Shown piece after piece: positions 1 to 64,000 of a stretch of 64,000 nucleotides of DNA. Every line of letters begins with the position of its first letter. Position 1 is the stretch's first letter. The translations under genes were made by a program, and so were the position numbers. Origin of the DNA: Streptomyces sp. NBC_01465 (GTDB lineage: Bacteria; Actinomycetota; Actinomycetes; Streptomycetales; Streptomycetaceae); NCBI RefSeq assembly GCF_036227325.1, contig NZ_CP109467.1, positions 248,001 through 312,000 of the forward strand, written 5' to 3'. The notes below the pieces were generated by a model. It searched no databases. It saw only the letters and a program-made list of their open reading frames with translations, and was not told the DNA's origin.

Positions 1-1292
1 TCTTCGACGCGGAGTTCACCGAGCGGGTCGCGGCCGCACTGCCGCAGACGGCGAAGCTCCGCCATCTCCTGCGGGTGGGAGCGGCTCCCGAGGGCGTCAC
101 CGAGCCCTCGATCGCACCGGTCGCGTACGCCGACGCCGAGGCGGCGGGATCGGACGCGCGCGGCTTCGGACCGCGCTCGCCCGACGACCAGTTCATCATC
201 TACACCGGCGGCACCACGGGGATGCCCAAGGGTGTCATGTGGCGCCAGGAGGACCTGTTCTTCGCCGGGCTCTTCGGCGGCGAACCGTCGGGCGAGCCGG
301 TGAAGCGCCCCGAGGAGCTGGCCGAGCGGGTCGCCAAGGGCGGCGCCGGGATCACCTTCTTCCCCACGCCCCCGCTGATGCACGGCACCTCGACCCTGAC
401 CTCGTTCGTCGCCTTCAACTACGGGCAGAGGATCGTCATCCACCGCAAGTACGCGCCCGAAGAGGTGCTCCGTACGATCGCGAAGGAGAAGGTGTCGAGT
501 GTGTCGCTGGTGGGCGACGCGATGCTCAGGCCCCTCGTCGACGCGCTGCACGGACCACTGAAGGGAACGGACCTCTCCTCCCTGTTCAGCGTCTCCTCGT
601 CCGGCGCGATCATGTCCGACACCGTGCGCGCCCAGTTCCAGGCGCTCGCCCCCAATGTGATGCTCCTCAACAACTTCGGGTCCTCGGAGTCGGGTTCCAA
701 CGGCAAGGCCACCGCGGACTCGGGCCCCGAGAAGGGCTTCCGCCTCGAGGTCAACGAGCGCACCCAGGTGGTCGACGTCGTGACGCACGAGCCCGTCGCC
801 GTGGGCGAGCCGGGGCGGCTCGCGCAGCGCGGTCACGTACCCCTCGGCTACTACAACGACCCCGCGAAGACCGCCGAGACCTTCTTCCAGAAGGGCGAGG
901 AACGGTGGGTGCTGCTCGGCGACATGGCCACCGTCGACGAGGACGGCATCGTCACCGTGCTCGGCCGCGGCTCCCAGTGCATCAACACCGGTGGCGAGAA
1001 GGTGTATCCGGAGGAGGTCGAGCAGGCGCTGAAGTCGCATCCCGATGTGTACGACGCGCTCGTCGCCGGGGTCCCGGACGCCAAGTGGGGCAACCATGTG
1101 GCGGCGGTCGTGCAGGTGCGCGAGGGCGCGCCGCAGCCGTCCCTGGACGAGATCCAGACGCACTGCCGCACCCGGCTCGCGGGCTACAAGATCCCGCGCC
1201 AGCTGGTGATCACGCAGGAGATCCAGCGCTCGCCGAGCGGCAAGGCGGACTACCGGTGGGCGCGTACGGTCGCGGCGGACGCGGAGGGCTGA
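1..1292 (+). CDS. Acyl-CoA synthetase (AMP-forming), 5' end outside window
   Basis: Adenylate-forming ligase that would activate a carboxylic acid with ATP and CoA. The frame is open from base 3 with no start, so about the first 100-120 residues lie outside the window; some 429 residues are visible. The ATP/AMP P-loop reads YTGGTTGMPKG (near base 200), the A5-type region is NNFGSSESGSNGK, the adenine/ribose region is LLGDMATVDEDG, and the C-terminal lysine lies in SPSGKADYRW. The family is long/medium-chain fatty-acid or steroid-side-chain CoA ligase; substrate cannot be read from the sequence. The downstream gene converges on it with a 15-base gap. Confidence 0.9.
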   Translation, partial: FDAEFTERVAAALPQTAKLRHLLRVGAAPEGVTEPSIAPVAYADAEAAGSDARGFGPRSPDDQFIIYTGGTTGMPKGVMWRQEDLFFAGLFGGEPSGEPVKRPEELAERVAKGGAGITFFPTPPLMHGTSTLTSFVAFNYGQRIVIHRKYAPEEVLRTIAKEKVSSVSLVGDAMLRPLVDALHGPLKGTDLSSLFSVSSSGAIMSDTVRAQFQALAPNVMLLNNFGSSESGSNGKATADSGPEKGFRLEVNERTQVVDVVTHEPVAVGEPGRLAQRGHVPLGYYNDPAKTAETFFQKGEERWVLLGDMATVDEDGIVTVLGRGSQCINTGGEKVYPEEVEQALKSHPDVYDALVAGVPDAKWGNHVAAVVQVREGAPQPSLDEIQTHCRTRLAGYKIPRQLVITQEIQRSPSGKADYRWARTVAADAEG

Positions 1293-1307
1293 GCCCGGCG
1301 CGTCGCC

Positions 1308-2831
1308 TCAGATGCCGAACTCCCGCAGCGCGGCCAGGAATTCGGCGGGGCGCGCCGCGTGGACGAGGTGCCCCGCGTCGATGGTGACCAGGTGACCGTC
1401 GGGGATGCGCTCGGCCATCTCGGCGAGGAGGTCCTGCGGCAGATGGCTCTGCGGGCCGCCCGCCACGACGAGCGTCGGCGCGGTGATGCGGCCCAGGTCG
1501 TCCCACCACACGGGGTCGGGCGCGTTGCGGTAGACGATCGACTGGAGCTTGAACTCCCAGTCGAATCCCGTCGCGTCGTCGGGCCGCTCGAACGGCACCT
1601 GGGGCGGGTCCGCGGGAAGCAGCGGCGGCGGGTCCTCCAGGACCAGCCGCGCCACCAGGCCGGGCCGGAGCGAGGCGACGAGCTGGGCCGCCGCTCCGCC
1701 CAGCGAGTGGCCGATCAGGGTGACACGGTCGAGGCCGAGGGCATCCAGGCAGGCCAGTACGTCGTCGCGCACCGCTTCGAGACCGTACTCCCCCGGCCAG
1801 TCGCTGAGTCCGTGTCCTCGCAGGTCGAAGGCGTGCACGCGATAGTCGGACGCGAGCTGGCCGGCCACCTCGCGCCAGTCCGTGCCATCCTCGCCGAGGC
1901 AGTGGAGCAGGACGACGGGCGGCGCTTCGGGGTCGCCCCAGGTGCGGTGGGCGAAGCGGACCCCGTTCGCGTGAAGCGTGCGGATCTCGGGGTCGAGGAA
2001 GGCTGTGACCGTACGGACGAACGCGTCCGCGTCGTCCAGCCAGGGGAAGTGCGCCGCGCCGCGCTGGACGGCCACCTCGCCGTACGGGAAGAGCGCGGCC
2101 AGCTCCCGTGCTCGGTCGGCGCCCGGCTCCGAGTCGAGTTCACCGGCGAGCACCAGGACCGGGACGTCCACCGCCGCGAGGGCGGCCGCGGTGGCCGGCG
2201 GGTCGAACGCACCCTCCGCCCAGTACTGCGCCGCTGCCTCGGCCCCGGCCCGTTCCGTGGCCGACCGCGCGGCCAGCTCCTGCGCCGCCGCGTCCCATCT
2301 CCCGTACGCGAAGGGCCTGATGGCGGCGTAGAGCTCCGGCGAGTCGTCCCCGTCCAGGAGCTTGTCGAGCGCGGCCCGCGCCTGGGCGTACCAGGGCTCG
2401 TCGCGGCGCAGCTCCGCCGCATCGCGCCGCTCCTGGTCGGTGATCACGATGCCGGCCGCCTGCGCGACCGGGGTGAGAAGCGTGAGCGAGTTCAGCCGGC
2501 CGGGGTGGCGGGCCGCGTACAGCAGGGCGAGGTCCCCGGCCGCGGAGTGCGCGAGCAGATCGATCCGGTCCAGCCCCAGATGCTCGCGCAGCGCCTCGAC
2601 GTCGTCGACGAGACGGTCGCAGCGGTACGACGACGGGTCGTCCGGGGCCGAGGAGTCGCCCGAGCCGCGCAGATCCAGGAGCACCAGCTGCCGGTGCGCG
2701 GTGAGGCCGCCCAGGTCGCCGAAGTAGGCGGAGGCGCGCAGGGGACCGCCCGGCAGGCACACCAGGAGTGGGCCCTCACCCTTGAGGTGGTAGGCGAGCT
2801 CGGTCCCGTCGTACGCGCTGAACTTCGGCAT
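1308..2831 (-). CDS. Tandem alpha/beta-hydrolase fusion protein
   Basis: A 507-residue protein made of two complete alpha/beta-hydrolase domains in one chain. Domain 1 (about 1-280) has an oxyanion/HG-like region at LPGGPLR, a nucleophile elbow AHSAAG with Ser96, acid near Asp232 in AGELDS, and His261. Domain 2 (about 284-507) has the canonical elbow GHSLGG (Ser376) and His488 in DAGHLVH. Both therefore appear catalytically competent, though the first elbow is unusual (Ala for the first Gly). Single-domain family members are about 260-300 residues. The start at 2831 (MPKFSAYDG) is preferred over the longer open frame reaching 2903 because homology begins there. Substrate unknown. Confidence 0.85.
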   Translation of the reverse strand: MPKFSAYDGTELAYHLKGEGPLLVCLPGGPLRASAYFGDLGGLTAHRQLVLLDLRGSGDSSAPDDPSSYRCDRLVDDVEALREHLGLDRIDLLAHSAAGDLALLYAARHPGRLNSLTLLTPVAQAAGIVITDQERRDAAELRRDEPWYAQARAALDKLLDGDDSPELYAAIRPFAYGRWDAAAQELAARSATERAGAEAAAQYWAEGAFDPPATAAALAAVDVPVLVLAGELDSEPGADRARELAALFPYGEVAVQRGAAHFPWLDDADAFVRTVTAFLDPEIRTLHANGVRFAHRTWGDPEAPPVVLLHCLGEDGTDWREVAGQLASDYRVHAFDLRGHGLSDWPGEYGLEAVRDDVLACLDALGLDRVTLIGHSLGGAAAQLVASLRPGLVARLVLEDPPPLLPADPPQVPFERPDDATGFDWEFKLQSIVYRNAPDPVWWDDLGRITAPTLVVAGGPQSHLPQDLLAEMAERIPDGHLVTIDAGHLVHAARPAEFLAALREFGI

Positions 2832-2908
2832 GTACAGGATCCTCACAGCCCGCAGCTGCTCCCCGCAATGCGTTCCGCGCCGGGTGAACACCCGACCCCG
2901 CACATGTC

Positions 2909-2937
2909 TTGACCTGCGCCCGCTCGCCCTGAATTAC
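2909..2937 (+). promoter_or_regulatory. Candidate sigma-70-type promoter for the PaaK-like gene
   Basis: TTGACC at 2909-2914, a 17-base spacer, then AATTAC at 2932-2937. It lies just upstream of a perfect inverted repeat and 60 bases before the PaaK-like start. The -35 is 5/6 to consensus and the -10 only 3/6, so this is inference from position and similarity. Confidence 0.35.
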
Positions 2938-2951
2938 TGATCTCCAGCACC

Positions 2952-2971
2952 ACGACCGAATGATCGGTCGT
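2952..2971. promoter_or_regulatory. Perfect inverted repeat, TetR/PaaR-type operator candidate
   Basis: Arms ACGACCGA and TCGGTCGT (8 bp, perfect) around a 4-base spacer. It sits between the divergent hydrolase and PaaK-like genes, directly downstream of a candidate -10. ACCGA-n-TCGGT arms resemble operators reported for TetR-type phenylacetate regulators in Actinobacteria; the regulator itself is not in the window. Confidence 0.5.
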
Positions 2972-2996
2972 CCGATTCAGGCGGGAGTAACCCCCC

Positions 2997-4298
2997 ATGG
3001 AACCTCTGCTGGACGCGGTGGAACGGCTGAGCCGCGAGGAGCTCGAGTCGCTCCAGATCGAGCGGCTGCGCACCTCGTTGCAGCATGCGTACGACCACGT
3101 CGCCTTCTACCGCGACGCCTTCGACAAGGCGGGAGTGCGCCCCGACGACTGCCGTACGCTCGCCGATCTCGCACGGTTCCCGTTCACCGTGAAGGCCGAT
3201 CTGCGCGACAACTACCCCTTCGGGATGTTCGCCGTACCGCAGAGCGACGTCCGCCGGATCCACGCCTCCAGCGGGACCACGGGACGTCCGACCGTCGTCG
3301 GCTACACCGAGCGCGACATCGACACCTGGGCGGACGTCGTCGCCCGTTCCATCCGCGCGGCGGGCGGACGGCCCGGCGACAAGGTCCATGTGGCGTACGG
3401 GTACGGGCTGTTCACCGGCGGGCTCGGGGCGCACTACGGGGCGGAGCGGCTCGGGTGCACCGTCATCCCCGCCTCCGGCGGTATGACGGTGCGCCAGGTG
3501 CAGTTGATCCAGGACTTCAGGCCCGAGATCATCATGGTCACGCCGACGTACATGCTCACGCTGCTCGACGAGTTCGAACGCCAGGGCATCGACCCCCGTA
3601 CGACCTCCCTCAAGGTGGGCATCTTCGGCGCGGAGCCGTGGACCGAGGCGATGCGCACGGAGATCGAGGAGCGCTTCGCCATCGACGCCGTGGACATCTA
3701 CGGGCTCTCCGAGGTGATGGGCCCGGGCGTCGCCCAGGAGTGCGTGGAGACGAAGGACGGGCTGCACATCTGGGAGGACCACTTCTACCCGGAGATCGTC
3801 GATCCGCTGACGGGCGAGGTGCTGCCGGGCGGGGAGCGGGGCGAGCTGGTGTTCACCTCGCTCACCAAGGAGGCCATGCCCGTGATCCGTTACCGGACAA
3901 GGGACTTGACGCGGCTGCTCCCGGGCACGGCGCGCGCGTTCCGGCGGATGGAGAAGATCACCGGGCGCAGCGACGACCTGGTGATCGTGCGCGGGGTGAA
4001 CCTCTTCCCCACACAGGTCGAGGAGATCGTGCTGCGCACGCCCGCGCTCTCCCCGCACTTCCAACTGCGCCTCACGCGCGAGGGCCGGATGGACGAACTG
4101 ACCGTACGGGCCGAGGCGCGGCCCGAGGCCACCACCGACGAGCGGGAGGCGGCGGCCCGCTCGGTCGCCGCGGCCGTGAAGGAGTCGATCGGGGTCACGG
4201 CCTCGGTCGACGTGGTCGACCCCGAGACCCTGGAGCGGTCCGTGGGCAAGTTCAGGCGGATCGTGGACCTGCGAAACGGTCCCGCAGCTCGCGCTTGA
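2997..4298 (+). CDS. Phenylacetate-CoA ligase family protein (PaaK-like)
   Basis: A 433-residue AMP-forming aryl-CoA ligase of the PaaK family, which forms phenylacetyl-CoA or a similar aryl-CoA from acid, ATP and CoA. The PaaK-type P-loop ASSGTTGRPT is at residues 90-99, YGLSEVMGPGVA and RYRTRDLTRL follow, and the C-terminal domain has GRSDDLVIVRGVN. Length matches the family (430-440). GGGAG at 2983-2987 precedes the ATG. No paaABCDE ring-epoxidase genes are nearby, so it may act on another aromatic or aliphatic acid. Its last 47 bases overlap the 3' end of the convergent ligase gene. Confidence 0.88.
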   Translation: MEPLLDAVERLSREELESLQIERLRTSLQHAYDHVAFYRDAFDKAGVRPDDCRTLADLARFPFTVKADLRDNYPFGMFAVPQSDVRRIHASSGTTGRPTVVGYTERDIDTWADVVARSIRAAGGRPGDKVHVAYGYGLFTGGLGAHYGAERLGCTVIPASGGMTVRQVQLIQDFRPEIIMVTPTYMLTLLDEFERQGIDPRTTSLKVGIFGAEPWTEAMRTEIEERFAIDAVDIYGLSEVMGPGVAQECVETKDGLHIWEDHFYPEIVDPLTGEVLPGGERGELVFTSLTKEAMPVIRYRTRDLTRLLPGTARAFRRMEKITGRSDDLVIVRGVNLFPTQVEEIVLRTPALSPHFQLRLTREGRMDELTVRAEARPEATTDEREAAARSVAAAVKESIGVTASVDVVDPETLERSVGKFRRIVDLRNGPAARA

Positions 4299-5766
4299 GG
4301 ATCTTTCCGCTCGCGTTGCGCGGCAGCTCGTCCACGAACAGGATCCGCTTCGGGGCCTTGAAGTGGGCGAGCTTCTCGCGTGCGTGGTCGAGGAGTTGCT
4401 GCTCGGTGACGGTCTCGCCGGTGACCACGACGGCGGTGACGGCCTCGATCCACCGGGGGTCGGGCAGTCCGATCACCGCGACTTCCGCGACCGCGGGATG
4501 GGTGTAGAGCGCGTCCTCGACCTGGCGGGACGCGACCAGCACTCCCCCGGAGTTGATGACGTCCTTCACCCGGTCGACGACGGTGAAGTACCCCTCGCTG
4601 TCACGGACCGCGAGGTCGCCGGAGTGGAACCAGCCGTCGCGGAAGGCTTCCTCCGTCTCCTGCGGCTTGTCCCAGTAGCCCTCGCACAACTGCGGCGAGC
4701 GGTAGACCACTTCGCCGGCCGTTCCGTCGGGTGCGTCCTTCCCGCTCTCGTCGACGACCTTCGCCTCGACGAACAGGACGGGGCGCCCGCAGGAGTCCAT
4801 CCGGCCCTCGTGCTCGTCGGGTCCGAGGACGGTGGCGAGCGGGCCGATCTCGCTCTGCCCGAAGCAGTTGTAGAAGGCGAGCGACGGCAGGTGTTCGCGC
4901 AGACGCTCCAGTACCGGTACGGGCATGATCGACGCCCCGTAGTACGCCTTGCGCAGACCCGTCAGATCGCGGCTCGCGAAGTCGGGGCGGAGCGACAGGC
5001 CGATCCAGACGGTGGGCGGTGCGAAGAGGCTGTCGGCGCGGCCCGACTCGACGAGGTCGAAGATCTGGGTGGCGTCGGGCGCGTCGAGGAGGGTGTTCTC
5101 CGCGCCGACGGCCAGGTAGGGCAGCAGGAAGACATGCATCTGGGCGGAGTGGTAGAGCGGCAGGGAGTGGACGGGGCGGTCGCTCTCGCGCAGGTCGAGG
5201 GCCGTGATGGCACTGACGTACTCGTGGACCAGGGCCCGGTTGGTCATCATGGCGCCCTTCGGCAGCGCCGTGGTGCCCGAGGTGTAGAGCAGTTGCACCA
5301 GGTCTTCGGCTCCGGGTTCGACGACCGCGGTGAAGTCCCGGGGTGTCGACAGCTCCGCCAGCAGCGAGCCCTCGGCGTCGCGCAGGAGCCGTACGGCGCA
5401 TCCGGCGGGAAGGCGCCCGGCGAGGTCGGGGTCGCTGAGGACCAGGGTGCTGCCCGACTGGCCGACGATGTACGCCAGGTCGTCGCCGGTGAGGTTCTGG
5501 TTCACGGGGACGTGGACGAGACCCGCCCGTGCGCAGGCGAGGAAGCCGATCAGGTACGCGTCGGAGTTGTGGCCGTAGGAGGCGACCCGGTCGCCCGGGC
5601 GCAGCCCGTGCCCGTCGGTGAGGACCGCCGCCGCGGTGGTGACCGCCTCGTCGAGGGCGGCGTACGTCCAGGAGCGGTCCGCGTACCGCAGGGCGGTGCG
5701 CGCGGGGTTGCGGCGCGCGCTGCGGCGCAGGACGGAGTCGACGGTGCTGCTGCGTACGCCTGTCAT
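4252..5766 (-). CDS. Long-chain-type acyl-CoA synthetase (FadD-like)
   Basis: A 504-residue acyl-CoA ligase. Key motifs: P-loop YTSGTTALPKGAMM, NCFGQSEIGP, FHSGDLAVRDSEGYFTVVDR, the linker KDVINSGG, and the catalytic Lys in NASGKILKREL. All core motifs are intact and length is full. It starts at MTGVRSS; the cat complement at 5764-5766 is the ATG. The C-terminal residues are encoded inside the 3' end of the convergent PaaK-like gene (47-base overlap). It follows the antiporter gene on the same strand with a 46-base gap and may be co-transcribed with it. Confidence 0.9.
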   Translation of the reverse strand: MTGVRSSTVDSVLRRSARRNPARTALRYADRSWTYAALDEAVTTAAAVLTDGHGLRPGDRVASYGHNSDAYLIGFLACARAGLVHVPVNQNLTGDDLAYIVGQSGSTLVLSDPDLAGRLPAGCAVRLLRDAEGSLLAELSTPRDFTAVVEPGAEDLVQLLYTSGTTALPKGAMMTNRALVHEYVSAITALDLRESDRPVHSLPLYHSAQMHVFLLPYLAVGAENTLLDAPDATQIFDLVESGRADSLFAPPTVWIGLSLRPDFASRDLTGLRKAYYGASIMPVPVLERLREHLPSLAFYNCFGQSEIGPLATVLGPDEHEGRMDSCGRPVLFVEAKVVDESGKDAPDGTAGEVVYRSPQLCEGYWDKPQETEEAFRDGWFHSGDLAVRDSEGYFTVVDRVKDVINSGGVLVASRQVEDALYTHPAVAEVAVIGLPDPRWIEAVTAVVVTGETVTEQQLLDHAREKLAHFKAPKRILFVDELPRNASGKILKRELRDRFAGPRSA

Positions 5767-5812
5767 GGCGTGATCCTGCGGCCCCTCACGGAGCCGGTCA
5801 AGGGGCTGTTCG

Positions 5813-6919
5813 TCAGGGGCTGACGGCGAAGAACACGAACGAGGCGAAGATCGCCAGGTGCACGCCGCCCTGCACGAGGGTGGCCCGGCCCGGCACGACC
5901 GTCAGAGCGCCGACCACGACGGTGAGCGCGAGCAGCACCATGTGCGTGGCGTCGAGGCCCATCGTGAGGGGCCCGGAGAGCCAGATGGTGGCCAGGGCGA
6001 TGGCGGGGATCGTGAGTCCGATGCTCGCCATCGCCGAGCCGAAACCGAGGTTGATGCTGGTCTGGACGCGTTCGCGGCGGGCCGCCCGTACCGCGGCAAG
6101 GGTTTCGGGCGCCAGGACGAGCAGGGCGATGATGACGCCGACGACCGCGTGGGGCAGTCCGGCCGACTCGACGCCCCGCTCGATCGTCGGGGAGACCGCC
6201 TTGGCGTTGCCGACGACGGCGATGAGCGCGATCAAGAGCAGGGCGAGGCTGGCGAGGGCGGCGCCCTTGGTGGGCGGCTCGGCGTGCTCGTCGGGATCCT
6301 GGATCTCGCCCTCCTGCGTGACCGGGAGGAAGTAGTCGCGGTGGCGCACGGTCTGTACGGCGACGAACAGCCCGTACACACAGAGCGAGGCGACCGCCGC
6401 GAAGGCGAGCTGGGGGCCGGTGAACTCCGGTCCCGGCTTGGTGGTCGTGAACGTCGGCAGGACGAGCGTGAGCGTGGCGAGGGTCGCGACACAGGCGAGC
6501 AGTGTGCCCGATCCCTCGGGGTTGAAGACCGCCACCCCACTGCGCAGCGCGCCCACCAGGAGCGAGAGGCCGACAATGCCGTTGCAGGTGATCATGACGG
6601 CGGCGAAGACGGTGTCGCGGGCGAGCGAGGAGTACTTGGATCCGCCGTCGGCCATCAGAGTGACGATGAGCGCCACCTCGATGACCGTGACGGCGACGGC
6701 GAGGACCAGTGAGCCGAAGGGTTCACCGACCTTGTGGGCGATCACCTCGGCGTGGTGGACGGCGGCCATCACGGCGCCCGCCAGGCAGAGCGAGACCAGG
6801 ACGACGGCGACGGCCGGCAGGTCGCGGCCCCACGCGAAGACGAGTGCGATCACCGCCAGGACCGGCACCCAGGTGGTCCACTGCCGTGTCAGCGATGCCG
6901 TGCCGGTGCCCGTACTCAT
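5813..6919 (-). CDS. chaA: Calcium/cation:proton antiporter, ChaA-like (CaCA superfamily)
   Basis: A 368-residue polytopic membrane protein with about 11 hydrophobic segments. It shows the two inverted CaCA alpha-repeats: GSLVLAVAVTVIEVALIVTL near residues 88-107, and VLAPETLAAVRAARR followed by SINLGFGSAMASIGL in the second half. Acidic residues in both repeats (the Glu of VIEVAL and APETLAA) are the expected ion ligands. The hydrophilic loop carrying EGEIQDPDEHAEP separates the halves. It would export Ca2+/Na+/K+ in exchange for protons. Start chosen at ATG 6919 (MSTGTGTAS); the longer open frame to 7060 overlaps the upstream ligase and lacks family similarity. Confidence 0.85.
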   Translation of the reverse strand: MSTGTGTASLTRQWTTWVPVLAVIALVFAWGRDLPAVAVVLVSLCLAGAVMAAVHHAEVIAHKVGEPFGSLVLAVAVTVIEVALIVTLMADGGSKYSSLARDTVFAAVMITCNGIVGLSLLVGALRSGVAVFNPEGSGTLLACVATLATLTLVLPTFTTTKPGPEFTGPQLAFAAVASLCVYGLFVAVQTVRHRDYFLPVTQEGEIQDPDEHAEPPTKGAALASLALLLIALIAVVGNAKAVSPTIERGVESAGLPHAVVGVIIALLVLAPETLAAVRAARRERVQTSINLGFGSAMASIGLTIPAIALATIWLSGPLTMGLDATHMVLLALTVVVGALTVVPGRATLVQGGVHLAIFASFVFFAVSP

Positions 6920-6995
6920 GCGGATCACGCTGCCAGAGCGGGCGCCGGGGCGCGCGGGCTGGTGCGCCAACGGTGGGCCCCGGAGCCGCCCGGCG

Positions 6996-8546
6996 CTATA
7001 CGGCCCGCTCGCGGCCCTCCCAGTACGGGTCGCGCAGCCGGCGCTTGTAGAGCTTGCCATTGGGGTCGCGCGGCATCGTCTCGATGAAGTCCACGCTCTT
7101 GGGGCGCTTGTAGCCCGCCAGCTGCTGTTCGCAGTGGGAGAGGATCGCGGCGGCGAGCGCGTCCCCTGCCAGCTGGCCCTCGGCGGGTTCGATGACCGCC
7201 TTGACCTCCTCGCCCCACTCCGGGTGCGGAATGCCGAAGGCGGCGGCGTCCGCGACGGCGGGGTGGGTGAGCAGGGCGGACTCGATCTCGGCGGGGTAGA
7301 TGTTGACCCCGCCCGAGATGATCATGTCGATCTTGCGGTCGCGGAGGAAGAGATAGCCGTCCTCGTCGAGCAGGCCGAGGTCGCCGACGGTGAAGAAGTC
7401 GCCGATCCGGTTCTTCTTCGTCTTGGACTCGTCCTTGTGGTAGCTGAAGCCACCCGTGGACATCTTCATGTAGACGGTGCCGAGCTCCCCCGCCGGCAGA
7501 CGGTTGCCGTCGTCGTCGAAGACGGCGAGTTCGCTGATGGGCCAGGCCTTGCCGACGGTCCCGGGCTTCTTCAGCCAGTCCTCGGCGGTCGCGAAGGCGC
7601 CGCCGCCCTCGCTGGCCGCGTAGTACTCCTCGACGCAGGTCCCCCACCAGTCGATCATCGCCCGCTTGACGTGGTCGGGGCAGGGCGCGGCACCGTGGAT
7701 GGCGTGCCGCATCGAGGAGACGTCGTACCGCTCCTTGGTCGCGTCGGGCAGCGCGAGGAGGCGGTGGAACTGGGTCGGGACCATGTGCGTGTGCGTGCAG
7801 CGGTGGGCGTCGATGACGCGCAGCATCTCCTCCGGCGCCCACTTGTCCATCAGGACGACCGGGTGGCCGATGTGCAGGGACGCACCCGCGAACTGCAGGA
7901 CGGCCGTGTGGTAGAGCGGGGAGCAGACCAGGTGGACGTTGTCGTCGAAGGGTTTTACCCCGAAGATCCCGAGGAAGCCGCCGAGGTAGGACTCCTCGGG
8001 GAGCTTGCCGGAGAGCGGGCGGCGGATGCCGCGCGGGCGGCCCGTGGTGCCCGAGGTGTAGTTCATGACCCAGCCGAGGGTGCGGTCGGCGGGCGCGGAC
8101 TCGGGCTGTCCGTCGAGGAGTTGGGCGTACGGGCGGAAGCCGGGCAGCGTCCCCACGGCGAAGCGGTGGCTCGCAGGGAGTTTCGCCTCGTCGGCCGCGT
8201 GGGTGGCCGCCTCCGCGAAGCGCTCGTGGGCGATGAGGACCTTGGCGCCCGAGTCGGCGACGATCCAGGCGATCTCGGGGCCGACGAAGTGGTGGTTGAC
8301 CGGGACGAGATAGAAGCCGGCCTGGGAGGCGGCGAGGTAGGCGGTGAAGAATTCGACGCTGTTGGGCAGGACGACGGCGAAGGCGTCGCCGCGCTCCAGA
8401 CCTGCGGCGCGCAGTCCGTGGACGAGTTGGTTGACCGCCGCGTGAAGACGTCCGGCCGTCCACTCCTCGCCGTCGGGGGCGACGAGAACGGTGCGGTCGG
8501 GGTCGGCGGTGGCCTGCGCCCAGAATCCGTTGGGAGGCTGGTTCAT
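6996..8546 (-). CDS. Acyl-CoA synthetase (AMP-forming)
   Basis: A 516-residue adenylate-forming CoA ligase with P-loop YTSGTTGRPRGI, EEYYAASEGGGAFA, FTVGDLGLLDEDGYLFLRDR, IISGGVNIYPAEIE and the catalytic Lys in DPNGKLYKRRL. This resembles the FadD subgroup that activates bulky or side-chain acids. The start is ATG 8546 (MNQPPNGFW), two bases after the stop of the upstream nitronate monooxygenase gene, so the pair is translationally coupled. A downstream antiporter and a second ligase follow on the same strand. Confidence 0.9.
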   Translation of the reverse strand: MNQPPNGFWAQATADPDRTVLVAPDGEEWTAGRLHAAVNQLVHGLRAAGLERGDAFAVVLPNSVEFFTAYLAASQAGFYLVPVNHHFVGPEIAWIVADSGAKVLIAHERFAEAATHAADEAKLPASHRFAVGTLPGFRPYAQLLDGQPESAPADRTLGWVMNYTSGTTGRPRGIRRPLSGKLPEESYLGGFLGIFGVKPFDDNVHLVCSPLYHTAVLQFAGASLHIGHPVVLMDKWAPEEMLRVIDAHRCTHTHMVPTQFHRLLALPDATKERYDVSSMRHAIHGAAPCPDHVKRAMIDWWGTCVEEYYAASEGGGAFATAEDWLKKPGTVGKAWPISELAVFDDDGNRLPAGELGTVYMKMSTGGFSYHKDESKTKKNRIGDFFTVGDLGLLDEDGYLFLRDRKIDMIISGGVNIYPAEIESALLTHPAVADAAAFGIPHPEWGEEVKAVIEPAEGQLAGDALAAAILSHCEQQLAGYKRPKSVDFIETMPRDPNGKLYKRRLRDPYWEGRERAV

Positions 8547-8548
8547 GG

Positions 8549-9655
8549 TCACTGGCTCCTTCCGGCGATGCGGTTGATGCGGGTCACCGCGCGTTCGAAG
8601 CCGCGGGTCAGGTCGTCGAAGACCGCCTGGACGCTGCGTTCGGAGTTCATCCGGCCGACGATCTGGCCGACCGGGGTACCGAGAAGCGGGGCGACTTCGT
8701 ACTTCTGAATGCGAGAGACCGCCTCGGCCACGAGGAGTCCCTGCAGCGGCATGGGCAGGGTGCCTGGCCCTGACGGATCGTCCCAGGCGTCCGTCCACTC
8801 GGTGCGGAGCTGGCGGGCGGGCTTGCCGGTCAGCGCGCGCGAGCGGACGGTGTCGCCGGAGCCTGCGGCGAGGAGTTTGGCGGTGAGGGCGCGGGAGTGC
8901 ATCTCGGCCTCGGTGGTGGTGAGCCAGAGCGAGCCTAGCCAGACGCCCTGGGCGCCGAGGGCTATTCCGGCGGCGATCTGCTCGCCGCTGCCGATGCCGC
9001 CCGCGGCCAGTACGGGCAACGGGCCGACCGCGTCGACTACTTCGGGAGTGAGGACCATGGAGGCGATCTCGCCGGTGTGGCCGCCGGCCTCGTACCCCTG
9101 GGCGACGACGATGTCGATGCCCGCGTCGGCGTGGTGCCTGGCGTGCTTGGCGCTACCGGCGAGGGCGGCGACCAGCACGTTGTTGCGGTGGGCGCGCTCG
9201 ATGACGTCGGCGGGCGGCGAACCGAGCGCGTTGGCGAGCAGTTTGATCGGGTAGTCGAAGGCGACGTCGAGCTGGTTGCGGGCGACCTGCTCCATCCACC
9301 CCGTGATGCGCCAGCCCGATGCCTCGCCCTCCGCGAGTGAGGGGACCTCGTACTTGGCGAGGGTCTCCTGGACGAACTGGCGGTGCCCTTCGGGGATCAT
9401 CGCCTCGACCTGGGCCTCGGTCACGCCCTCGACCTTCTTGGCCGGCATGACGACATCGAGGCCGTACGGCAGTCCGTCCGTGTGCTCCTGCATCCAGTCG
9501 AGGTCGCGTTTCAGATCGTCGGGGGCGGTGTAGCGGACCGCTCCGAGCACACCGAATCCGCCGGCTCTGGTGATGGCCGCGGCGACCGCCGGGAAGGGCG
9601 TGAAGCCGAAGATGGCGTGCTCGATCCCCAGTTTCTTGCTCAGCTCCGTCTCCAT
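8549..9655 (-). CDS. Nitronate monooxygenase family flavoprotein (NMO/2-nitropropane dioxygenase)
   Basis: A 368-residue FMN-dependent TIM-barrel protein. The glycine-rich phosphate-binding signatures are visible: AQGYEAGGHTGEI near the middle and LAAGGIGSGEQIAAGIALGA. Family members oxidise nitronates or act as enoyl-type flavoproteins; in actinobacterial lipid-catabolism operons such proteins often accompany acyl-CoA ligases, which fits the 2-base spacing to the ligase downstream. The start METELSKKLG (ATG 9655) is favoured; the open frame extends to 9751 through the promoter palindrome. Substrate unknown. Confidence 0.85.
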   Translation of the reverse strand: METELSKKLGIEHAIFGFTPFPAVAAAITRAGGFGVLGAVRYTAPDDLKRDLDWMQEHTDGLPYGLDVVMPAKKVEGVTEAQVEAMIPEGHRQFVQETLAKYEVPSLAEGEASGWRITGWMEQVARNQLDVAFDYPIKLLANALGSPPADVIERAHRNNVLVAALAGSAKHARHHADAGIDIVVAQGYEAGGHTGEIASMVLTPEVVDAVGPLPVLAAGGIGSGEQIAAGIALGAQGVWLGSLWLTTTEAEMHSRALTAKLLAAGSGDTVRSRALTGKPARQLRTEWTDAWDDPSGPGTLPMPLQGLLVAEAVSRIQKYEVAPLLGTPVGQIVGRMNSERSVQAVFDDLTRGFERAVTRINRIAGRSQ

Positions 9656-9698
9656 GGCCCGCAGGATGCCGCAGCGGGACGGCCGAGGGAAGAGATTT

Positions 9699-9715
9699 TC
9701 TGATGCAGTGTCAGA
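9699..9715. promoter_or_regulatory. Inverted repeat TCTGA-N7-TCAGA, TetR-type operator candidate
   Basis: TCTGA at 9699-9703 and TCAGA at 9711-9715, 44 bases upstream of the nitronate monooxygenase start. Its position and symmetry fit an operator for the monooxygenase-ligase operon. No regulator gene is adjacent. Confidence 0.35.
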
Positions 9716-9751
9716 TTCTTTGCCGTGGTTGACACGGAACAGGCGCTGCAA

Positions 9752-9792
9752 GAAAGTTTCACCTGTTGCTGGTGATGCAGGAAATTACTTTC
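9752..9792. promoter_or_regulatory. Two GAAA...TTTC boxes upstream of the serine hydrolase
   Basis: GAAA-G-TTTC at 9752-9760 and GAAA-TTAC-TTTC at 9781-9792, 20 bases apart, just before the serine hydrolase start. GAAA/TTTC symmetry is typical of RpiR/MurR-type operators, which control sugar-phosphate and cell-wall-sugar recycling genes. The regulator is not in the window; the assignment is inference. Confidence 0.3.
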
Positions 9793-9811
9793 ACAGGATG
9801 TGGGGTGGCTC

Positions 9812-11611
9812 ATGGGCGAGGGCGACGCGACGGACAGCGCGACGGGCGGGGGCATCAGCCGGCGCGGGCTCGGCCGGTCAATGCTGGCGCTGGGCGGGGC
9901 AGTCGCCTTCGCCTCTCTGCCGGCGGGTCCTGCGGTGGCGCAGTCCGGTGCGGGCGGGCGTACGACGCTGCGGTACGGGAGCGCCGAGCGCGCCGGGCTG
10001 CTGCCCGAACACCTCAAGCTGCTCGTGGCGGACGCGGAACGCTATCTCGGCCCCTCGCCCAAGCACCCCTGGTACGCGGGCGCGGTGCTGCTGGCCGGGC
10101 GGGGCTCGACGGTGGCGCTGCATCAGCCGATCGGCAAGGCGGTGCGCTATTCCGCGTACGACGAGAAGACCGACACCGGGGTCGAGTTCCCTGCCGAACA
10201 GCAGATCGACGCGGAGCGGGACACGGTCTACGACCTGGCGTCCGTCTCCAAGCTCTTCACCTCGCTCCTCGCCGTGCAGCAGATCGAGCGGGGTGCGCTG
10301 GAGCTGGAGGCTACGGTCGCCTCGTATCTGCCGGAATTCGCGGGCGCGGGCAAGCAGGACGTGACGGTACGGCAACTGCTCACCCACACTTCGGGGTTCG
10401 TGGCCTGGATCGCGCTGTACAAGGGGACGACTCGGGACGATCAGCTCCAACTGCTGTGGAACCAGCCGCTGCTGAACCCGCCGGGGACCAAGTACCTCTA
10501 CTCCGACCTCAATCTGATCTCACTGCAGCTGGTCCTCGAGAAGATCACCGGTCGCACCTTGGATGCCCTGCTCCACGACGAGATCACCGCTCCGCTCGGG
10601 ATGCACCGCACTCGCTACAACCCGCCCGCCTCCTGGAAGCCGAAGATCGCCGCCACCGAGGATGCCCGGCTGCCCTGGTCCGGGCTTGAACGCGGGCTCA
10701 TTTGGGGTCAGGTGCACGACGAGAACGCCTTCGGATTCGGCGGGATCGCGGGCCACGCGGGCGTCTTCTCCACCGCCTGGGACCTGGCGGTACTGGCCAG
10801 GACGCTGCTCAACGGAGGCGCGTACGGCAAGGCTCGGATCCTGCGCCCCGAGTCGGTGGAGCTGATGTTCACCGACTTCAACACCGCCTTCCCCGGCGAC
10901 GAGCACGGCCTGGGCTTCGAGCTCTACCAGCACTGGTACATGGGCGCGATGGCGACACCCCACACCGCGGGCCACACCGGTTTCACCGGGACCAGCCTCG
11001 TCCTCGACCCGACGACCGACACCTTCCTGATCGTGCTGGGCAACTCGGTCCATCCCGTACGCAATTGGCGCTCGGGCAGCGCCCCGCGCGTGGCCACGGC
11101 CACCGATCTGGCCCGCGCCGTTCCCGTACGCCCCGCCCATGGCCGCACCGCGTGGTTCTCCGGAATGGCGAGCGCGACGACCGCCACCCTCACCCTGCCC
11201 GCCCTGGCCATGTCCTCTGATCGGCCCCGGCTCCAGTGCGCTCTGTGGTGGGACACGGAACCCGGCTCGGACTTCCTCTTCCTGGAGGCGTCGGCCGACG
11301 GCGGCACCAGCTGGCAGCCGGCGCCCTTCACCACCACGGCGAAGGGCGAGGAGGCCCGGACGCACCCGGCCGGTTCGGCCAGCGGGTGGTCCGGCCGGGT
11401 CTGGCACCGGCTCGACGCCGATCTGGCGGCCTGGCGCGGCAAGGAGGTGGCGCTGCGCTGGCGGTACGCCACCGATCAGCTGTACGTCGGGCGCGGCGCG
11501 TACGTCGACGGGATCCGGGTCACGGACGGCCACCGTACGGTCTTCGACGAGTCCCGGGCAGCCGACGCGGCCCGCATCCAGGCAACGGGCTGGGCCCCTT
11601 CGGCCGACTGA
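9812..11611 (+). CDS. Tat-secreted serine hydrolase, beta-lactamase/DD-peptidase fold
   Basis: A roughly 600-residue exported hydrolase. The N-terminus has a Tat motif (SRRGLGRSM) and an AVA-type cleavage region. The class C beta-lactamase/esterase-like catalytic domain carries the S-x-x-K motif ASVSKLF (Ser148 counted from a GTG at 9800), YSD in KYLYSDLN, and HTGFTG in place of KTG. After about residue 430 comes a beta-sandwich domain of the type seen beside secreted peptidases (FLFLEASADGGTSW, GAYVDGIRV). Relatives act on D-Ala-D-Ala peptides or muropeptides, or are esterases. ATG 9812 has GGGG upstream; GTG 9800 is possible. Confidence 0.85.
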   Translation: MGEGDATDSATGGGISRRGLGRSMLALGGAVAFASLPAGPAVAQSGAGGRTTLRYGSAERAGLLPEHLKLLVADAERYLGPSPKHPWYAGAVLLAGRGSTVALHQPIGKAVRYSAYDEKTDTGVEFPAEQQIDAERDTVYDLASVSKLFTSLLAVQQIERGALELEATVASYLPEFAGAGKQDVTVRQLLTHTSGFVAWIALYKGTTRDDQLQLLWNQPLLNPPGTKYLYSDLNLISLQLVLEKITGRTLDALLHDEITAPLGMHRTRYNPPASWKPKIAATEDARLPWSGLERGLIWGQVHDENAFGFGGIAGHAGVFSTAWDLAVLARTLLNGGAYGKARILRPESVELMFTDFNTAFPGDEHGLGFELYQHWYMGAMATPHTAGHTGFTGTSLVLDPTTDTFLIVLGNSVHPVRNWRSGSAPRVATATDLARAVPVRPAHGRTAWFSGMASATTATLTLPALAMSSDRPRLQCALWWDTEPGSDFLFLEASADGGTSWQPAPFTTTAKGEEARTHPAGSASGWSGRVWHRLDADLAAWRGKEVALRWRYATDQLYVGRGAYVDGIRVTDGHRTVFDESRAADAARIQATGWAPSAD

Positions 11612-11624
11612 GCCCCTCAGCCGG
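11604..11624. terminator. Candidate bidirectional terminator between convergent genes
   Basis: Hairpin CCG-a-CTGAG, loop CCC, CTCAG-c-CGG with one mismatch. It overlaps both stop codons of the convergent serine hydrolase and LacI genes. There is no U-tract, as is common in Streptomyces. Confidence 0.35.
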
Positions 11625-12669
11625 GCAGTTGAGGAGGCGCGGTCGACGCGCGCACGACCAGCCGCGGCCGGATGAGCAGTGACCTTCCGGCCGCGGGCGC
11701 CGATTCGATACTGGATCTGAGCTGCTGGAACGTCTCGGCGGCCATCTCCGGCAGCGGCTGGCGCACCGTGGTGAGCGGCGGCTCGAACAGGTCGGCCAGC
11801 AGGATGTCGTCGAAACCCACCACCGACACGTCGCGCCCCGCGACCAGGCCCGCGTCCCTGACACCGCGGCAGATCCCGATCGCGCACATGTCGTTGATCG
11901 CGACGAACCCGGTGGGCGGGTCCGGTACGGCAAGGAGCTCGCGCGCCGCGCTGCGGCCGAGCTCCGCGGACTCCTTGTCGCCGAACTCGCTGGTCGACGC
12001 CCCGGGCCAGACGATCCCCTCGGCCGGGTCGATCCCGGCCTCCTCCAGCGCGGCCCGGAAGCCGCGCAGCCGCTCCCTGCGGTTGACGCTGCTGACCGAC
12101 CCGGAGACGAACGCCAGCCTGCGGTGGCCCAGTTCGAGGAGATGACGGGTCGCGAGCTCCGCGCCCATCGCGTTGTCCACGCTGATGCTGGCCAGCGAGG
12201 ACGGGTCGCCGGACTGGGCGGTGCGGTCGAAGGCGACCATCTTCAGCCCCCGCTTGAGCAGCGGCGCGACATGGTCGAGCGAGGGCAGCGAGGAGCAGAG
12301 CACCACGCCGCTGACACCGTCGGCCAGGAGCTCCTCGCCGTACTTCAGTTCCCTGGCCGGATCGCGCTCGCTGTTGCACAGCAGTACGTGATAGCCCTCG
12401 GCCAGCGCGATGGCCTCCAACTCCCGCGCCAGAGCGCCCCAGAAGGGGTTGGCGACGGACGGCACGATGAGGCCGATGACCTGGATCCGGCCGGTGCGCA
12501 GCATCCGGGCGGCCCGGTTGGGCCGGTAGCTGAGGTTCTCTATCGCCTGTTCCACACGGGCGAGCGTGGTCGGCTGCATCCGCTCGACGCGCCCGTTGAG
12601 GACGTTGGAGACGGTGCTCGCGGAAACCCCTGCGGCCTCCGCGACCTGATGGATCGTTACCCCGCTCAT
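11617..12669 (-). CDS. LacI-family repressor of the adjacent polysaccharide operon
   Basis: A 350-residue LacI/GalR regulator. The N-terminal helix-turn-helix is VTIHQVAEAAGVSASTVSNV, followed by the hinge SYRPNRAARMLRTG and a periplasmic-binding-protein-like effector domain (VIGLIVPSVANPFW; GFVAINDMCAIGI; VVGFDDI). It is divergent from the ABC-transporter/lyase operon across a 239-base region with repeated elements, the usual layout for a local repressor induced by an oligosaccharide. Length and start (ATG 12669) are standard. Confidence 0.93.
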   Translation of the reverse strand: MSGVTIHQVAEAAGVSASTVSNVLNGRVERMQPTTLARVEQAIENLSYRPNRAARMLRTGRIQVIGLIVPSVANPFWGALARELEAIALAEGYHVLLCNSERDPARELKYGEELLADGVSGVVLCSSLPSLDHVAPLLKRGLKMVAFDRTAQSGDPSSLASISVDNAMGAELATRHLLELGHRRLAFVSGSVSSVNRRERLRGFRAALEEAGIDPAEGIVWPGASTSEFGDKESAELGRSAARELLAVPDPPTGFVAINDMCAIGICRGVRDAGLVAGRDVSVVGFDDILLADLFEPPLTTVRQPLPEMAAETFQQLRSSIESAPAAGRSLLIRPRLVVRASTAPPQLPG

Positions 12670-12908
12670 GCCACCTCCGGTTCGACCTGCTCGTACGCCG
12701 ATCAGTGTACCGATTTACTGAACTTGCTCTACCCGTACACCAGTTAACTTCCCCGAAAAATTCTTATGCATCACCTGTTGACGGCTGTTCCGGGGCTCAC
12801 TTAGCTTCAGTGCATCGATTTACCAGCACTTCCCATCCATGGCCGGGACTTCATCGCTGGATCGATCCACCACTCCACCATCACTCCACCTTCCCAAAGG
12901 GCTGACCC
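12670..12908. promoter_or_regulatory. Divergent promoter region with a 15-base direct repeat
   Basis: Two copies of AGTGyAyCGATTTAC, at 12704-12718 and 12809-12823, sit close to the LacI gene and the operon respectively. A TTGACG (12778-12783) with a weak TAGCTT (12802-12807, 18-base spacer) precedes the second copy, placing that copy at the expected transcription start of the operon. The repeats are therefore the best candidates for the LacI operator. The stretch is AT-richer than its surroundings. Confidence 0.5.
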
Positions 12909-14183
12909 ATGGAACTCAACAGGCGATCCGTACTCGCCGCCCTCGGCGCAGGTACCGCCGCCGCCCTCACCGGCTGCGGCAGCGGTACCTCGACTGCCGG
13001 CGGCTCGGCGGACGGTCCCGCGAAGGGTGAGATCACGCTGCTCACCCCCATCTACGAGAAGGCGGACGGGAAGAAGCTCCTCGAGCAGGACATCCTCGGC
13101 GGCTTCCGGAAGAAGTATCCGGATGTGAAGGTGAGCGTCGACTACACGACGTACACTCAGCTCAACGAGAAGATCACCACCGCGATGGCGGGCGGACTGC
13201 TGCCCGACGTGATGATGATGGGCGTCGGCTGGATCCCCCCGTTCGCCGCCAAGAAGGCGATCGCGGAGCTGCCGGAGTCCCTGGCCGCCGCGCACGACTA
13301 CGAGAAGCGGGTCCTGGAACCGTCCCGGTACGACGGGAAGCTCTACGCCCTGCCGGTCGTCCTGGACACCCGGATCGTCGTGTACCGCAAGGACCACTTC
13401 GCCGAGGCGGGCATCAAGAACACCCCCGCCAACTGGACCGAACTCCGGGCCATGGCCAAGCAGTTGACGAAGAAGGGCCGGGTGGGATTCGACCCCTTCT
13501 CCGCCGAACTGCGACAGGTGTGGGAGACCTTCCTCTTCGCCAACGGCGGCTCGCTGTTCAGCGAGGACGGCAAGAAGGTGCTGTTCTCCGACGCGCGCGG
13601 GGTCGAGGCACTGCAGTTCTTCAAGGACCTCATGGCCGACGGCAGCGCCGACTACACGACGAAGACCGAGCTCGGCGCCCCCACGAACGTCCAGACGGGC
13701 AAGGCCTCGATGATGGTCACGACGAGCGGGCTCTGGAAGCAGCTGCAGGACCAGAAGCCCGAGTTGCTGGAGAGCGACACCCTCGGTGCCTTCGTCCTCG
13801 CCAACCGCAAGCCGGCCATGCTGCAGGGCGGCACCCTGGTCACCCAGTCCGCACGCAGCAAGCACCCCGCCGCGGCCCGTGCTCTCGTGGAGTACCTGGC
13901 GAGCCCGGAGTCCATCCTCGGTGCGGCCAAGCAGCGCGGATCGGTGCCCGGCATGCGTGACCTGGGTGCGGCGGGAACCGCGTACACCAAGGAGAACGAG
14001 TTCGTCGATCTCTCCCTGAAGAACCTGGGTGCGGCGTGCTCCGAGGGCGGAACCGCCGCGTGGATGGAGATCCGCGAGAAGATCAAGCCCACGCTGGAGC
14101 CCGCGATCGTGGGCGGCCAGTCCGCCGCGGACGCCATCGCCGAGCTCGGCAAGCTCGCCGAAGCCGCCATCGCGCGGATGTGA
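12909..14183 (+). CDS. ABC sugar-binding lipoprotein
   Basis: A 424-residue family 1 extracellular solute-binding protein. The signal peptide combines a twin arginine (NRRSVLAAL) with a lipobox LTGC at residues 19-22, so it should be a membrane-anchored lipoprotein. Binding-fold signatures include GEITLLTPIYEKADG and the C-terminal AIAELGKLAEAAI. It is the first gene of the operon and hands oligosaccharides to the two following permeases. GC-rich codon use matches its neighbours. Confidence 0.92.
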   Translation: MELNRRSVLAALGAGTAAALTGCGSGTSTAGGSADGPAKGEITLLTPIYEKADGKKLLEQDILGGFRKKYPDVKVSVDYTTYTQLNEKITTAMAGGLLPDVMMMGVGWIPPFAAKKAIAELPESLAAAHDYEKRVLEPSRYDGKLYALPVVLDTRIVVYRKDHFAEAGIKNTPANWTELRAMAKQLTKKGRVGFDPFSAELRQVWETFLFANGGSLFSEDGKKVLFSDARGVEALQFFKDLMADGSADYTTKTELGAPTNVQTGKASMMVTTSGLWKQLQDQKPELLESDTLGAFVLANRKPAMLQGGTLVTQSARSKHPAAARALVEYLASPESILGAAKQRGSVPGMRDLGAAGTAYTKENEFVDLSLKNLGAACSEGGTAAWMEIREKIKPTLEPAIVGGQSAADAIAELGKLAEAAIARM

Positions 14184-14195
14184 GGGCCGCACACC

Positions 14196-15158
14196 GTGGG
14201 AACCGTATCCGCACTGAAATCGCGGCCGCTCGCACCGCCCTCCGCACCTGACTCCGCTCCCCCGCGGCGCACCCCGCGGGCGGGCGGGCCCGGCCGCAGG
14301 CGCCGCAGGGCCGGCTGGCTGATGGTGGCGCCCGCGCTGCTGCACGCGGCGCTCTGGATCGGGCTGCCGGTCGTCGCGTCGGTCGCGCTCGCCTTCACCA
14401 AGTACGACGTGCTCAGCGCCCCGCAGTTCGTCGGTCTCGACAACTTCCGGGAGATGCTCGACGACGCGGTCTTCCGCAAGTCGATCTGGAACACCGTCGT
14501 CTACACCTTCTTCACCGTGCCGTTCGGGATGCTGCTGGGCCTGCTCATCGCCATGGCCCTGCACACAGGCCTCAAGGCGCGCGGCATCTTCCGCACCGCG
14601 GTCTTCCTTCCGCAGGTGACGGCGACCGTGGCCATCGCCCTGGTCTGGTTCTGGATCTACAACCCGACCAACGGCCTCTTCAACTCCGTGCTCAGCATCT
14701 TCGGGATCCACGGTCCGGCCTGGCTGCTCTCCACGTCCTGGTCGATGCCGTCGGTGATCCTGGTCGGCATCTGGCAGGGCATCGGCATGAAGATGCTCAT
14801 CTACCTCGCCGCCCTGCAGTCGCTGCCGAAGGAGCTGTACGAGGCCGCCTCCGTCGACGGGGCCTCGCGCGTACGGCAGTTCTTCTCCATCACACTGCCG
14901 CTGCTCAAGCCCGCGACCTTCTTCGTCCTGATCACCTCGATGATCAACGCCTTCCAGTCCTTCGACCAGATCTACGTCCTCACCGACGGCGGTCCGGCGA
15001 ACAGCACCACGATGATGACGTTCGAGATCTACAAGTCCGCCTTCCGGGAGTTCCGCGTCGGCTACGCCTGCGCCCAGTCGCTGGTGCTCTTCGCACTGCT
15101 GCTGGCCTTCACCCTGGTCAACCGGCGGATCATGGGAGGCACCCGTGGCCACAGCTGA
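14196..15158 (+). CDS. ABC sugar permease, MalF/UgpA type
   Basis: A 320-residue inner-membrane permease with six predicted transmembrane segments and an N-terminal arginine-rich cytoplasmic tail. The EAA loop, which contacts the ATPase, reads LYEAASVDGASRVRQFFSI (L-YEAA-DGA--G-like). GTG start 12 bases after the binding-protein stop. It pairs with the next gene to form the membrane channel. No ATPase gene follows; a shared MsiK-type ATPase elsewhere is likely. Confidence 0.93.
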   Translation: MGTVSALKSRPLAPPSAPDSAPPRRTPRAGGPGRRRRRAGWLMVAPALLHAALWIGLPVVASVALAFTKYDVLSAPQFVGLDNFREMLDDAVFRKSIWNTVVYTFFTVPFGMLLGLLIAMALHTGLKARGIFRTAVFLPQVTATVAIALVWFWIYNPTNGLFNSVLSIFGIHGPAWLLSTSWSMPSVILVGIWQGIGMKMLIYLAALQSLPKELYEAASVDGASRVRQFFSITLPLLKPATFFVLITSMINAFQSFDQIYVLTDGGPANSTTMMTFEIYKSAFREFRVGYACAQSLVLFALLLAFTLVNRRIMGGTRGHS

Positions 15159-16053
15159 GCTCAACAAGGGCGAGCTCCTGCCGCGCACACGCAAGCCGGT
15201 GAACTGGGGGCGGATCGCGCTCTACGCCGTCCTGACCGTGGTCTCGCTGCTCATGGTGGTGCCGTTCGTCTGGATGGTCCTCACCTCGCTGAAGACCCCG
15301 GCCGAGATCGCCTCGCCGGACGCCGGACTGCTGCCCGCCCACTGGGAGTTCAGCAATTACGCGGAGGCCTTCAAGGCCGCGCCGTTCGCCACGTACGCCC
15401 GCAACAGCTTCATCATCGCGATGAGCCACACCCTCATCAATGTCGTCGTGGCGTCGATGGCGGGGTACGCACTGGCCCGGATCAAATTCCGCGGCAGCGA
15501 CCTCATCTTCTACTGCTTTGTCGCCGCGCTGATGATCCCCACGTACACCAAGGTGCTCCCCGAGTTCCTGATCGTCCGCTTCATGCCCCTGGCCGGCGGC
15601 AACGACCTGCTGGGCCAGGGCGGCAGCGGCTGGCTCGACACCTGGTGGGCCCTGATCGTGCCCGGCGCGGTCACCCCCTTCGCCGTCTTCCTCTTCCGCC
15701 AGTTCTATCTGGACCTCCCGGTGGAGCTGGAAGAGGCAGCCCGGCTCGACGGGCTCGGCGAATTCCGTATCTACGCACAGATCATGACGCCCCAGGTGAA
15801 GCCGGCGCTGACCACGGTCGCCCTGCTGACCTTCGAGTCGTCGTGGAACAACTTCCTGTGGCCCCTGCTGGTCACGCACACGGACAGCCTCCGCGTGATC
15901 CAGGTCGGGCTCTCCGTCTTCAAGACCGAGAACGGCACCCAGTGGCACTACCTGATGGCGGGCACCACGCTCGCCACCCTGCCGATGGTCGTCCTCTTCC
16001 TCCTCGGCCAGCGCTACTTCGTGCAGGGCTTCGCCACCGCGGGCCTCAAGTAA
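15145..16053 (+). CDS. ABC sugar permease, MalG/UgpE type
   Basis: A 302-residue membrane protein with six hydrophobic segments. The EAA loop is ELEEAARLDGLGEFRIYAQI. Its start overlaps the upstream permease by 14 bases, implying translational coupling and equal subunit dosage. It ends in the MalG-type QRYFVQGFATAGLK. Confidence 0.93.
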   Translation: MATAELNKGELLPRTRKPVNWGRIALYAVLTVVSLLMVVPFVWMVLTSLKTPAEIASPDAGLLPAHWEFSNYAEAFKAAPFATYARNSFIIAMSHTLINVVVASMAGYALARIKFRGSDLIFYCFVAALMIPTYTKVLPEFLIVRFMPLAGGNDLLGQGGSGWLDTWWALIVPGAVTPFAVFLFRQFYLDLPVELEEAARLDGLGEFRIYAQIMTPQVKPALTTVALLTFESSWNNFLWPLLVTHTDSLRVIQVGLSVFKTENGTQWHYLMAGTTLATLPMVVLFLLGQRYFVQGFATAGLK

Positions 16054-16080
16054 CCACCCCTGAAAGGGTTCTGATCCACC

Positions 16081-16845
16081 ATGTCTGCTGATCTCAACGG
16101 TTCCCGCGCACTGGTCACGGGCGCGGCCCACGGCATAGGACGGGCCGTCGCGATCGCGCTCGCCGCAGCGGGAGCCGATGTCGCCGTGCACTTCAACAGC
16201 TCCGCCGAGGAGGCCGGGGAGACGGTCTCCGCGATCGAGACGCTGGGGCGGCGTGCGAAGGCGTTCCGGGCCGATGTCACCGTGACCGCCGAGGTGGACC
16301 GCCTGGTGGACGAGGCGACGGGATTCCTCGGCGGGCTCGACGTACTGGTCTGCAACGCGGGTCATCTCATCGGGCGGGCCTCGGTCGAGGAGATGTCGGA
16401 CGAGCACTTCGGCCGGGTCGTCGACGTCAATCTCACCTCCACGTTCCGCACCTGCCGGGCCGCGCTCCCCCATCTGCGCTCCTCGTCCGCCGGGCGCATC
16501 ATCACCATGTCCTCGCTGGCCGCGCACAACGGCGGCGGCCCCGGATCGGTCGCCTACGCGGCCGCCAAGGCCGGGATCCGCGGCTTCACGAAGGGGCTCG
16601 CGAAGGAGGTCGGCGGGGCCGGGATCACCGTGAACGCGGTCGCGCCCGGTTTCATCGGCGGCACCGCGTTCCACAACACGTTCACCGCCCCCGAGGCACA
16701 GACCGCGATGGTGGCGGGCATCCCGGTGGGCCGCGCCGGCACCCCCGAGGACGTGGCGGCCGCGGTCGTCCACCTGGCCTCGCCCGCCTCCGGCTTCCTC
16801 AACGGGACGACCGTGGACATCGACGGTGGCGTATGGCCGCGTTGA
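16081..16845 (+). CDS. Short-chain dehydrogenase/reductase (SDR)
   Basis: A 254-residue classical SDR. The NAD(P)-binding motif is TGAAHGIG, NAG is at CNAGHLIG, and the catalytic residues are the Ser in MSSLAA and the Tyr/Lys in YAAAKAG. The C-terminus ends in the usual DGG (DIDGGVW). In this lyase operon it may reduce an unsaturated-uronate product such as 4-deoxy-L-erythro-5-hexoseulose uronate, or oxidise a sugar; the substrate is inferred from context only. The next gene starts inside its last 13 bases. Confidence 0.88.
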   Translation: MSADLNGSRALVTGAAHGIGRAVAIALAAAGADVAVHFNSSAEEAGETVSAIETLGRRAKAFRADVTVTAEVDRLVDEATGFLGGLDVLVCNAGHLIGRASVEEMSDEHFGRVVDVNLTSTFRTCRAALPHLRSSSAGRIITMSSLAAHNGGGPGSVAYAAAKAGIRGFTKGLAKEVGGAGITVNAVAPGFIGGTAFHNTFTAPEAQTAMVAGIPVGRAGTPEDVAAAVVHLASPASGFLNGTTVDIDGGVWPR

Positions 16846-18617
16846 GGAGCATCCCGCGCGAGCGGGGCGGCTGGTGGCACGCGTACGTGTGCCCCGCCCA
16901 TGGGGTCGAGCTCGACCACGGCGACCCGCTGATCGGGGTTTTCCCCGAGGGCGGCGCACGCTGCTCGTACGGCTGCCGGGTCGACACCGAGGTGGTGCGC
17001 GGCGCCTGGCTGGTCCTCTCCCACCAGGCGTGGGCGCGTCACATTCGCCTGCTCGCGCACCGGGGCGAGAGCGCGGAGGCGGTCGCCCGGCTCGTCGAAT
17101 ACGCCGGTCTGTACGCGGAGTTGGCGGGCGGGCGGCACGACGAGGCCCAGTCGTGGATGCTGCGCGGATGCCTCTTCCACCAGGCGCTGACCGACGCCAT
17201 CTGGGCGGTCAACATCGGTCATGCGGTGTGGACCCTGGCCGACCGGGGCGCGGAGGGTCTGGCGGCGGTGCTGCCGCTCCTCGACGACCTGGAGCGTGCC
17301 GCGCTGGACGCCCGCGAGGTGCTGGTGGGCCGCGGCGACCTGGCGTCCAACTACACGGCGTGGCTGAACGCCGCGGGTACGGCGGCGAGCCGGGCCGCGT
17401 CGGCGGTGCGCGGGATTCCGTGGGAGGGCGCCAAGCAGTGGCGGGACGGCGAGAGCGGGCTGTACGCGCATCTGCGGGCCGCGGTCGCCGGTGACGGCTG
17501 GGAGTGGGAGGGCTCCACGTACTACCACGGCTTCGTGCTGCGGGCGGCGCTGCTCGCGCTGCGCGGGACGGACCCGGCTGCGGTCCCGGCCGACGTGACC
17601 GCCGTACTGGCGGGCATGACCGGCGTACTGGCGTCGATCGCCACGGACGGCGGGCTGCTGCCCGCGCTGCACGACGGGCCCTACCTGCGCGCACCGCTGG
17701 CGCTGGAGTGGCTCGAACTCGTGGCGCTGACAGGGCAGTTCGCACCGTCGGCGCGGCTGGACGCGGTGGCCGGGCAGGCGCGCACCGAACTCGGAGCCGC
17801 CGACGACGGACTCGACCGCGAGCTGGGCGGCTGGTTCGCCGGGGCGCCTCTGGGCGTGCTGCCCGAGACCGGTGCGGCCACCGTCTTCGCGGACACGGGG
17901 TACGCGGTGCTCCGCGCGGGCGGCGTCCAGGCGCTGTTGGACTTCGGTCCGCACGGCGGTTCGCACGGGCACCGGGACAAGCTGGCGCTGTATCTCTACG
18001 GGGCGCACACTCCCTGGCAGCCCGATTACGGCCAAGTGCCGTACGCGCACGCCGAGTTCCGAGAGCTCTACACCTCGACCGCCGCGCATCCCGCCTTCCG
18101 GGTCGACGGCGCCGAGCAGGCCGAGTGCGCCGGCCGGCTGCTCTCGGCGGACGCCTCGTCCGTGACGGCCGAGGTGACCTCCGCCTATCCAGGGGTGCGC
18201 GCGGTCCGCCGCATGGAGGCCGGGTCCTGCTATCTCGTGGACCTGCTCACCGTCACCGCGCCCGAATCCCGTGCCGTCACCGCCCAGTTGCGGCCCGGCA
18301 CGGCGCTCGACGTCCAGGTCCGGGCGTCCGGCGCGGTGCGGACCACCTGGTACGGCACGGAGAACCTCCACGGCTGGCACACGGCCACCACTCCGGTACG
18401 CCCCTTCACCCGTCCGGGGCCGGGCCCCGCGGACGACCCGGGCCGCACCCGCACCTGGGTGGACTTCACCGCGCAGGCCGAGTGCGTCACCTTCGCCTCG
18501 GTCTACCAGGCCGGGGACGCGGGCCCCGCCGTCGTCGACATCACGCTCACCGAACAGGGCGGCCTGATCGTCGAACTGGCCGACGGCACCACGGCCGTCC
18601 ACGGGGCGGAGGCCTGA
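16833..18617 (+). CDS. Heparinase II/III-family lyase-like protein, cytoplasmic
   Basis: A 594-residue protein with an alpha/alpha-toroid N-terminal half and a beta-sandwich C-terminal half typical of the heparinase II/III and oligoalginate lyase families. The signature GSHGHRDKLALYLYG is near residue 380, followed by WQPDYGQVPY. It has no signal peptide, so it should act on imported oligosaccharides. The start ATG 16833 overlaps the SDR stop. These families cleave uronic-acid-containing chains by beta-elimination; the particular substrate is not readable. Confidence 0.8.
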   Translation: MAALRSIPRERGGWWHAYVCPAHGVELDHGDPLIGVFPEGGARCSYGCRVDTEVVRGAWLVLSHQAWARHIRLLAHRGESAEAVARLVEYAGLYAELAGGRHDEAQSWMLRGCLFHQALTDAIWAVNIGHAVWTLADRGAEGLAAVLPLLDDLERAALDAREVLVGRGDLASNYTAWLNAAGTAASRAASAVRGIPWEGAKQWRDGESGLYAHLRAAVAGDGWEWEGSTYYHGFVLRAALLALRGTDPAAVPADVTAVLAGMTGVLASIATDGGLLPALHDGPYLRAPLALEWLELVALTGQFAPSARLDAVAGQARTELGAADDGLDRELGGWFAGAPLGVLPETGAATVFADTGYAVLRAGGVQALLDFGPHGGSHGHRDKLALYLYGAHTPWQPDYGQVPYAHAEFRELYTSTAAHPAFRVDGAEQAECAGRLLSADASSVTAEVTSAYPGVRAVRRMEAGSCYLVDLLTVTAPESRAVTAQLRPGTALDVQVRASGAVRTTWYGTENLHGWHTATTPVRPFTRPGPGPADDPGRTRTWVDFTAQAECVTFASVYQAGDAGPAVVDITLTEQGGLIVELADGTTAVHGAEA

Positions 18618-18618
18618 C

Positions 18619-20589
18619 ATGCTCCTCTCCGCGACCCCGCCGGCCGGGCCCAGGCCCGCCCAGGAGCAACGGCTCCTCCTGGAGGCCGTACGCAACCTGG
18701 ACCGCACCCCGCCCGCCGTCCATCCGCAGGCCAGCATCACCTGGCTGGGCCCGGCCGCCGCCAACCCGGCACTCGCCCACCGGCTCACCGGCGACCCCGC
18801 CCACCTGGCGGAGAGCAGCCGCTGGATGGAGGCCGCGGTGCGCCTCCCTCACTGGGGCAGCGCCCACATGCCCGACCACGACCTGGACGCGGGCTGGCTG
18901 CTGCACGGCGTCTCGCTCGCGTACCACTGGCTGAGGGACTCGCTCCCGCCGGAGGTCGAAGCGCTGGTGCGCTACAAACTGCTGCTCCAGGGGCGGCGGT
19001 TGTACGAGTTCGCGGTGGCCTCGGAGGGCCGCTGGTGGTCGTCCTCGTACTGGCAGAACCACAACTGGATCTGCTACGCGGGCCTGGCGACCGCCGGATA
19101 CGTACTGGGCCGCGAGGAGTGGACCGAGCGCGCCAAGGACAATCTCGGCCGGGTGCTCGACGCACTGCCCGAGGACGGTTCGCACGCCGAAGGGGTCGTC
19201 TACTGGCGCTACGGCGTGCCCTGGCTGGCCATGCACCTCGATCTGCTCCAGGAGGCGGAGGGCATCGACTGGTGGGAGCGCGGCGGCTTCATGGCGAACA
19301 CCTTCGACTACCGGCTCCATCAGTCGGCGCCCGGCTTCGCCCGCATCGTGGACCACGGCGACTGCCACGACCGGCACAGCGGACACAGCGCCGCGCTCTA
19401 CTACCGGCTGGCGTCCCGCTACGGCATCGGCGAGGCGCAGTGGCTCGGCGATCTGGTGAGCGGCGAACTGCTCGCGCAGGAGGCCGAGTTGAGCGGGGTG
19501 CGGCCGGGGATCCTGCCCGAGGCGTATCTGGAGCACCTCTGGTACGACCCGGCGGTGGCGCCCGTCGCACCGTCGCGCACGCAGGCGTACTTCCCCGATC
19601 TCGGGCTGCTCGCCTCCCGTACGGGATGGGACGCGGACGCCACCCTGGTCTCCTTCAAGGCGAGCCCCGGCGGCGGGCACAAGGCGTGGGAGACGTCGGC
19701 GAAGCACCGTGCCGAGCTCGGCTGGGAGACGCTCAACACCGGTCACCACCACCCCGATTCGGGCTCGTTCGTCCTCATCTCGCAGGGCGCCCATCTCGCC
19801 GTGGACGAGGGCTACAGCAACCGCAAGCGTGCTGCCCACCACAATCTGCTGCTCGTGGACGGGCAGGGGTACGCCGACGAGGACCGGTACCACGTGTACC
19901 GGGACATCCCCTACGAGCGGCAGGCCCGCCAGCGCGATGTGCTCGCCGAGGGCGGGTGGGCGCACGCGACGGCGGAGATCGCCGCGATGTACGACTCCGC
20001 GCTCGGCGTCGAACGCCTCGACCGCACGCTGGTGTTCACCCCGTCGGGGCGCCTCGTGCTGCTGGACGTGGCGGAAGCGGACGCCGCGCGGGAGTGGTCG
20101 TTCCTGGTGCAGACCGACGCGCCGACGGAACGGGCCGCCGACGACGTGCACCGGATCCGGTCGGGTGCGGCCTGTGCCGTCGTACGCCGCTTCGCCCCGG
20201 CCCGCGCCCGTACCGGGTCAGCCGCGGTGACGGTCGAGGCGAACCCCACCTCCAGCACTCCGGAGCTGCGGATCACCCGGACGCTGCACACCCTGAGCAC
20301 GACGACGTCGCCGACTCCAACTGCCGTGTTCTTCACGGCGATCGAGCCGGGTGAGACGTCCGTCGCGCAGGAGGTGGCGTGCGAAGAGGGCTTCGGCGTG
20401 GCCTTCGGCAGCGAGACCGTGCTCCTCTCCCCCGGCACTCGGCGCATCCGTACCGCCGGCGTCACCGCGGACGCGGCGGCCGTGCTGATCGACGGCGATG
20501 CGATCGCCGTGGTGGCCGCCCGGCGCGTGGAAGTGCGCGGGCGCCTGGTCCTGGACGCCGAGGAACCGTACACAGGAAAGGTCGGCTGA
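18619..20589 (+). CDS. Second heparinase II/III-family lyase-like protein, cytoplasmic
   Basis: A 656-residue relative of the DUF4962/heparinase II/III group. The toroid domain has SSYWQNHNWICYAGL, and the sheet domain holds the signature HHHPDSGSFVLIS then AVDEGYSNRK and AHHNLLLVDG. His/Tyr-containing motifs expected for beta-elimination are present. No export signal. It starts one base after the previous stop. The two cytoplasmic lyases differ in sequence, so they probably cleave different linkages or chain ends. Confidence 0.8.
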   Translation: MLLSATPPAGPRPAQEQRLLLEAVRNLDRTPPAVHPQASITWLGPAAANPALAHRLTGDPAHLAESSRWMEAAVRLPHWGSAHMPDHDLDAGWLLHGVSLAYHWLRDSLPPEVEALVRYKLLLQGRRLYEFAVASEGRWWSSSYWQNHNWICYAGLATAGYVLGREEWTERAKDNLGRVLDALPEDGSHAEGVVYWRYGVPWLAMHLDLLQEAEGIDWWERGGFMANTFDYRLHQSAPGFARIVDHGDCHDRHSGHSAALYYRLASRYGIGEAQWLGDLVSGELLAQEAELSGVRPGILPEAYLEHLWYDPAVAPVAPSRTQAYFPDLGLLASRTGWDADATLVSFKASPGGGHKAWETSAKHRAELGWETLNTGHHHPDSGSFVLISQGAHLAVDEGYSNRKRAAHHNLLLVDGQGYADEDRYHVYRDIPYERQARQRDVLAEGGWAHATAEIAAMYDSALGVERLDRTLVFTPSGRLVLLDVAEADAAREWSFLVQTDAPTERAADDVHRIRSGAACAVVRRFAPARARTGSAAVTVEANPTSSTPELRITRTLHTLSTTTSPTPTAVFFTAIEPGETSVAQEVACEEGFGVAFGSETVLLSPGTRRIRTAGVTADAAAVLIDGDAIAVVAARRVEVRGRLVLDAEEPYTGKVG

Positions 20590-20590
20590 A

Positions 20591-21175
20591 ATGCGGTCGT
20601 ATCCGCTGCTGAGGCGTCTTGAGTTCTTCGCGTACCCGGCGGCGGCCGGCGCCGCGTTCACCGTGCTGGCGCTGGGTGTGGTGACCTGGCTGCCGGCGCT
20701 CGCGGCGATGGCGTGCGCGCTGCAGCGGTGGCGGGCCGATGGCGACAGCCGGTGTTTCGCCGGGGTCTTCGAGGCCTTCCCCCGGTACTGGCGGGCGCTG
20801 TGGAAGCACAGCCTGCTGTCCACTGCGGCCGCCGCCGTTCTCGTCGCCAACATCGTTTATCTGCTGGGCCGTTCGCACCCGATCGCCTTTGTCGCGCTCG
20901 CCGCCCAGGCGGGGATCGCCGCCGCGCTGGTCATCCACCATGTGGCGCTCGCCGCCCAGGCGGGGCAGTCGCCGAACGGCTCGGTCGCCGCGTGGACGCG
21001 CGGGGCGCTCGCCCTCGGCTTCGGTTCGCCCGCCCGGGGCACCGCGATCCTCGGCGCCGTCGTCTCGGCCGTCCTGCTCTCCGCCGTCGTGCCGCTCGGG
21101 CCGCTGCTGCTGGGTCCGAGCATTCCCGTAGTCCTCGCTCTGTCGTTCGCCGATCCCAGGAGGAACACCGCATGA
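20591..21175 (+). CDS. DUF624 (YesL-family) membrane protein
   Basis: A 194-residue protein with about five transmembrane segments, beginning YPLLRRLEFFAYPAAAGAAF. The YesL/DUF624 family is repeatedly found with ABC sugar importers for plant and acidic polysaccharides, where its role is not firmly known. ATG 20591 lies one base after the lyase stop; its TGA overlaps the next ATG (ATGA). Confidence 0.72.
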   Translation: MRSYPLLRRLEFFAYPAAAGAAFTVLALGVVTWLPALAAMACALQRWRADGDSRCFAGVFEAFPRYWRALWKHSLLSTAAAAVLVANIVYLLGRSHPIAFVALAAQAGIAAALVIHHVALAAQAGQSPNGSVAAWTRGALALGFGSPARGTAILGAVVSAVLLSAVVPLGPLLLGPSIPVVLALSFADPRRNTA

Positions 21176-22248
21176 GCCGTGCACTGACCGCCGCTCTCCT
21201 CGCCGCGCTGGCCGCGGGAGCGCCCCTCGCCCTGCCCGCGCCGCCCGCTGCTGCGGCGGCGGGCGCGTACTACGTCAGCCCGTCGGGCAGCGACGCCAAC
21301 TCCGGTACGTCGTCGGGGAGTCCGTTCTCGACGGTCCAGCACGCGCTGGACCTGGCGCCGTCCGGATCGGTGGTGCACCTGGCGGCGGGCACCTATCTGC
21401 AGGACGTCGTGACGCGGCGGCCCGATGTGACCGTCACCGGTCCGTCGACCGCCGTACTGAAGGGGGCGGGGAACTCCCGGATCTTCCAGGTGCAGCACGA
21501 CGGGACCGTGCTGGACGGGTTCACCGTCGACGGGCTGTTCGGCTCCTCGTCGGACGTCTCGGGCTACCGCCTCAAGCTCATCTATGTCATGAGCACGACT
21601 CCCGGCAACGGTGTCGCCGGACTCCGCATCACTGGCATGACGCTCAAGAACGCCGCCGACGAATGCGTACGCCTGCGCTATCTCGTCACGAGCGCGGAGG
21701 TGTCGGAGAACACCATCACCAACTGCGGGGTCGCGGACTTCCGCTTCGGCGGCGGGGGCAAGAACGGCGAGGGCATCTACCTCGGTACGGCACCCGAGCA
21801 GCAGGGCGCCAACGGGGCGCCGGACGCGGCGGCCGACATCAGCCGCGGCAACCACATCCGCAACAACACCATCGCCACGCACGGCAACGAGTGCGTCGAC
21901 GTGAAGGAGAACTCGACGGCGAACTACGTCGAGTACAACGACTGCAGCGCCCAGAGCGACCCCAGCTCCGCCGGGCTCGACGCACGCGGCAGCGGCAACA
22001 CCTTCCGGTACAACACCGTCCACGACAACCTCGGCGCCGGCATCCGGCTCGGCGGCGACACCGCGACCGACGGCATCAACACGGGCATCTACGGCAACAC
22101 CATCACCGGGAACGCAGGCGGCGGCATCAAGTTCATGCGCACCCCGCAGGGCCCGGTGTGCACCAACACCATGAGCGGCAACACCGGTGGCGACGCGGTG
22201 GGCACCTACGGCAGCGCGTACGACCCGACCGGGCCGTGCCCCCAGTGA
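21172..22248 (+). CDS. Secreted right-handed beta-helix protein, polysaccharide lyase-like
   Basis: A 358-residue exported protein. A Sec-type signal (hydrophobic ALTAALLAALAAGAPLALPA, AAAA cleavage region) leads into YYVSPSGSDANSGTSSGSPF, the N-cap seen in many PL9/PL6-like and DUF1565 helices. About ten parallel beta-helix coils follow, with Asn ladders (RYNTVHDN, YGNTITGN) and TLKNAADECVRLRYL. Likely a pectate-, alginate- or chondroitin-type lyase or an epimerase. Its ATG overlaps the previous stop, and its TGA overlaps the next GTG. Confidence 0.75.
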   Translation: MSRALTAALLAALAAGAPLALPAPPAAAAAGAYYVSPSGSDANSGTSSGSPFSTVQHALDLAPSGSVVHLAAGTYLQDVVTRRPDVTVTGPSTAVLKGAGNSRIFQVQHDGTVLDGFTVDGLFGSSSDVSGYRLKLIYVMSTTPGNGVAGLRITGMTLKNAADECVRLRYLVTSAEVSENTITNCGVADFRFGGGGKNGEGIYLGTAPEQQGANGAPDAAADISRGNHIRNNTIATHGNECVDVKENSTANYVEYNDCSAQSDPSSAGLDARGSGNTFRYNTVHDNLGAGIRLGGDTATDGINTGIYGNTITGNAGGGIKFMRTPQGPVCTNTMSGNTGGDAVGTYGSAYDPTGPCPQ

Positions 22249-23375
22249 GCGCGCCCACCCGAAGAGGAGTGCTCGGCGCGGCCGCCGGGATCGTGGCCGT
22301 GGCCGCCGCCCCGGCGGACGCACAGGCGGCTACGCGTCACGACGCCCCGTGGACCGCCTCCTGGTCGACGGCCCAGACCGCACCGACGGCCGCCGACCCC
22401 GTGGCGTCCGCAGGCCTGACCAATGCCACCTTCCGGGCCACGGTGCGCCTGTCCGCGGGAGGCCGCGTGCGACTGCGGTACGGGCACGCCTTCGGCACTC
22501 GGCCCGTGCTGGTCGGCCCCGTCACCGCGGGCGGCCGCCCCGTGACCTTCGGCGGCGAGCCGCAGGCCTGGCTGGCGGCGGGCGCCTCGCTGACGAGCGA
22601 TCCGGTCGGCGGACTGCGCGTGCAGAGCGGATACGACCTGACCGTGGAGACCCGACTCCCGGGCCCCACAGGGCCGTTGTCCTTCCACCGCAATACGCAC
22701 GCCTCGCACTGGGTCGACGGCGTCCGCACCACCTCGGTGTTCCTGCTCACCGGTGTCGACGTGTCGGACGCGCGCGGCCCGTCGGTCGCCGTGCTCGGCG
22801 ACTCGATCGCCGAAGGCGTCGGCACCCCCGACGACGCCAACCTCCGCTGGCCCGACCAGCTGGCCCGCCGGCTGCCCGGCGGAGCCGTCGCCAACCTCGG
22901 GATCAGCGGCAACCGGCTGCTCCTGGACGACGCCCGGTTCGGCCACGGCGGCCAGGCGCGCTTCGACCGCGACGTCCTCGGACTGCCCGGGCTGCGCACC
23001 CTCCTCGTCCACCTGGGCGTCAACGACCTTCAGCAGCCGCCGAGTCAGACCGATCCGACGCTCGTCCTCGCGGGCTTCCGCCAGCTGGTGGTCCGCGCCC
23101 ACGACGCCGGGCTGCGGGTGGTCGGCGGCACGATCACCCCGTTCGAGGGGTGGGTGCGCTGGACGCCCGGACTCGACGTCGTACGCGAGGAGATCAATGC
23201 CGTCCTGAGGGACGGGAAGGTCTTCGACCGACTCGCCGACTTCGACGCCGCCCTGCGCGATCCCGTACACCCCGCGCGTCTGCTGCCCGCGTACGACAGC
23301 GGCGACCATCTGCACCCCAACCCCGCCGGACACACCGCTCTCGCCGCGGCCGTGGACCGCCGACACCTTCTGTGA
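22245..23375 (+). CDS. Secreted SGNH/GDSL esterase
   Basis: A 376-residue exported esterase. The N-terminus TRRGVLGAAAG is a Tat signal. A beta-rich domain (to about residue 170) precedes the SGNH domain: block I GDSIAEGVG, block II glycine in LGISGNRLL, block III HLGVNDLQ, and block V DSGDHLHPNPAGH. It probably removes acetyl or other ester groups from the polysaccharide so the lyases can act. GTG 22245 overlaps the upstream stop (GTGA); the larger open frame upstream is a shadow of the beta-helix gene. Confidence 0.85.
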   Translation: MSAPTRRGVLGAAAGIVAVAAAPADAQAATRHDAPWTASWSTAQTAPTAADPVASAGLTNATFRATVRLSAGGRVRLRYGHAFGTRPVLVGPVTAGGRPVTFGGEPQAWLAAGASLTSDPVGGLRVQSGYDLTVETRLPGPTGPLSFHRNTHASHWVDGVRTTSVFLLTGVDVSDARGPSVAVLGDSIAEGVGTPDDANLRWPDQLARRLPGGAVANLGISGNRLLLDDARFGHGGQARFDRDVLGLPGLRTLLVHLGVNDLQQPPSQTDPTLVLAGFRQLVVRAHDAGLRVVGGTITPFEGWVRWTPGLDVVREEINAVLRDGKVFDRLADFDAALRDPVHPARLLPAYDSGDHLHPNPAGHTALAAAVDRRHLL

Positions 23376-23385
23376 GGCCAGGACC

Positions 23386-25767
23386 ATGACATCAGGCACC
23401 ACCAGACGCACCGTCCTCGTGGGCGCGGCCGCACTCTCCACCGCCCTCGCCCTGCCCGCGATACCGGCCCTCGCCGCCACCGGTGACGCCGCGGCCCTCC
23501 GCACCCGCTGGCACACCCTCCTCACCGGAGGCCCCGGACTCGACCTGACCGACCCCCGGATCGCCGCCGCCGTGGCCCGGATCGGCAAGACGGCGACCAC
23601 CACGGCGAAGGGGCTCGACCCGACGCGCACCGACGGTCTGTGGCCGGATCTGACGAGCACCACGCTCTCCAACCACGTCACCACCTCCTTCAAGCGCATC
23701 GCCACGATCGCCACCGCCTGGGCCGTGCCCGGCACCCCCCAGTACGGGGACGCGGCCACCGCTCAGCTGCTCCTGGCCTCGCTGGACTGGATGCTGACGC
23801 ACCGCTACGGGCCCGGCATGACGCGGTTCGACAACGACTGGGACTGGGAGATCGGCTCGGCGCTCGCCCTCAACGATGCCGCCGTCCTGCTGTACGACGC
23901 CCTCGGTACGGAACGGCTGACCCGTATCACCGACGCCGTCCGCTCGTACACGCCCGACCCGAACCTCTGGCGCGTCGACCGCCAGATCGCGACCGGCGCC
24001 AACCGGGTGTGGATCTCCACGGTCGTCGCCGTCAACGCCGTCCTGAGCGACGACGGCGCCGCGCTGACCCGGGTCCGTGACGCGCTCTCGGACGTGGAGG
24101 GCGGCGGAGCCAACAGCGTCCTGGCCTTCAACGACCGTACGGGCGGCGCCGACGGGACCGGCGAGGGCTTCTACTCCGACGGCTCCTTCCTCCAGCACTA
24201 CAAGCACCCCTACAACGGCGGCTACGGCAAGGAGCTCCTCAACAACCTCTCCCGGCTGTTGAATCTGCTCGCCTCCTCCGAGTGGACCGTCACCGACCCG
24301 GACCTCGACAACGTCCGCCGCTGGGTCGACGACGGCTTCGACCCGCTGATCGCGCGCGGTGACGTGATGGCCTCGGTGTGCGGACGGGAGATCGCCCGCC
24401 CCAGCAAGCAGGGCCATGTCTCCGCGCAGACGGTCATCGAGGCGGTGCTGCGGCTGATCCCCGGCTTCCCCGGGGAGACCGCGGACCGCTTCACCGCGCT
24501 GGTCAAGCAGTGGATCACCGAGGACACCTACCGCGACTTCCTGGCCGCCACCGACCTGGCCTCGCTGGTGGCAGCGCAGCAGGTCCTCGCGGGTCCCGTC
24601 CCCGCACGCGGCCCGCTGGTCACGCACAAGCAGCACCCGCTGATGGACAAAGCGGCGCACCACCGCCCCGCCTTCGCGCTCGGCATCTCCGCGTACTCGA
24701 CCCGTATCTACAACTACGAGTCGATCCAGAACGAGAACCTCCACGCCTGGCACCTCTCCGACGGCATGGTGCTCCTCTACACCGACGACCTCGGCCACTA
24801 CAGCGAGGACTACTGGCCGACCGTCGACCCGACGCGCCTGCCCGGCATCACGGTGGTCGCCGGGCGCCCCGCCGACGCGGACGGGCAGCGCACCACGTCG
24901 ACCGCGGACTGGGCGGGCGGCACCGCGCTGCCGGGGACGACGCTCGGTGCGTACGGCATGGAGCTGCGCGCGTACGGGAGTTCACTCCGCGCGCTGAAGA
25001 GCTGGTTCTGTCTGGACGACGTGATCGCGTGCGTGGGCTCGGGGATCACCGCGGACGCGGGCACGGTCGAGACGATCGTGGAGAACCGCAAGCTGCGGGA
25101 CCCGGCCGCGCCCCTCACCGTCAACGGCTCCCCCGCGTCCACCGCCCCCGGCACCGCCGACCTCGACGCGGTGCGCTGGCTGCACGTGGAGGGCACGGGC
25201 GGTTACGTCTTCCCGCAGCCGGCCCGCGTCCGGACGCTGCGCGAGCAACGCACCGCGACCTGGCGGGAGATCAACCTCAAGTACGGGACAGACACCCCTG
25301 TCACCCGCCCGTACCTGACGCTCTGGCACGACCACGGCACGGCCCCGTCCGACGCCGGCTACTTCTGGCTCCAGGCGCCCGCCGCCTCCGCCGCCCGCAC
25401 CGGGCAGCTGGCCGCCGCCCCGCCGGTGCGTGCCGTCGCCACGACGACCGCCGTGCACGCGGTGCGCCGCTGCGCCGACGGGCTGCTCGCGGCGAACTTC
25501 TGGGCGGCGGGCCGGGCGCAGGAACTGACCGCCGACGGACCGGCATCGGTCCTGCTGCGGCCGCAGGGCAAGACGGTGACCGTCTCCCTCTCCGACCCCA
25601 CACAGCTGCGCGCGCAGGTGGTCGTCGACCTGGCGCTGCGCGGCCTCAAGGTTCTCTCGGCCGATCCGGGCGTACGGACCGAGCCCACCCCCGACGGCAT
25701 CCGCGTCACCGCCGACACGGCCGGCCTGCGCGGCGCGACCCTCACCCTCACTCTGACAAGGAGCTGA
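23386..25767 (+). CDS. Secreted polysaccharide lyase family 8 (hyaluronate/chondroitin/xanthan lyase type)
   Basis: A 793-residue PL8 enzyme. It opens with a Tat signal (TRRTVLVGAAALSTALALP), then the alpha/alpha-toroid with NDWDWEIGSALALND, the catalytic segment DGSFLQHYKHPYNGGYG (His and Tyr near residues 270-282), NENLHAWHLSDG and YSEDYWPTVDPTRLPG, and finally the beta-sandwich domains. PL8 enzymes depolymerise hyaluronan, chondroitin or xanthan by beta-elimination. All recognised active-site segments are present. It is separated by 10 bases from the esterase gene. Confidence 0.9.
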   Translation: MTSGTTRRTVLVGAAALSTALALPAIPALAATGDAAALRTRWHTLLTGGPGLDLTDPRIAAAVARIGKTATTTAKGLDPTRTDGLWPDLTSTTLSNHVTTSFKRIATIATAWAVPGTPQYGDAATAQLLLASLDWMLTHRYGPGMTRFDNDWDWEIGSALALNDAAVLLYDALGTERLTRITDAVRSYTPDPNLWRVDRQIATGANRVWISTVVAVNAVLSDDGAALTRVRDALSDVEGGGANSVLAFNDRTGGADGTGEGFYSDGSFLQHYKHPYNGGYGKELLNNLSRLLNLLASSEWTVTDPDLDNVRRWVDDGFDPLIARGDVMASVCGREIARPSKQGHVSAQTVIEAVLRLIPGFPGETADRFTALVKQWITEDTYRDFLAATDLASLVAAQQVLAGPVPARGPLVTHKQHPLMDKAAHHRPAFALGISAYSTRIYNYESIQNENLHAWHLSDGMVLLYTDDLGHYSEDYWPTVDPTRLPGITVVAGRPADADGQRTTSTADWAGGTALPGTTLGAYGMELRAYGSSLRALKSWFCLDDVIACVGSGITADAGTVETIVENRKLRDPAAPLTVNGSPASTAPGTADLDAVRWLHVEGTGGYVFPQPARVRTLREQRTATWREINLKYGTDTPVTRPYLTLWHDHGTAPSDAGYFWLQAPAASAARTGQLAAAPPVRAVATTTAVHAVRRCADGLLAANFWAAGRAQELTADGPASVLLRPQGKTVTVSLSDPTQLRAQVVVDLALRGLKVLSADPGVRTEPTPDGIRVTADTAGLRGATLTLTLTRS

Positions 25768-25769
25768 CC

Positions 25770-26741
25770 TTGCTGTTCGACATGCCCCTGGACCGGCTGC
25801 GCGACTACCGGCCGGAGCCGGAGGAGCCCGCGGACTTCGACGCGTTCTGGGAGAAGACCCTTACTGAGACGCAGCGCCACCCGCTGGACGCCCAATTCGC
25901 CCGGCACGAGAGCGGGTTGGCGACCGTCGACGTCTTCGACGTGACGTTCAGCGGCTGGGGCGGGCAGCCTGTGAAGGCGTGGCTGATGCTGCCGCGCGTC
26001 CGCAGCGGGCCGCTGCCTGCCGTCGTCCAGTACATCGGCTACAACGGGGGCCGGGGCATCCCGTACTCCTGGCTGACCTGGAGCGCGCTGGGCTACGCCC
26101 ATCTGGTGATGGACAACCGGGGCCAGGGCGGCGGCGGCAAGAACACCGCCGACACCCCCGACATCGCCCCCGAGGGGCACGGCTCCTCGTCCCCCGGCTT
26201 CCTCACCAGCGGCATCGAGGACCCCTACCGGCACTACTACCGTCGGTTGATCACCGACGCCGTGCGGGCCGTCGACGCGGTCAAGGCCCACCCCGAGGTG
26301 GACTCCTCGCGCGTCGCGGTACTCGGCGGCAGCCAGGGCGGCGGGCTGACGCTGGCCGTCGCCGGACTGCGGGACGACGTGGTGGCGGCCGTCGCCGACG
26401 TACCGTTCCTCTCCCACTACCGGCGCGCCTCGCAGATCACCGACAGCGGCCCCTACGCGGAGATCGCCCGCTGGCTCTCGGGCCACCGCTTCTCGGTGGA
26501 GCGGGCGATGGAGACCCTGTCGTACTTCGACGCGGTCAACTTCGCCGCCCGCGCGACCTGTCCGGCCTGGTTCTCGGTGGGCCTGATGGACAAGGTCTGC
26601 CCGTCCTCGACGGTCTTCGCCGCCTACCACCGCTATGCGGGCCCCGCGGAGATCGAGGTCTTTCCGTACAACGGGCACGAGGGCGGCGCCGAGTACGACC
26701 TGCCGCGCAAACTGGCCGCGCTGCGGGGGGTCTTCGGTTAG
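25770..26741 (+). CDS. Acetyl esterase, AXE1/cephalosporin-C deacetylase family
   Basis: A 323-residue cytoplasmic alpha/beta-hydrolase. The family N-terminus LFDMPLDRLRDYRP indicates a TTG start at 25770 with AAGGAG 7 bases upstream (ATG 25782 is the alternative). The nucleophile elbow is GGSQGGGL, and the catalytic His is in PYNGHEGG. The family removes O-acetyl groups from sugars. With no signal peptide it should deacetylate imported oligosaccharides, complementing the secreted SGNH esterase. Last gene of the operon; its stop overlaps the convergent oxidoreductase stop by 4 bases. Confidence 0.9.
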   Translation: MLFDMPLDRLRDYRPEPEEPADFDAFWEKTLTETQRHPLDAQFARHESGLATVDVFDVTFSGWGGQPVKAWLMLPRVRSGPLPAVVQYIGYNGGRGIPYSWLTWSALGYAHLVMDNRGQGGGGKNTADTPDIAPEGHGSSSPGFLTSGIEDPYRHYYRRLITDAVRAVDAVKAHPEVDSSRVAVLGGSQGGGLTLAVAGLRDDVVAAVADVPFLSHYRRASQITDSGPYAEIARWLSGHRFSVERAMETLSYFDAVNFAARATCPAWFSVGLMDKVCPSSTVFAAYHRYAGPAEIEVFPYNGHEGGAEYDLPRKLAALRGVFG

Positions 26742-28300
26742 GGGGTCCCCTCCAGTACGGCCATGGCGGCGTTGTGGCCGGGGATGCCGCTGACGCCGCC
26801 GCCGCGGACCGCGCCCGCACCGCAGAGCAGGACGTTCGCGTGCGCGGTCTCGACGCCCCAGCGGCCGGTCGACTCGTCCGCGTACGGGAAGGCGAGGGCC
26901 CGGTGGAAGATGTTTCCGCCGGGCAGCCGCAGATCGCGCTCCAGGTCGAGCGGGGTCTTCGCCTCGATGCAGGGGCGGCCGTCCTCGTCGAGGGCCAGGC
27001 AGTCGGCGATGGGCTCGTCGAGGTGGGCGTCGAGCTGCGCGAGGGTGGACTTCAGGAGCTCGTCGCGGGCCGTGTCGTTGTCCTGCGCGAAGAGGCGTGC
27101 GGGGGTGTGCAGGCCGAAGAGAGTGAGGGTCTGGTAGCCCTCGGCGGCGAGTTCGGGGCCCAGGATCGAGGGGTCGGTCAGGGAGTGGCAGTAGATCTCC
27201 GAGGGCGGCGCGCTCGGGAGCCGGCCGGAGGCGGCCTCCTCGTACGCGGTCCCCAACTGCCCGTATCCCTCGGCGATGTGGAAGGTTCCCGCGAAGGCCT
27301 CGCGCGGGTCGACGGAGCGGTCGCGGAGTCGGGGCAGCCGGCGCAGCAGCATGTTGACCTTGAGCTGGGCGCCCTCGGCCGGGTCGGCGGGTTCGTCGCC
27401 GACGAGCTCGGCCAGGGCCTGCGGCGAGGCGTTCACCAGGACGTGCCGGGCGGCGACCGCCGTCTCGGTGCTGTCGTCGCGGAAGGTGACCTCGGCGCGG
27501 GTCCCGTCGGTCTCGATACGGGTGGCCTCGCGGCCCGTGACGATCTCCGCGCCCGCGTCGCGCGCGGCCGCGGCGAGGGCGTCGGTGAGGGCGCCCATGC
27601 CGCCGACGGGGACGTTCCAGTCGCCGGTGCTGTTGCCGATGACGTGGTAGAGGAAGCAGCGGTTCTGGGCGAGTGACGGGTCGTGGGCGTCGGCGAAGGT
27701 GCCGATGAGGGCGTCCGTGAGGACGACGCCGCGGACCAGGTCGTCGGCGAACTCGCGCTCGACGGCAACCCCAAGGGGCTCCTCGAAGAGCATCCGCCAG
27801 GCGTCGTCGTCACCGATGCGCGACCGGAGTGCGGCGCGGGTGGGAAGCGGCCCTGTCAGGGTGGGGAAGACCCGTTCGGCGACGTGGCGCATCGTTCCGT
27901 AGAACCGCTGCCAGGAGGCGTACTCGCGGTCGCTGCCGGTGAGCGCGGCGAAGGAGGCGCGGGTGCGGTCCTCTCCCCCGCCGACGAGCAGGCCGGTGGG
28001 GCGGCCGTCGCGCAGGGCCGGGGTGTACGAGGAGACGGTGCGCTCCCGTACCGCGAAGTCGAGCCCGAGCTCGCGGACGATCTTCTGCGGCAGGAGGCTG
28101 ACGAGGTACGAGTAGCGGGAGAGGCGTGCGTCGACCCCGGCGAAGGGCCGGGTGGAGACGGCGGCTCCGCCGGTCCGGCCGAGGCGCTCCAGGACGAGGA
28201 CGGAGCGTCCTGCGCGGGCCAGGTAGGCGGCGGCGACCAGACCGTTGTGGCCACCGCCGACGATCACGACGTCGTACGCGTCACGAGTGGGTGCGTGCAT
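26738..28300 (-). CDS. FAD-dependent oxidoreductase, phytoene desaturase/CrtI superfamily
   Basis: A 520-residue flavoprotein. The dinucleotide fold VVIVGGGHNGLVAAAYLARAG and LERLGRTGGAA are near the N-terminus, and the C-terminal FAD segment reads GGVSGIPGHNAAM. This is the PYROXD2/carotenoid-isomerase-like branch common in actinomycetes. No carotenoid genes are nearby, so the substrate is unknown. ATG 28300 is chosen because homology starts at YDVVIVGG; a GTG at 28315 is also in frame. Confidence 0.82.
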   Translation of the reverse strand: MHAPTRDAYDVVIVGGGHNGLVAAAYLARAGRSVLVLERLGRTGGAAVSTRPFAGVDARLSRYSYLVSLLPQKIVRELGLDFAVRERTVSSYTPALRDGRPTGLLVGGGEDRTRASFAALTGSDREYASWQRFYGTMRHVAERVFPTLTGPLPTRAALRSRIGDDDAWRMLFEEPLGVAVEREFADDLVRGVVLTDALIGTFADAHDPSLAQNRCFLYHVIGNSTGDWNVPVGGMGALTDALAAAARDAGAEIVTGREATRIETDGTRAEVTFRDDSTETAVAARHVLVNASPQALAELVGDEPADPAEGAQLKVNMLLRRLPRLRDRSVDPREAFAGTFHIAEGYGQLGTAYEEAASGRLPSAPPSEIYCHSLTDPSILGPELAAEGYQTLTLFGLHTPARLFAQDNDTARDELLKSTLAQLDAHLDEPIADCLALDEDGRPCIEAKTPLDLERDLRLPGGNIFHRALAFPYADESTGRWGVETAHANVLLCGAGAVRGGGVSGIPGHNAAMAVLEGTP

Positions 28301-28339
28301 GTCTCTTCGTAACACGTGGTGATCACCGGCGGCCAGACC

Positions 28340-30616
28340 TCAGTGCGCTCCGGACCCGCGCTGCTGGCGCAGGGCTGCGACGCGGCGGTACAGCTCCACC
28401 GCCTCGGGGCCCCTGCCGAGCTGTTCCAGACAGTGTGCTTCGTCGTTGCGGCTGGCCAGGGCGTCGGGATGGTCCGCGCCCAGGACCCGCTCGCGGGATT
28501 CCGCGACCGTGCGGTACACGGCGAGCGCGTCTCCCCAGCGGCCCAGCCAGCCCAGACCGACCGCGACCTCGCGGCGGCTGACGAGGGTGTCGGGGTGGTC
28601 CGCGCCCAGGACCCGCTCGCGGATCGCGCACACGTCACGGGCCTCGGTCAGCGCCTCCTCCCAGCGCGCCAGGCGGCCCAGGTTGACGCCCAGGCCGTGG
28701 CGGGCGCGCAGCGTCTCGGGGTGGTTCGGGCCGTGCACGCGGGTGCGGTCGTCGACCAGGGTGCGGTAGAGCTCCAGGGCCTCCGCGCTGCGGCCCAGGC
28801 GGCCCAGGCTGATGCCGACCTCGTAGCGGGCGGCAAGGGTGTCGGGGTGGTCGGGACCCAGCGCCCGCTCGCGGGCCGCCGCGACCTCGCGGTAGGTCTG
28901 CAGCGCCTCCGGCCAGCGCCCCAACTGACCTAGCGCGTAGGCGACTTCATAACGCGTGACCAGCGTGTCCGGGTGGGTTGCGCCGAGGACGCGGGCGCGC
29001 GCGGAGGCCACTTCGTGCGCCATCCGGTACGAGTCCTCCAGGCGCCCCAGCCTGCTGAGGTTGAACGCGAGGTTGTGCCGGCAGCGCAGGGTGTCCGCGT
29101 GGTCCGGACCGACCGTCCGCTCGCGGGCGGCGAGAACTGCCACGTACACCTGATGCGCCTCGAAGTGGCGGCCGAGCTGCCCCAGGACGTACGCCATCTC
29201 CTGCCGCGCGCCCAGCGTTTCGGGGTGGTCGGCGCCGAGCGAACGCTCGCGGCCGTCGGCGACCCGGGAGAACTCGCGCAGCGCGTCGGCGGCAAGTCCC
29301 GTGCGGCTGAGGGTGAACCCGACCTCGTAGTGACTGGAGAGCGTGTCCGGATGGTCGGGGCCGAGCAGTTGCTCGCGCTCGGCGGCGACGGTGCGGTGCA
29401 CCTCGCCCGCCTCGTTCCAGCGGCCGAGCCGGCTGAGGCTGAGTCCGGCGTTGTGCTGGCTGGCGAGGACGGCGAGCCGTTCGGGCGACGGGGTGGGGTG
29501 CTCGGTCCTGGGAGGCTGTACGGGTGTGCCGGACCGGGGCGAAGCGGGCGTCGTCCACTCGCCGGTGAGGGCCGCCGCGTGGTCGGGCGGGGTGGGGGTG
29601 AGCGTCCGGGTGCCGGTCGCCTTGTGCCCGGTGGTCATGCCGCGGGTCCAGGACGGCAGGCGCGGGGCGCGCGACGGCGGCTGTTCGGGGCGCTGCTCGG
29701 GGGCGCGCAGGGCGGGCAGGGCGGGCAGCTGCTGGGCGGGGAGGGTGTGGCCGGGGGTGTTCCCGGCGTGGTACCCGGCGGCGAGCCTGCGGCCCAGGTC
29801 CCTGGCGTCCTCGGGCCGCTCCTCCGGGGACTTGGCGAGGAGGTCGAGGACGGCTCGGTTGAAGTACTCCGGCAGTTCGGCACGGTGGGTGCGCGGCGGC
29901 TCGGGGATCGTGTCGCGGTGGCCGACGAGGACCGCCCAGGCGTCGTCGAGGTCGAAGGGCGGGACGCCGGTGGAGATCTCGTACAGGACGCAGCCGAAGG
30001 AGTAGAGGTCGCTGCGGTGGTCGACATGGCCGCCGCTGATCTGCTCGGGCGACATGTAGTGCGGGGTGCCCATGGCGATGCCGGTGCCGGTGAGCCGCGA
30101 GGTGAAGCCGATGTCGTGGCCGAGGCGGGCGATGCCGAAGTCGCAGATCTTCACCGTGCCGTCGGTGAGTCGCATGATGTTCGCGGGCTTCAGGTCCCGG
30201 TGGACGATGCCCTGTTCGTGCGTGTACGCGAGGGCCGCGGAGACCTGCTGCGCGATGTCGACGACGTCGGCCACGGGCAGCGGGTGCTGTTTGTTGGCCT
30301 CCAGGAGCTGGCTGAGGTTGCGGCCGTCGAGCAGCTCCATGACCAGATAGAGGACGCCGTCGTCCTCGCCGAAGTCATGGACGACGGTGACCCCGCGGTG
30401 CTGGAGCGCGGCCGCCACCCGTGCCTCGCGCCGGAAACGTTCGCGCAGCACTCTGGTGAACGACTGGTCCTGCTGCGGTCCCAGTGGCTTGAGGCATTTG
30501 ACCGCGACGCGCCGGCCCAGCGACTCGTCCGTCGCCCGCCACACCTCGCCCATGCCGCCGCGCCCGATCAGATCGAGCAGCCGGTACCGGCCGTGGATCA
30601 GCCTGGTGTCCGCCAT
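28340..30616 (-). CDS. Serine/threonine protein kinase with C-terminal TPR array
   Basis: A 758-residue Hanks-type kinase. Kinase domain at about 10-275: glycine loop LIGRGGMGEVW, Lys in VAVKCLK, catalytic loop VHRDLKPANIM, DFG in ICDFGIARLG, and APE-like MSPEQ. A Pro/Thr-rich linker (about 285-385) follows, then about nine TPR hairpins of 42 residues, each ending in a variant of LGADHPDTL. There is no transmembrane segment, unlike PknB-type receptor kinases, so it should be cytosolic. The TPRs probably bind substrates or partners. Its start lies within the 3' end of the DUF2236 gene (19-base overlap). Confidence 0.9.
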   Translation of the reverse strand: MADTRLIHGRYRLLDLIGRGGMGEVWRATDESLGRRVAVKCLKPLGPQQDQSFTRVLRERFRREARVAAALQHRGVTVVHDFGEDDGVLYLVMELLDGRNLSQLLEANKQHPLPVADVVDIAQQVSAALAYTHEQGIVHRDLKPANIMRLTDGTVKICDFGIARLGHDIGFTSRLTGTGIAMGTPHYMSPEQISGGHVDHRSDLYSFGCVLYEISTGVPPFDLDDAWAVLVGHRDTIPEPPRTHRAELPEYFNRAVLDLLAKSPEERPEDARDLGRRLAAGYHAGNTPGHTLPAQQLPALPALRAPEQRPEQPPSRAPRLPSWTRGMTTGHKATGTRTLTPTPPDHAAALTGEWTTPASPRSGTPVQPPRTEHPTPSPERLAVLASQHNAGLSLSRLGRWNEAGEVHRTVAAEREQLLGPDHPDTLSSHYEVGFTLSRTGLAADALREFSRVADGRERSLGADHPETLGARQEMAYVLGQLGRHFEAHQVYVAVLAARERTVGPDHADTLRCRHNLAFNLSRLGRLEDSYRMAHEVASARARVLGATHPDTLVTRYEVAYALGQLGRWPEALQTYREVAAARERALGPDHPDTLAARYEVGISLGRLGRSAEALELYRTLVDDRTRVHGPNHPETLRARHGLGVNLGRLARWEEALTEARDVCAIRERVLGADHPDTLVSRREVAVGLGWLGRWGDALAVYRTVAESRERVLGADHPDALASRNDEAHCLEQLGRGPEAVELYRRVAALRQQRGSGAH
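28380..29500 (-). repeat. Tandem 126-bp coding repeats (TPR array of the kinase gene)
   Basis: About eight to nine direct repeats with 126-base (42-codon) periodicity lie in the 3' half of the kinase gene. Each contains a recognisable CTCGCGG...GTGTCCGGGTGGTC-like block encoding the GxDHPDTL segment. Such an array can expand or contract by recombination, so copy number may differ between strains. Confidence 0.7.
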
Positions 30617-31524
30617 CTCGTGCTGTCGCCCCCGTTGTGTCGCTTCGCCCTCCCCGGCTCGTCCAGTATGGCTGCCCGGCCCGGGAGTTTGTACGGGGCA
30701 GGCCGCGCGTCGGGGCCCAGGCGCGTCATTGCTTTCAGAATGTGACCTGGGGGCAGCTGCCAGCGCATACGCCCGGGGATGCAGCGCAGGAGGTTTCCCG
30801 TGACGGTGAGTTGACGGCTGACGGCTTCTGGGGCGGGCGCGCTCCTGCCGTACAGCTCATGGGCGTAAGGGGGCAGGGAGGCGTACGCGAGGGCTGCCAC
30901 GCGCCGCCAGATCACTTCACGCGCCGGGACGAGCAGGGCATGGATCGGGGGCCGCCGCAGAAAGTCGTCGACTTCGCGGGCGTCCGCACCGGCGGCGAGT
31001 TCGGGCCGTACTTTCTCGAAGTACGCGGCCAGTTCGGCGGTGCTGGAGGGAACCCCGTCCGGGTCGAGGCCGACGAGGCGTGCGCCCTGGCGGTGTTCGT
31101 CGACGTAGCGGTCGGCCTGCGCCCTGCTGATCGGGTAGCCGGAGCGGCGCAGGACCTGGAGGTAGGAGTCGACTTCCGCGCAGTGCACCCACAGGAGCAG
31201 GTCGGGTTCGTCGACGCCGTACCGCTCTCCCGTCCGCGAGTCGGTGGCCCCGAGCCTGCTGTGGATCTTCCGGATGCGGGCGCCGGCCTTCTCGGCGGCG
31301 TCGGTGGTGCCGTAGGTGATGGTCCCGACGAACCCGGCGGTACGCATCAGCCGCCCCCAGGCGTCGCGCCGGAAGTCCGAGTTCTCCATGACCCCGCGCA
31401 CGGCCCGGGGATGAAGCGCCTGGAGGTACAGGGCCCGGATTCCGCCGATCCACATGACCGGGTCCGCGTGCACCTGCCAGGTCACCGAGTCGGGGCCGAA
31501 GAGTCCCGGGTCCGCGTCGCTCAT
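30598..31524 (-). CDS. DUF2236 (MpaB-type oxygenase-like) protein
   Basis: A 308-residue alpha-helical protein of the DUF2236 family, which includes MpaB-like putative oxygenases and is related to heme b-binding latex-clearing proteins. Family features visible are WQVHADPVMWIGGIRALYLQ, the HP pair in ALHPRAVRGV, and RTAGFVGTITYGTTD. The ALHP and later CAEVDSYL (a WVHCAEVDSY segment) are conserved positions that could hold heme. Its 3' end overlaps the kinase start, and it is divergent from the CstR-controlled operon. Confidence 0.8.
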   Translation of the reverse strand: MSDADPGLFGPDSVTWQVHADPVMWIGGIRALYLQALHPRAVRGVMENSDFRRDAWGRLMRTAGFVGTITYGTTDAAEKAGARIRKIHSRLGATDSRTGERYGVDEPDLLLWVHCAEVDSYLQVLRRSGYPISRAQADRYVDEHRQGARLVGLDPDGVPSSTAELAAYFEKVRPELAAGADAREVDDFLRRPPIHALLVPAREVIWRRVAALAYASLPPYAHELYGRSAPAPEAVSRQLTVTGNLLRCIPGRMRWQLPPGHILKAMTRLGPDARPAPYKLPGRAAILDEPGRAKRHNGGDSTRWRTPG

Positions 31525-31573
31525 GCCGCACCTCCTGACCGCAGGCTATCCCGGCCGACTCCAGCCCCGCTCA

Positions 31574-31591
31574 GATACCCCCCGGGGCATC
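31574..31591. promoter_or_regulatory. CsoR/CstR-type operator, distal copy
   Basis: GATACCCCCCGGGGCATC is a near-palindrome with GATACCC/GGG-ATC arms around a G/C-rich core. It matches the ATACCC...GGGTAT form used by CsoR/RcnR/CstR repressors and lies 5 bases before a better copy. Confidence 0.6.
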
Positions 31592-31596
31592 TTCTG

Positions 31597-31612
31597 ATAC
31601 CCTGGGGGGTAT
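31597..31612. promoter_or_regulatory. CsoR/CstR-type operator, perfect copy
   Basis: ATACCC-TGGG-GGGTAT, a perfect 6-bp inverted repeat with a 4-base centre, 40 bases before the CoA-disulfide reductase start. The operon downstream encodes a CstR-like repressor, so autoregulation by this protein is the natural reading. Confidence 0.75.
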
Positions 31613-31652
31613 ACACACCAGGGGGCACGAGCAGCTGAGCCAGGAGAAGCAC

Positions 31653-33272
31653 ATGAAGGTCATCGTGATCGGAGGCGTGGCCGGCGGTATGTCCGCCGCG
31701 ACGCGTCTGCGCCGTCTCGACGAGCAGGCCGAGATCGTCGTGCTGGAGCGCGGCGCCCACGTCAGCTACGCCAACTGTGGCCTTCCGTACTTTCTCGGCG
31801 GCGCGATCGAGGAACGTGACGCGCTGCTCCTGCAGACCCCCGAGTCGCTCGACGCCCGCTTCCGCATCGACGTGCGCGTACGGCACGAGGCCGTCGCCGT
31901 CGACCGCGCCTCCCGTACCGTCCGCGTGCGCGAGGTGGCGGGCGGCCGCACGTACGAGGAGTCGTACGACCGCCTCGTCCTCAGCCCCGGCGCCCGCCCC
32001 TTCGTCCCTGACCTGCCCGGCATCGAGCGCGCCCGGACGCTGCGGGACGTGACGGACGCCGACCGGATCGCCGGGGACCTCGGCGCGGGCGCCCGCACCG
32101 CGGTCGTCGTGGGCGGCGGTTTCATCGGGGTCGAGGCCGCGGAGAACCTGCGCGAGCGCGGTCTTGACGTCACCCTCGTCGAGCTCGCCGACCAGGTCCT
32201 CGCCCCGCTCGACCCCGAGATGGCGGCACCGGTCGCCGCCCGGCTGCGCGAGCACGGCGTGCGGGTCGAGCTGGGCGCACAGCTCGACAAGGTCCTGCCG
32301 GACTCCGTCGTCCTCGCCGACGGCCGGACGCTGCCGGCCGATCTGGTCCTGCTCTCCATCGGCGTACGGCCCGAGACCGCTCTGGCGGTGGAGGCCGGCC
32401 TGGAGATCGGGCCGCGCGGCGGCATCGCGGTGGACGCTTCCGGGCGCACCAGCGACCCGGAGATCTACGCGGTCGGCGACGCCGCCGAGAAGCGCGACGC
32501 CCTCACCGGTGATTCCGTACTCGTACCGCTGGCCAATCTCGCGAACCGGCACGGCCGGCTCGTCGCGGACGCCATCGCGGGGCGCAAGGTGACCGCCCGG
32601 CCCGCCACATCGACCGCCGTGGTCAAGGTCTTCGACCTGACGGCCGCCGCGACAGGGTGGAACGAGAAGCGGCTGCGCGCCGCCGGCCACCCGTACCAGG
32701 CGGTCCATCTGCACCCGGGCTCGCACGCCGGGTACTACCCCGGCGCCTCCCCCATCGCGCTGAAGCTGCTCTTCGACCCGCGCGACCAGCGGATTCTCGG
32801 CGCCCAGGCGGTCGGCACCGACGGCGTCGACAAGCGGATCGACGTCATCGCCACCGCGATGGCGGGCGGCCTCACCGCACCCGATCTCGCCGATCTGGAG
32901 CTGGCGTACGCCCCGCCGTACGGATCGGCCAAGGACCCCGTGAACATGGCAGGCCTGATCGCGGACAACCTCACCACCGGCACGGTCCGCACCGTGCAGT
33001 GGCACGAACTCGACGCCGGTGACGGGGCGACAGTCCTGGACGTACGCACACGCGACGAGCACGCCCAGGGTGCGATCCCCGGCGCGGTCAACATCCCCCT
33101 CGACGAACTGCGCGACCGCGCGGCCGAGTTGCCGGAGGGCGAACTGATCGTTCACTGTCAGGTGGGCCTGCGCGGCCACAACGCCCAGCGGCTCCTCGCC
33201 GGTCTCGGCCGTGACGCCGCCAACCTCGACGGCGGCTACGCCACCTGGGCCGCCGCCCACACCACCGTCTGA
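31653..33272 (+). CDS. CoA-disulfide/persulfide reductase fused to a rhodanese domain
   Basis: A 539-residue flavoprotein. The N-terminal FAD fold is VIVIGGVAGGMSAATRLRRL; the redox Cys42 lies in SYANCGLPYF, the single-cysteine arrangement of CoA-disulfide and CoA-persulfide reductases. The NAD fold is VVVGGGFIGVEAAENL. A C-terminal rhodanese domain (about 450-539) has the active Cys502 in VHCQVGLRG. The CoADR-RHD architecture reduces CoA/glutathione persulfides with NAD(P)H. It is the first gene behind two CstR-type operators, in an operon with another rhodanese and the repressor. Confidence 0.9.
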   Translation: MKVIVIGGVAGGMSAATRLRRLDEQAEIVVLERGAHVSYANCGLPYFLGGAIEERDALLLQTPESLDARFRIDVRVRHEAVAVDRASRTVRVREVAGGRTYEESYDRLVLSPGARPFVPDLPGIERARTLRDVTDADRIAGDLGAGARTAVVVGGGFIGVEAAENLRERGLDVTLVELADQVLAPLDPEMAAPVAARLREHGVRVELGAQLDKVLPDSVVLADGRTLPADLVLLSIGVRPETALAVEAGLEIGPRGGIAVDASGRTSDPEIYAVGDAAEKRDALTGDSVLVPLANLANRHGRLVADAIAGRKVTARPATSTAVVKVFDLTAAATGWNEKRLRAAGHPYQAVHLHPGSHAGYYPGASPIALKLLFDPRDQRILGAQAVGTDGVDKRIDVIATAMAGGLTAPDLADLELAYAPPYGSAKDPVNMAGLIADNLTTGTVRTVQWHELDAGDGATVLDVRTRDEHAQGAIPGAVNIPLDELRDRAAELPEGELIVHCQVGLRGHNAQRLLAGLGRDAANLDGGYATWAAAHTTV

Positions 33273-33310
33273 CCTCCCCCGCCCGCCCGCAACACCCGGA
33301 GAGCACCACT

Positions 33311-34161
<851 letters not shown>

Positions 34162-34168
34162 GCGCGCG

Positions 34169-34654
34169 ATGCCCGCCCACAACCCGTCGTACACAGTCCA
34201 CCGCGGCGTCGAAGTGCCCGATCCTGCGCCGGACGAGATCTGGACCGTCGGCGCCGTCATCCTCGACCGGCACGGCCGGGCCTTCGCCCAGAAGCGCAGC
34301 CCCGACCGCCGTCTGTTTCCCGACACCTGGGACATCGTGGGCGGACACGTCGAGGCCGGCGAGACATTGCTGGAGGCCCTTGCGCGCGAAGTCGAGGAGG
34401 AGACGGGCTGGCGCCTGACCCACGTGCGGCAGTTCCTCGGCACCACCACCTGGACGGGCGACGACGGCGGTGGACTCCGTCACGAGGCCGACTATCTCGT
34501 CGAGGTCGACGGCGACTTGGACCACCCCACGCTGGAGTGGTCCAAGCACTCCGCCCACGACTGGTTCGACGCCGGCAACCTCGCCCGCCTCAAGGAGAAC
34601 CGCAGCCCCGGGGAGTTCTTGATCCACGACCTCGTCGCCCGAGTCGTGACCTGA
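34169..34654 (+). CDS. NUDIX hydrolase
   Basis: A 161-residue NUDIX protein. The NUDIX box reads GHVEAGETLLEALAREVEEE followed by TGW, with all Mg2+-binding glutamates in place (G-x5-E-x7-REVEEE-x-G). It hydrolyses a nucleoside diphosphate linked to another group; substrate unknown. It starts 7 bases after the cstR stop, so it may be the last gene of that operon. Confidence 0.88.
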   Translation: MPAHNPSYTVHRGVEVPDPAPDEIWTVGAVILDRHGRAFAQKRSPDRRLFPDTWDIVGGHVEAGETLLEALAREVEEETGWRLTHVRQFLGTTTWTGDDGGGLRHEADYLVEVDGDLDHPTLEWSKHSAHDWFDAGNLARLKENRSPGEFLIHDLVARVVT

Positions 34655-34675
34655 CCGATCAGGAATCAAGAAGCG
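34653..34675 (+). promoter_or_regulatory. Promoter box shared by the two VOC genes, copy 1
   Basis: A 23-base element beginning GACCGATCAGGAATCAAG, about 30 bases before the first VOC gene, followed by a CTCTAGC element. It matches the copy before the second VOC gene at 20 of 23 positions, so it is probably a shared regulator-binding or -35 element. Confidence 0.5.
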
Positions 34676-34706
34676 CGGTGCACGCAGCCGCTCTAGCCTG
34701 CTGACC

Positions 34707-35117
34707 ATGGACATCACCATTCACACGACGGCGCTGCCCCACGACGACCCGGACGCGTCGCTCGCCTTCTACCGCGACGTCCTCGGCTTCGAGGTCCGCA
34801 GCGATGTCGGGCAGGGCAGGATGCGCTGGATCACGGTCGGCCCGCCCGGCCAGCCGGGCACGTCGATCCTTCTGGCGCCGCCCGCCGCCGATCCCGGCAT
34901 CACCGAGGACGAGCGCAACACCATCACCGAGATGATGGCCAAGGGCACCTACGGCTGGATCCTGCTGGCCACCCCGGACCTCAACGCCACGTTCGACAAG
35001 GTGCAGGCCGGCGACACCGAAGTCGTCCAGGAGCCGACCGAGCAGCCGTACGGCATCCGCGACTGCGCGTTCCGCGACCCCGCGGGCAACCTGGTCCGCA
35101 TCCAAGAGCTGCGCTGA
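34707..35117 (+). CDS. VOC (glyoxalase/bleomycin-resistance fold) protein
   Basis: A 136-residue two-module VOC protein. MDITIHTTALPHDDPDASLAFYRDVLGF supplies the first metal-ligand region (spread over betaalphabetabetabeta repeats), and the C-terminus FRDPAGNLVRIQEL holds the usual final ligand region (Glu). Function (dioxygenase, isomerase, or binding protein) cannot be assigned. Followed by an AraC-gene remnant. Confidence 0.85.
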   Translation: MDITIHTTALPHDDPDASLAFYRDVLGFEVRSDVGQGRMRWITVGPPGQPGTSILLAPPAADPGITEDERNTITEMMAKGTYGWILLATPDLNATFDKVQAGDTEVVQEPTEQPYGIRDCAFRDPAGNLVRIQELR

Positions 35118-35141
35118 GCCGCGACGAGGGGGAGGGTTCAC

Positions 35142-35465
35142 ATGTGCCAGTCCGAATGGCGGCGCGCACGCGTCCAGGCGCAGCGCCTGGCCGAGTTCGC
35201 GCGGCTGCGCCGGGTCCGCGACCGGATCGACAGGGAATACGCACAGCCGCTGAACGTGGAGGCGCTCGCCCGTGATGCGAACATGCCCGCCGGACAGCTG
35301 AGCCGGCAGTTCCGGGCCGCCTACGGCCAGTCGCCGTACGCGTACCTGACGGCGCGCCGCATCGAGCGGGCGGCCAGGACCGGTCAGGAATCGAGAAGCC
35401 CCGGCCGCAGTGCGGCCTCTAGCGTGATGGTCACACACAACCCCAGTACAAGGAGCAGGACATGA
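35142..35465 (+). pseudogene. Truncated AraC-family regulator remnant
   Basis: The 107-residue frame begins like a small AraC/XylS DNA-binding protein: RLRRVRDRIDREYAQPLNVE, then the first helix-turn-helix LARDANMPAGQLSRQFRAAYG and SPYAYLTARRIERA. After residue 78 (about base 35377) the similarity ends abruptly, and the frame continues through the promoter box of the next VOC gene. The second helix-turn-helix and the C-terminal half are absent. It looks like a deletion that removed the 3' half of the regulator gene. The last 4 bases overlap the next ATG. Confidence 0.75.
35378..35400 (+). promoter_or_regulatory. Promoter box shared by the two VOC genes, copy 2
   Basis: A 23-base element beginning GACCGGTCAGGAATCGAG, about 60 bases before the second VOC gene, with a CTCTAGC element downstream as in copy 1. 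It lies inside the open frame of the AraC remnant, which marks the deletion junction. Confidence 0.5.
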
Positions 35466-35875
35466 AGGCGCACGTCAGCTCGATCCTTCTTGGCGTCCGG
35501 GACATGGACCGGGCCAAGCAGTTCTACACCGAGGGGCTCGGCTGGAAGATCCAGAGCGACTTCGGCATCTCGGTGTTCTTCGCGTCGGACGGCGCCTCGC
35601 CGGTCGGCTTCTACAGCCGCGAGGGCCTCGCCGGCCAGGTGGGCACGGACCAGGAGGGCAGCGGCTTCAGCGGACTGGTCATGACCTATGTCGTCCGCAG
35701 CGAGGCGCGGGTCGACGAGATCATGGCGGAGGCCCAGAAGGCCGGCGCCACGGTCCTCAAGCCCGCCGGCGCTCTGCCGTGGGGCGGGTACGGCGGCACC
35801 TTCGCCGACCCCGAGGGCTACATCTGGAGTCTCGGCTACAGCGCCCAGGGCGCCGACCAGCCCTACGCGGAGTAG
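35462..35875 (+). CDS. VOC (glyoxalase/bleomycin-resistance fold) protein
   Basis: A 137-residue VOC protein beginning VSSILLGVRDMDRAKQFYTE with the second module ending FADPEGYIWSLGYS, where the Glu is the usual metal-ligand region. It differs clearly from the first VOC protein, so the pair is not a recent duplication, although both have the same promoter box. AAGGAGCAGG-type ribosome site directly upstream. Confidence 0.87.
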   Translation: MKAHVSSILLGVRDMDRAKQFYTEGLGWKIQSDFGISVFFASDGASPVGFYSREGLAGQVGTDQEGSGFSGLVMTYVVRSEARVDEIMAEAQKAGATVLKPAGALPWGGYGGTFADPEGYIWSLGYSAQGADQPYAE

Positions 35876-35917
35876 CCACGAGCTCTGCCTCACCGCCTTC
35901 CAGGACAGGAGAAGACC

Positions 35918-36352
35918 ATGAAGTTTCAGTCCATTGTCGAGCCGCCCGAGCCCATGCGGGGGCTGGAAGTTCCGCCCGAGGTCGTAGCAGCGCTCGGCGA
36001 GGGCTCCCGGCCGCCCGTGACGATCACGATCAACGGGCACTCCTGGAAGAGCCGGCTCGCCCACCTGCGCGGCCGCCACCTGATCGGCCTCAGCCATGCC
36101 AACAGGGAGGCCGCGGAGGTGGAGATCGGCGAGGAGATCGAGGTCGAGGTGGAGCTCGACACCGAGCCGCGCGTCGTCGTCGAACCTGCGGACTTCACGC
36201 AGGCCCTGGACGACGACCCGGCTGCCCGCGCCGCCTACGACCACCTCTCGTACAGCCGCAAGCGCGAGCACGTGCGCGCCATCGAGAGCGCGAAGAAGCC
36301 CGAGACGCGCCAACGGCGCATCGAGAAGGCCATCGCCACCCTGGGAAGCTGA
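35918..36352 (+). CDS. DUF1905/YdeI-OmpD-associated family protein
   Basis: A 144-residue soluble protein. The N-terminal DUF1905 beta-barrel shows VTITINGHSWKSRLAHLRGRH; the C-terminal YdeI/OmpD-associated helical part has FTQALDDDPAARAAYDHLSY, SRKREHVRAIESAKKPETR and QRRIEKAI. Family members are small cytoplasmic proteins of uncertain function. AGGAGA precedes the ATG. Confidence 0.85.
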   Translation: MKFQSIVEPPEPMRGLEVPPEVVAALGEGSRPPVTITINGHSWKSRLAHLRGRHLIGLSHANREAAEVEIGEEIEVEVELDTEPRVVVEPADFTQALDDDPAARAAYDHLSYSRKREHVRAIESAKKPETRQRRIEKAIATLGS

Positions 36353-36356
36353 TGCG

Positions 36357-37535
36357 TCAGCGGCGTACGCGCGGCATTCCCAGGCCGATCCAGGAGATGA
36401 TCTCGCGCTGGATCTCGTTGTTGCCTCCGCCGAAGGTGAAGATGACGGCGGACCGGTAGCCGCGCTCCAGCTCACCGTGGAGCACGGTTCCCGCCGAGCC
36501 CTCCTTCAGTGCGCCCGCCGCACCGACGACCTCCATCAGCCAGGCGTACGCGTCCCGGCGCGCCTCCGATCCGTAGACCTTGACGGCGGAGGCGTCCTGG
36601 GGAGTGAGGGTGCCGTTCTGGACGGCGTTGACCATCTGCCAGTTGAGGAGCTTCATCGCGTCGAGCTTGGTGTGGGTCTTCGCGAGGCGGCCGCGGACCC
36701 AGCCGAGGTCGATGACGCGCCGGCCGTCGGCGAGCTTGGTGTCGGCGGCCCAGCGCTGGACGTTGTGGAGCGCGCGGATGGCCATGGTGCCGTGGGCGGC
36801 GAGGGTGACGCGCTCGTGATTGAGCTGGTTGGTGATCAGCCGCCAGCCCTTGTTCTCCTCGCCGACGCGGCGGGTGACGGGGACGCGGATGTTCTCGTAG
36901 TAGCTGGCCGTGGTGTCGTGCGAGGCCAGGGTGTTGATGAGGGTGCAGGTGTAGCCGGGGTCCGAGGTCGGGACCAGGAGCATGGTGATGCCCTTGTGGG
37001 CCGGGGCGTCGGGGTCGGTGCGTACCGCGAGCCAGACCCAGTCGGCCGTGTCGCCGTTGGTGGTCCAGATCTTCTGGCCGTTGACGATGTACTCGTCGCC
37101 CTCGCGCACGGCCCGGGTCTTCAGCGCCGCGAGGTCGGTGCCCGCGTCCGGCTCGCTGTAGCCGATGGCGAAGTCGATCTCGCCCTTGAGGATCTTCGGC
37201 AGGAAGTACGCCTTCTGCTCGTCGGTGCCGAACTGCATGATCGTGGGGCCGACGGTGTTGAGCGCCATGAGCGGCAGCGGAACGCCGGCCTGGGCGGCCT
37301 CGTCGAAGAAGATGAACTGTTCCATCGGGGAGAGCCCGCGGCCGCCGTACTCCTTGGGCCAGCCGACGCCGAGCCAGCCGTCGGTGCCCAGACGCCGGAC
37401 GGTCTCGCGGTAGAACTGCTTCTGGGCCGCGGGGTCGCCGTAGCGCGCATAGGCGTTGTCGGGAACCAACTCCGCGAAGTAGGCGCGCAGTTCGGTCCGC
37501 AACTGCTGCTGCTCAGGCGTGTATTCGAGGTGCAC
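36357..37535 (-). CDS. Acyl-CoA dehydrogenase (FadE-like)
   Basis: A 392-residue flavoprotein that introduces a 2,3-double bond in an acyl-CoA. Features: N-terminal helix EYTPEQQQLRTELRAYFAEL, the FAD-binding region IGYSEPDAGTDLAALKTRA, KIWTTNGDTADWVW, and the C-terminal FGGGNNEIQREIISWIG. The usual catalytic Glu region lies in the C-terminal helix bundle. GTG 37535 is chosen because GGAGGGG sits 2-8 bases upstream; the longer frame to 37601 lacks homology. A perfect KstR-type motif lies 52 bases upstream, suggesting steroid side-chain catabolism. Confidence 0.9.
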   Translation of the reverse strand: MHLEYTPEQQQLRTELRAYFAELVPDNAYARYGDPAAQKQFYRETVRRLGTDGWLGVGWPKEYGGRGLSPMEQFIFFDEAAQAGVPLPLMALNTVGPTIMQFGTDEQKAYFLPKILKGEIDFAIGYSEPDAGTDLAALKTRAVREGDEYIVNGQKIWTTNGDTADWVWLAVRTDPDAPAHKGITMLLVPTSDPGYTCTLINTLASHDTTASYYENIRVPVTRRVGEENKGWRLITNQLNHERVTLAAHGTMAIRALHNVQRWAADTKLADGRRVIDLGWVRGRLAKTHTKLDAMKLLNWQMVNAVQNGTLTPQDASAVKVYGSEARRDAYAWLMEVVGAAGALKEGSAGTVLHGELERGYRSAVIFTFGGGNNEIQREIISWIGLGMPRVRR

Positions 37536-37586
37536 GGCCCCTCCAGGCGTCTCGCTGTCCGTCCGTCCCTGCGGCGGCGCACACAG

Positions 37587-37600
37587 TAGAACGTGTTCCA
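37587..37600. promoter_or_regulatory. KstR-type operator candidate upstream of the acyl-CoA dehydrogenase
   Basis: TAGAACGTGTTCCA fits the TnnAACnnGTTnnA pattern of the cholesterol-catabolism repressor KstR at every defined position. It is 52 bases upstream of the dehydrogenase start. Confidence 0.55.
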
Positions 37601-37648
37601 AGAATCCGGAAGGGGCGCGGGCTCCTCACCTGCGGGGGTGACCGATCG

Positions 37649-38158
37649 TCAGCGGCGTTGCAGCAGGCCCCGTACGTACGCCGCCTGGCCCGCGTGCTGC
37701 AGATCGTCGGAGATGACGCTGATCAGCCGCACGCCCAGGGTGACGTGCGGTGTCCACCGTTCGTCGACGATCCGGTCGAGCGCACCGTCGTCGAGGCTCC
37801 GTACGAAGGACAGGGTCTGCTCGTGCACGGCGTCGTAGTACCCGCGCAACTGGTCGGCGGAGACGGCCCGGACCGCCGCGACCTCCTTGGCCGTGTGCCC
37901 GTACCCCGTCTCTCCGTCGTCGAGGGCCAGTTGGAACCGGCCGGCCCAGCCCTGCGCGGTCCACACCTGGTCGAGACCGGCCGCGTCGGCGACATGGTCG
38001 TCCTGTACGCGGGTGAGGTGCCACACCAGCCAGCCGATCGAGTTCGCGCCCTCGTCCGGCCGGAACTCCAGTTCCTCGGGCGAGAGGCCGTCGATCGCGC
38101 CGTGCACTTCCTCCTGGACGCGTCCGAACGCGTCCGCCAAAAACTCTGCAGTGTTCAT
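37649..38158 (-). CDS. DinB/DUF664 family protein (four-helix-bundle putative metalloenzyme)
   Basis: A 169-residue DinB-superfamily protein. Putative metal-binding histidines are in SIGWLVWHLTR (about residue 53) and SDDLQHAGQAAYVRG near the C-terminus, with a third in the middle region (YGHTAKEV or the AVHEQ His). Family members may be thiol-dependent S-transferases of the bacillithiol/mycothiol type. The ATG at 38158 (MNTAEFLAD) is preferred. Divergent from the PAP2/kinase fusion gene with a 64-base spacer. Confidence 0.82.
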   Translation of the reverse strand: MNTAEFLADAFGRVQEEVHGAIDGLSPEELEFRPDEGANSIGWLVWHLTRVQDDHVADAAGLDQVWTAQGWAGRFQLALDDGETGYGHTAKEVAAVRAVSADQLRGYYDAVHEQTLSFVRSLDDGALDRIVDERWTPHVTLGVRLISVISDDLQHAGQAAYVRGLLQRR

Positions 38159-38222
38159 CCGCCCATACTCACCCATGCGCCGTCCGCGGAGTGTTCACCA
38201 GCGCCGGGGGTACGCGCCCGGC

Positions 38223-39521
38223 ATGGGAGACCTCCGCACAACCGCCTACGGCCTGTTGTGGCCGGCCGGGGCCGCCGCAATGGGGATGTCGGGCAACCGC
38301 CGTGCGCGCCGGGCCGCTCTGCGGGGCGCCGGGTCGATGGTGCTGGCCTCCGCCGCCTGTGCCGTCACCGGGGCGTCACCGTCCGGGTCCGCCGCCTCCG
38401 CTGCCGCGTTCACCGCGGGCGTCGCCCTGGAGTCGTCGCGACTGGGGGCCACCCTGGCTCCTGTCGTCGCGGCGGTCACCGTGGCCCGTGCACGTCACGG
38501 CGTACACGGTGTCGGCCAGGTCCTCGCAGGCGTCGCCATCGGCGCCGGTGTCGCCGCGGCGACCTGCCGCTGGTGGCCGCTGTACCGGGACGCGCCCGCG
38601 GACACCGCGCGGCCGGGCGTCGCCGTCCCCGCGCTGCCCGCGGGGCGGGGGCTGATCGTGGTGGTCAACGGTGACGCGGGCGGTGAAGCCCCCGCCGAGG
38701 TCGAGTTGCGGTCGCTGCTCCCGGAGGCGGAGCTGCGCCTCTGCGCCGCCGGCGACGGTCTGGACGCCGTACTCGACCGGGCGGTGAAGGACGTTCTCGA
38801 CGGCGGCGGCGCGCTGGGCGTGGCCGGTGGGGACGGGACGGTCAACGCGGCAGCCGTACGGGCCGCCGAGAACGGGCTGCCGCTGGCGGTGTTCCCCGCC
38901 GGTACGCTCAACCACTTCGCCGCCGACCTCGGGCTGCCCACCCTCGCGTCCGCCGCCGAAGCCGTCGAGGCGGGCTGCGGCGGAGCGGTCGACCTCGGCC
39001 GGGTCTCCGGGGCAGGCTCGCGCACGTACTTCCTCAACACCTTCAGCATCGGCGTCTACCCCGAACTCGTCCGGGCCCGCGAGGCCCGCGAAACGCGCCT
39101 GGGCAAATGGCCCGCGCTCTGCCTGGGTCTGCTCCGGGTGCTCGCCGACGGCACACCCAGCGAGGTCACCGTCGACGGGAGGCGGCGCCTGCTGTGGCTG
39201 CTGTTCGCCGGCAACAGCCGTTACGACCCGCCGGGTTTCGCCCCCACCTACCGCCGCAGCCTCGACGACGGGCTGCTCGACCTCCGCTTCGTGGACGGCA
39301 GCCATCCCTTCGCCCGTACGCGGCTCGTCACGGCCTTCCTCACCGGCACCCTCACCCGCTCCCGTGTGTACCAGGCGACCACCGCGACCCGGATACGCAT
39401 CGGCGGAGTGGGCGATGAGGAGGACTACTCCCGCGACGGAGAGGTGAGCCCCGCCCCCGACACGCTGGTCGTGGACAAGCTGGTCCGCGCGCTGACCGTC
39501 TATCTGCCCGTGCCGCGGTGA
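38223..39521 (+). CDS. Degenerate PAP2 domain fused to a diacylglycerol-kinase catalytic domain
   Basis: A 432-residue lipid-metabolism protein. C-terminal part (about 143-432) is a DAGK/LCB5 kinase with GGDGTVNAA at 202-210 and PAGTLNHFA at 225-233, which phosphorylates diacylglycerol or a similar lipid. The N-terminal part (1-120) aligns to PAP2 lipid phosphatases but lacks the membrane-spanning start, and its motifs are altered: PSGS (53-56) replaces PSGH, and ARARHGVHGVGQ replaces SR...H...D. The phosphatase half should therefore be inactive while the kinase half appears intact. ATG 38223 is the likely start. Confidence 0.82.
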   Translation: MGDLRTTAYGLLWPAGAAAMGMSGNRRARRAALRGAGSMVLASAACAVTGASPSGSAASAAAFTAGVALESSRLGATLAPVVAAVTVARARHGVHGVGQVLAGVAIGAGVAAATCRWWPLYRDAPADTARPGVAVPALPAGRGLIVVVNGDAGGEAPAEVELRSLLPEAELRLCAAGDGLDAVLDRAVKDVLDGGGALGVAGGDGTVNAAAVRAAENGLPLAVFPAGTLNHFAADLGLPTLASAAEAVEAGCGGAVDLGRVSGAGSRTYFLNTFSIGVYPELVRAREARETRLGKWPALCLGLLRVLADGTPSEVTVDGRRRLLWLLFAGNSRYDPPGFAPTYRRSLDDGLLDLRFVDGSHPFARTRLVTAFLTGTLTRSRVYQATTATRIRIGGVGDEEDYSRDGEVSPAPDTLVVDKLVRALTVYLPVPR

Positions 39522-39534
39522 CCGGCCGCTGCGG

Positions 39535-39786
39535 TCACCGGCGGCTCTCGCTGTCCCGGCGGTCCTGCCGGTTCCACCGGCCGCGGCGCTGACGACGGTA
39601 CCTGCGGTCCCACCGGTCCTGACGGTCCCGGTAGTCGCGGTACTCGCCGTACTCGGAATCGCTCCCCCGGCCCCGGCCGGACCGGACGAGCCCGAAGACG
39701 ACGACGGCTGCGGCGATCCACCAGATGGGGTTGGCGAAGCCGAAGCCGAAGAGGATGACGAGAAGGATGAGCAGCAGGACGAACAC
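39535..39786 (-). CDS. Small membrane protein with Arg/Asp-rich tail
   Basis: An 83-residue protein of unknown function. A hydrophobic N-terminus (two close segments: VLLLILLVILFGFGFA and WWIAAAVVVFGLV) is followed by a highly charged tail, RDYRDRQDRWDRRYRRQRRG, rich in Arg, Asp and Tyr. Similar small hydrophobic-plus-charged proteins are frequent in Streptomyces. It converges on the kinase fusion gene with a 13-base gap. Confidence 0.6.
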   Translation of the reverse strand: MFVLLLILLVILFGFGFANPIWWIAAAVVVFGLVRSGRGRGSDSEYGEYRDYRDRQDRWDRRYRRQRRGRWNRQDRRDSESRR

Positions 39787-39888
39787 GGCGGGCCTCCCGG
39801 GGGCCGGAGCTGAGTGGCGCGGCCGGGGGCTGGAGCCTCACTCAACAGCGTAGTCCTGCTCAGAGGTTGCCGATACGCTCCCTGTCCT

Positions 39889-40995
39889 TCAGCGGGAGGG
39901 CACGGCGAAGCGCAGGATGCGTACCCAGGTCGATCCGTACTGCTTCCACAGCGGACCGGTGACATAGGGGATGCCGCTGCGCTCGCAGAGCTCACGCACC
40001 TGCGGGGCGATCTCAGCGTAGCGATTGCTCGGCAGATCGGGGAAGGCGTGGTGCTCGATCTGGTGGCCGAGGTTGCCGCTCAGGATGTGGAACAGGGGGC
40101 CGCCCTCGATGTTGGCCGAGCCCTGGATCTGCCGCAGGTACCAGGCGCCGCGCGACTCGCCGTCGATGTGTTCCTCGGTGAACGTCTGGACGCCCTGGGG
40201 GAAGTGGCCGCAGAAGATGATCGTGTGGGTCCACAGGTTGCGCACGGTGTTGGCGGTGAGGTTGCCGAGCAGGCAGGGCAGTGCGGAGGGGCCGGCGAGG
40301 AGCGGGAAGAGGACGTAGTCCTTGGCGAGTTGGCGGCCGGCCTTGGCGAGGAGTCCGGTCAGGTCGCCGAACAGGGCACGCAGGGATTTGCGGCCCGCGG
40401 CGACGGCATCGGGCTCCAGGTCGTAGAGGGCGATGCCCCACTCGAAGAGGGGCGCGAGGAGGAAGTTGTAGAGGGGCTGGGCGAGATGGCGCGGCTGCCA
40501 GCGCTGGTCGGCACTCATCCGGAAGACGACGTAGCCGAGGTCGCGGTCGCGGCCCACGACGTTCGTCCAGGTGTGGTGCAGATGGTTGTGGGTGTGCTTC
40601 CAGGCCTCGGCGGGTGTGAGGAAGTCCCATTCCCAGGTGGTGGAGTGGACCGCGGGGTCACCCATCCAGTCCCACTGACCGTGGAGGATGTTGTGGCCCA
40701 GTTCCATGTTCTCCAGGATCTTGGCGGTGGCGAGCAGGGCGGTGCCCGCGAACCAGGAGGGAGGGAAGAGGGAGACGGCGAGTGCGGCCCGTCCTCCCGC
40801 CTCCAGAGCGCGCTGGGTTGCGATCACGGTGTGGATGTAGCGGGTGTCCTCGGCGCCGCGCGCGGCGATGATCTCGGCGCGGATCCGGTCGAGTTCGTGG
40901 CCGAGGGCCTCCTCGGTGGTCGGGGTGAGTTCGGCGTATTCGGTGGTCTCTGTGTGCTCGGTGAGTGTCACGGGGCTCCTTGTGCGCTCAGGCAT
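39889..40995 (-). CDS. Membrane fatty acid desaturase
   Basis: A 368-residue di-iron acyl desaturase. The three histidine boxes are intact: HNILHG, HTHNHLHH, and HQIEHH. Hydrophobic segments lie between them (ALAVSLFPPSWFAGTALL and FPLLAGPSALPCLLG). It introduces a double bond into membrane acyl chains, using electrons from the reductase encoded immediately upstream. Its ATG overlaps the reductase stop by 8 bases; a GTG at 40971 with AAGGAG nearby is an alternative start. Confidence 0.93.
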   Translation of the reverse strand: MPERTRSPVTLTEHTETTEYAELTPTTEEALGHELDRIRAEIIAARGAEDTRYIHTVIATQRALEAGGRAALAVSLFPPSWFAGTALLATAKILENMELGHNILHGQWDWMGDPAVHSTTWEWDFLTPAEAWKHTHNHLHHTWTNVVGRDRDLGYVVFRMSADQRWQPRHLAQPLYNFLLAPLFEWGIALYDLEPDAVAAGRKSLRALFGDLTGLLAKAGRQLAKDYVLFPLLAGPSALPCLLGNLTANTVRNLWTHTIIFCGHFPQGVQTFTEEHIDGESRGAWYLRQIQGSANIEGGPLFHILSGNLGHQIEHHAFPDLPSNRYAEIAPQVRELCERSGIPYVTGPLWKQYGSTWVRILRFAVPSR

Positions 40996-42073
40996 CGAGG
41001 GCGAGCGGACCAGCGGCCGCGGTCACGCAGGTCTGGATCAACTGACCTGTACGGTCGTGGAGTTCACCGGTGCGCAGGTCGCGCACCCGGCCGTGTGTCA
41101 GTGGGGTCAGACAGCCGAAGCAGATCCCGCGCCGGCATCCGTACGGCATCGGCACCCCCGCCGCCTCGCCCACTTCGAGAAGGGGCGCCGCCGGGTCCGC
41201 GTCGGCTTCGACGCCGGTACGGGTGAACCGCACGCGGCCGCCGGTGGCGTCCGCGCCCGCCGGCAGGACCGGGGAGAGTGCGAAGTGCTCCAGGTGCAGG
41301 CGGTCGCCCCGGCCCGACCGCGCCCAGTGCCCCTCGACCGCGTCGAGCAGCGGGGCCGGGCCGCACGCCCAGGTCTCGCGCTCGCGCCAGTCGGGGCACA
41401 GGCGGGCCAGGGCGTCCGGGGTGAGCCTGCCGTGCGGGCGGGTGTGGTGCTCGTGGTAGCGGAGCCAGTTCAACTGCCTCCGTGCGACCCGGAGTTCGTA
41501 ACTGAAGATGCTGTCGCGGGCGGTCGGCGCGCTGTGCACCAGTACGACGTCGGGGTGCGGGGGCCGGCGGCTCATGAGCGTACGGAGCATGCCCATGACC
41601 GGGGTGATGCCGCTGCCCGCGGTGAACATCAGCATGCGGGGCGGCAGGACGGCGGGGAGGGCGAACTCCCCCTGGGCGGGCCCGATGCGGAGCACCGCCC
41701 CGGGCCGGGTCCGGTGGGCCAGCCGCGGTGAGACCCTGCCGCCGGGAGCCGCTTTGACGGTGATGGTCAGCAGACGGTCGGGCCGGTCCGGGGAGGAGGT
41801 GAGGGAGTACGTACGCCAGTGCCGTACGCCGTCCAACTCGACGCCGACCGGAAGGTACTGCCCGGGGCGGTGCCCCGACCAGCCCCGGCCGGGCCTCAGC
41901 GTGAGCGTGGTGGTGTCCGGGGTCTCCGCGCGTACGGCCGCCACACGCGCCGCCGGGTGGCGGGCGTCGAGCAGCGGGTCGATCAGACCGAGGTAGTCGT
42001 CCGGGGCGAGCGGGCTGGTCAGCCAGGAGGCTGCGGTCAGCAGCCTGCCGACCAGGGCCGGTGTCGCGGGCAT
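40988..42073 (-). CDS. Ferredoxin reductase with C-terminal [2Fe-2S] domain (desaturase electron donor)
   Basis: A 361-residue FNR-type reductase. FAD-binding RTYSLTSSP, NAD-binding MLMFTAGSGITPVMGM, and a plant-type ferredoxin domain with the Cys ligands CRRGICFGC plus a later Cys in LIQTCVT. It passes electrons from NAD(P)H to the desaturase, with which it overlaps by 8 bases. I chose ATG 42073 (MPATPALVG) because AGAGG sits 9 bases upstream; the frame is open to a GTG at 42154. Confidence 0.9.
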   Translation of the reverse strand: MPATPALVGRLLTAASWLTSPLAPDDYLGLIDPLLDARHPAARVAAVRAETPDTTTLTLRPGRGWSGHRPGQYLPVGVELDGVRHWRTYSLTSSPDRPDRLLTITVKAAPGGRVSPRLAHRTRPGAVLRIGPAQGEFALPAVLPPRMLMFTAGSGITPVMGMLRTLMSRRPPHPDVVLVHSAPTARDSIFSYELRVARRQLNWLRYHEHHTRPHGRLTPDALARLCPDWRERETWACGPAPLLDAVEGHWARSGRGDRLHLEHFALSPVLPAGADATGGRVRFTRTGVEADADPAAPLLEVGEAAGVPMPYGCRRGICFGCLTPLTHGRVRDLRTGELHDRTGQLIQTCVTAAAGPLALDA

Positions 42074-42299
42074 CCGCAGCATCCTCTCGTGGCGCAGCGC
42101 TGATGCGCTGCGTACGTCGAGTCGTCCCGGGCCCGGCTCCGCCCACGTAACCACGCTTGTGGGGATGTGCGCGTGCCGAGGGGGACTATTCCGCCATGGG
42201 CGGGGCTGCGGAGTCCGTGGCGCGCCCGGCCGCCGTCCACCGTGGTCTGCGGGGACGAGGCCGGACGGCCGTGGCGGATATGGCCGGTTCAGCTCATCG

Positions 42300-44628
<2,329 letters not shown>

Positions 44629-44752
44629 TTCGGTGCCTTCCGCTCCGTACCGCCCATGTCCCCCAGCACATCACGGCTGTTGGCATGCACCGGCACGCCC
44701 CCCTTGCGCTGTAGCGGAGCACCTCGGTAAGGCGGTACGGTCCCGAGGACAT

Positions 44753-44846
44753 GACGAAGGTGTGACGGAAGTCCGGTGAGATCCCGGCACGGTCGCGCCA
44801 CTGTGTACCCGTATCCGTACGGGAAGTCAGACCCGGCACCTTCGTC
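44753..44846 (+). ncRNA. Cobalamin riboswitch upstream of cbtB
   Basis: The B12-box is plain (GCGCGCCACTGTG-type GCCACTG at about 44797), with GGTGAGATCC and the GAAGTCAG segment downstream. The closing stem P1 is a perfect 10-bp pairing: GACGAAGGTG (44753-44762) with CACCTTCGTC (44837-44846). It precedes cbtB by 45 bases. It should turn off the cobalt uptake genes when adenosylcobalamin is abundant. Confidence 0.9.
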
Positions 44847-44891
44847 TCAGGCACCACGATCGGGACGCGTGTTCCCCCAGGAGGTTCTGCC

Positions 44892-45110
44892 ATGGCACAG
44901 ACTGCTGCGCCCAGCGCCGTCGACACCCCGGCCATCACACCCATCTCCCTGAAGGCCATTGCCCCTTGGGCGGTCTTCTTCGGCATCCTCATGCTCGTCC
45001 TGCTGTACTTCGTCGGCGCCGAACAGGGCGCCACTTCGCTGATCTCCGGCGAGAACGTCCACGAGTGGGTCCACGACGGACGCCACCTGCTCGGCTTCCC
45101 CTGCCACTGA
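44892..45110 (+). CDS. cbtB: Cobalt transporter subunit CbtB
   Basis: A 72-residue CbtB protein. One transmembrane helix (WAVFFGILMLVLLYFVG) is followed by the C-terminal metal-binding tail HEWVHDGRHLLGFPCH, rich in His with a terminal Cys-His. CbtB works with CbtA in cobalt import for B12 synthesis. It lies under the cobalamin riboswitch and starts 19 bases before cbtA. Confidence 0.95.
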   Translation: MAQTAAPSAVDTPAITPISLKAIAPWAVFFGILMLVLLYFVGAEQGATSLISGENVHEWVHDGRHLLGFPCH

Positions 45111-45129
45111 GAACCGGGGGTACCCACGC

Positions 45130-45894
45130 GTGAACTCCATATCGGTCCGCGCCCTCCTGGTGCGCGGCATGCTCGCCGGTCTCGTGGCCGGCGTTCTGGC
45201 CCTGGTCGTGGCCTATCTGCTCGGTGAGCCCCGGGTGGACTCGGCCATCGCCCTCGAAAGCCACCACCATGAACACGGCGAGGAACTGGTCAGCCGCTCG
45301 CTGCAGTCCACGGCCGGACTCGCCACGGGTGTACTCCTCTTCGGAGTCGCTCTCGGCGGGATCGCCGCGCTGGCGTTCTGCTTCGCACTGGGGCGCATCG
45401 GCCGGTTCGGCCCGCGGGCCACTGCCGCGCTGGTCTCCGTCGGCGCGCTGGTGAGCGTGTACGTCGTACCGTTCCTGAAGTACCCGGCCAATCCGCCGGC
45501 CGTTGGCGATGCCGACACCATCGGCAAACGCACCACCCTGTACTTCCTGATGATCGCGCTCAGCGTGCTCCTCACCGTCGGGGCGGTCATCCTCGGCAAG
45601 CGTCTGGCGCCCCGTCTCGGCAACTGGAACGCGAGTGTCGTCGCCGGTGCGGCTTTCCTCGTCGCCGTCGGTCTCTCCTACGCCTTCCTGCCCTCGGTCA
45701 ACGAGGTCCCGAAGGAGTTCCCGGCCACGCTGCTCTGGCAGTTCAGGCTGGCGGCCCTGGGGATCCAGCTGACCCTGTGGACCGGCTTCGGCCTGCTCTT
45801 CGGCCACCTCGCCGAGCGTCTGCTCGTCCCGAAGGCCACCGCGGCGACCCGGGAGAACCAGGCCGTCGCACGGGCCGCGGCTCCCGTGAACTGA
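45130..45894 (+). CDS. cbtA: Cobalt transporter subunit CbtA
   Basis: A 254-residue membrane protein with about five to six transmembrane segments and a His-rich extracytoplasmic loop ESHHHEHGEEL near residue 45 that should bind Co2+. It contains family segments ALLVRGMLAGLVAGVLALVV and LPSVNEVPKEFPATLLWQFR. GTG start; operon with cbtB. Confidence 0.95.
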   Translation: MNSISVRALLVRGMLAGLVAGVLALVVAYLLGEPRVDSAIALESHHHEHGEELVSRSLQSTAGLATGVLLFGVALGGIAALAFCFALGRIGRFGPRATAALVSVGALVSVYVVPFLKYPANPPAVGDADTIGKRTTLYFLMIALSVLLTVGAVILGKRLAPRLGNWNASVVAGAAFLVAVGLSYAFLPSVNEVPKEFPATLLWQFRLAALGIQLTLWTGFGLLFGHLAERLLVPKATAATRENQAVARAAAPVN

Positions 45895-45908
45895 CCGCGC
45901 GCACCCCC

Positions 45909-45947
45909 ATGCGGAACCCGCCGGAACACCACCGGCGGGTTCCGCAT
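45909..45947 (+). terminator. Perfect 16-bp hairpin between cbtA and the ferredoxin gene
   Basis: ATGCGGAACCCGCCGG, 7-base loop, CCGGCGGGTTCCGCAT, all 16 pairs perfect. It follows the cbtA stop by 15 bases and lies 30 bases before the ferredoxin ATG. It is a strong terminator candidate, or a regulator of readthrough into the ferredoxin gene. No U-tract. Confidence 0.75.
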
Positions 45948-45976
45948 GTCCAACCCTCCGAAGGGTCCCCTCCCCC

Positions 45977-46339
45977 ATGCCCACGGTCACCGTGTGCCGC
46001 GACTGCTGCTGCGGCTCCGCTGTCAAAGTCCCCTACCTGGACCACGAGGCCCAACTGACCGATCTGCGCGCCTCGTTGGCGGGCGTCGCGAAGGTCCGGC
46101 GGGCCGACTGCCTCGACGCGTGCGAACGCGCCAATGTCATCGTCGTCCAGCCCTCGCCCGAAGGCCGCAAGGCCGGGGGCCGCCCCGTCTGGCTCGGCCT
46201 GGTGAACGACCCCGGCGCCGCCGAGGACATCGTCACCTGGGTCAGGAGCGGCGGCCCCGGCCTGGCGGAGCCGCCCGAGATCCTCGACTTCTACGTCTTC
46301 AAGCCCTCGCGCCGTATCCAGCGCGAGCTCGACCGCTGA
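45977..46339 (+). CDS. Thioredoxin-like [2Fe-2S] ferredoxin
   Basis: A 120-residue protein with Cys7, Cys10-12 (VTVCRDCCCGS) and Cys45/Cys49 (RADCLDACERAN). The arrangement is that of thioredoxin-fold (2Fe-2S) ferredoxins, which often stand beside CbtAB in actinomycetes and may supply electrons for cobalamin reduction. The C-terminus is LDFYVFKPSRRIQREL. Convergent with the LacI gene, 7 bases away. Confidence 0.82.
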   Translation: MPTVTVCRDCCCGSAVKVPYLDHEAQLTDLRASLAGVAKVRRADCLDACERANVIVVQPSPEGRKAGGRPVWLGLVNDPGAAEDIVTWVRSGGPGLAEPPEILDFYVFKPSRRIQRELDR

Positions 46340-46346
46340 CCACCCG

Positions 46347-47387
46347 CTACGCCGATTCCCGTACCACCAGCTCCGGTTCGAAGATCACCGAGGTGGGTTC
46401 GGTACGGACTCCCTCGACGCACTCCTGGAGCAGCTGCGCCATCGTCGCGGCCATCTCCTCCACCGGCTGACGGACCGTGGTCAGCCGGGGCGTGCAGGTG
46501 ACCGCGACGCTGGAGTCGTCGAAGCCGACGACGGCGACGTCCTCCGGCACACGTCTGCCCTGTTCCCTGAGGACCTGGCAGACCCCCTGGGCCATGAGGT
46601 CGTTGGCCGCGAACACCCCGTCGATGTCCGGGTGTTCACCGAGCAGCCGGGCCATCGCCCGCGCCCCGCTGTCGAGCGTGAAGCCGCCTTCGGCGATCGG
46701 TACGTACGGGATGCCGCCGCGCTCCATCCCGTCGCGGAACCCGGCCAGCCGCTCCTGGCCCGCGGGGAGGTCCAGCGGTCCCGACACCGTGGCGACGCGG
46801 CGCCGGCCTCGCTGCAGCAGGTAGTCGGCGGCGATCCGGCCGCCGTTGCGGTGCGCCAGGTCGACGTAGCTGACCGGCGCGGGCAGGGCGGGCCGGGCGA
46901 AGCACACCGTGGGCAGCCGCTCGGCGGCGAGCAGTGCGGGCAACGGGTCCTCGGCGTGGGTGGAGACCACGAGCGCGCCGTCGGCGCTGCCCTGGCGCAG
47001 GTAGTTCACGACCTGCTTCCGTGCGCTCTCCGTCTCGGCGAACATCAGCACCGGGTGCATCGAGCGCGGTCGCAGATAGCCGACCACGCCGCTCACGACC
47101 CTCCCGAAGAACGGGTCGGCGAACACCCGGGCGGCGAAGGCGTTCTGGCCGCCGCCCCCCTCGTCGCCCGCGCCGGACACGACGAGGGCTATGGTCTCCG
47201 CCCGCCGGGTCACCAGGGCCCTGGCCGCCCGGTTGGGGGCGTAACCGGTCCGCTCGATCGCCTGGCGCACCTGGTCCTGGATGACCGGGTCCACATTCCG
47301 TACGCCGTTGATGACCCTGGACACCGTGGCACGCGAGACGCCCGCCTCCCGCGCCACGTCCTCCAGGGTCGGCAGCTGTCTGTTCAT
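46347..47387 (-). CDS. LacI-family repressor of the GH3/secreted-enzyme regulon
   Basis: A 346-residue LacI regulator. Helix-turn-helix: LEDVAREAGVSRATVSRVIN; hinge GYAPNRAARALVTRR; effector-domain segments GGGGQNAFAARVFADPFF and GVFAANDLMAQGV, VVGFDDSSVAVTCTPRLTTV. It is the second gene of a two-gene operon: its ATG overlaps the GH3 stop (ATGA). Four GAGAGCGCTC palindromes occur at promoters in the following 7 kb; this protein is the obvious candidate to bind them. Confidence 0.93.
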   Translation of the reverse strand: MNRQLPTLEDVAREAGVSRATVSRVINGVRNVDPVIQDQVRQAIERTGYAPNRAARALVTRRAETIALVVSGAGDEGGGGQNAFAARVFADPFFGRVVSGVVGYLRPRSMHPVLMFAETESARKQVVNYLRQGSADGALVVSTHAEDPLPALLAAERLPTVCFARPALPAPVSYVDLAHRNGGRIAADYLLQRGRRRVATVSGPLDLPAGQERLAGFRDGMERGGIPYVPIAEGGFTLDSGARAMARLLGEHPDIDGVFAANDLMAQGVCQVLREQGRRVPEDVAVVGFDDSSVAVTCTPRLTTVRQPVEEMAATMAQLLQECVEGVRTEPTSVIFEPELVVRESA

Positions 47388-49819
47388 TCCCGCACCTTAA
47401 CTTCGATGTCGACGACGGCTGCGAGGGGCAGGTCGCCCGCGGATCTGCCCGCCGCGACCTGGTACGGGCCCGTCTCCGTGACCCAGCCGTGCTCCTCCGG
47501 CGACCAGTGCCGCACTGCCCGTCCGGGAACGGACACCACTGCGGTCACCGTCTCGCCCGGGGCGCACTCCACCGAGGTGTATCCGGCCAGCCAGCGCACG
47601 GGGCGCTCCACCTGCGAGGCGGGCCTGGCCAGATAGACCTGCACCACTTCCTTTCCGGTCCGGCGCCCGGTGTTGCGCAGTCGGACACGGACCTGGAACG
47701 GCTCTCCGGCCGGGGCCGTGCGGGGGACGTCGATCGCCTCGTACTCCCAGATCGTGTAGGCGAGGCCGTGGCCGAACCAGTAGGCGGGCTGCCGTCCGGA
47801 GCGCAGCCAGGCGCGGTGGCCGATGTGCAGGCCTTCCTCGTACGCGAGGACTCCGTTCTCGGGGTGCGTACGGCTCACGGGTACGTCGTCGAGGCGTGCT
47901 CCCCACGTGGTCGGGAGCCGCCCGCCGGGCTCCGTCTGCCCGAACAGCATGTCGGCGAGGCCGGCGCCCGCCTCCTGTCCCGGGAACCAGGTCAGGAGCA
48001 CGGCGCCCGCCTCGTCGCGCCAGGGGAGTTCCACCGGGCCGCCGGTGTTCACGACGGCCACGGTGCGCGGGTTCGCGGCGGCGACGGCGGCGACGAGGGC
48101 GTCCTGGTGGCCGGGGAGGGCGAGGGAGATGCGGTCGTACCCCTCGGACTCGCTGCCCTCGGTGGTGCCGACCACGACGACGACGGCATCCGCGTCCCGG
48201 GCGGCGGTCACGGCTTCGGCGAGGGCGGCTGCCGGGTCGGGGGCGGGTGGTGCGGCGGTCACCACGGTGGCGCGCCCGGTGTCCGGGGCCAGTTCGCGGC
48301 GGGCCACGACGTGCACCGCGTGCCCGCGGGTCAGGTGCGTCCGTCCGTACTGGCAGGGGGGTGCGACATGGACGACGGCCGGATCGTCGGTCAGGCGGGG
48401 GAAGGTGTCGTCGACGAGGGTCCGGCCGTCGACCGCGAGCCACAGCTTCCCGAAGCCGCCGATCCCGAACGTCCACTCGCCGCCGGTGTCGGGCCGCAGC
48501 AGCGCACTGATCTCCACGGTGTGCGCGCCGGGGACCAGGGCGGGCTCCAACAGGCGCCCGGACAGGCGGTGTTCGGCGTAGAGTTCGCGACCGCTCTGGT
48601 CGAGCATGCGCAGGAGTACGCCGCGGTCGCCGGACCGCGGATCGACGCACCGGTCCACGTCCAGGGGCAGCGGTTCGGTGCCTGCGGAGGGGCCGGGGAT
48701 GTGGACGACGCGGGCGCGGCCGCGCAGTTTCGCCCGTATGCCCTCCAGAGGGGTGACCACGCGCGTCGGGAAGACGCCGGCGCTGCCCCCGCCCTGGGAC
48801 CTGGGCTGCGAGGCATGTACGCCGATGACGGCGACGGTCCTCAACTCGTCGGCGTCGAGGGGCAGTACGCCGTTGTTGCGCAGCAGGACGGAGCCCGCGG
48901 CGACGGCTTCGCGCAGCAGTCTGCGCGGGCGTGCGGAGCCGGGCGGCGGTGCGGGGCGGGAGTCGCCCAGGGCGCCGACGCGCTCCGCGAGGCGCAGCAG
49001 TCTGCGGACCTTGTCGTCGACGGCCTCCACGGGGACTTCGCCGGATTCCACGGCCTCCACGAGGCGCTCGCCCCAGACGCCGTCGGGTCCCGGCATCGCC
49101 AGGTCCTGGGCGGCGAGCGCGGTCTCGACGGTGGTGCGCACGGCCCCCCAGTCCGACACCACGAGTCCGTCGAAGCCCCACTCCCCCTTGAGCGGTTCGG
49201 CGAGGAGCGGGTTGGCGGTCATCGTGGCGCCGTTGACGCTGTTGTAGCCGGACATCACGGCCCAGACACCGGCCTCGACGGCCGCCTCGAAGGGGGCCAG
49301 GTACACCTCGCGCAGGGCGCGTTCGCCGACCCGGACGTCGACCGTCAGCCGGTCGGTCTCGGAGTCGTTGGCGACGTAGTGCTTGGCGGTGGCGGCCACG
49401 CCGTGCGCCTGCATCCCGCGGATGAGCGCGGCTCCCGTACGCCCGGCCAGTTCCGGGTCCTCCGCCAGGCACTCGAAGTGGCGGCCGCCGAGCGGCGAGC
49501 GGTGGAGGTTGAGGGTGGGTGCGAGGACGACGTGCACGCCTTTGCGCCGGGCCTCCTGGGCGAGCAGCCCGCCGAGCCGCTCGAGCATCGTCTCGTCCCA
49601 CATCGCGCCGAGTGCGGACGCCGAGGGCAGCAGGGCCGAGGTCCTGCGCTCGTCCCAGGCCTGTCCCCGTACACCTGCGGGACCGTCCGAGGTCACCAAC
49701 TCCCCCAGACCCACGGCCGGTTCCGGATGGGTGCGCCATGTGGCGGCCCCGGTCAGCAGCCGGACCTTCTGCACCAGGCTCAGCTTCTCGGCCAGGCGTG
49801 CGATCTCTTCGTCGGTCAT
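47384..49819 (-). CDS. Beta-glucosidase-type GH3 enzyme with PA14 domain
   Basis: An 811-residue cytoplasmic glycoside hydrolase family 3 enzyme. The (beta/alpha)8 domain has nucleophile Asp223 in LVVSDWGAV and KHYVANDSETDR; a PA14 insert (about 380-500) has LRPDTGGEWTFGIGGFGKLW; the alpha/beta domain carries GTEGSESEGYDR, and a C-terminal Fn3-like domain ends the chain. The PA14 insert is typical of beta-glucosidases acting on small beta-glucan or glycoside oligomers. No signal peptide, so it works on imported oligosaccharides. Preceded by a perfect 14-bp palindrome. Confidence 0.93.
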   Translation of the reverse strand: MTDEEIARLAEKLSLVQKVRLLTGAATWRTHPEPAVGLGELVTSDGPAGVRGQAWDERRTSALLPSASALGAMWDETMLERLGGLLAQEARRKGVHVVLAPTLNLHRSPLGGRHFECLAEDPELAGRTGAALIRGMQAHGVAATAKHYVANDSETDRLTVDVRVGERALREVYLAPFEAAVEAGVWAVMSGYNSVNGATMTANPLLAEPLKGEWGFDGLVVSDWGAVRTTVETALAAQDLAMPGPDGVWGERLVEAVESGEVPVEAVDDKVRRLLRLAERVGALGDSRPAPPPGSARPRRLLREAVAAGSVLLRNNGVLPLDADELRTVAVIGVHASQPRSQGGGSAGVFPTRVVTPLEGIRAKLRGRARVVHIPGPSAGTEPLPLDVDRCVDPRSGDRGVLLRMLDQSGRELYAEHRLSGRLLEPALVPGAHTVEISALLRPDTGGEWTFGIGGFGKLWLAVDGRTLVDDTFPRLTDDPAVVHVAPPCQYGRTHLTRGHAVHVVARRELAPDTGRATVVTAAPPAPDPAAALAEAVTAARDADAVVVVVGTTEGSESEGYDRISLALPGHQDALVAAVAAANPRTVAVVNTGGPVELPWRDEAGAVLLTWFPGQEAGAGLADMLFGQTEPGGRLPTTWGARLDDVPVSRTHPENGVLAYEEGLHIGHRAWLRSGRQPAYWFGHGLAYTIWEYEAIDVPRTAPAGEPFQVRVRLRNTGRRTGKEVVQVYLARPASQVERPVRWLAGYTSVECAPGETVTAVVSVPGRAVRHWSPEEHGWVTETGPYQVAAGRSAGDLPLAAVVDIEVKVRE

Positions 49820-49846
49820 CCTCGCTCCCTCCCCTGTCGCGCTTCC

Positions 49847-49860
49847 GGAGAGCGCTCTCC
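49847..49860. promoter_or_regulatory. LacI operator, site 1 (GH3 gene)
   Basis: GGAGAGCGCTCTCC, a perfect 14-bp palindrome, 28 bases upstream of the GH3 start. A minus-strand TTGACA (49887-49892) with GATCCT as weak -10 (18-base spacer) lies above it, so the site is at the expected transcription start. Confidence 0.85.
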
Positions 49861-49959
49861 ACAGGATCGGGAACAGCAGTGATCCGTGTCAATGCGCTCA
49901 CGGAATCCCGCAGATCATCGTCGGCGGCCGGCGGCCGGCGTCCGCCCGCGCGCGAGCAG

Positions 49960-50000
49960 CCGAGGCTGCCCAGGGACGCCGGGTCCCTGGGCAGCCTCGG
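49960..50000 (-). terminator. Perfect 18-bp hairpin downstream of the secreted GH-A gene
   Basis: CCGAGGCTGCCCAGGGAC, loop GCCGG, GTCCCTGGGCAGCCTCGG: all 18 pairs perfect. It follows the stop at 50011 of the minus-strand glycoside hydrolase and should end that transcript before the GH3 promoter. Confidence 0.85.
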
Positions 50001-50010
50001 GGGAAGCGGA

Positions 50011-51759
50011 TCAGCTGTAGATACCGAACTCGTAGAGGGAGTAGCCGTATCCGGTGCCGCGCGCCGTGCCGTTGACCCGGACGTAGCGGCCCGTGCCGCT
50101 GACGTCGAAGTCGTCGACACCTCCGTTGCCGTTGGCCTCCTCGTGGACGGTCTTCCAGTTCTGGCCGTCGTCGGAGGTCTGGATCGTGTACGCCTTCGCG
50201 TACGACGTCTCCCAGTTGAGCTGCACGTGCTTGAAGGACTGGCTCGTGCCGAGGTCGACCTGGAGCCACTGCGGGTCGCTCCAGTCACTGGCCCAGCGCG
50301 TCTCGTTCTTTCCGTCGACGGCGTTGGCCGCGGGGCACGGGCAGTCGCCGCTGCCGGGCTGGTACGTGGAGGACGTCGCCGTCTTGCCCACCGCGATGTT
50401 GGTCCCGTCCACCGGCGGCGGCACGACCCGTACGGACCGCGTCTCCACGCCCACGTTGCCCTTGCCGTCGGTGGCCTTGACGTAGACCTTCCACACCCCG
50501 GGCTTGTCGGGTGCGGTGACCTTGAGCTTTCCTCCGCCGAGGTCGGTGACCGGCACGGAGGTGAGTGCCTTGTTCTGGTCGATGTAGTTGCTGTTGACCA
50601 GGACCTCGTAGGAGATCTGGTCGCCGTCGGGGTCGCTCACCTGCGTGTTGAGGGTGAGGTCGCCGCCGGCGGGGACCTTGGACGCGTCGCCGTCGACGCT
50701 CATCGACGCGATGACGGGCGGGGTGTTGTCGTGGCTGGTGTCGGCGCCGTACGCCTTCTTCACGGCGTAGTACGAGAGCCGCTTCTGGCCCGCGGGGAGG
50801 AGGTTGAACCAGATGCCGCCGAAGTCGTACTCGGTGCCGTAGTGGAACATCGTGGCGCCGAGCGCGACGCCCTTGTGCCCGGTGATGCAGTTCCAGGCCT
50901 TGGTGTAGCCGGCGGCCTTGGCCTGGTCGGTGGGCTCGTCGGGAACGCCGTTCGCGTCGTCGGGGACCTCCCACTCGCCCGCCGGTCCGGTCTCGGTGAC
51001 GATGTACGGCTTGGTGTAACCGCCCTGCTCCCAGGCCGACTTGACGTCACAGACCGCGTTGTAGGAGTTGACCGCGTACAGGTCGAGGTCGGGGGCGTTC
51101 TTCTTGTAGTAGGGCCAGGCGCCGACCCATGCGTCGGTCGAGGTGACCGGGTGGTTCGGGTCGACGGCGTGGATCTTCTTGGTGATGTCGTTGACGAGGG
51201 TGGTGTAGGCGTCGCGCTGCTTCTCCAGCTCGTCGCCGCTGTAACAGTTCTGCAGACCGAGCACCGACTCGTTGCCGACGTTCCACATCAGCACGCCCGG
51301 GTTGTCCTTGTAGGTGTCCACCCACTTGGGGAACTCGGCGAGCATCTGGTTCTTGTAGTCGGTGTCCGTCAGGTAATTGACGCAGCCGCCGCTGCCCGGA
51401 CCTCCGCCCGGCTGCAGCCAGAAGCCGGCGATCACCTTCACACCATGGCTCGCGGCCGAGTCGAAGAGCGGCTTGCTGGTGGCGTCGGTGCCCCAGGTCC
51501 GGATCGTGTTGACGCCCATCGACTGCAGATCGGGCATGTACTTCTCGGCGTCGGCGACGGACGGCCCCCAGGTCAGGCCCTTGATCTGGTACGGGGCGCC
51601 GTCGACGCTCAGCTCCCAGTTGCCCTGGGATCCCGTCACCTTGACCACGGTGCCCGCGGCGTGCGCGTGCTGGGCGGGCAGGGCGAGCGCGCCCGCCGCG
51701 AGCAGTCCCGCGGTGAGGGGCGCCGCGATGCGGCGGCGGGATGCGTGGGGTCTGTACAT
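50011..51759 (-). CDS. Secreted clan GH-A glycoside hydrolase with CBM32
   Basis: A 582-residue exported enzyme (signal RRRIAAPLTAGLLAAGALAL, cleavage after AHA). The TIM-barrel domain begins YQIKGLTWGPSVADAEKYM and has acid/base Glu164 in WNVGNES and nucleophile Glu256 in IVTETGPAG, the clan-A pair; the overall pattern resembles GH2/GH72-type barrels. An Ig-like/PKD-like linker (about 355-440) and a C-terminal F5/8-type CBM32 (about 445-582; ATSSTYQPGSG, TRWASDWSDPQWLQVDLG) follow. It likely attacks a glucan-type polysaccharide. Operator site 2 lies 44 bases upstream. Confidence 0.82.
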   Translation of the reverse strand: MYRPHASRRRIAAPLTAGLLAAGALALPAQHAHAAGTVVKVTGSQGNWELSVDGAPYQIKGLTWGPSVADAEKYMPDLQSMGVNTIRTWGTDATSKPLFDSAASHGVKVIAGFWLQPGGGPGSGGCVNYLTDTDYKNQMLAEFPKWVDTYKDNPGVLMWNVGNESVLGLQNCYSGDELEKQRDAYTTLVNDITKKIHAVDPNHPVTSTDAWVGAWPYYKKNAPDLDLYAVNSYNAVCDVKSAWEQGGYTKPYIVTETGPAGEWEVPDDANGVPDEPTDQAKAAGYTKAWNCITGHKGVALGATMFHYGTEYDFGGIWFNLLPAGQKRLSYYAVKKAYGADTSHDNTPPVIASMSVDGDASKVPAGGDLTLNTQVSDPDGDQISYEVLVNSNYIDQNKALTSVPVTDLGGGKLKVTAPDKPGVWKVYVKATDGKGNVGVETRSVRVVPPPVDGTNIAVGKTATSSTYQPGSGDCPCPAANAVDGKNETRWASDWSDPQWLQVDLGTSQSFKHVQLNWETSYAKAYTIQTSDDGQNWKTVHEEANGNGGVDDFDVSGTGRYVRVNGTARGTGYGYSLYEFGIYS

Positions 51760-51802
51760 GCCTGGTCTCCTTGTGGGGGGGAGGGGTGAACAAAGTGGGG
51801 GT

Positions 51803-51818
51803 GGGGAGAGCGCTCCCC
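51803..51818. promoter_or_regulatory. LacI operator, site 2 (secreted GH-A gene)
   Basis: GGGGAGAGCGCTCCCC, palindromic with one mismatch pair, 44 bases upstream of the glycoside hydrolase start. A CTGACA -35-like hexamer lies 30 bases above it on the minus strand. Confidence 0.75.
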
Positions 51819-51839
51819 GGGCCCGAACAGGCCCGGGGA
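51814..51839 (-). terminator. Terminator of the DUF1996 gene, overlapping operator site 2
   Basis: TCCCCGGGCC, loop CGAACA, GGCCCGGGGA, a perfect 10-bp hairpin after the DUF1996 stop. Its 3' arm (minus strand) shares bases 51814-51818 with the operator of the next gene. Confidence 0.65.
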
Positions 51840-51865
51840 CACGCCCTGTCAGATACCGCTCCCGG

Positions 51866-52963
51866 TCAGGGGAGTTCGTAGTTCTCGTTGAGCGCGGCTC
51901 CGGCCTCGGGGTGGTTCTGGTCGTAGCCACGCGGGTCGCACTGCAGTCCTCCGACGACGCAGTGGTCCACCATCGCCTTCAGCGTGCGGTCGTCCCACGC
52001 GTTGAAGAAGTCGTAGTGGAAGGAGTGGCCCGTACCGCTCGCCAGCCTGAGCTGCGACATGTCGCCGTTGACGGGGAAGGCCATCTTGAACTCGATCATC
52101 GGCAGGGCCACCGGGTGGTCCGCCGGGCATGCGTTGTTGTTCGTGCCGGGCACCACGATCGGGTACGCCATGTGGCTCTTGTGGTCCGGCGTGTCCAGAT
52201 ACTTTCCGTCCCAGCAACTCGGCGCCTGGAAGCGGATGTTGAGCTGGGTGTCCGGGGTCGTGGGGCAGCTCGCGGGGAATTCGGTGTTGAAGTAGCTGGT
52301 GCCGCACTCCCATCCCTCGACGAATCCGGGGTGGTGACGGAACTCGTCCGCGGTCTGCATCGGACTGCCGACGACGAACCGCAGCCCCTTGGGGAAGGGC
52401 CTGACGCTCGTGTAGTCGGTGACGCCCGCCTTGTAGTAGATGGTCTGCTCGCCCACGGGGAGCACCGGCGTGTTGCCGTTGAGCAGGGTGGGCATCCAGT
52501 ACCCCGACTTGTCGCCGGGTGCCAGACACGTGGTGGGGCCCGAGTCCAGGGAGGCCGTGGTGCTGTTGGCGTCCGTGGTCGTGTTCCCCATAAACGTGTG
52601 GTCGTGGGACTTGCCGGGCTGCCCCGGGTAGACGATCGGGTCGTCCGGCTTGGTGTGCGTCACCGTGCAGTGCGCCTGGAACTCGTGGAAGTAGGCGTGG
52701 GGCGGCTCCTTCGTCGAGGGGTCGACGCCGGTGACCGGCGGGTTGGCGGGGATGTAGCCGTCGCCGTCCGGGTCGTCCCCGGAGGCGACCGTGGACGCCG
52801 CCATCACATGACCCGCATGCGATACGGCCGCGGGCTGCTCGGCCGAACTCTTCGATCCCTGGGCCGCGTTGGCGTTCATCGCCATGCCGCCCACGCCGAG
52901 CGAGGTCAGCAAGAGCGCGCCGGATATCAGGAACCCTGAGACGATCTTCGATCTCCGTGCCAT
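51866..52963 (-). CDS. Secreted DUF1996 protein
   Basis: A 365-residue exported protein. After the signal (KIVSGFLISGALLLTSLGV, cleavage near AANAA) comes the DUF1996 domain: SHDHTFMGNTTTDANSTTA, CGTSYFNTEFPASCP, SCWDGKYLDTPDHKSHMAYP, CPADHPVALPMIEF and SFHYDFFNAWD. Four to six conserved cysteines and several His suggest a disulfide-bonded, possibly metal-containing fold. The family is shared with secreted fungal proteins and has no established activity. It is divergent from the beta-helix gene and lies under operator site 3. Confidence 0.85.
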   Translation of the reverse strand: MARRSKIVSGFLISGALLLTSLGVGGMAMNANAAQGSKSSAEQPAAVSHAGHVMAASTVASGDDPDGDGYIPANPPVTGVDPSTKEPPHAYFHEFQAHCTVTHTKPDDPIVYPGQPGKSHDHTFMGNTTTDANSTTASLDSGPTTCLAPGDKSGYWMPTLLNGNTPVLPVGEQTIYYKAGVTDYTSVRPFPKGLRFVVGSPMQTADEFRHHPGFVEGWECGTSYFNTEFPASCPTTPDTQLNIRFQAPSCWDGKYLDTPDHKSHMAYPIVVPGTNNNACPADHPVALPMIEFKMAFPVNGDMSQLRLASGTGHSFHYDFFNAWDDRTLKAMVDHCVVGGLQCDPRGYDQNHPEAGAALNENYELP

Positions 52964-53082
52964 GGAGACCTCCTGCCATGTCAGTACGGAACCTCGAGGG
53001 GGGTTGGAGGCGGTCCCAGGAAGCTGCTCCAGCGCCCGGGGACCGCCGTACGGAATGCGCGCTCTCATGCAGCGAGGCGAAT

Positions 53083-53098
53083 GGGAGAGCGCTCTCCC
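53083..53098. promoter_or_regulatory. LacI operator, site 3 (DUF1996 gene)
   Basis: GGGAGAGCGCTCTCCC, a perfect 16-bp palindrome. On the minus strand a TTGACA (53132-53137) and AACACT -10 (18-base spacer) lie just above it, so the palindrome covers the transcription start of the DUF1996 gene. It is 120 bases from the start codon. Confidence 0.85.
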
Positions 53099-53259
53099 TG
53101 GTTCCGGAGTGTTCCGGCGATGACGCGACCGTGTCAAGAGTCGATGAACGTCTCATTACGAGCCGTGCGATGCACGCTGTCGCCAACTCCCGTAAAAATT
53201 CAGCGACTCCGGACCCAACTCTTGACGCATCGTTCACACGGATGAAGCATTCGACCCCA

Positions 53260-53273
53260 GGAGAGCGCTCCCC
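53260..53273. promoter_or_regulatory. LacI operator, site 4 (double beta-helix gene)
   Basis: GGAGAGCGCTCCCC, one mismatch pair from perfect, 43 bases before the start of the beta-helix gene. TTGACG at 53222-53227 with a weak -10 near 53246 is just upstream. The 352-base divergent region (52964-53315) holds sites 3 and 4 and no gene. Confidence 0.8.
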
Positions 53274-53315
53274 CACATGCCATCCGTTCAAGTCCTGAAC
53301 CAGGAGAGAACCTTC

Positions 53316-55112
53316 ATGTCCACTCCCCCCACGGACAGCTCGACCTCCCGCAGGGCGGTGCTCGGCGCGATCGCGGCGACGGCCGCCGCGCCGGCCCTCA
53401 TATCCCTCGCGGGCCCCGCTTCGGCGGATTCCGCGGAATCCTCCGTACGGGTCGCCGCCGCAGACCTCCCCGGCGGCGGCGACCTCGGCCCGAACGTGAT
53501 CGTCTTCGACCCCTCCACCGCGGGCATCCAGGCCAGGCTCGACGAGGTCTTCGCCCAGCAGGAGTCCGCGCAGTTCGGCACGGGACGCTATGCGTTCCTG
53601 TTCAAGCCGGGCACGTACAACGGGCTCAACGCCCAACTGGGCTTCTACACCTCGATCGCGGGTCTGGGCCTCTCCCCCGACGACACGACGATCAACGGTG
53701 ATGTGACGGTCGACGCCGGCTGGTTCAACGGCAACGCCACCCAGAACTTCTGGCGCTCCGCGGAGAACCTCGCCCTGAAGCCGGTCAGCGGCACCAACCG
53801 GTGGGCGGTCGCGCAGGCTGCCCCGTTCCGCCGTATGCACATCAAGGGCGATCTCAACCTCGCGCCCAACGGCTACGGCTGGGCCAGCGGCGGCTACATC
53901 GCCGACTCCCGGATCGACGGGCAGGTCGGGCCGTACTCCCAGCAGCAGTGGTACACCCGCGACAGCACGGTGGGCGGCTGGATCAACGCCGTCTGGAACA
54001 TGGTGTTCTCGGGCGTCGAAGGCGCACCCGCCCAGAGCTTCCCCAACCCGCCGTACACCACGCTCGACACCACACCCGTCTCACGTGAGAAGCCGTTCCT
54101 CTACCTCGACGGCGCCGACTACAAGGTGTTCCTGCCCGAGCAGCGGACCAACGCACGCGGCACGACCTGGGGCGCGGGCACCCCGCGCGGCACCTCGCTG
54201 CCGCTGAGCCAGTTCTACGTGGCCAAGCCCGGCGACAGCGCCGCGACCCTCAACGCCGCACTGTCCCAGGGCCTCAACCTCCTTCTGACGCCCGGCATTT
54301 ACCACCTCGACGCACCCGTCCAGGTCGACCGCGCGGGCACCGTGGTCCTCGGGCTCGGCTACGCCACGCTGATCCCCGACAACGGTGTCACCGCGGTGAA
54401 GGTGGCGGACGTCAACGGGGTCAGGCTCGCCGGATTCCTCATCGACGCGGGCCCCGTCAACTCCCCGACCCTGCTGGAGATCGGCCCCCAGGGCGCCGCC
54501 GCCGACCACTCGGCCGACCCGATCACCGTGCAGGACGTCTTCGTCAGGATCGGCGGTGCGGGCGCAGGGAAAGCGACCACCAGCATCGTCGTCAACAGCC
54601 GCCACACGATCATCGACCACACCTGGATCTGGCGTGCGGACCACGGCGCGGGCGTCGGCTGGGAGACCAACCGGGCGGACTACGGACTCGTCGTCAACGG
54701 CGACGACGTCCTGGCCACCGGTCTGTTCGTCGAGCACTTCAACAAGTACGACGTCCACTGGCTGGGCCAGCGCGGGCGCACGGTCTTCTTCCAGAACGAG
54801 AAGGCGTACGACGCCCCCAACCAGGCCGCGGTCCAGGACGGAAGCGTGAAGGGATTCGCCGCGTACAAGGTCGCCGACTCGGTGACCGCCCATGAGGGTT
54901 GGGGTCTGGGAAGCTACTGCAACTTCACCGCCGACTCGACGATCCGTCAGGACCACGGGTTCGCGGCGCCGAACACCCCGGGCGTGAAGTTCCACGGCCT
55001 GCTGGTCGTCTCGCTCGGCGGCATGGGCCAGTACGAGCACGTCATCAATGACATCGGCTCCGCCACGTCGGGCACGTCGACCGTGCCGTCCACGGTGGTC
55101 TCCTACCCCTGA
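53316..55112 (+). CDS. Secreted double beta-helix protein (GH55-like fold)
   Basis: A 598-residue exported protein with Tat signal TSRRAVLGAIAATAAAP. Two beta-helix-like halves: the first starts PNVIVFDPSTAGIQARLDEV, the second after a linker at about residue 320 (GDSAATLNAALSQGLNLLLT, then GIYHLDAPVQVDRAG). The tandem arrangement resembles GH55 exo-beta-1,3-glucanases, although I see no confident catalytic residue. Relatives are often mislabelled adenylyl cyclase; nothing here supports a cyclase. It belongs to the LacI regulon through operator site 4. Start MSTPPTDSS (ATG 53316) has GGAGAG upstream. Confidence 0.75.
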   Translation: MSTPPTDSSTSRRAVLGAIAATAAAPALISLAGPASADSAESSVRVAAADLPGGGDLGPNVIVFDPSTAGIQARLDEVFAQQESAQFGTGRYAFLFKPGTYNGLNAQLGFYTSIAGLGLSPDDTTINGDVTVDAGWFNGNATQNFWRSAENLALKPVSGTNRWAVAQAAPFRRMHIKGDLNLAPNGYGWASGGYIADSRIDGQVGPYSQQQWYTRDSTVGGWINAVWNMVFSGVEGAPAQSFPNPPYTTLDTTPVSREKPFLYLDGADYKVFLPEQRTNARGTTWGAGTPRGTSLPLSQFYVAKPGDSAATLNAALSQGLNLLLTPGIYHLDAPVQVDRAGTVVLGLGYATLIPDNGVTAVKVADVNGVRLAGFLIDAGPVNSPTLLEIGPQGAAADHSADPITVQDVFVRIGGAGAGKATTSIVVNSRHTIIDHTWIWRADHGAGVGWETNRADYGLVVNGDDVLATGLFVEHFNKYDVHWLGQRGRTVFFQNEKAYDAPNQAAVQDGSVKGFAAYKVADSVTAHEGWGLGSYCNFTADSTIRQDHGFAAPNTPGVKFHGLLVVSLGGMGQYEHVINDIGSATSGTSTVPSTVVSYP

Positions 55113-55116
55113 GCCG

Positions 55117-55626
55117 TCACGGACGCGGCGCGGCGTCGAGCTCCCGCTTGATGCCGCGCAGCGTCCGGTCGATGTTGCCGACCTGGAACGCGGCGAAGGT
55201 CCGGCCCCCGGTGGCGATCCGGTCGAACGTGTTGGCCACCACCGTGGGCCAGGAGCGGCGGTCGTCGGTCCAGGTCTCCGTCACCCGCGTCGCTCCCCCG
55301 GCCTCCTCGAAGCGGTACTCCCAGGTGGCGATGGGGGCCTTGAGGCGCGGGTGCTTCAGCCCGATCGCATGGACCCGGAAGGCGAAGACCTTGCCCGGCT
55401 CGGCCTCGGTCACGGTGCAGCGGGTGGTCCAGCGGAACACACCGCGTTTGTTGTGGCCTTCGAAGACCAGGCCCACCTGGGCCGGGGCATCGGGTCCGGG
55501 GAGGGTCGCCCCGAGATTCTCCGGGCTCCAGCGCCCCATCTGCGCGGGCCGGCTGATCTGCTCGTACACCGCCGAGGGTGATGCCTCGACCAGGATGCTG
55601 CGCGAGACAGTGAACGTGCGGGCCAT
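55117..55626 (-). CDS. SRPBCC-superfamily (polyketide cyclase/START-like) protein
   Basis: A 169-residue hydrophobic-cavity protein beginning ARTFTVSRSILVEASPSAVY, with PENLGATLPGPDAPAQVG and RVTETWTDDRRSWP later. It binds a small lipid or polyketide-like ligand; function unknown. The start MARTFT (ATG 55626) is used. A TetR-type inverted repeat lies 28 bases upstream, and the gene follows the molybdopterin oxidoreductase on the same strand. Confidence 0.82.
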   Translation of the reverse strand: MARTFTVSRSILVEASPSAVYEQISRPAQMGRWSPENLGATLPGPDAPAQVGLVFEGHNKRGVFRWTTRCTVTEAEPGKVFAFRVHAIGLKHPRLKAPIATWEYRFEEAGGATRVTETWTDDRRSWPTVVANTFDRIATGGRTFAAFQVGNIDRTLRGIKRELDAAPRP

Positions 55627-55653
55627 GAAGAACTCCGATCCTCGGCCCCTGAC

Positions 55654-55669
55654 CTTACTTGCCAGTAAG
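55654..55669. promoter_or_regulatory. Inverted repeat CTTACT-TGCC-AGTAAG, TetR-type operator candidate
   Basis: Perfect 6-bp arms around 4 bases, 28 bases upstream of the SRPBCC gene. TTACT...AGTAA symmetry is common in TetR operators. It gives this gene its own promoter despite the close upstream gene. Confidence 0.5.
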
Positions 55670-55698
55670 TAACTTGTCATGGGCACTGGGTCGCCGGA

Positions 55699-57285
55699 TC
55701 AGCCGACCGTGACGAACACCGAGTGCCGGCCGCTGGCGCCGTCGGGGATGGTCCGGGTCCGCTTCTCCGTCTGCGTCTCGCCCGTGCGGTCGGTGGCCCG
55801 GACGGTGAGCGTGTGTCCGCCGGGGGTGGCCCGCCACGGGAAGGACCACTGGCGCCAGGTGTCGCGCGTGTCCTCGGCGGCCAGATCCGCCTGCTCCCAC
55901 GGCCCGTCGTCCACCTGGATCTCGACCTTGTCGATGCCGCGGTGCTGGGCCCAGGCGACACCGGCGACCATCACGGTTCCTTCCTTCGGCCGCGCGAAGG
56001 GCCTGGGGGTGTCGATACGGGACTCGGTCTTGATCGGCGCCCGGCGGGCCCAGTCGCGCCGCACCCAGTACGGGTCGTAGGCGTCGAAGGTGGTCAGTTC
56101 GATGTCCTTGATCCACTTGCAGGCGGACACGTACCCGTAGAGCCCGGGGACCAACATCCTTACGGGGAAGCCGTGTTCGAACGGCAAGGGCCGTCCGTTC
56201 ATCCCGAGCGCGAGCATCGCGTCACGGCCGTCCATCACGTCCTCGACCGGGCTGCCGATCGTCATCCCGTCCACGGAGCGTGCCACCAGCTGGTCGGCGG
56301 GGCCGCCCTTGGACGGCGGTCGCACACCGCAACCGGACAGCAGATCGGCCAGCCGTACGCCGATCCAGCGCGCGTTGCCCACATACGGGCCGCCGACCTC
56401 GTTGGAGACGCAGGTCAGGGTGATGTCGCGTTCGATCAGCGGCATGGCGAGCAGATCGGCGAAGGTCACCTTCAACTCACGGGTGACACCCTTGCCGTGG
56501 ATGCGCAGGCTCCAGGCAGTGGCGTCCACCTTCGGGACCACGAGGGCGGTGTCGACCCGGTAGAAGTCGCCGTTGGGCGTGATGAACGGGCTGATGTCCT
56601 TGATCCGCAGCTCCGCTCCCCTGGGCACCGGAGCGGCGGCCGAGACGGGAGCGGGAAGGACGACGCGGCTGCGGGAGGCGACGGCGCTCCGGCCCTTGGA
56701 GCTGTTCAGCGAGCGCCCCAGAACTCCGGCCCCGGTCGAGGCGACGGCGGCGGCCGTGGCGGCGATGACGAATCCCCGGCGGTCCCAGTCGGGTGCGGCG
56801 CCCTCCGGGTGTTCTCGGGGGCGCAGACGTCCGGCCAGCCAGTAGAGCAGGCCCGCTCCCACCACGGCCCCGGCCATCGAGGGCAGTCCGTCCGCGGCGC
56901 TCGTGGAGTCGGGACGGCTGGTGGCCGCGAGTGCGCCGACGACGCCGAAGAGCAGTACTCCGGCCGATCCGATGCGCTGGTAGCGGGCCGCCAGCACACC
57001 GAGGACCAGCGCAAGAAGGGTGAGTACGGCGAGGATGCCCAACTGGAGGACGAGTTTGTCGTTCGTCCCGAAGTGCCGGATCGCCCAGTCCTTGACCGCC
57101 GGAGGGGTCCGGTCGATGGCGGCACCGCCCACCGCCACGACCGGCCCCGACTCGGGACGCACGGCGGCGGAGACCAGTTCGGCCACCGCCAGCGCCGCGT
57201 ATCCCGCCAGCAGCCCGCTCAGTGCGCCCAGTCCGCCAAGCCGCAGTCTGCTCCAGGTCCGCGATGACTTCCGTTCGTTGCTCAC
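55699..57285 (-). CDS. Membrane-anchored molybdopterin oxidoreductase (sulfite-oxidase fold)
   Basis: A 528-residue protein. About four transmembrane segments occupy residues 15-185, with RRGFVIAATAAAVASTGAGV as the last; then a periplasmic sulfite-oxidase-type domain with molybdenum-ligand Cys292 in LTCVSNEVGG, RWIGVRLADLL, and a C-terminal Ig-like dimerisation domain. Substrate unknown; relatives occur next to fasciclin lipoproteins and SigK systems. It lies 48 bases downstream of a peroxiredoxin gene. A palindrome ACACGG-N5-CCGTGT overlaps its GTG start. Confidence 0.88.
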   Translation of the reverse strand: MSNERKSSRTWSRLRLGGLGALSGLLAGYAALAVAELVSAAVRPESGPVVAVGGAAIDRTPPAVKDWAIRHFGTNDKLVLQLGILAVLTLLALVLGVLAARYQRIGSAGVLLFGVVGALAATSRPDSTSAADGLPSMAGAVVGAGLLYWLAGRLRPREHPEGAAPDWDRRGFVIAATAAAVASTGAGVLGRSLNSSKGRSAVASRSRVVLPAPVSAAAPVPRGAELRIKDISPFITPNGDFYRVDTALVVPKVDATAWSLRIHGKGVTRELKVTFADLLAMPLIERDITLTCVSNEVGGPYVGNARWIGVRLADLLSGCGVRPPSKGGPADQLVARSVDGMTIGSPVEDVMDGRDAMLALGMNGRPLPFEHGFPVRMLVPGLYGYVSACKWIKDIELTTFDAYDPYWVRRDWARRAPIKTESRIDTPRPFARPKEGTVMVAGVAWAQHRGIDKVEIQVDDGPWEQADLAAEDTRDTWRQWSFPWRATPGGHTLTVRATDRTGETQTEKRTRTIPDGASGRHSVFVTVG

Positions 57286-57333
57286 ACGGGCTATCCGTGT
57301 CAGCGGCCCGCGCGGATTGGTCGGCTCACCCGT

Positions 57334-57810
57334 TCAGAGCGCCGCGAGTCGCTCCGTCAGCTTGTCGAGCGACTGGTACGTGGCTCCGAGGAGGGCGACG
57401 TGCTTCCAGTTGAGCGTGCCGTCCCCGTCGATCAGGAACACCGACCGCCGCAGTCCGAGACCGGGTACGGCGATGCCGAACATCCGGGCCACGGCGCGGT
57501 CCGTGTCCGCGAGCAGCGGCATCCGCAGCCCGTGGGTCCGCGCGAACGCCTCGTGGCTGTCGACGTCCTGGGGGCTGATCCCCCACACGTCGGCGCCCAG
57601 CTTCTCAAAGGCCTCGAACCCACTGGAGTAGGAGCACAACTGCTTGGTGCAGACAGGGGTGTTGTCGCCGGGGTAGAAGGCCAGGACCAGCGGGCGGCCC
57701 CGCTGGGCGGAGAGTGCGTACTCGCTCCGTACGAACTCTCCGTCCGTGAGCCGGCCGCCGGGGAGGGTGAAATCGGGCACGGGTCGTCCGAGCGCGGTGG
57801 ACGGCGTCAT
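57334..57810 (-). CDS. Peroxiredoxin (AhpC/TSA, BCP type)
   Basis: A 158-residue thiol peroxidase. Peroxidatic Cys54 lies in GDNTPVCTKQLCSY with Cys59 nearby as resolving candidate, preceded by LAFYPGDN. It reduces peroxides using thioredoxin-like donors. ATG 57810 (MTPSTALGR) is the start; the long open frame upstream is an artefact that overlaps the fasciclin gene. Divergent from the fasciclin gene across 150 bases. Confidence 0.9.
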   Translation of the reverse strand: MTPSTALGRPVPDFTLPGGRLTDGEFVRSEYALSAQRGRPLVLAFYPGDNTPVCTKQLCSYSSGFEAFEKLGADVWGISPQDVDSHEAFARTHGLRMPLLADTDRAVARMFGIAVPGLGLRRSVFLIDGDGTLNWKHVALLGATYQSLDKLTERLAAL

Positions 57811-57960
57811 GGGAGGGCTCCAGTTCGTTCGGGGTGGCGCAATCGGCCCGAGCGATCGTACGGGCCGGGCAGGGGCACCGACCCGATCGGGTGACGGACC
57901 AAACCGTCCGGGGCGCGGCTCCGAATGCCTCCCAAAGTCCACTCCCGCAAGGAGAGAACC
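57811..57960. promoter_or_regulatory. Divergent promoter region, peroxiredoxin/fasciclin
   Basis: 150 bases with a CGGAC...GTCCG inverted repeat near 57894-57910 and a CCGAAT element at 57921. No clear -35/-10 pair recognised on either strand. Confidence 0.3.
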
Positions 57961-58608
57961 ATGAGCACCACCATTCGTGTCCGCCGCGCCGCCGTCGCCC
58001 TGACCGCAGCCGCGGTCCTGCCTCTCGCTCTGGCCGCCTGTTCCAGCGACAGCAAGGACAGCGCTTCGAGCAGCGAGACCGCGAAGTCGGACACGCCGGC
58101 GGCGACCGCCTCGGGCGACGCGGCCTCCATGGACAAGCCGTTCGGCACGGCGTGCGCGTCGGTACCGAAGGACGGTGCGGGCAGCTTCGACGGCATGGCG
58201 AAGGACCCGGTCGCGACCGCCGCTTCGAACAACCCGGCCCTGTCCACCCTGGTCACCGCGGTGAAGAAGGCGGGTCTGGTCGACACCCTCAACAGCGCGC
58301 AGAACATCACGGTGTTCGCGCCGACCAACGACGCCTTCGCGAAGATCCCGAAGGCCGACCTCGACAAGGTCCTGGCCGACAAGGACCAGCTCACCAAGAT
58401 CCTCACGTACCACGTCGTGGGCCAGAAGCTCGCACCGCAGCAGCTGGAGAACGGTTCGTTCGACACCCTGGAGAAGAGCAAGCTCACGACGTCGGGTTCG
58501 GGGACCTCGTACAAGGTCAACGACACGTCCAATGTCGTCTGCGGCAACGTCCCGACCGCCAATGCCACTGTCTACATCGTCGACACCGTTCTGATGCCCA
58601 AGAGCTGA
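57961..58608 (+). CDS. Fasciclin-domain lipoprotein
   Basis: A 215-residue lipoprotein. Signal with lipobox LAAC at about residue 27; Ser/Ala-rich linker; then one fasciclin (FAS1) domain with ITVFAPTNDAFAKIP and the C-terminal half VYIVDTVLMPKS. This is the MPT70/MPT83 type, an adhesion or cell-envelope protein anchored outside the membrane. Placed beside a membrane molybdopterin oxidoreductase and peroxiredoxin, as in SigK-type clusters, but no SigK/RskA gene is seen here. Confidence 0.9.
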   Translation: MSTTIRVRRAAVALTAAAVLPLALAACSSDSKDSASSSETAKSDTPAATASGDAASMDKPFGTACASVPKDGAGSFDGMAKDPVATAASNNPALSTLVTAVKKAGLVDTLNSAQNITVFAPTNDAFAKIPKADLDKVLADKDQLTKILTYHVVGQKLAPQQLENGSFDTLEKSKLTTSGSGTSYKVNDTSNVVCGNVPTANATVYIVDTVLMPKS

Positions 58609-58610
58609 CG

Positions 58611-59642
58611 TCAGAGGTACGCGGGCGAGAGCGCGGCCCCCAGCAACCGGTGGGGGCCGCCGGAGCCGTCGGCCGGTACGGAGTACAGGTCCGCGCCGTA
58701 GTCGCCGGGCAGTGAGTAGACGACCGTGTGGTTGTCGGGCCAGACGACCTGGTCGTCGACGCTGCGGGTCTCGCCGAGCGGCTTCTCGCGCAGGGTCCGC
58801 AGGTCGAGGACGTACAGCCGCCAGGGGGCGTCGGCGGACAGCCCGGGGACGCGCTTCTTGAAGACGATCCGGGTGCCGTCGGGCGACAGGGACGGGCATT
58901 CGACGTTGGTGCGCAGGGTGGTGAGGGTGCGCGTGGTCAGGTCGCCCCGGACGAGGTAGGTCTTTCCGCCGGTCGCCATCGTGGCGTAGAAGTGCCGGTC
59001 GTCGGCGAAGGTGACGCCCCAGTAGTTGAGGTCGGCGGCGCGCAGGCGGTGCCCGTCCCGTACGGCCCGGAAGTCCTCCAGGGAGGCGTCGAACCGGCCG
59101 GTGCGGGTGTCGAGCACGGCGGTGCGGGTGGAGAAGTTGGTGCCCGCGTAGCTGTCGCCGCCGACGAACACGGTCCATGCCACGAGGCGGCCGCTGGGTG
59201 AGACGCGGGCACGGGTCGGGATGCCGGGCAGCGCGTAGTGGGCGCGTTCGTGGAGCGACGCGTCCAGGAGTACGGCGCGGTAGCTGTCCTGGACCGCGCC
59301 GTGTTCGGCCTGGAGGCAGATTCCGGTGCCTGCGGCGGCGTAGAAGCGCAGGCACTTCACCCCTGAGGCGGTACGTGTCCCGGCCGGGGCCGTGGCCGGG
59401 ACGCCGGCGAGTTCGTCCCGGTGCGGCCCCCATGCCATGTTCCGGAAGACGATGCGCCGCCCGGTCGCGGCCGGGACGAGCGCCACGGGTCCGGCGACCA
59501 CCCGGGGGCCTCCGGGCTGCGCCCGGTCCTTGCGCGCCGCCCGGTCGCTCGCGTGGAGCAGGGTGGTGGCCGCGACGGCCGACAGGACGAGGACCGCGGC
59601 GAGCAGGACGAGGAACTTGTTGCGCAGGGTCAGCGCGGGCAT
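58611..59642 (-). CDS. TolB-like beta-propeller protein, membrane-anchored
   Basis: A 343-residue protein with one N-terminal transmembrane segment (KFLVLLAAVLVLSAVAATTLL), then WD40/TolB-like blades such as ARVSPSGRLVAWTVF, PSLSPDGTRIVFKKR and LREKPLGETRSVDDQVVW. The fold suggests a scaffold or sensor at the outer face. ATG 59642 overlaps the MFS stop by 13 bases. The larger frames crossing 59642 are shadows. Confidence 0.8.
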   Translation of the reverse strand: MPALTLRNKFLVLLAAVLVLSAVAATTLLHASDRAARKDRAQPGGPRVVAGPVALVPAATGRRIVFRNMAWGPHRDELAGVPATAPAGTRTASGVKCLRFYAAAGTGICLQAEHGAVQDSYRAVLLDASLHERAHYALPGIPTRARVSPSGRLVAWTVFVGGDSYAGTNFSTRTAVLDTRTGRFDASLEDFRAVRDGHRLRAADLNYWGVTFADDRHFYATMATGGKTYLVRGDLTTRTLTTLRTNVECPSLSPDGTRIVFKKRVPGLSADAPWRLYVLDLRTLREKPLGETRSVDDQVVWPDNHTVVYSLPGDYGADLYSVPADGSGGPHRLLGAALSPAYL

Positions 59643-60901
59643 GCTGCGGCCTTTCCTGTGGTCGTCATTCCCAGCGCGGCGGAGAGCGCCGCGCACACGG
59701 CGAGGAGTCCGGCGGCGGCGAGCAGCGCCGACCGGTCGCCCCAGGCGCTCCACGCGGCACCGAAGGCGAAGGAGCAGGCGAAGCGGGCGAAGGCCTGGCC
59801 GGTCTGGATCAACGCCATGCCGCTGGAGCGGAGTTCGGCGGGTACGGCTTCGGCGGCGGCCGCCATCAGGACGCCGTCGGTGGCCGCGTAGAAGCAGCCG
59901 TGCAGGGCGAGGACCGCGTACGGCAGGGCGGCGGAGTGCCAGGAGGAGAGAAGCACTCCGTACGCGGCGAGCAGCACCAGGTGTCCGCCGACGAAGACGC
60001 GCCCGCGGCCCACCCGGTCGGCGAGCCGCCCGAGCGGCACGGCCAGCAGCAGGAAGGCGGCCGCAGTGCCGAGCGGGAGGAGGGCGAACCAGCGGTCGGG
60101 AACGCCGAGCCGGCGCTGGAGGAGCAGATAGACGAAGGAGTCGCTGACCGTGGCCAGGCCCAGGAGCAGGGCACACAGGGCCAGTCGGCGCACGTCCCGG
60201 CTGCGCAGGAGACCGACGGCCGCGCGGAGCGAGGCGGGGTTGCTCGCGGTGCGGGGCGCCGGCTTTTCGGGGCGCGAGGAGGGCACGAACAGGACCAGTA
60301 CGAGAACACCGAGCGCCGCCACGCAGAAGCTCACGGTGAAGACGGCGTCGTACCCGTCGGCGGCGAAGTGCAGGATCAGGAAGGCGGCAAGTGGCCCCAA
60401 CAGTGCGCCTGTTGTGTCCATGGCCCGGTGGATCCCGAAGGCCCGTCCGCGGGCTTCCGGAGGTGCGGCGAGCGAGATGAGGGCGTCGCGCGGTGCGGTG
60501 CGCAGGCCCTTTCCTGTGCGGTCGGCGGCGAGCACCGCGCCGATGAGGGGCAGTGAACCGGCCAGCAGGAGAAGGGGTTTGCACACGGCGGAGAGCCCGT
60601 AGCCGAAGACGGCGACGGCCTTGTGCCGTCCGCCGCGGTCGGCGAGGTGCCCGCCGACGAGCCGGACCAGTCCGCTGAATCCGTTGTAGAGGCCGTCGAG
60701 CAGCCCGAAGCCGAGGGGGGAGAGTCCGAGTCCGGCCACCAGGTAGAGCGGGAGGACGGCGGTGACCATCTCGGAGGAGATGTCGGTGATGAGGCTGACG
60801 GACCCGAGGGCGAGGACGGTGGGCGCCACGGCGGCCCGCCGCCCGGAACCTGTCCGGGAGGCGGACGCCGCCGGTGTGGCGCGGCTGTCGCTTACGTACA
60901 C
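59630..60901 (-). CDS. Major facilitator superfamily transporter
   Basis: A 423-residue 12-TM transporter. The A-motif region reads GGHLADRGGRHK, a second copy GRLADRVGRGRV lies after TM7, and the N-terminus is SLITDISSEMVTAVLPLYLV. The drug/metabolite-exporter type is the best guess; substrate unknown. It is one base downstream of a secreted phosphoesterase gene and overlaps the TolB-like gene, so the three genes form one operon. Confidence 0.9.
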   Translation of the reverse strand: MYVSDSRATPAASASRTGSGRRAAVAPTVLALGSVSLITDISSEMVTAVLPLYLVAGLGLSPLGFGLLDGLYNGFSGLVRLVGGHLADRGGRHKAVAVFGYGLSAVCKPLLLLAGSLPLIGAVLAADRTGKGLRTAPRDALISLAAPPEARGRAFGIHRAMDTTGALLGPLAAFLILHFAADGYDAVFTVSFCVAALGVLVLVLFVPSSRPEKPAPRTASNPASLRAAVGLLRSRDVRRLALCALLLGLATVSDSFVYLLLQRRLGVPDRWFALLPLGTAAAFLLLAVPLGRLADRVGRGRVFVGGHLVLLAAYGVLLSSWHSAALPYAVLALHGCFYAATDGVLMAAAAEAVPAELRSSGMALIQTGQAFARFACSFAFGAAWSAWGDRSALLAAAGLLAVCAALSAALGMTTTGKAAACPR

Positions 60902-60902
60902 G

Positions 60903-61802
60903 TCAGGAAGCCCAGATGCCCGTGATGTCGGAGGCGGAGGCGGCCTGGCCGGCGTGCGCGGTGCCGTACATGTCCTCGATGGTGCGGAGCACGTTGTAGT
61001 GGTTGTACGTGGTGGACGACGAGGAGCCCGGTGTCACCGGCTGCCCGTAGAACACGGTCGCGATCTTGTTGCCCGCGAGCCTGTTGTCCTCGTCGAAGGT
61101 GACGACGAGGAGGCTGTTGTGGGTCTTGGCCCAGGTGGCGTACGCACCCAGGTTGTTCTTCAGCCAGGTGTCGCCGGAGGACACCGAGCAGTCGTGCATG
61201 TCGCTGCAGAGGTTCGGGACGACGTAGGAGACCTGGGGCAGCGTCGTGTAGTCGGTGGGGAACTGCGCGAAGGTGTGCGCCGACGAGGTCGGGACGTTGG
61301 AGAAGCCGAACCACGGGTTGTGCTTCTGGGCGTACTTGCCGCTGCTGCAGGTGGTCGAACCCTGGCTGGGCAGCGTCTCGTTGTAGCTCCCCCAGGTCTT
61401 GCCGGCGGCTATGAGCTCGGAGGCGAGGTTGGGCGCCGAGGAGAAGCCGGGGGTGACGCAGCTGTCGTCCGTGATGCCCTGGGTGGAGCCGGAGAACATC
61501 GCGTAGTAGTTGGGCTGGCTGGGGTGGGTTTCCGCGTACGAAGCGGAGAGGTTGGCGCCGCCTGTCTTCAGGGAGTTGATGTAGGGGGCGCTGGAGCTGC
61601 CGATGACCTGGTTGTAGGCGTGGTTCTCGAAGACCACGACGACGACATGGTCGGGGGTGGGGAGCCCGGCCGCCGCCTGGGCGGACGACGCGGTGCCGAG
61701 GCCGGTCCACAGACCGGCGAGGGCGGCCGCGACGGCTGCGGACGCGGCGACTGCGAGACGGGTACGGCGCTGAAGGGAGCGGCGTGGGGACCTGCCGAAC
61801 AC
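60903..61802 (-). CDS. Secreted phosphoesterase (alkaline-phosphatase superfamily, phospholipase-C-like)
   Basis: A 299-residue exported protein with Sec-type signal (LAVAASAAVAAALAGLWTG). The metal-binding start is VVVVVFENHAYNQVIGSSSA, then YAETHPSQPNYYAMFSGST and the C-terminal VVTFDEDNRLAGNKIATVFYG and TYNHYNVLRTIEDMYG, all typical of the phosphoesterase family. It probably scavenges phosphate from lipid or other organic phosphate. A PHO-box-like repeat lies 75 bases upstream. First gene of a three-gene operon. Confidence 0.88.
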   Translation of the reverse strand: MFGRSPRRSLQRRTRLAVAASAAVAAALAGLWTGLGTASSAQAAAGLPTPDHVVVVVFENHAYNQVIGSSSAPYINSLKTGGANLSASYAETHPSQPNYYAMFSGSTQGITDDSCVTPGFSSAPNLASELIAAGKTWGSYNETLPSQGSTTCSSGKYAQKHNPWFGFSNVPTSSAHTFAQFPTDYTTLPQVSYVVPNLCSDMHDCSVSSGDTWLKNNLGAYATWAKTHNSLLVVTFDEDNRLAGNKIATVFYGQPVTPGSSSSTTYNHYNVLRTIEDMYGTAHAGQAASASDITGIWAS

Positions 61803-61876
61803 GGCTTACCTCCGGTGAGGGGAACGGGGGCGGTGCACCGCGACGTTAGACACGGTGGTCTTGTGCTGGAAGTGCC

Positions 61877-61898
61877 ACTGGGTGAAGTCTCGGGGAAC
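61877..61898 (-). promoter_or_regulatory. PHO-box-like direct repeat
   Basis: Read on the minus strand: GTTCCCCGAGA then CTTCACCCAGT, two adjacent 11-base units. Streptomyces PhoP sites are 11-nt repeats with a GTTCACC-type core. It lies upstream of the phosphoesterase. A GGTTCACCCG half-unit is on the plus strand near 61923. Confidence 0.4.
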
Positions 61899-61980
61899 GT
61901 ACAGCAGTTGACATGTCTACGTCGGTTCACCCGAATCTGCCAGGGTCCCTGCGCAGAACCCCCCACACCCAGGAGGACCC

Positions 61981-63075
61981 ATGTCGCCTTCTCGCCACAG
62001 ACTCCGGTTCCGGCTCCCGAGGCTGCGTACGGCGCTCGTCGCCGCAGCGGCCGCGGCGCTCGCCTCGTTCGGTCTCACCGCAGGAGGTGCCCATGCGGCC
62101 GGCACCGAGACCCTGCCGCTCTCCGGGGCCACGACGTCGGGCCTGCACAACACCTACGACCCGGCCGCGTTCCCCTATCTGGCCCAGGCGCTGGACACCG
62201 GCACGTCGATGATCGAGCTGGACGTGTGGGACGACTTCATCACCAAGGAGTGGAAGGTCAGCCACTCCAACCCCCTGGGCAACAGCAACAACTGCGTCAA
62301 CGCCTCCACCCCCGAACAGCTCTACACGGGAGGCGCGAACAAGAACCTGGAGAGCTGCCTGGACGACGTGCGCGTCTGGCTCTCCTCCCACCCCGGACAC
62401 GCACCCCTGATGATCAAGCTCGAGATGAAGGCCGGATTCCAGTCCACCTTCGGCCTCGGCCCGGCGCAGCTCGACAAGACCGTCGCCGACCATCTCGGCA
62501 GTACGGTCTTCCGCCCCGCGGACCTGCTGACCCGGCCCGGCGGCGGCCGGTACGCCACGCTCGACGAGGCGGCGGCCGCCGGAAACTGGCCCACCCGGGC
62601 GCAGTTGGCCGGAAAGGTGATCCTGGAGGTCATCCCCGGCACGGTCGAGGAGAGCAATCCGACGGACTCGCTGTGGACGGACGTGGAGTACGCGAGGCAC
62701 CTGCGCGACCTGCAGGCCTCCGGCTCCGTCGACAGCGCCCAGATCTTCCCCGCGGTCCACGGTGCGACCGCCGGCGATCCCCGTACGCGCTACGCGGACA
62801 CCTCACTGCGCCCGTGGTTCGTGGTCTTCGACGGCGACGCGGCCACGTACCTGGGCGGCACGATCGACACCGGTTGGTACGACACCCGCCACTATCTGCT
62901 GGTGATGACCGACGCCCAGAACGTCCCCCCGGCCCTCGACCCCGCCAACCCTTCGGCGGCGGACGCCAAAGCGCGTGTGACCCAGCTGGCGGCCGCCCAC
63001 GCCACGATCGCCTCGAACGACTGGAAGGCGCTCCCCGAGGTCCAGTCGCTCGCCCTCCCGCGCGGAACGGGCTGA
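61981..63075 (+). CDS. Secreted PI-PLC-like phosphodiesterase
   Basis: A 364-residue exported protein (signal RTALVAAAAAALASFGLTA, cleavage after GGAHA). The phosphatidylinositol-phospholipase-C X-domain has the catalytic His56 in SGLHNTYD, metal-ligand region MIELDVWDD (Glu79, Asp81) and His95 in WKVSHSNPLG. This resembles the Ca2+-dependent PI-PLC of Streptomyces. Substrate may be phosphoinositide-like lipids. It is divergent from the phosphoesterase gene, and both may answer to phosphate supply. Confidence 0.88.
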   Translation: MSPSRHRLRFRLPRLRTALVAAAAAALASFGLTAGGAHAAGTETLPLSGATTSGLHNTYDPAAFPYLAQALDTGTSMIELDVWDDFITKEWKVSHSNPLGNSNNCVNASTPEQLYTGGANKNLESCLDDVRVWLSSHPGHAPLMIKLEMKAGFQSTFGLGPAQLDKTVADHLGSTVFRPADLLTRPGGGRYATLDEAAAAGNWPTRAQLAGKVILEVIPGTVEESNPTDSLWTDVEYARHLRDLQASGSVDSAQIFPAVHGATAGDPRTRYADTSLRPWFVVFDGDAATYLGGTIDTGWYDTRHYLLVMTDAQNVPPALDPANPSAADAKARVTQLAAAHATIASNDWKALPEVQSLALPRGTG

Positions 63076-63129
63076 ATCCGTCGCACGCGCCTGTTGGGAG
63101 GCGCCGCGTGAGTGTGCCGTACTGGGGAG

Positions 63130-63699
63130 ATGTGGCACGACATGCTGAACTCCGGTATTCCGTACGGCGAGAAGGCGATCCGCACCGTCGCCGTCTACGC
63201 GCTGATCCTGATCCTGCTCCGCGTGGCGGGGAAGCGGGAGCTGGCCCAGATCAACTCCTTCGACCTGGTCGTCATGCTCCTCCTCTCCAACGTCGTCCAG
63301 AACGCCATCATCGGTCCCGACAACTCGGTCACCGGGGCGGCGTTCGGGGCGGCGGTGCTGATCGCGGTCAACGCGCTGATGGTGCGGGTCTCCTCACGGA
63401 TCCCCTGGGTGGAGCGGCTCTTCGAGGGCACCCCCACGCTGCTGGCGCGGGACGGCCGGTGGATCCCCAGCGCCGTCAAACAGACCGGCCTGCGCCCCGC
63501 CGCCCTGTCCGTCGCCGTCCGCCGCCAGGGCGGTGACGGTGTCGCCGAGACGAGCCAGGTGACCCTGGAGCCGGGCGGCAGCCTGGTCGTCGAGCTGAAG
63601 CCGCAGGACCAGGCGGCGGACAAGGGCGACGTCGCCGCCCTCGCCGCCGCGATCGACGAGCTGCGGCGCACCCTGGAGCAGCGGCCGCCACTGCGGTGA
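63130..63699 (+). CDS. DUF421 (YetF-type) membrane protein
   Basis: A 189-residue protein. Three N-terminal transmembrane segments (AVYALILILLRVAG, LVVMLLLSNVVQNAII and ALMVRVSSRIP region) with KRELAQINSFDLVVMLL, the DUF421 hallmark; then a small cytoplasmic DUF421 domain. A coiled, Ala/Glu/Leu-rich tail ends the chain (ALAAAIDELRRTLEQ). Function in this family is uncertain. The start is probably MWHDML (63130), with a GTG at 63112 possible. Confidence 0.83.
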   Translation: MWHDMLNSGIPYGEKAIRTVAVYALILILLRVAGKRELAQINSFDLVVMLLLSNVVQNAIIGPDNSVTGAAFGAAVLIAVNALMVRVSSRIPWVERLFEGTPTLLARDGRWIPSAVKQTGLRPAALSVAVRRQGGDGVAETSQVTLEPGGSLVVELKPQDQAADKGDVAALAAAIDELRRTLEQRPPLR

Positions 63700-63708
63700 G
63701 CCCGGGGG

Positions 63709-64000
63709 TCAGCCGTTCCGGCGCAGATGCACGGGCAGCGCTTCGATGCCGTACACGATGGACAGCTTGCGGAAGTTGAGGTCCTGGGGCGGGGCGGCGA
63801 GGCGCATCCCGGGAAATCTGCGGAGCAGGGCCGGGTAGGCGGCGCGCAGTTCCATCCGGGCCAGTTCGGCGCCGATGCAGCGGTGGATTCCGTAGCCGAA
63901 GGCGAGATGCCCGGTGGTGTCGCGATGCGGGTCGAAGCGGCTGCCGTCCTCGGTGTACGCGGGATCGCGGTTGGCGCCGCTCAGGGAGCAGAGCACCATG
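63709..64000 (-). CDS. Cytochrome P450, C-terminal part (cut by window end)
   Basis: About 96 residues of a P450. The heme-binding loop FGYGIHRCIGAELARME has the Cys ligand and the characteristic FxxGxHxCxGxxLAR pattern, followed by the L-helix ELRAAYPALLRRFPGMRL and C-terminal RLAAPPQDLNFRKLSIVYG. The rest, including any EXXR motif, lies beyond base 64000. The ATG seen near the edge is internal. The redox partner cannot be read from here. Confidence 0.9.
   Translation of the reverse strand, partial: MVLCSLSGANRDPAYTEDGSRFDPHRDTTGHLAFGYGIHRCIGAELARMELRAAYPALLRRFPGMRLAAPPQDLNFRKLSIVYGIEALPVHLRRNG

Follow-up and report, generated by a model that had tools for sequence, protein, structure and literature searches.

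The window analysed here is a stretch of 64 kb (positions 248001–312000) of a 9.14 Mb genome that is present as a single contig. The locus described in this report comprises genes for a LacI-family regulator (LacI-1), a GH3 enzyme, a GH158-like enzyme, a DUF1996 protein and a GH55 enzyme. Coordinates are given in Table 1.

The start of the LacI-1 gene overlaps the stop of the GH3 gene (47384–47387), which places LacI-1 in the GH3 operon. The NCBIfam model closest to the GH3 protein is a beta-glucosidase, but the score (752 bits) is below the cut-off (1300 bits) of this curated single-substrate equivalog. No signal peptide was seen when the GH3 N-terminus was inspected by eye, which points to a probably cytosolic enzyme. 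The catalytic domain of the GH158-like protein matches 9oro (GH158, E 5e-33; distant, 118 bits) and 6pal (E 2e-22), which we take to be a GH158 glucanase. Its CBM32 matches 2rv9 (E 2e-32; all by PDB sequence search). By homology of the catalytic domain the protein is GH158-like, with predicted glucanase activity.

The DUF1996 protein scores 165.9 bits against PF09362 (cut-off 27). The family is common to these bacteria and fungi, and no known chemistry was found for it. No PDB relative of the window protein was found at E values up to 1, and its AlphaFold model has a low mean pLDDT of 51.8. The GH55 protein aligns with 4pew, presumably a SacteLam55A-type GH55, over 557 residues (phmmer, 1017 bits), and so has a characterised GH55 as a close, full-length homologue. 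The likely start of its gene, at 53316, is the second ATG, behind an AGGAG. The neighbours of the locus with a Pfam match (a GMC oxidoreductase, CbtA, a molybdopterin oxidoreductase and a polyketide-cyclase-like protein) look unrelated.

A preliminary description of this DNA had placed a LacI gene in a GH3 operon and had named a cytosolic GH3, a GH-A/CBM32 hydrolase of glucan type, a DUF1996 protein and a GH55-like double beta-helix protein. These assignments are borne out, with the hydrolase refined to a GH158-like enzyme with CBM32.

Table 1. Genes, hexamers and predicted operators. Positions are those of the window, or of the genome where marked.
Feature	Position	Strand	Remarks
LacI-1, predicted repressor, 346 aa, last in GH3 operon	46347..47387	-	Pfam LacI and Peripla_BP_3
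GH3 beta-glucosidase-type enzyme	47384..49819	-	Pfam GH3 N, GH3 C, Fn3-like
Predicted operator GAGAGCGCTCTC, flanks G..C, GH3-LacI promoter	49848..49859	.	perfect 12-mer, one of six in genome
TTGACA hexamer (-35-like), GH3 promoter	49887..49892	-	
Secreted GH158-like beta-1,3-glucanase (predicted), C-terminal CBM32	50011..51759	-	PDB matches; Pfam F5_F8_type_C
Predicted operator GAGAGCGCTCCC, GH158 promoter	51806..51817	.	
CTGACA hexamer, GH158 promoter	51847..51852	-	
DUF1996 protein, 365 aa, leader peptide by eye	51866..52963	-	Pfam PF09362, E 2e-48
Predicted operator GAGAGCGCTCTC, flanks G..C, DUF1996 promoter	53085..53096	.	perfect 12-mer
TTGACA hexamer, DUF1996 promoter	53132..53137	-	
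TTGACG hexamer, GH55 promoter	53222..53227	+	
Predicted operator GAGAGCGCTCCC, GH55 promoter	53261..53272	.	
GH55 exo-beta-1,3-glucanase-type enzyme, twin-arginine-like leader by eye	53316..55112	+	phmmer to 4pew
CBM32-GH55	site 173659 (genome)		perfect GAGAGCGCTCTC
CBM32-GH158-CBM32	site 175921 (genome)		one mismatch to GAGAGCGCTCTC
GH64 glucanase	site 5960475 (genome)		perfect GAGAGCGCTCTC, T..A flanks
GH64 glucanase	site 8522907 (genome)		perfect GAGAGCGCTCTC, T..A flanks
Streptogrisin/alpha-lytic-type secreted protease	site 8364434 (genome)		perfect GAGAGCGCTCTC, T..A flanks
CBM56-GH55	site 8791146 (genome)		one mismatch to GAGAGCGCTCTC, T..A flanks
Intergenic places without fitting gene	377976, 4644857, 6421883, 7627003, 8038879 (genome)		at most one mismatch to GAGAGCGCTCTC

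Predicted operators in the window and in the genome

The 8-bp core GAGCGCTC occurs only four times in the window, each time ahead of one of the named genes (GH3, GH158, DUF1996, GH55). GAGAGCGCTC or its complement is found at four places of the window, equal to six strand matches, and shuffled sequences contain 0.53 on average and two at most. In the whole genome 26 strand matches of GAGAGCGCTC face five of the reversed control, and the perfect 12-mer GAGAGCGCTCTC is present at six places compared with none. The distance from the first base of the hexamer to the start of the core is 35 (GH3), 37 (GH158), 43 (DUF1996) and 41 bases (GH55). The palindromes had been described at these same four promoters, with an edge 32–39 bases downstream of a TTGACN-like or CTGACA hexamer. 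The measured positions fit this.

The six perfect places lie before GH3-LacI, DUF1996, a CBM32-GH55 gene, two GH64 genes and a secreted protease gene. Four of the 21 places with one mismatch belong to the same set (175921, 8791146 and the GH158 and GH55 sites of the window), and 17 do not. Together, the 27 places with at most one mismatch comprise ten regulon sites, 12 places inside predicted genes and five intergenic places without a fitting gene nearby. One of the latter, 7627003, lies before a PucR-type regulator and is a possible extra regulon site. The CBM32-GH55 and CBM32-GH158-CBM32 genes form a second locus, 124 kb from the window locus, with the same site form. Thus, the LacI regulon of the preliminary description is supported but its limit to four operators is not, because GAGAGCGCTCTC also precedes CBM32-GH55, the GH64 genes and the protease. 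A different LacI probably acts at the four sites with T..A flanks (two GH64, the protease and CBM56-GH55).

The beta-glucan substrate suggested earlier is supported and can be narrowed to beta-1,3-glucan, since GH55 and GH158 are present in the locus and GH64 elsewhere in the genome. A target in plant callose or algal laminarin instead of the fungal wall is possible, if the less probable reading. Laminarin-type glucan is a general substrate of GH55 and GH158 enzymes. A relative of the GH55 is named laminarinase in the relevant passages of a proteomic study (PMC12772271). On the other hand, the wider set with a secreted protease and GH64, and CBM32s nearest to glucanase/chitosanase modules, suits a fungal wall without being decisive.

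Conservation among relatives and the question of transport

With the window LacI as query, 34 Streptomyces loci and one outgroup were found. Core counts refer to Streptomyces loci in which the N-terminal part of the gene and upstream DNA are present, with the core at most 350 bases from the start. LacI (33/33), DUF1996 (22/23) and GH55 (20/24) have retained the core upstream; before GH158 (0/24) and GH3 (1/18) it is rare. Its density in promoters of locus genes is 2.00 per kb compared with 0.026 per kb elsewhere in the 34 loci. LacI thus has its own operator in all 33 relatives; the window LacI has none. Conversely, GH158 and GH3 of the window have their own sites, unlike those in most relatives' loci, where both genes lie downstream of DUF1996 and are probably read together with it. 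Separate sites were also found before GH158 in three genomes (G005, G065, G084; GG..CC form, see below) and before GH3 in two (G036, G107).

In an alignment of 25 rows, the 14 columns of the DUF1996 operator, GGAGAGCGCTCTCC, are 96–100% identical. The same holds for TTGAC of the promoter hexamer, and its last A is 84% identical. Identity falls to 44–68% at the bases just outside the operator. The operator columns on the GH55 side are only 52–72% identical.

A scan of 12 distinct ORFs in the 42–57 kb part of the window revealed no sugar-transporter gene, in agreement with the preliminary description. The latter had also proposed that the palindrome might occur near an oligosaccharide ABC transporter. 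This does not hold for any perfect 12-mer of this genome, but it does for the T..A form in the relatives L101, L110 and L114. As a transporter marker in this genome the palindrome was rejected after inspection of all 27 places with at most one mismatch. Two weaker matches at ABC binding-protein genes are probably due to chance. The one at 2650848, with its centre broken, falls within the end of a ROK-type regulator gene and is followed after 112 bases by a binding-protein gene. The other, at 7996663, matches over 10 bp and falls within the reading frame of a second binding-protein gene, at its predicted 5' end.

Transporter genes are present within LacI-1 loci of some relatives: an ABC operon with GH1 in G002 (binding protein by Pfam), a binding protein, permease and GH1 in G005, and a permease and GH1 in G004. 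The binding protein of G002 has an orthologue (76%) at 8.222 Mb of this genome, with no GAGAGCGCTC site near it. The ABC genes of L009 are not of the G002 type (25%). T-flanked sites common to an ABC transporter and GH81 occur in G004, G005 and G006 next to LacI-2, a paralogue of LacI-1 with 45% identity. The GH81-adjacent binding protein of relatives has no orthologue in this genome (best matches 47% and 45%).

Two operator forms and two LacI paralogues

The operator set appears to be split into two forms, which differ by one base pair per half-site at position 7. Across the genus GGAGAGCGCTCTCC (GG..CC) goes with LacI-1, GH55, GH158, DUF1996 and GH3, and TGAGAGCGCTCTCA (T..A) goes with LacI-2, GH64, GH16, GH81, protease and transporter genes. 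Position 7 is mostly G..C or A..T before the former genes and T or A before GH64, GH16, GH81, protease, LacI-2 and ABC binding-protein genes. Within this genome CBM56-GH55 is an exception with its T..A site, and no such site lies near LacI-2.

Flanks were counted at sites picked by the 12-mer alone (48 of 49 places from eight genomes and the six own places). Families were called by BLAST against hand-picked proteins, and the first class follows the genes of the window. The 14 sites of this class carry G..C (ten), A..T (three) or, at a GH55 site, G..A (one). In two of these 14 cases the gene is DUF1996-like, with 44% identity. Among the 30 sites of other families, 22 carry T..A and eight a T or A on one side. 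Ten sites without an assigned family have T..A (nine) or C..G (one). Accordingly, T at -7 and A at +7 are both absent from 13 of the 14 window-family sites, and one or both are present in all 30 of the others. Of 20 sampled T..A sites, eight precede GH64, five GH16, three a protease and two GH81; one further site precedes a protein that matches no Pfam family, and the last has no gene within range. None precedes a window-locus family. Conversely, 23 of 24 sampled GG..CC sites (20 loci) precede window-locus families and one has none in range.

The repressors follow the same division in 121 Streptomyces genomes. LacI-1 was called at E values up to 1e-100, which takes in a clade with 53–57% identity (LacI-1b), and LacI-2 at up to 1e-110. 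LacI-1 and GGAGAGCGCTCTCC are both present in 45 genomes and both absent in 67, with six having LacI only and three the site only (p=7e-23). For LacI-2 and TGAGAGCGCTCTCA the numbers are 99, 15, four and three (p=5e-13). These p values ignore kinship and overstate the evidence because the genomes are related; furthermore, part of the co-occurrence of LacI-1 with its targets is joint inheritance, since they are often neighbours. The cross pairs show no association in the same genomes (p 0.80 and 0.31). Five of the six genomes with LacI-1 and no perfect GG..CC site have near-variant sites at LacI, DUF1996 or GH55 (L160, L162, L163, L164, L165); no near variant was found nearby in L161. In G037 and G053, GG..CC precedes a GH55 and LacI-1 is absent.

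The recognition helix SRATVSRV is identical in the consensus of LacI-1 and LacI-2. The loop that follows it reads NGVRNV in LacI-1 and NGGxGV in LacI-2 (33 and 12 distinct N-termini, respectively). Residue 18 of the helix is A in both and G in the one CebR examined. In LacI numbering, residue 18 presumably reads position 5 and residues 27–29 position 7.

The shared helix and the 12 bp common to both operator forms make cross-binding in vitro likely. They would suit a single repressor, LacI-2 or CebR, serving all GAGAGCGCTCTC sites with the flanking base as neutral variation. Such an arrangement is nevertheless improbable. Of 60 genomes with LacI-2 and without LacI-1, 57 have T..A sites and three GG..CC sites, and of ten genomes with neither LacI none has GG..CC and one has T..A. 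Gene families are also unmixed between the forms in the sampled sites, although one GH55 of the census has G..A and CBM56-GH55 of this genome T..A.

Inheritance of one gene cluster as a block could likewise account for the co-occurrence of LacI-1 and GG..CC, as LacI-1, GH55, DUF1996 and GH158 adjoin in most of the 34 loci. This explanation is also improbable. CBM32-GH55 with GG..CC is far from LacI-1 in this genome (124 kb) and in G005, the targets of LacI-2 are scattered yet show the same pattern, and the LacI site is kept where DUF1996, GH158 and GH3 are missing (L042, L062). Chance palindromes were rejected as practically negligible, given the excess over shuffles and reversed controls, the co-occurrence with repressors across genomes and the conservation in relatives.

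Proposed regulation and comparison with known systems

With high probability, LacI-1 represses GH55, GH158-CBM32, DUF1996 and GH3 via GGAGAGCGCTCTCC, and a sister regulon under LacI-2 uses TGAGAGCGCTCTCA. Targets of LacI-family repressors are palindromes with a central CG, and such palindromes are present and conserved at the promoters described here. These repressors cover the start site and come off the DNA once sugar binds. From the sites, gene identities, conservation and co-occurrence we infer binding, repression, an inducer and an order of events as follows. LacI-1 would occupy operators of the GGAGAGCGCTCTCC type where transcription starts and hold down GH55, GH158-CBM32, DUF1996 and the cytosolic GH3. 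The secreted enzymes would release short beta-1,3-gluco-oligosaccharides from fungal or similar glucan. These would enter through a transporter encoded elsewhere and bind LacI-1, which would then be released from the DNA, and GH3 would cut the imported sugar to glucose. A short beta-1,3-gluco-oligosaccharide is thus the likely inducer. The CBM32-GH55 and CBM32-GH158-CBM32 locus would be part of the LacI-1 regulon. The LacI-2 regulon may comprise GH64, GH16, GH81, the streptogrisin-type protease and, in some species, an ABC transporter.

A more specific version, with about even chances of being correct, is a one-step operator ladder from TGGGAGC (CebR) over TGAGAGC (LacI-2) to GGAGAGC (LacI-1). 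Residue 18 would set position 5 and the NGGxGV/NGVRNV loop position 7. A glucan-trimming programme (GH55, GH158, DUF1996, GH3) would thereby be insulated from a wall-lysing one (GH64, GH16, GH81, protease), and DUF1996 would be secreted and active on beta-1,3-glucan.

For the use of beta-1,3-glucan in many Streptomyces, the proposal names a set of targets together with an operator and a candidate repressor. It bears on how these bacteria may attack fungal walls, of which beta-1,3-glucan is a main polymer, and would tie DUF1996 to beta-1,3-glucan breakdown. The two operator forms offer a natural setting for testing how repressors that arose by duplication may avoid cross-talk through one base pair.

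The GH55 enzyme resembles the SacteLam55A-type GH55 (4pew) over the 557 aligned residues (1017 bits). The passages concerned with regulation give only its presence in a glucose-grown supernatant: proteomics of SirexAA-E detected the GH55 laminarinase there, which fits badly with tight glucan-specific repression (PMC12772271). The GH158 glucanases 9oro and 6pal match in the catalytic domain, and the window protein differs from them by its CBM32.

CebR/CelR regulons for cello-oligosaccharides, as far as the passages on their sites describe them, use the operator TGGGAGCGCTCCCA (PMC4898821, PMC3377646). The window system is like these in having an actinobacterial LacI-family repressor, a 14-bp palindrome with the same centre, and scattered secreted glycoside hydrolases together with a cytosolic beta-glucosidase. 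It is unlike them in that position 5 of the half-site is A and not G, position 7 is G and not T for LacI-1, and the locus has beta-1,3-glucanase families and no sugar transporter seen. The genome has ten exact GGGAGCGCTCCC places, all outside the window, where two sites are one mismatch away, and no linked cello-oligosaccharide ABC transporter is among the 12 ORFs scanned (42–57 kb). This genome has a separate CebR-like gene at 2.81 Mb, which carries a TGGGAGCGCTCCCA site of its own.

In the open-access PMC literature the exact palindromes were found in one relevant paper of 2012, whose passages report them near LacI, CBM32, GH3, GH16 and transporter genes of other actinobacteria (PMC3377646). 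These passages treat them as CelR-like sites and name neither a beta-1,3-glucan regulon nor a division between two repressors. In Catenulispora acidiphila (Caci_5330, Caci_6684), TGAGAGCGCTCTCA precedes an ABC operon, a LacI gene with a GH5-family gene, and two GH16 genes. In Streptosporangium roseum, GGAGAGCGCTCTCC also precedes an ABC transporter operon, and the division by gene type need not hold outside the genus. At Sros_3721-3725, cited together with Sros_7173, GGAGAGCGCTCTCC precedes LacI, two CBM32 proteins and GH3 (PMC3377646). As described in these passages, this LacI/CBM32/GH3 locus looks homologous to the window locus.

Candidate uptake system

The binding protein of an operon comprising an ABC transporter and a GH1 gene (locus L170) is orthologous to one encoded within the LacI-1 locus of the Streptomyces genome G002. 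The palindrome is absent at this operon, which is a candidate uptake system governed by another regulator. Of two imperfect palindrome matches, one falls within the predicted 5' end of an ABC binding-protein gene; the other lies 112 bases ahead of a further ABC binding-protein gene, within a gene for a ROK-type regulator.

Operators and regulators

The operator upstream of GH55 is asymmetric in many relatives (L031-L062), with the halves GGGAGC versus GAGAGC, and likewise in the window. The sequence GGGGAGAGCGCTCCC, 121 bases upstream of a PucR-type regulator gene, may be an additional LacI-1 site. Behind sites with T..A flanks, which probably belong to the paralogue LacI-2, a protein of ~460 residues recurs (L094, L089 and L131); it has no Pfam match and could be an addition to the LacI-2 set. 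A third LacI clade, ~55% identical to LacI-1, is present in L106 and L165, next to a DUF1996-like gene and GH55, respectively. The sites at these genes have A..T, G..C or A..C flanks.

Coordinates of the features described
Feature	Locus	Position in locus	Position in genome or window
ABC-GH1 operon	L170	5369-9958	genome 8.219-8.224 Mb
Imperfect match, ABC gene	L017	6664	genome 7996663
Imperfect match, ROK gene	L171	7849	genome 2650848
Possible LacI-1 site	L016	6004	genome 7627003
~460-residue protein	L094	2744-4123	
Third-clade LacI beside DUF1996-like gene	L106	5216-8082	
GMC oxidoreductase			window 42300-44312
GH114	L009	3309-4145	
GH114	L020	6529-7338	

Neighboring gene and substrate

A GMC oxidoreductase gene without operator adjoins the beta-1,3-glucan cluster of the window; its product shows weak similarity to cholesterol oxidases. 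GH114 (galactosaminidase-type) genes are located near two of the regulon's separate sites; their presence would likewise be consistent with a fungal polysaccharide as target.
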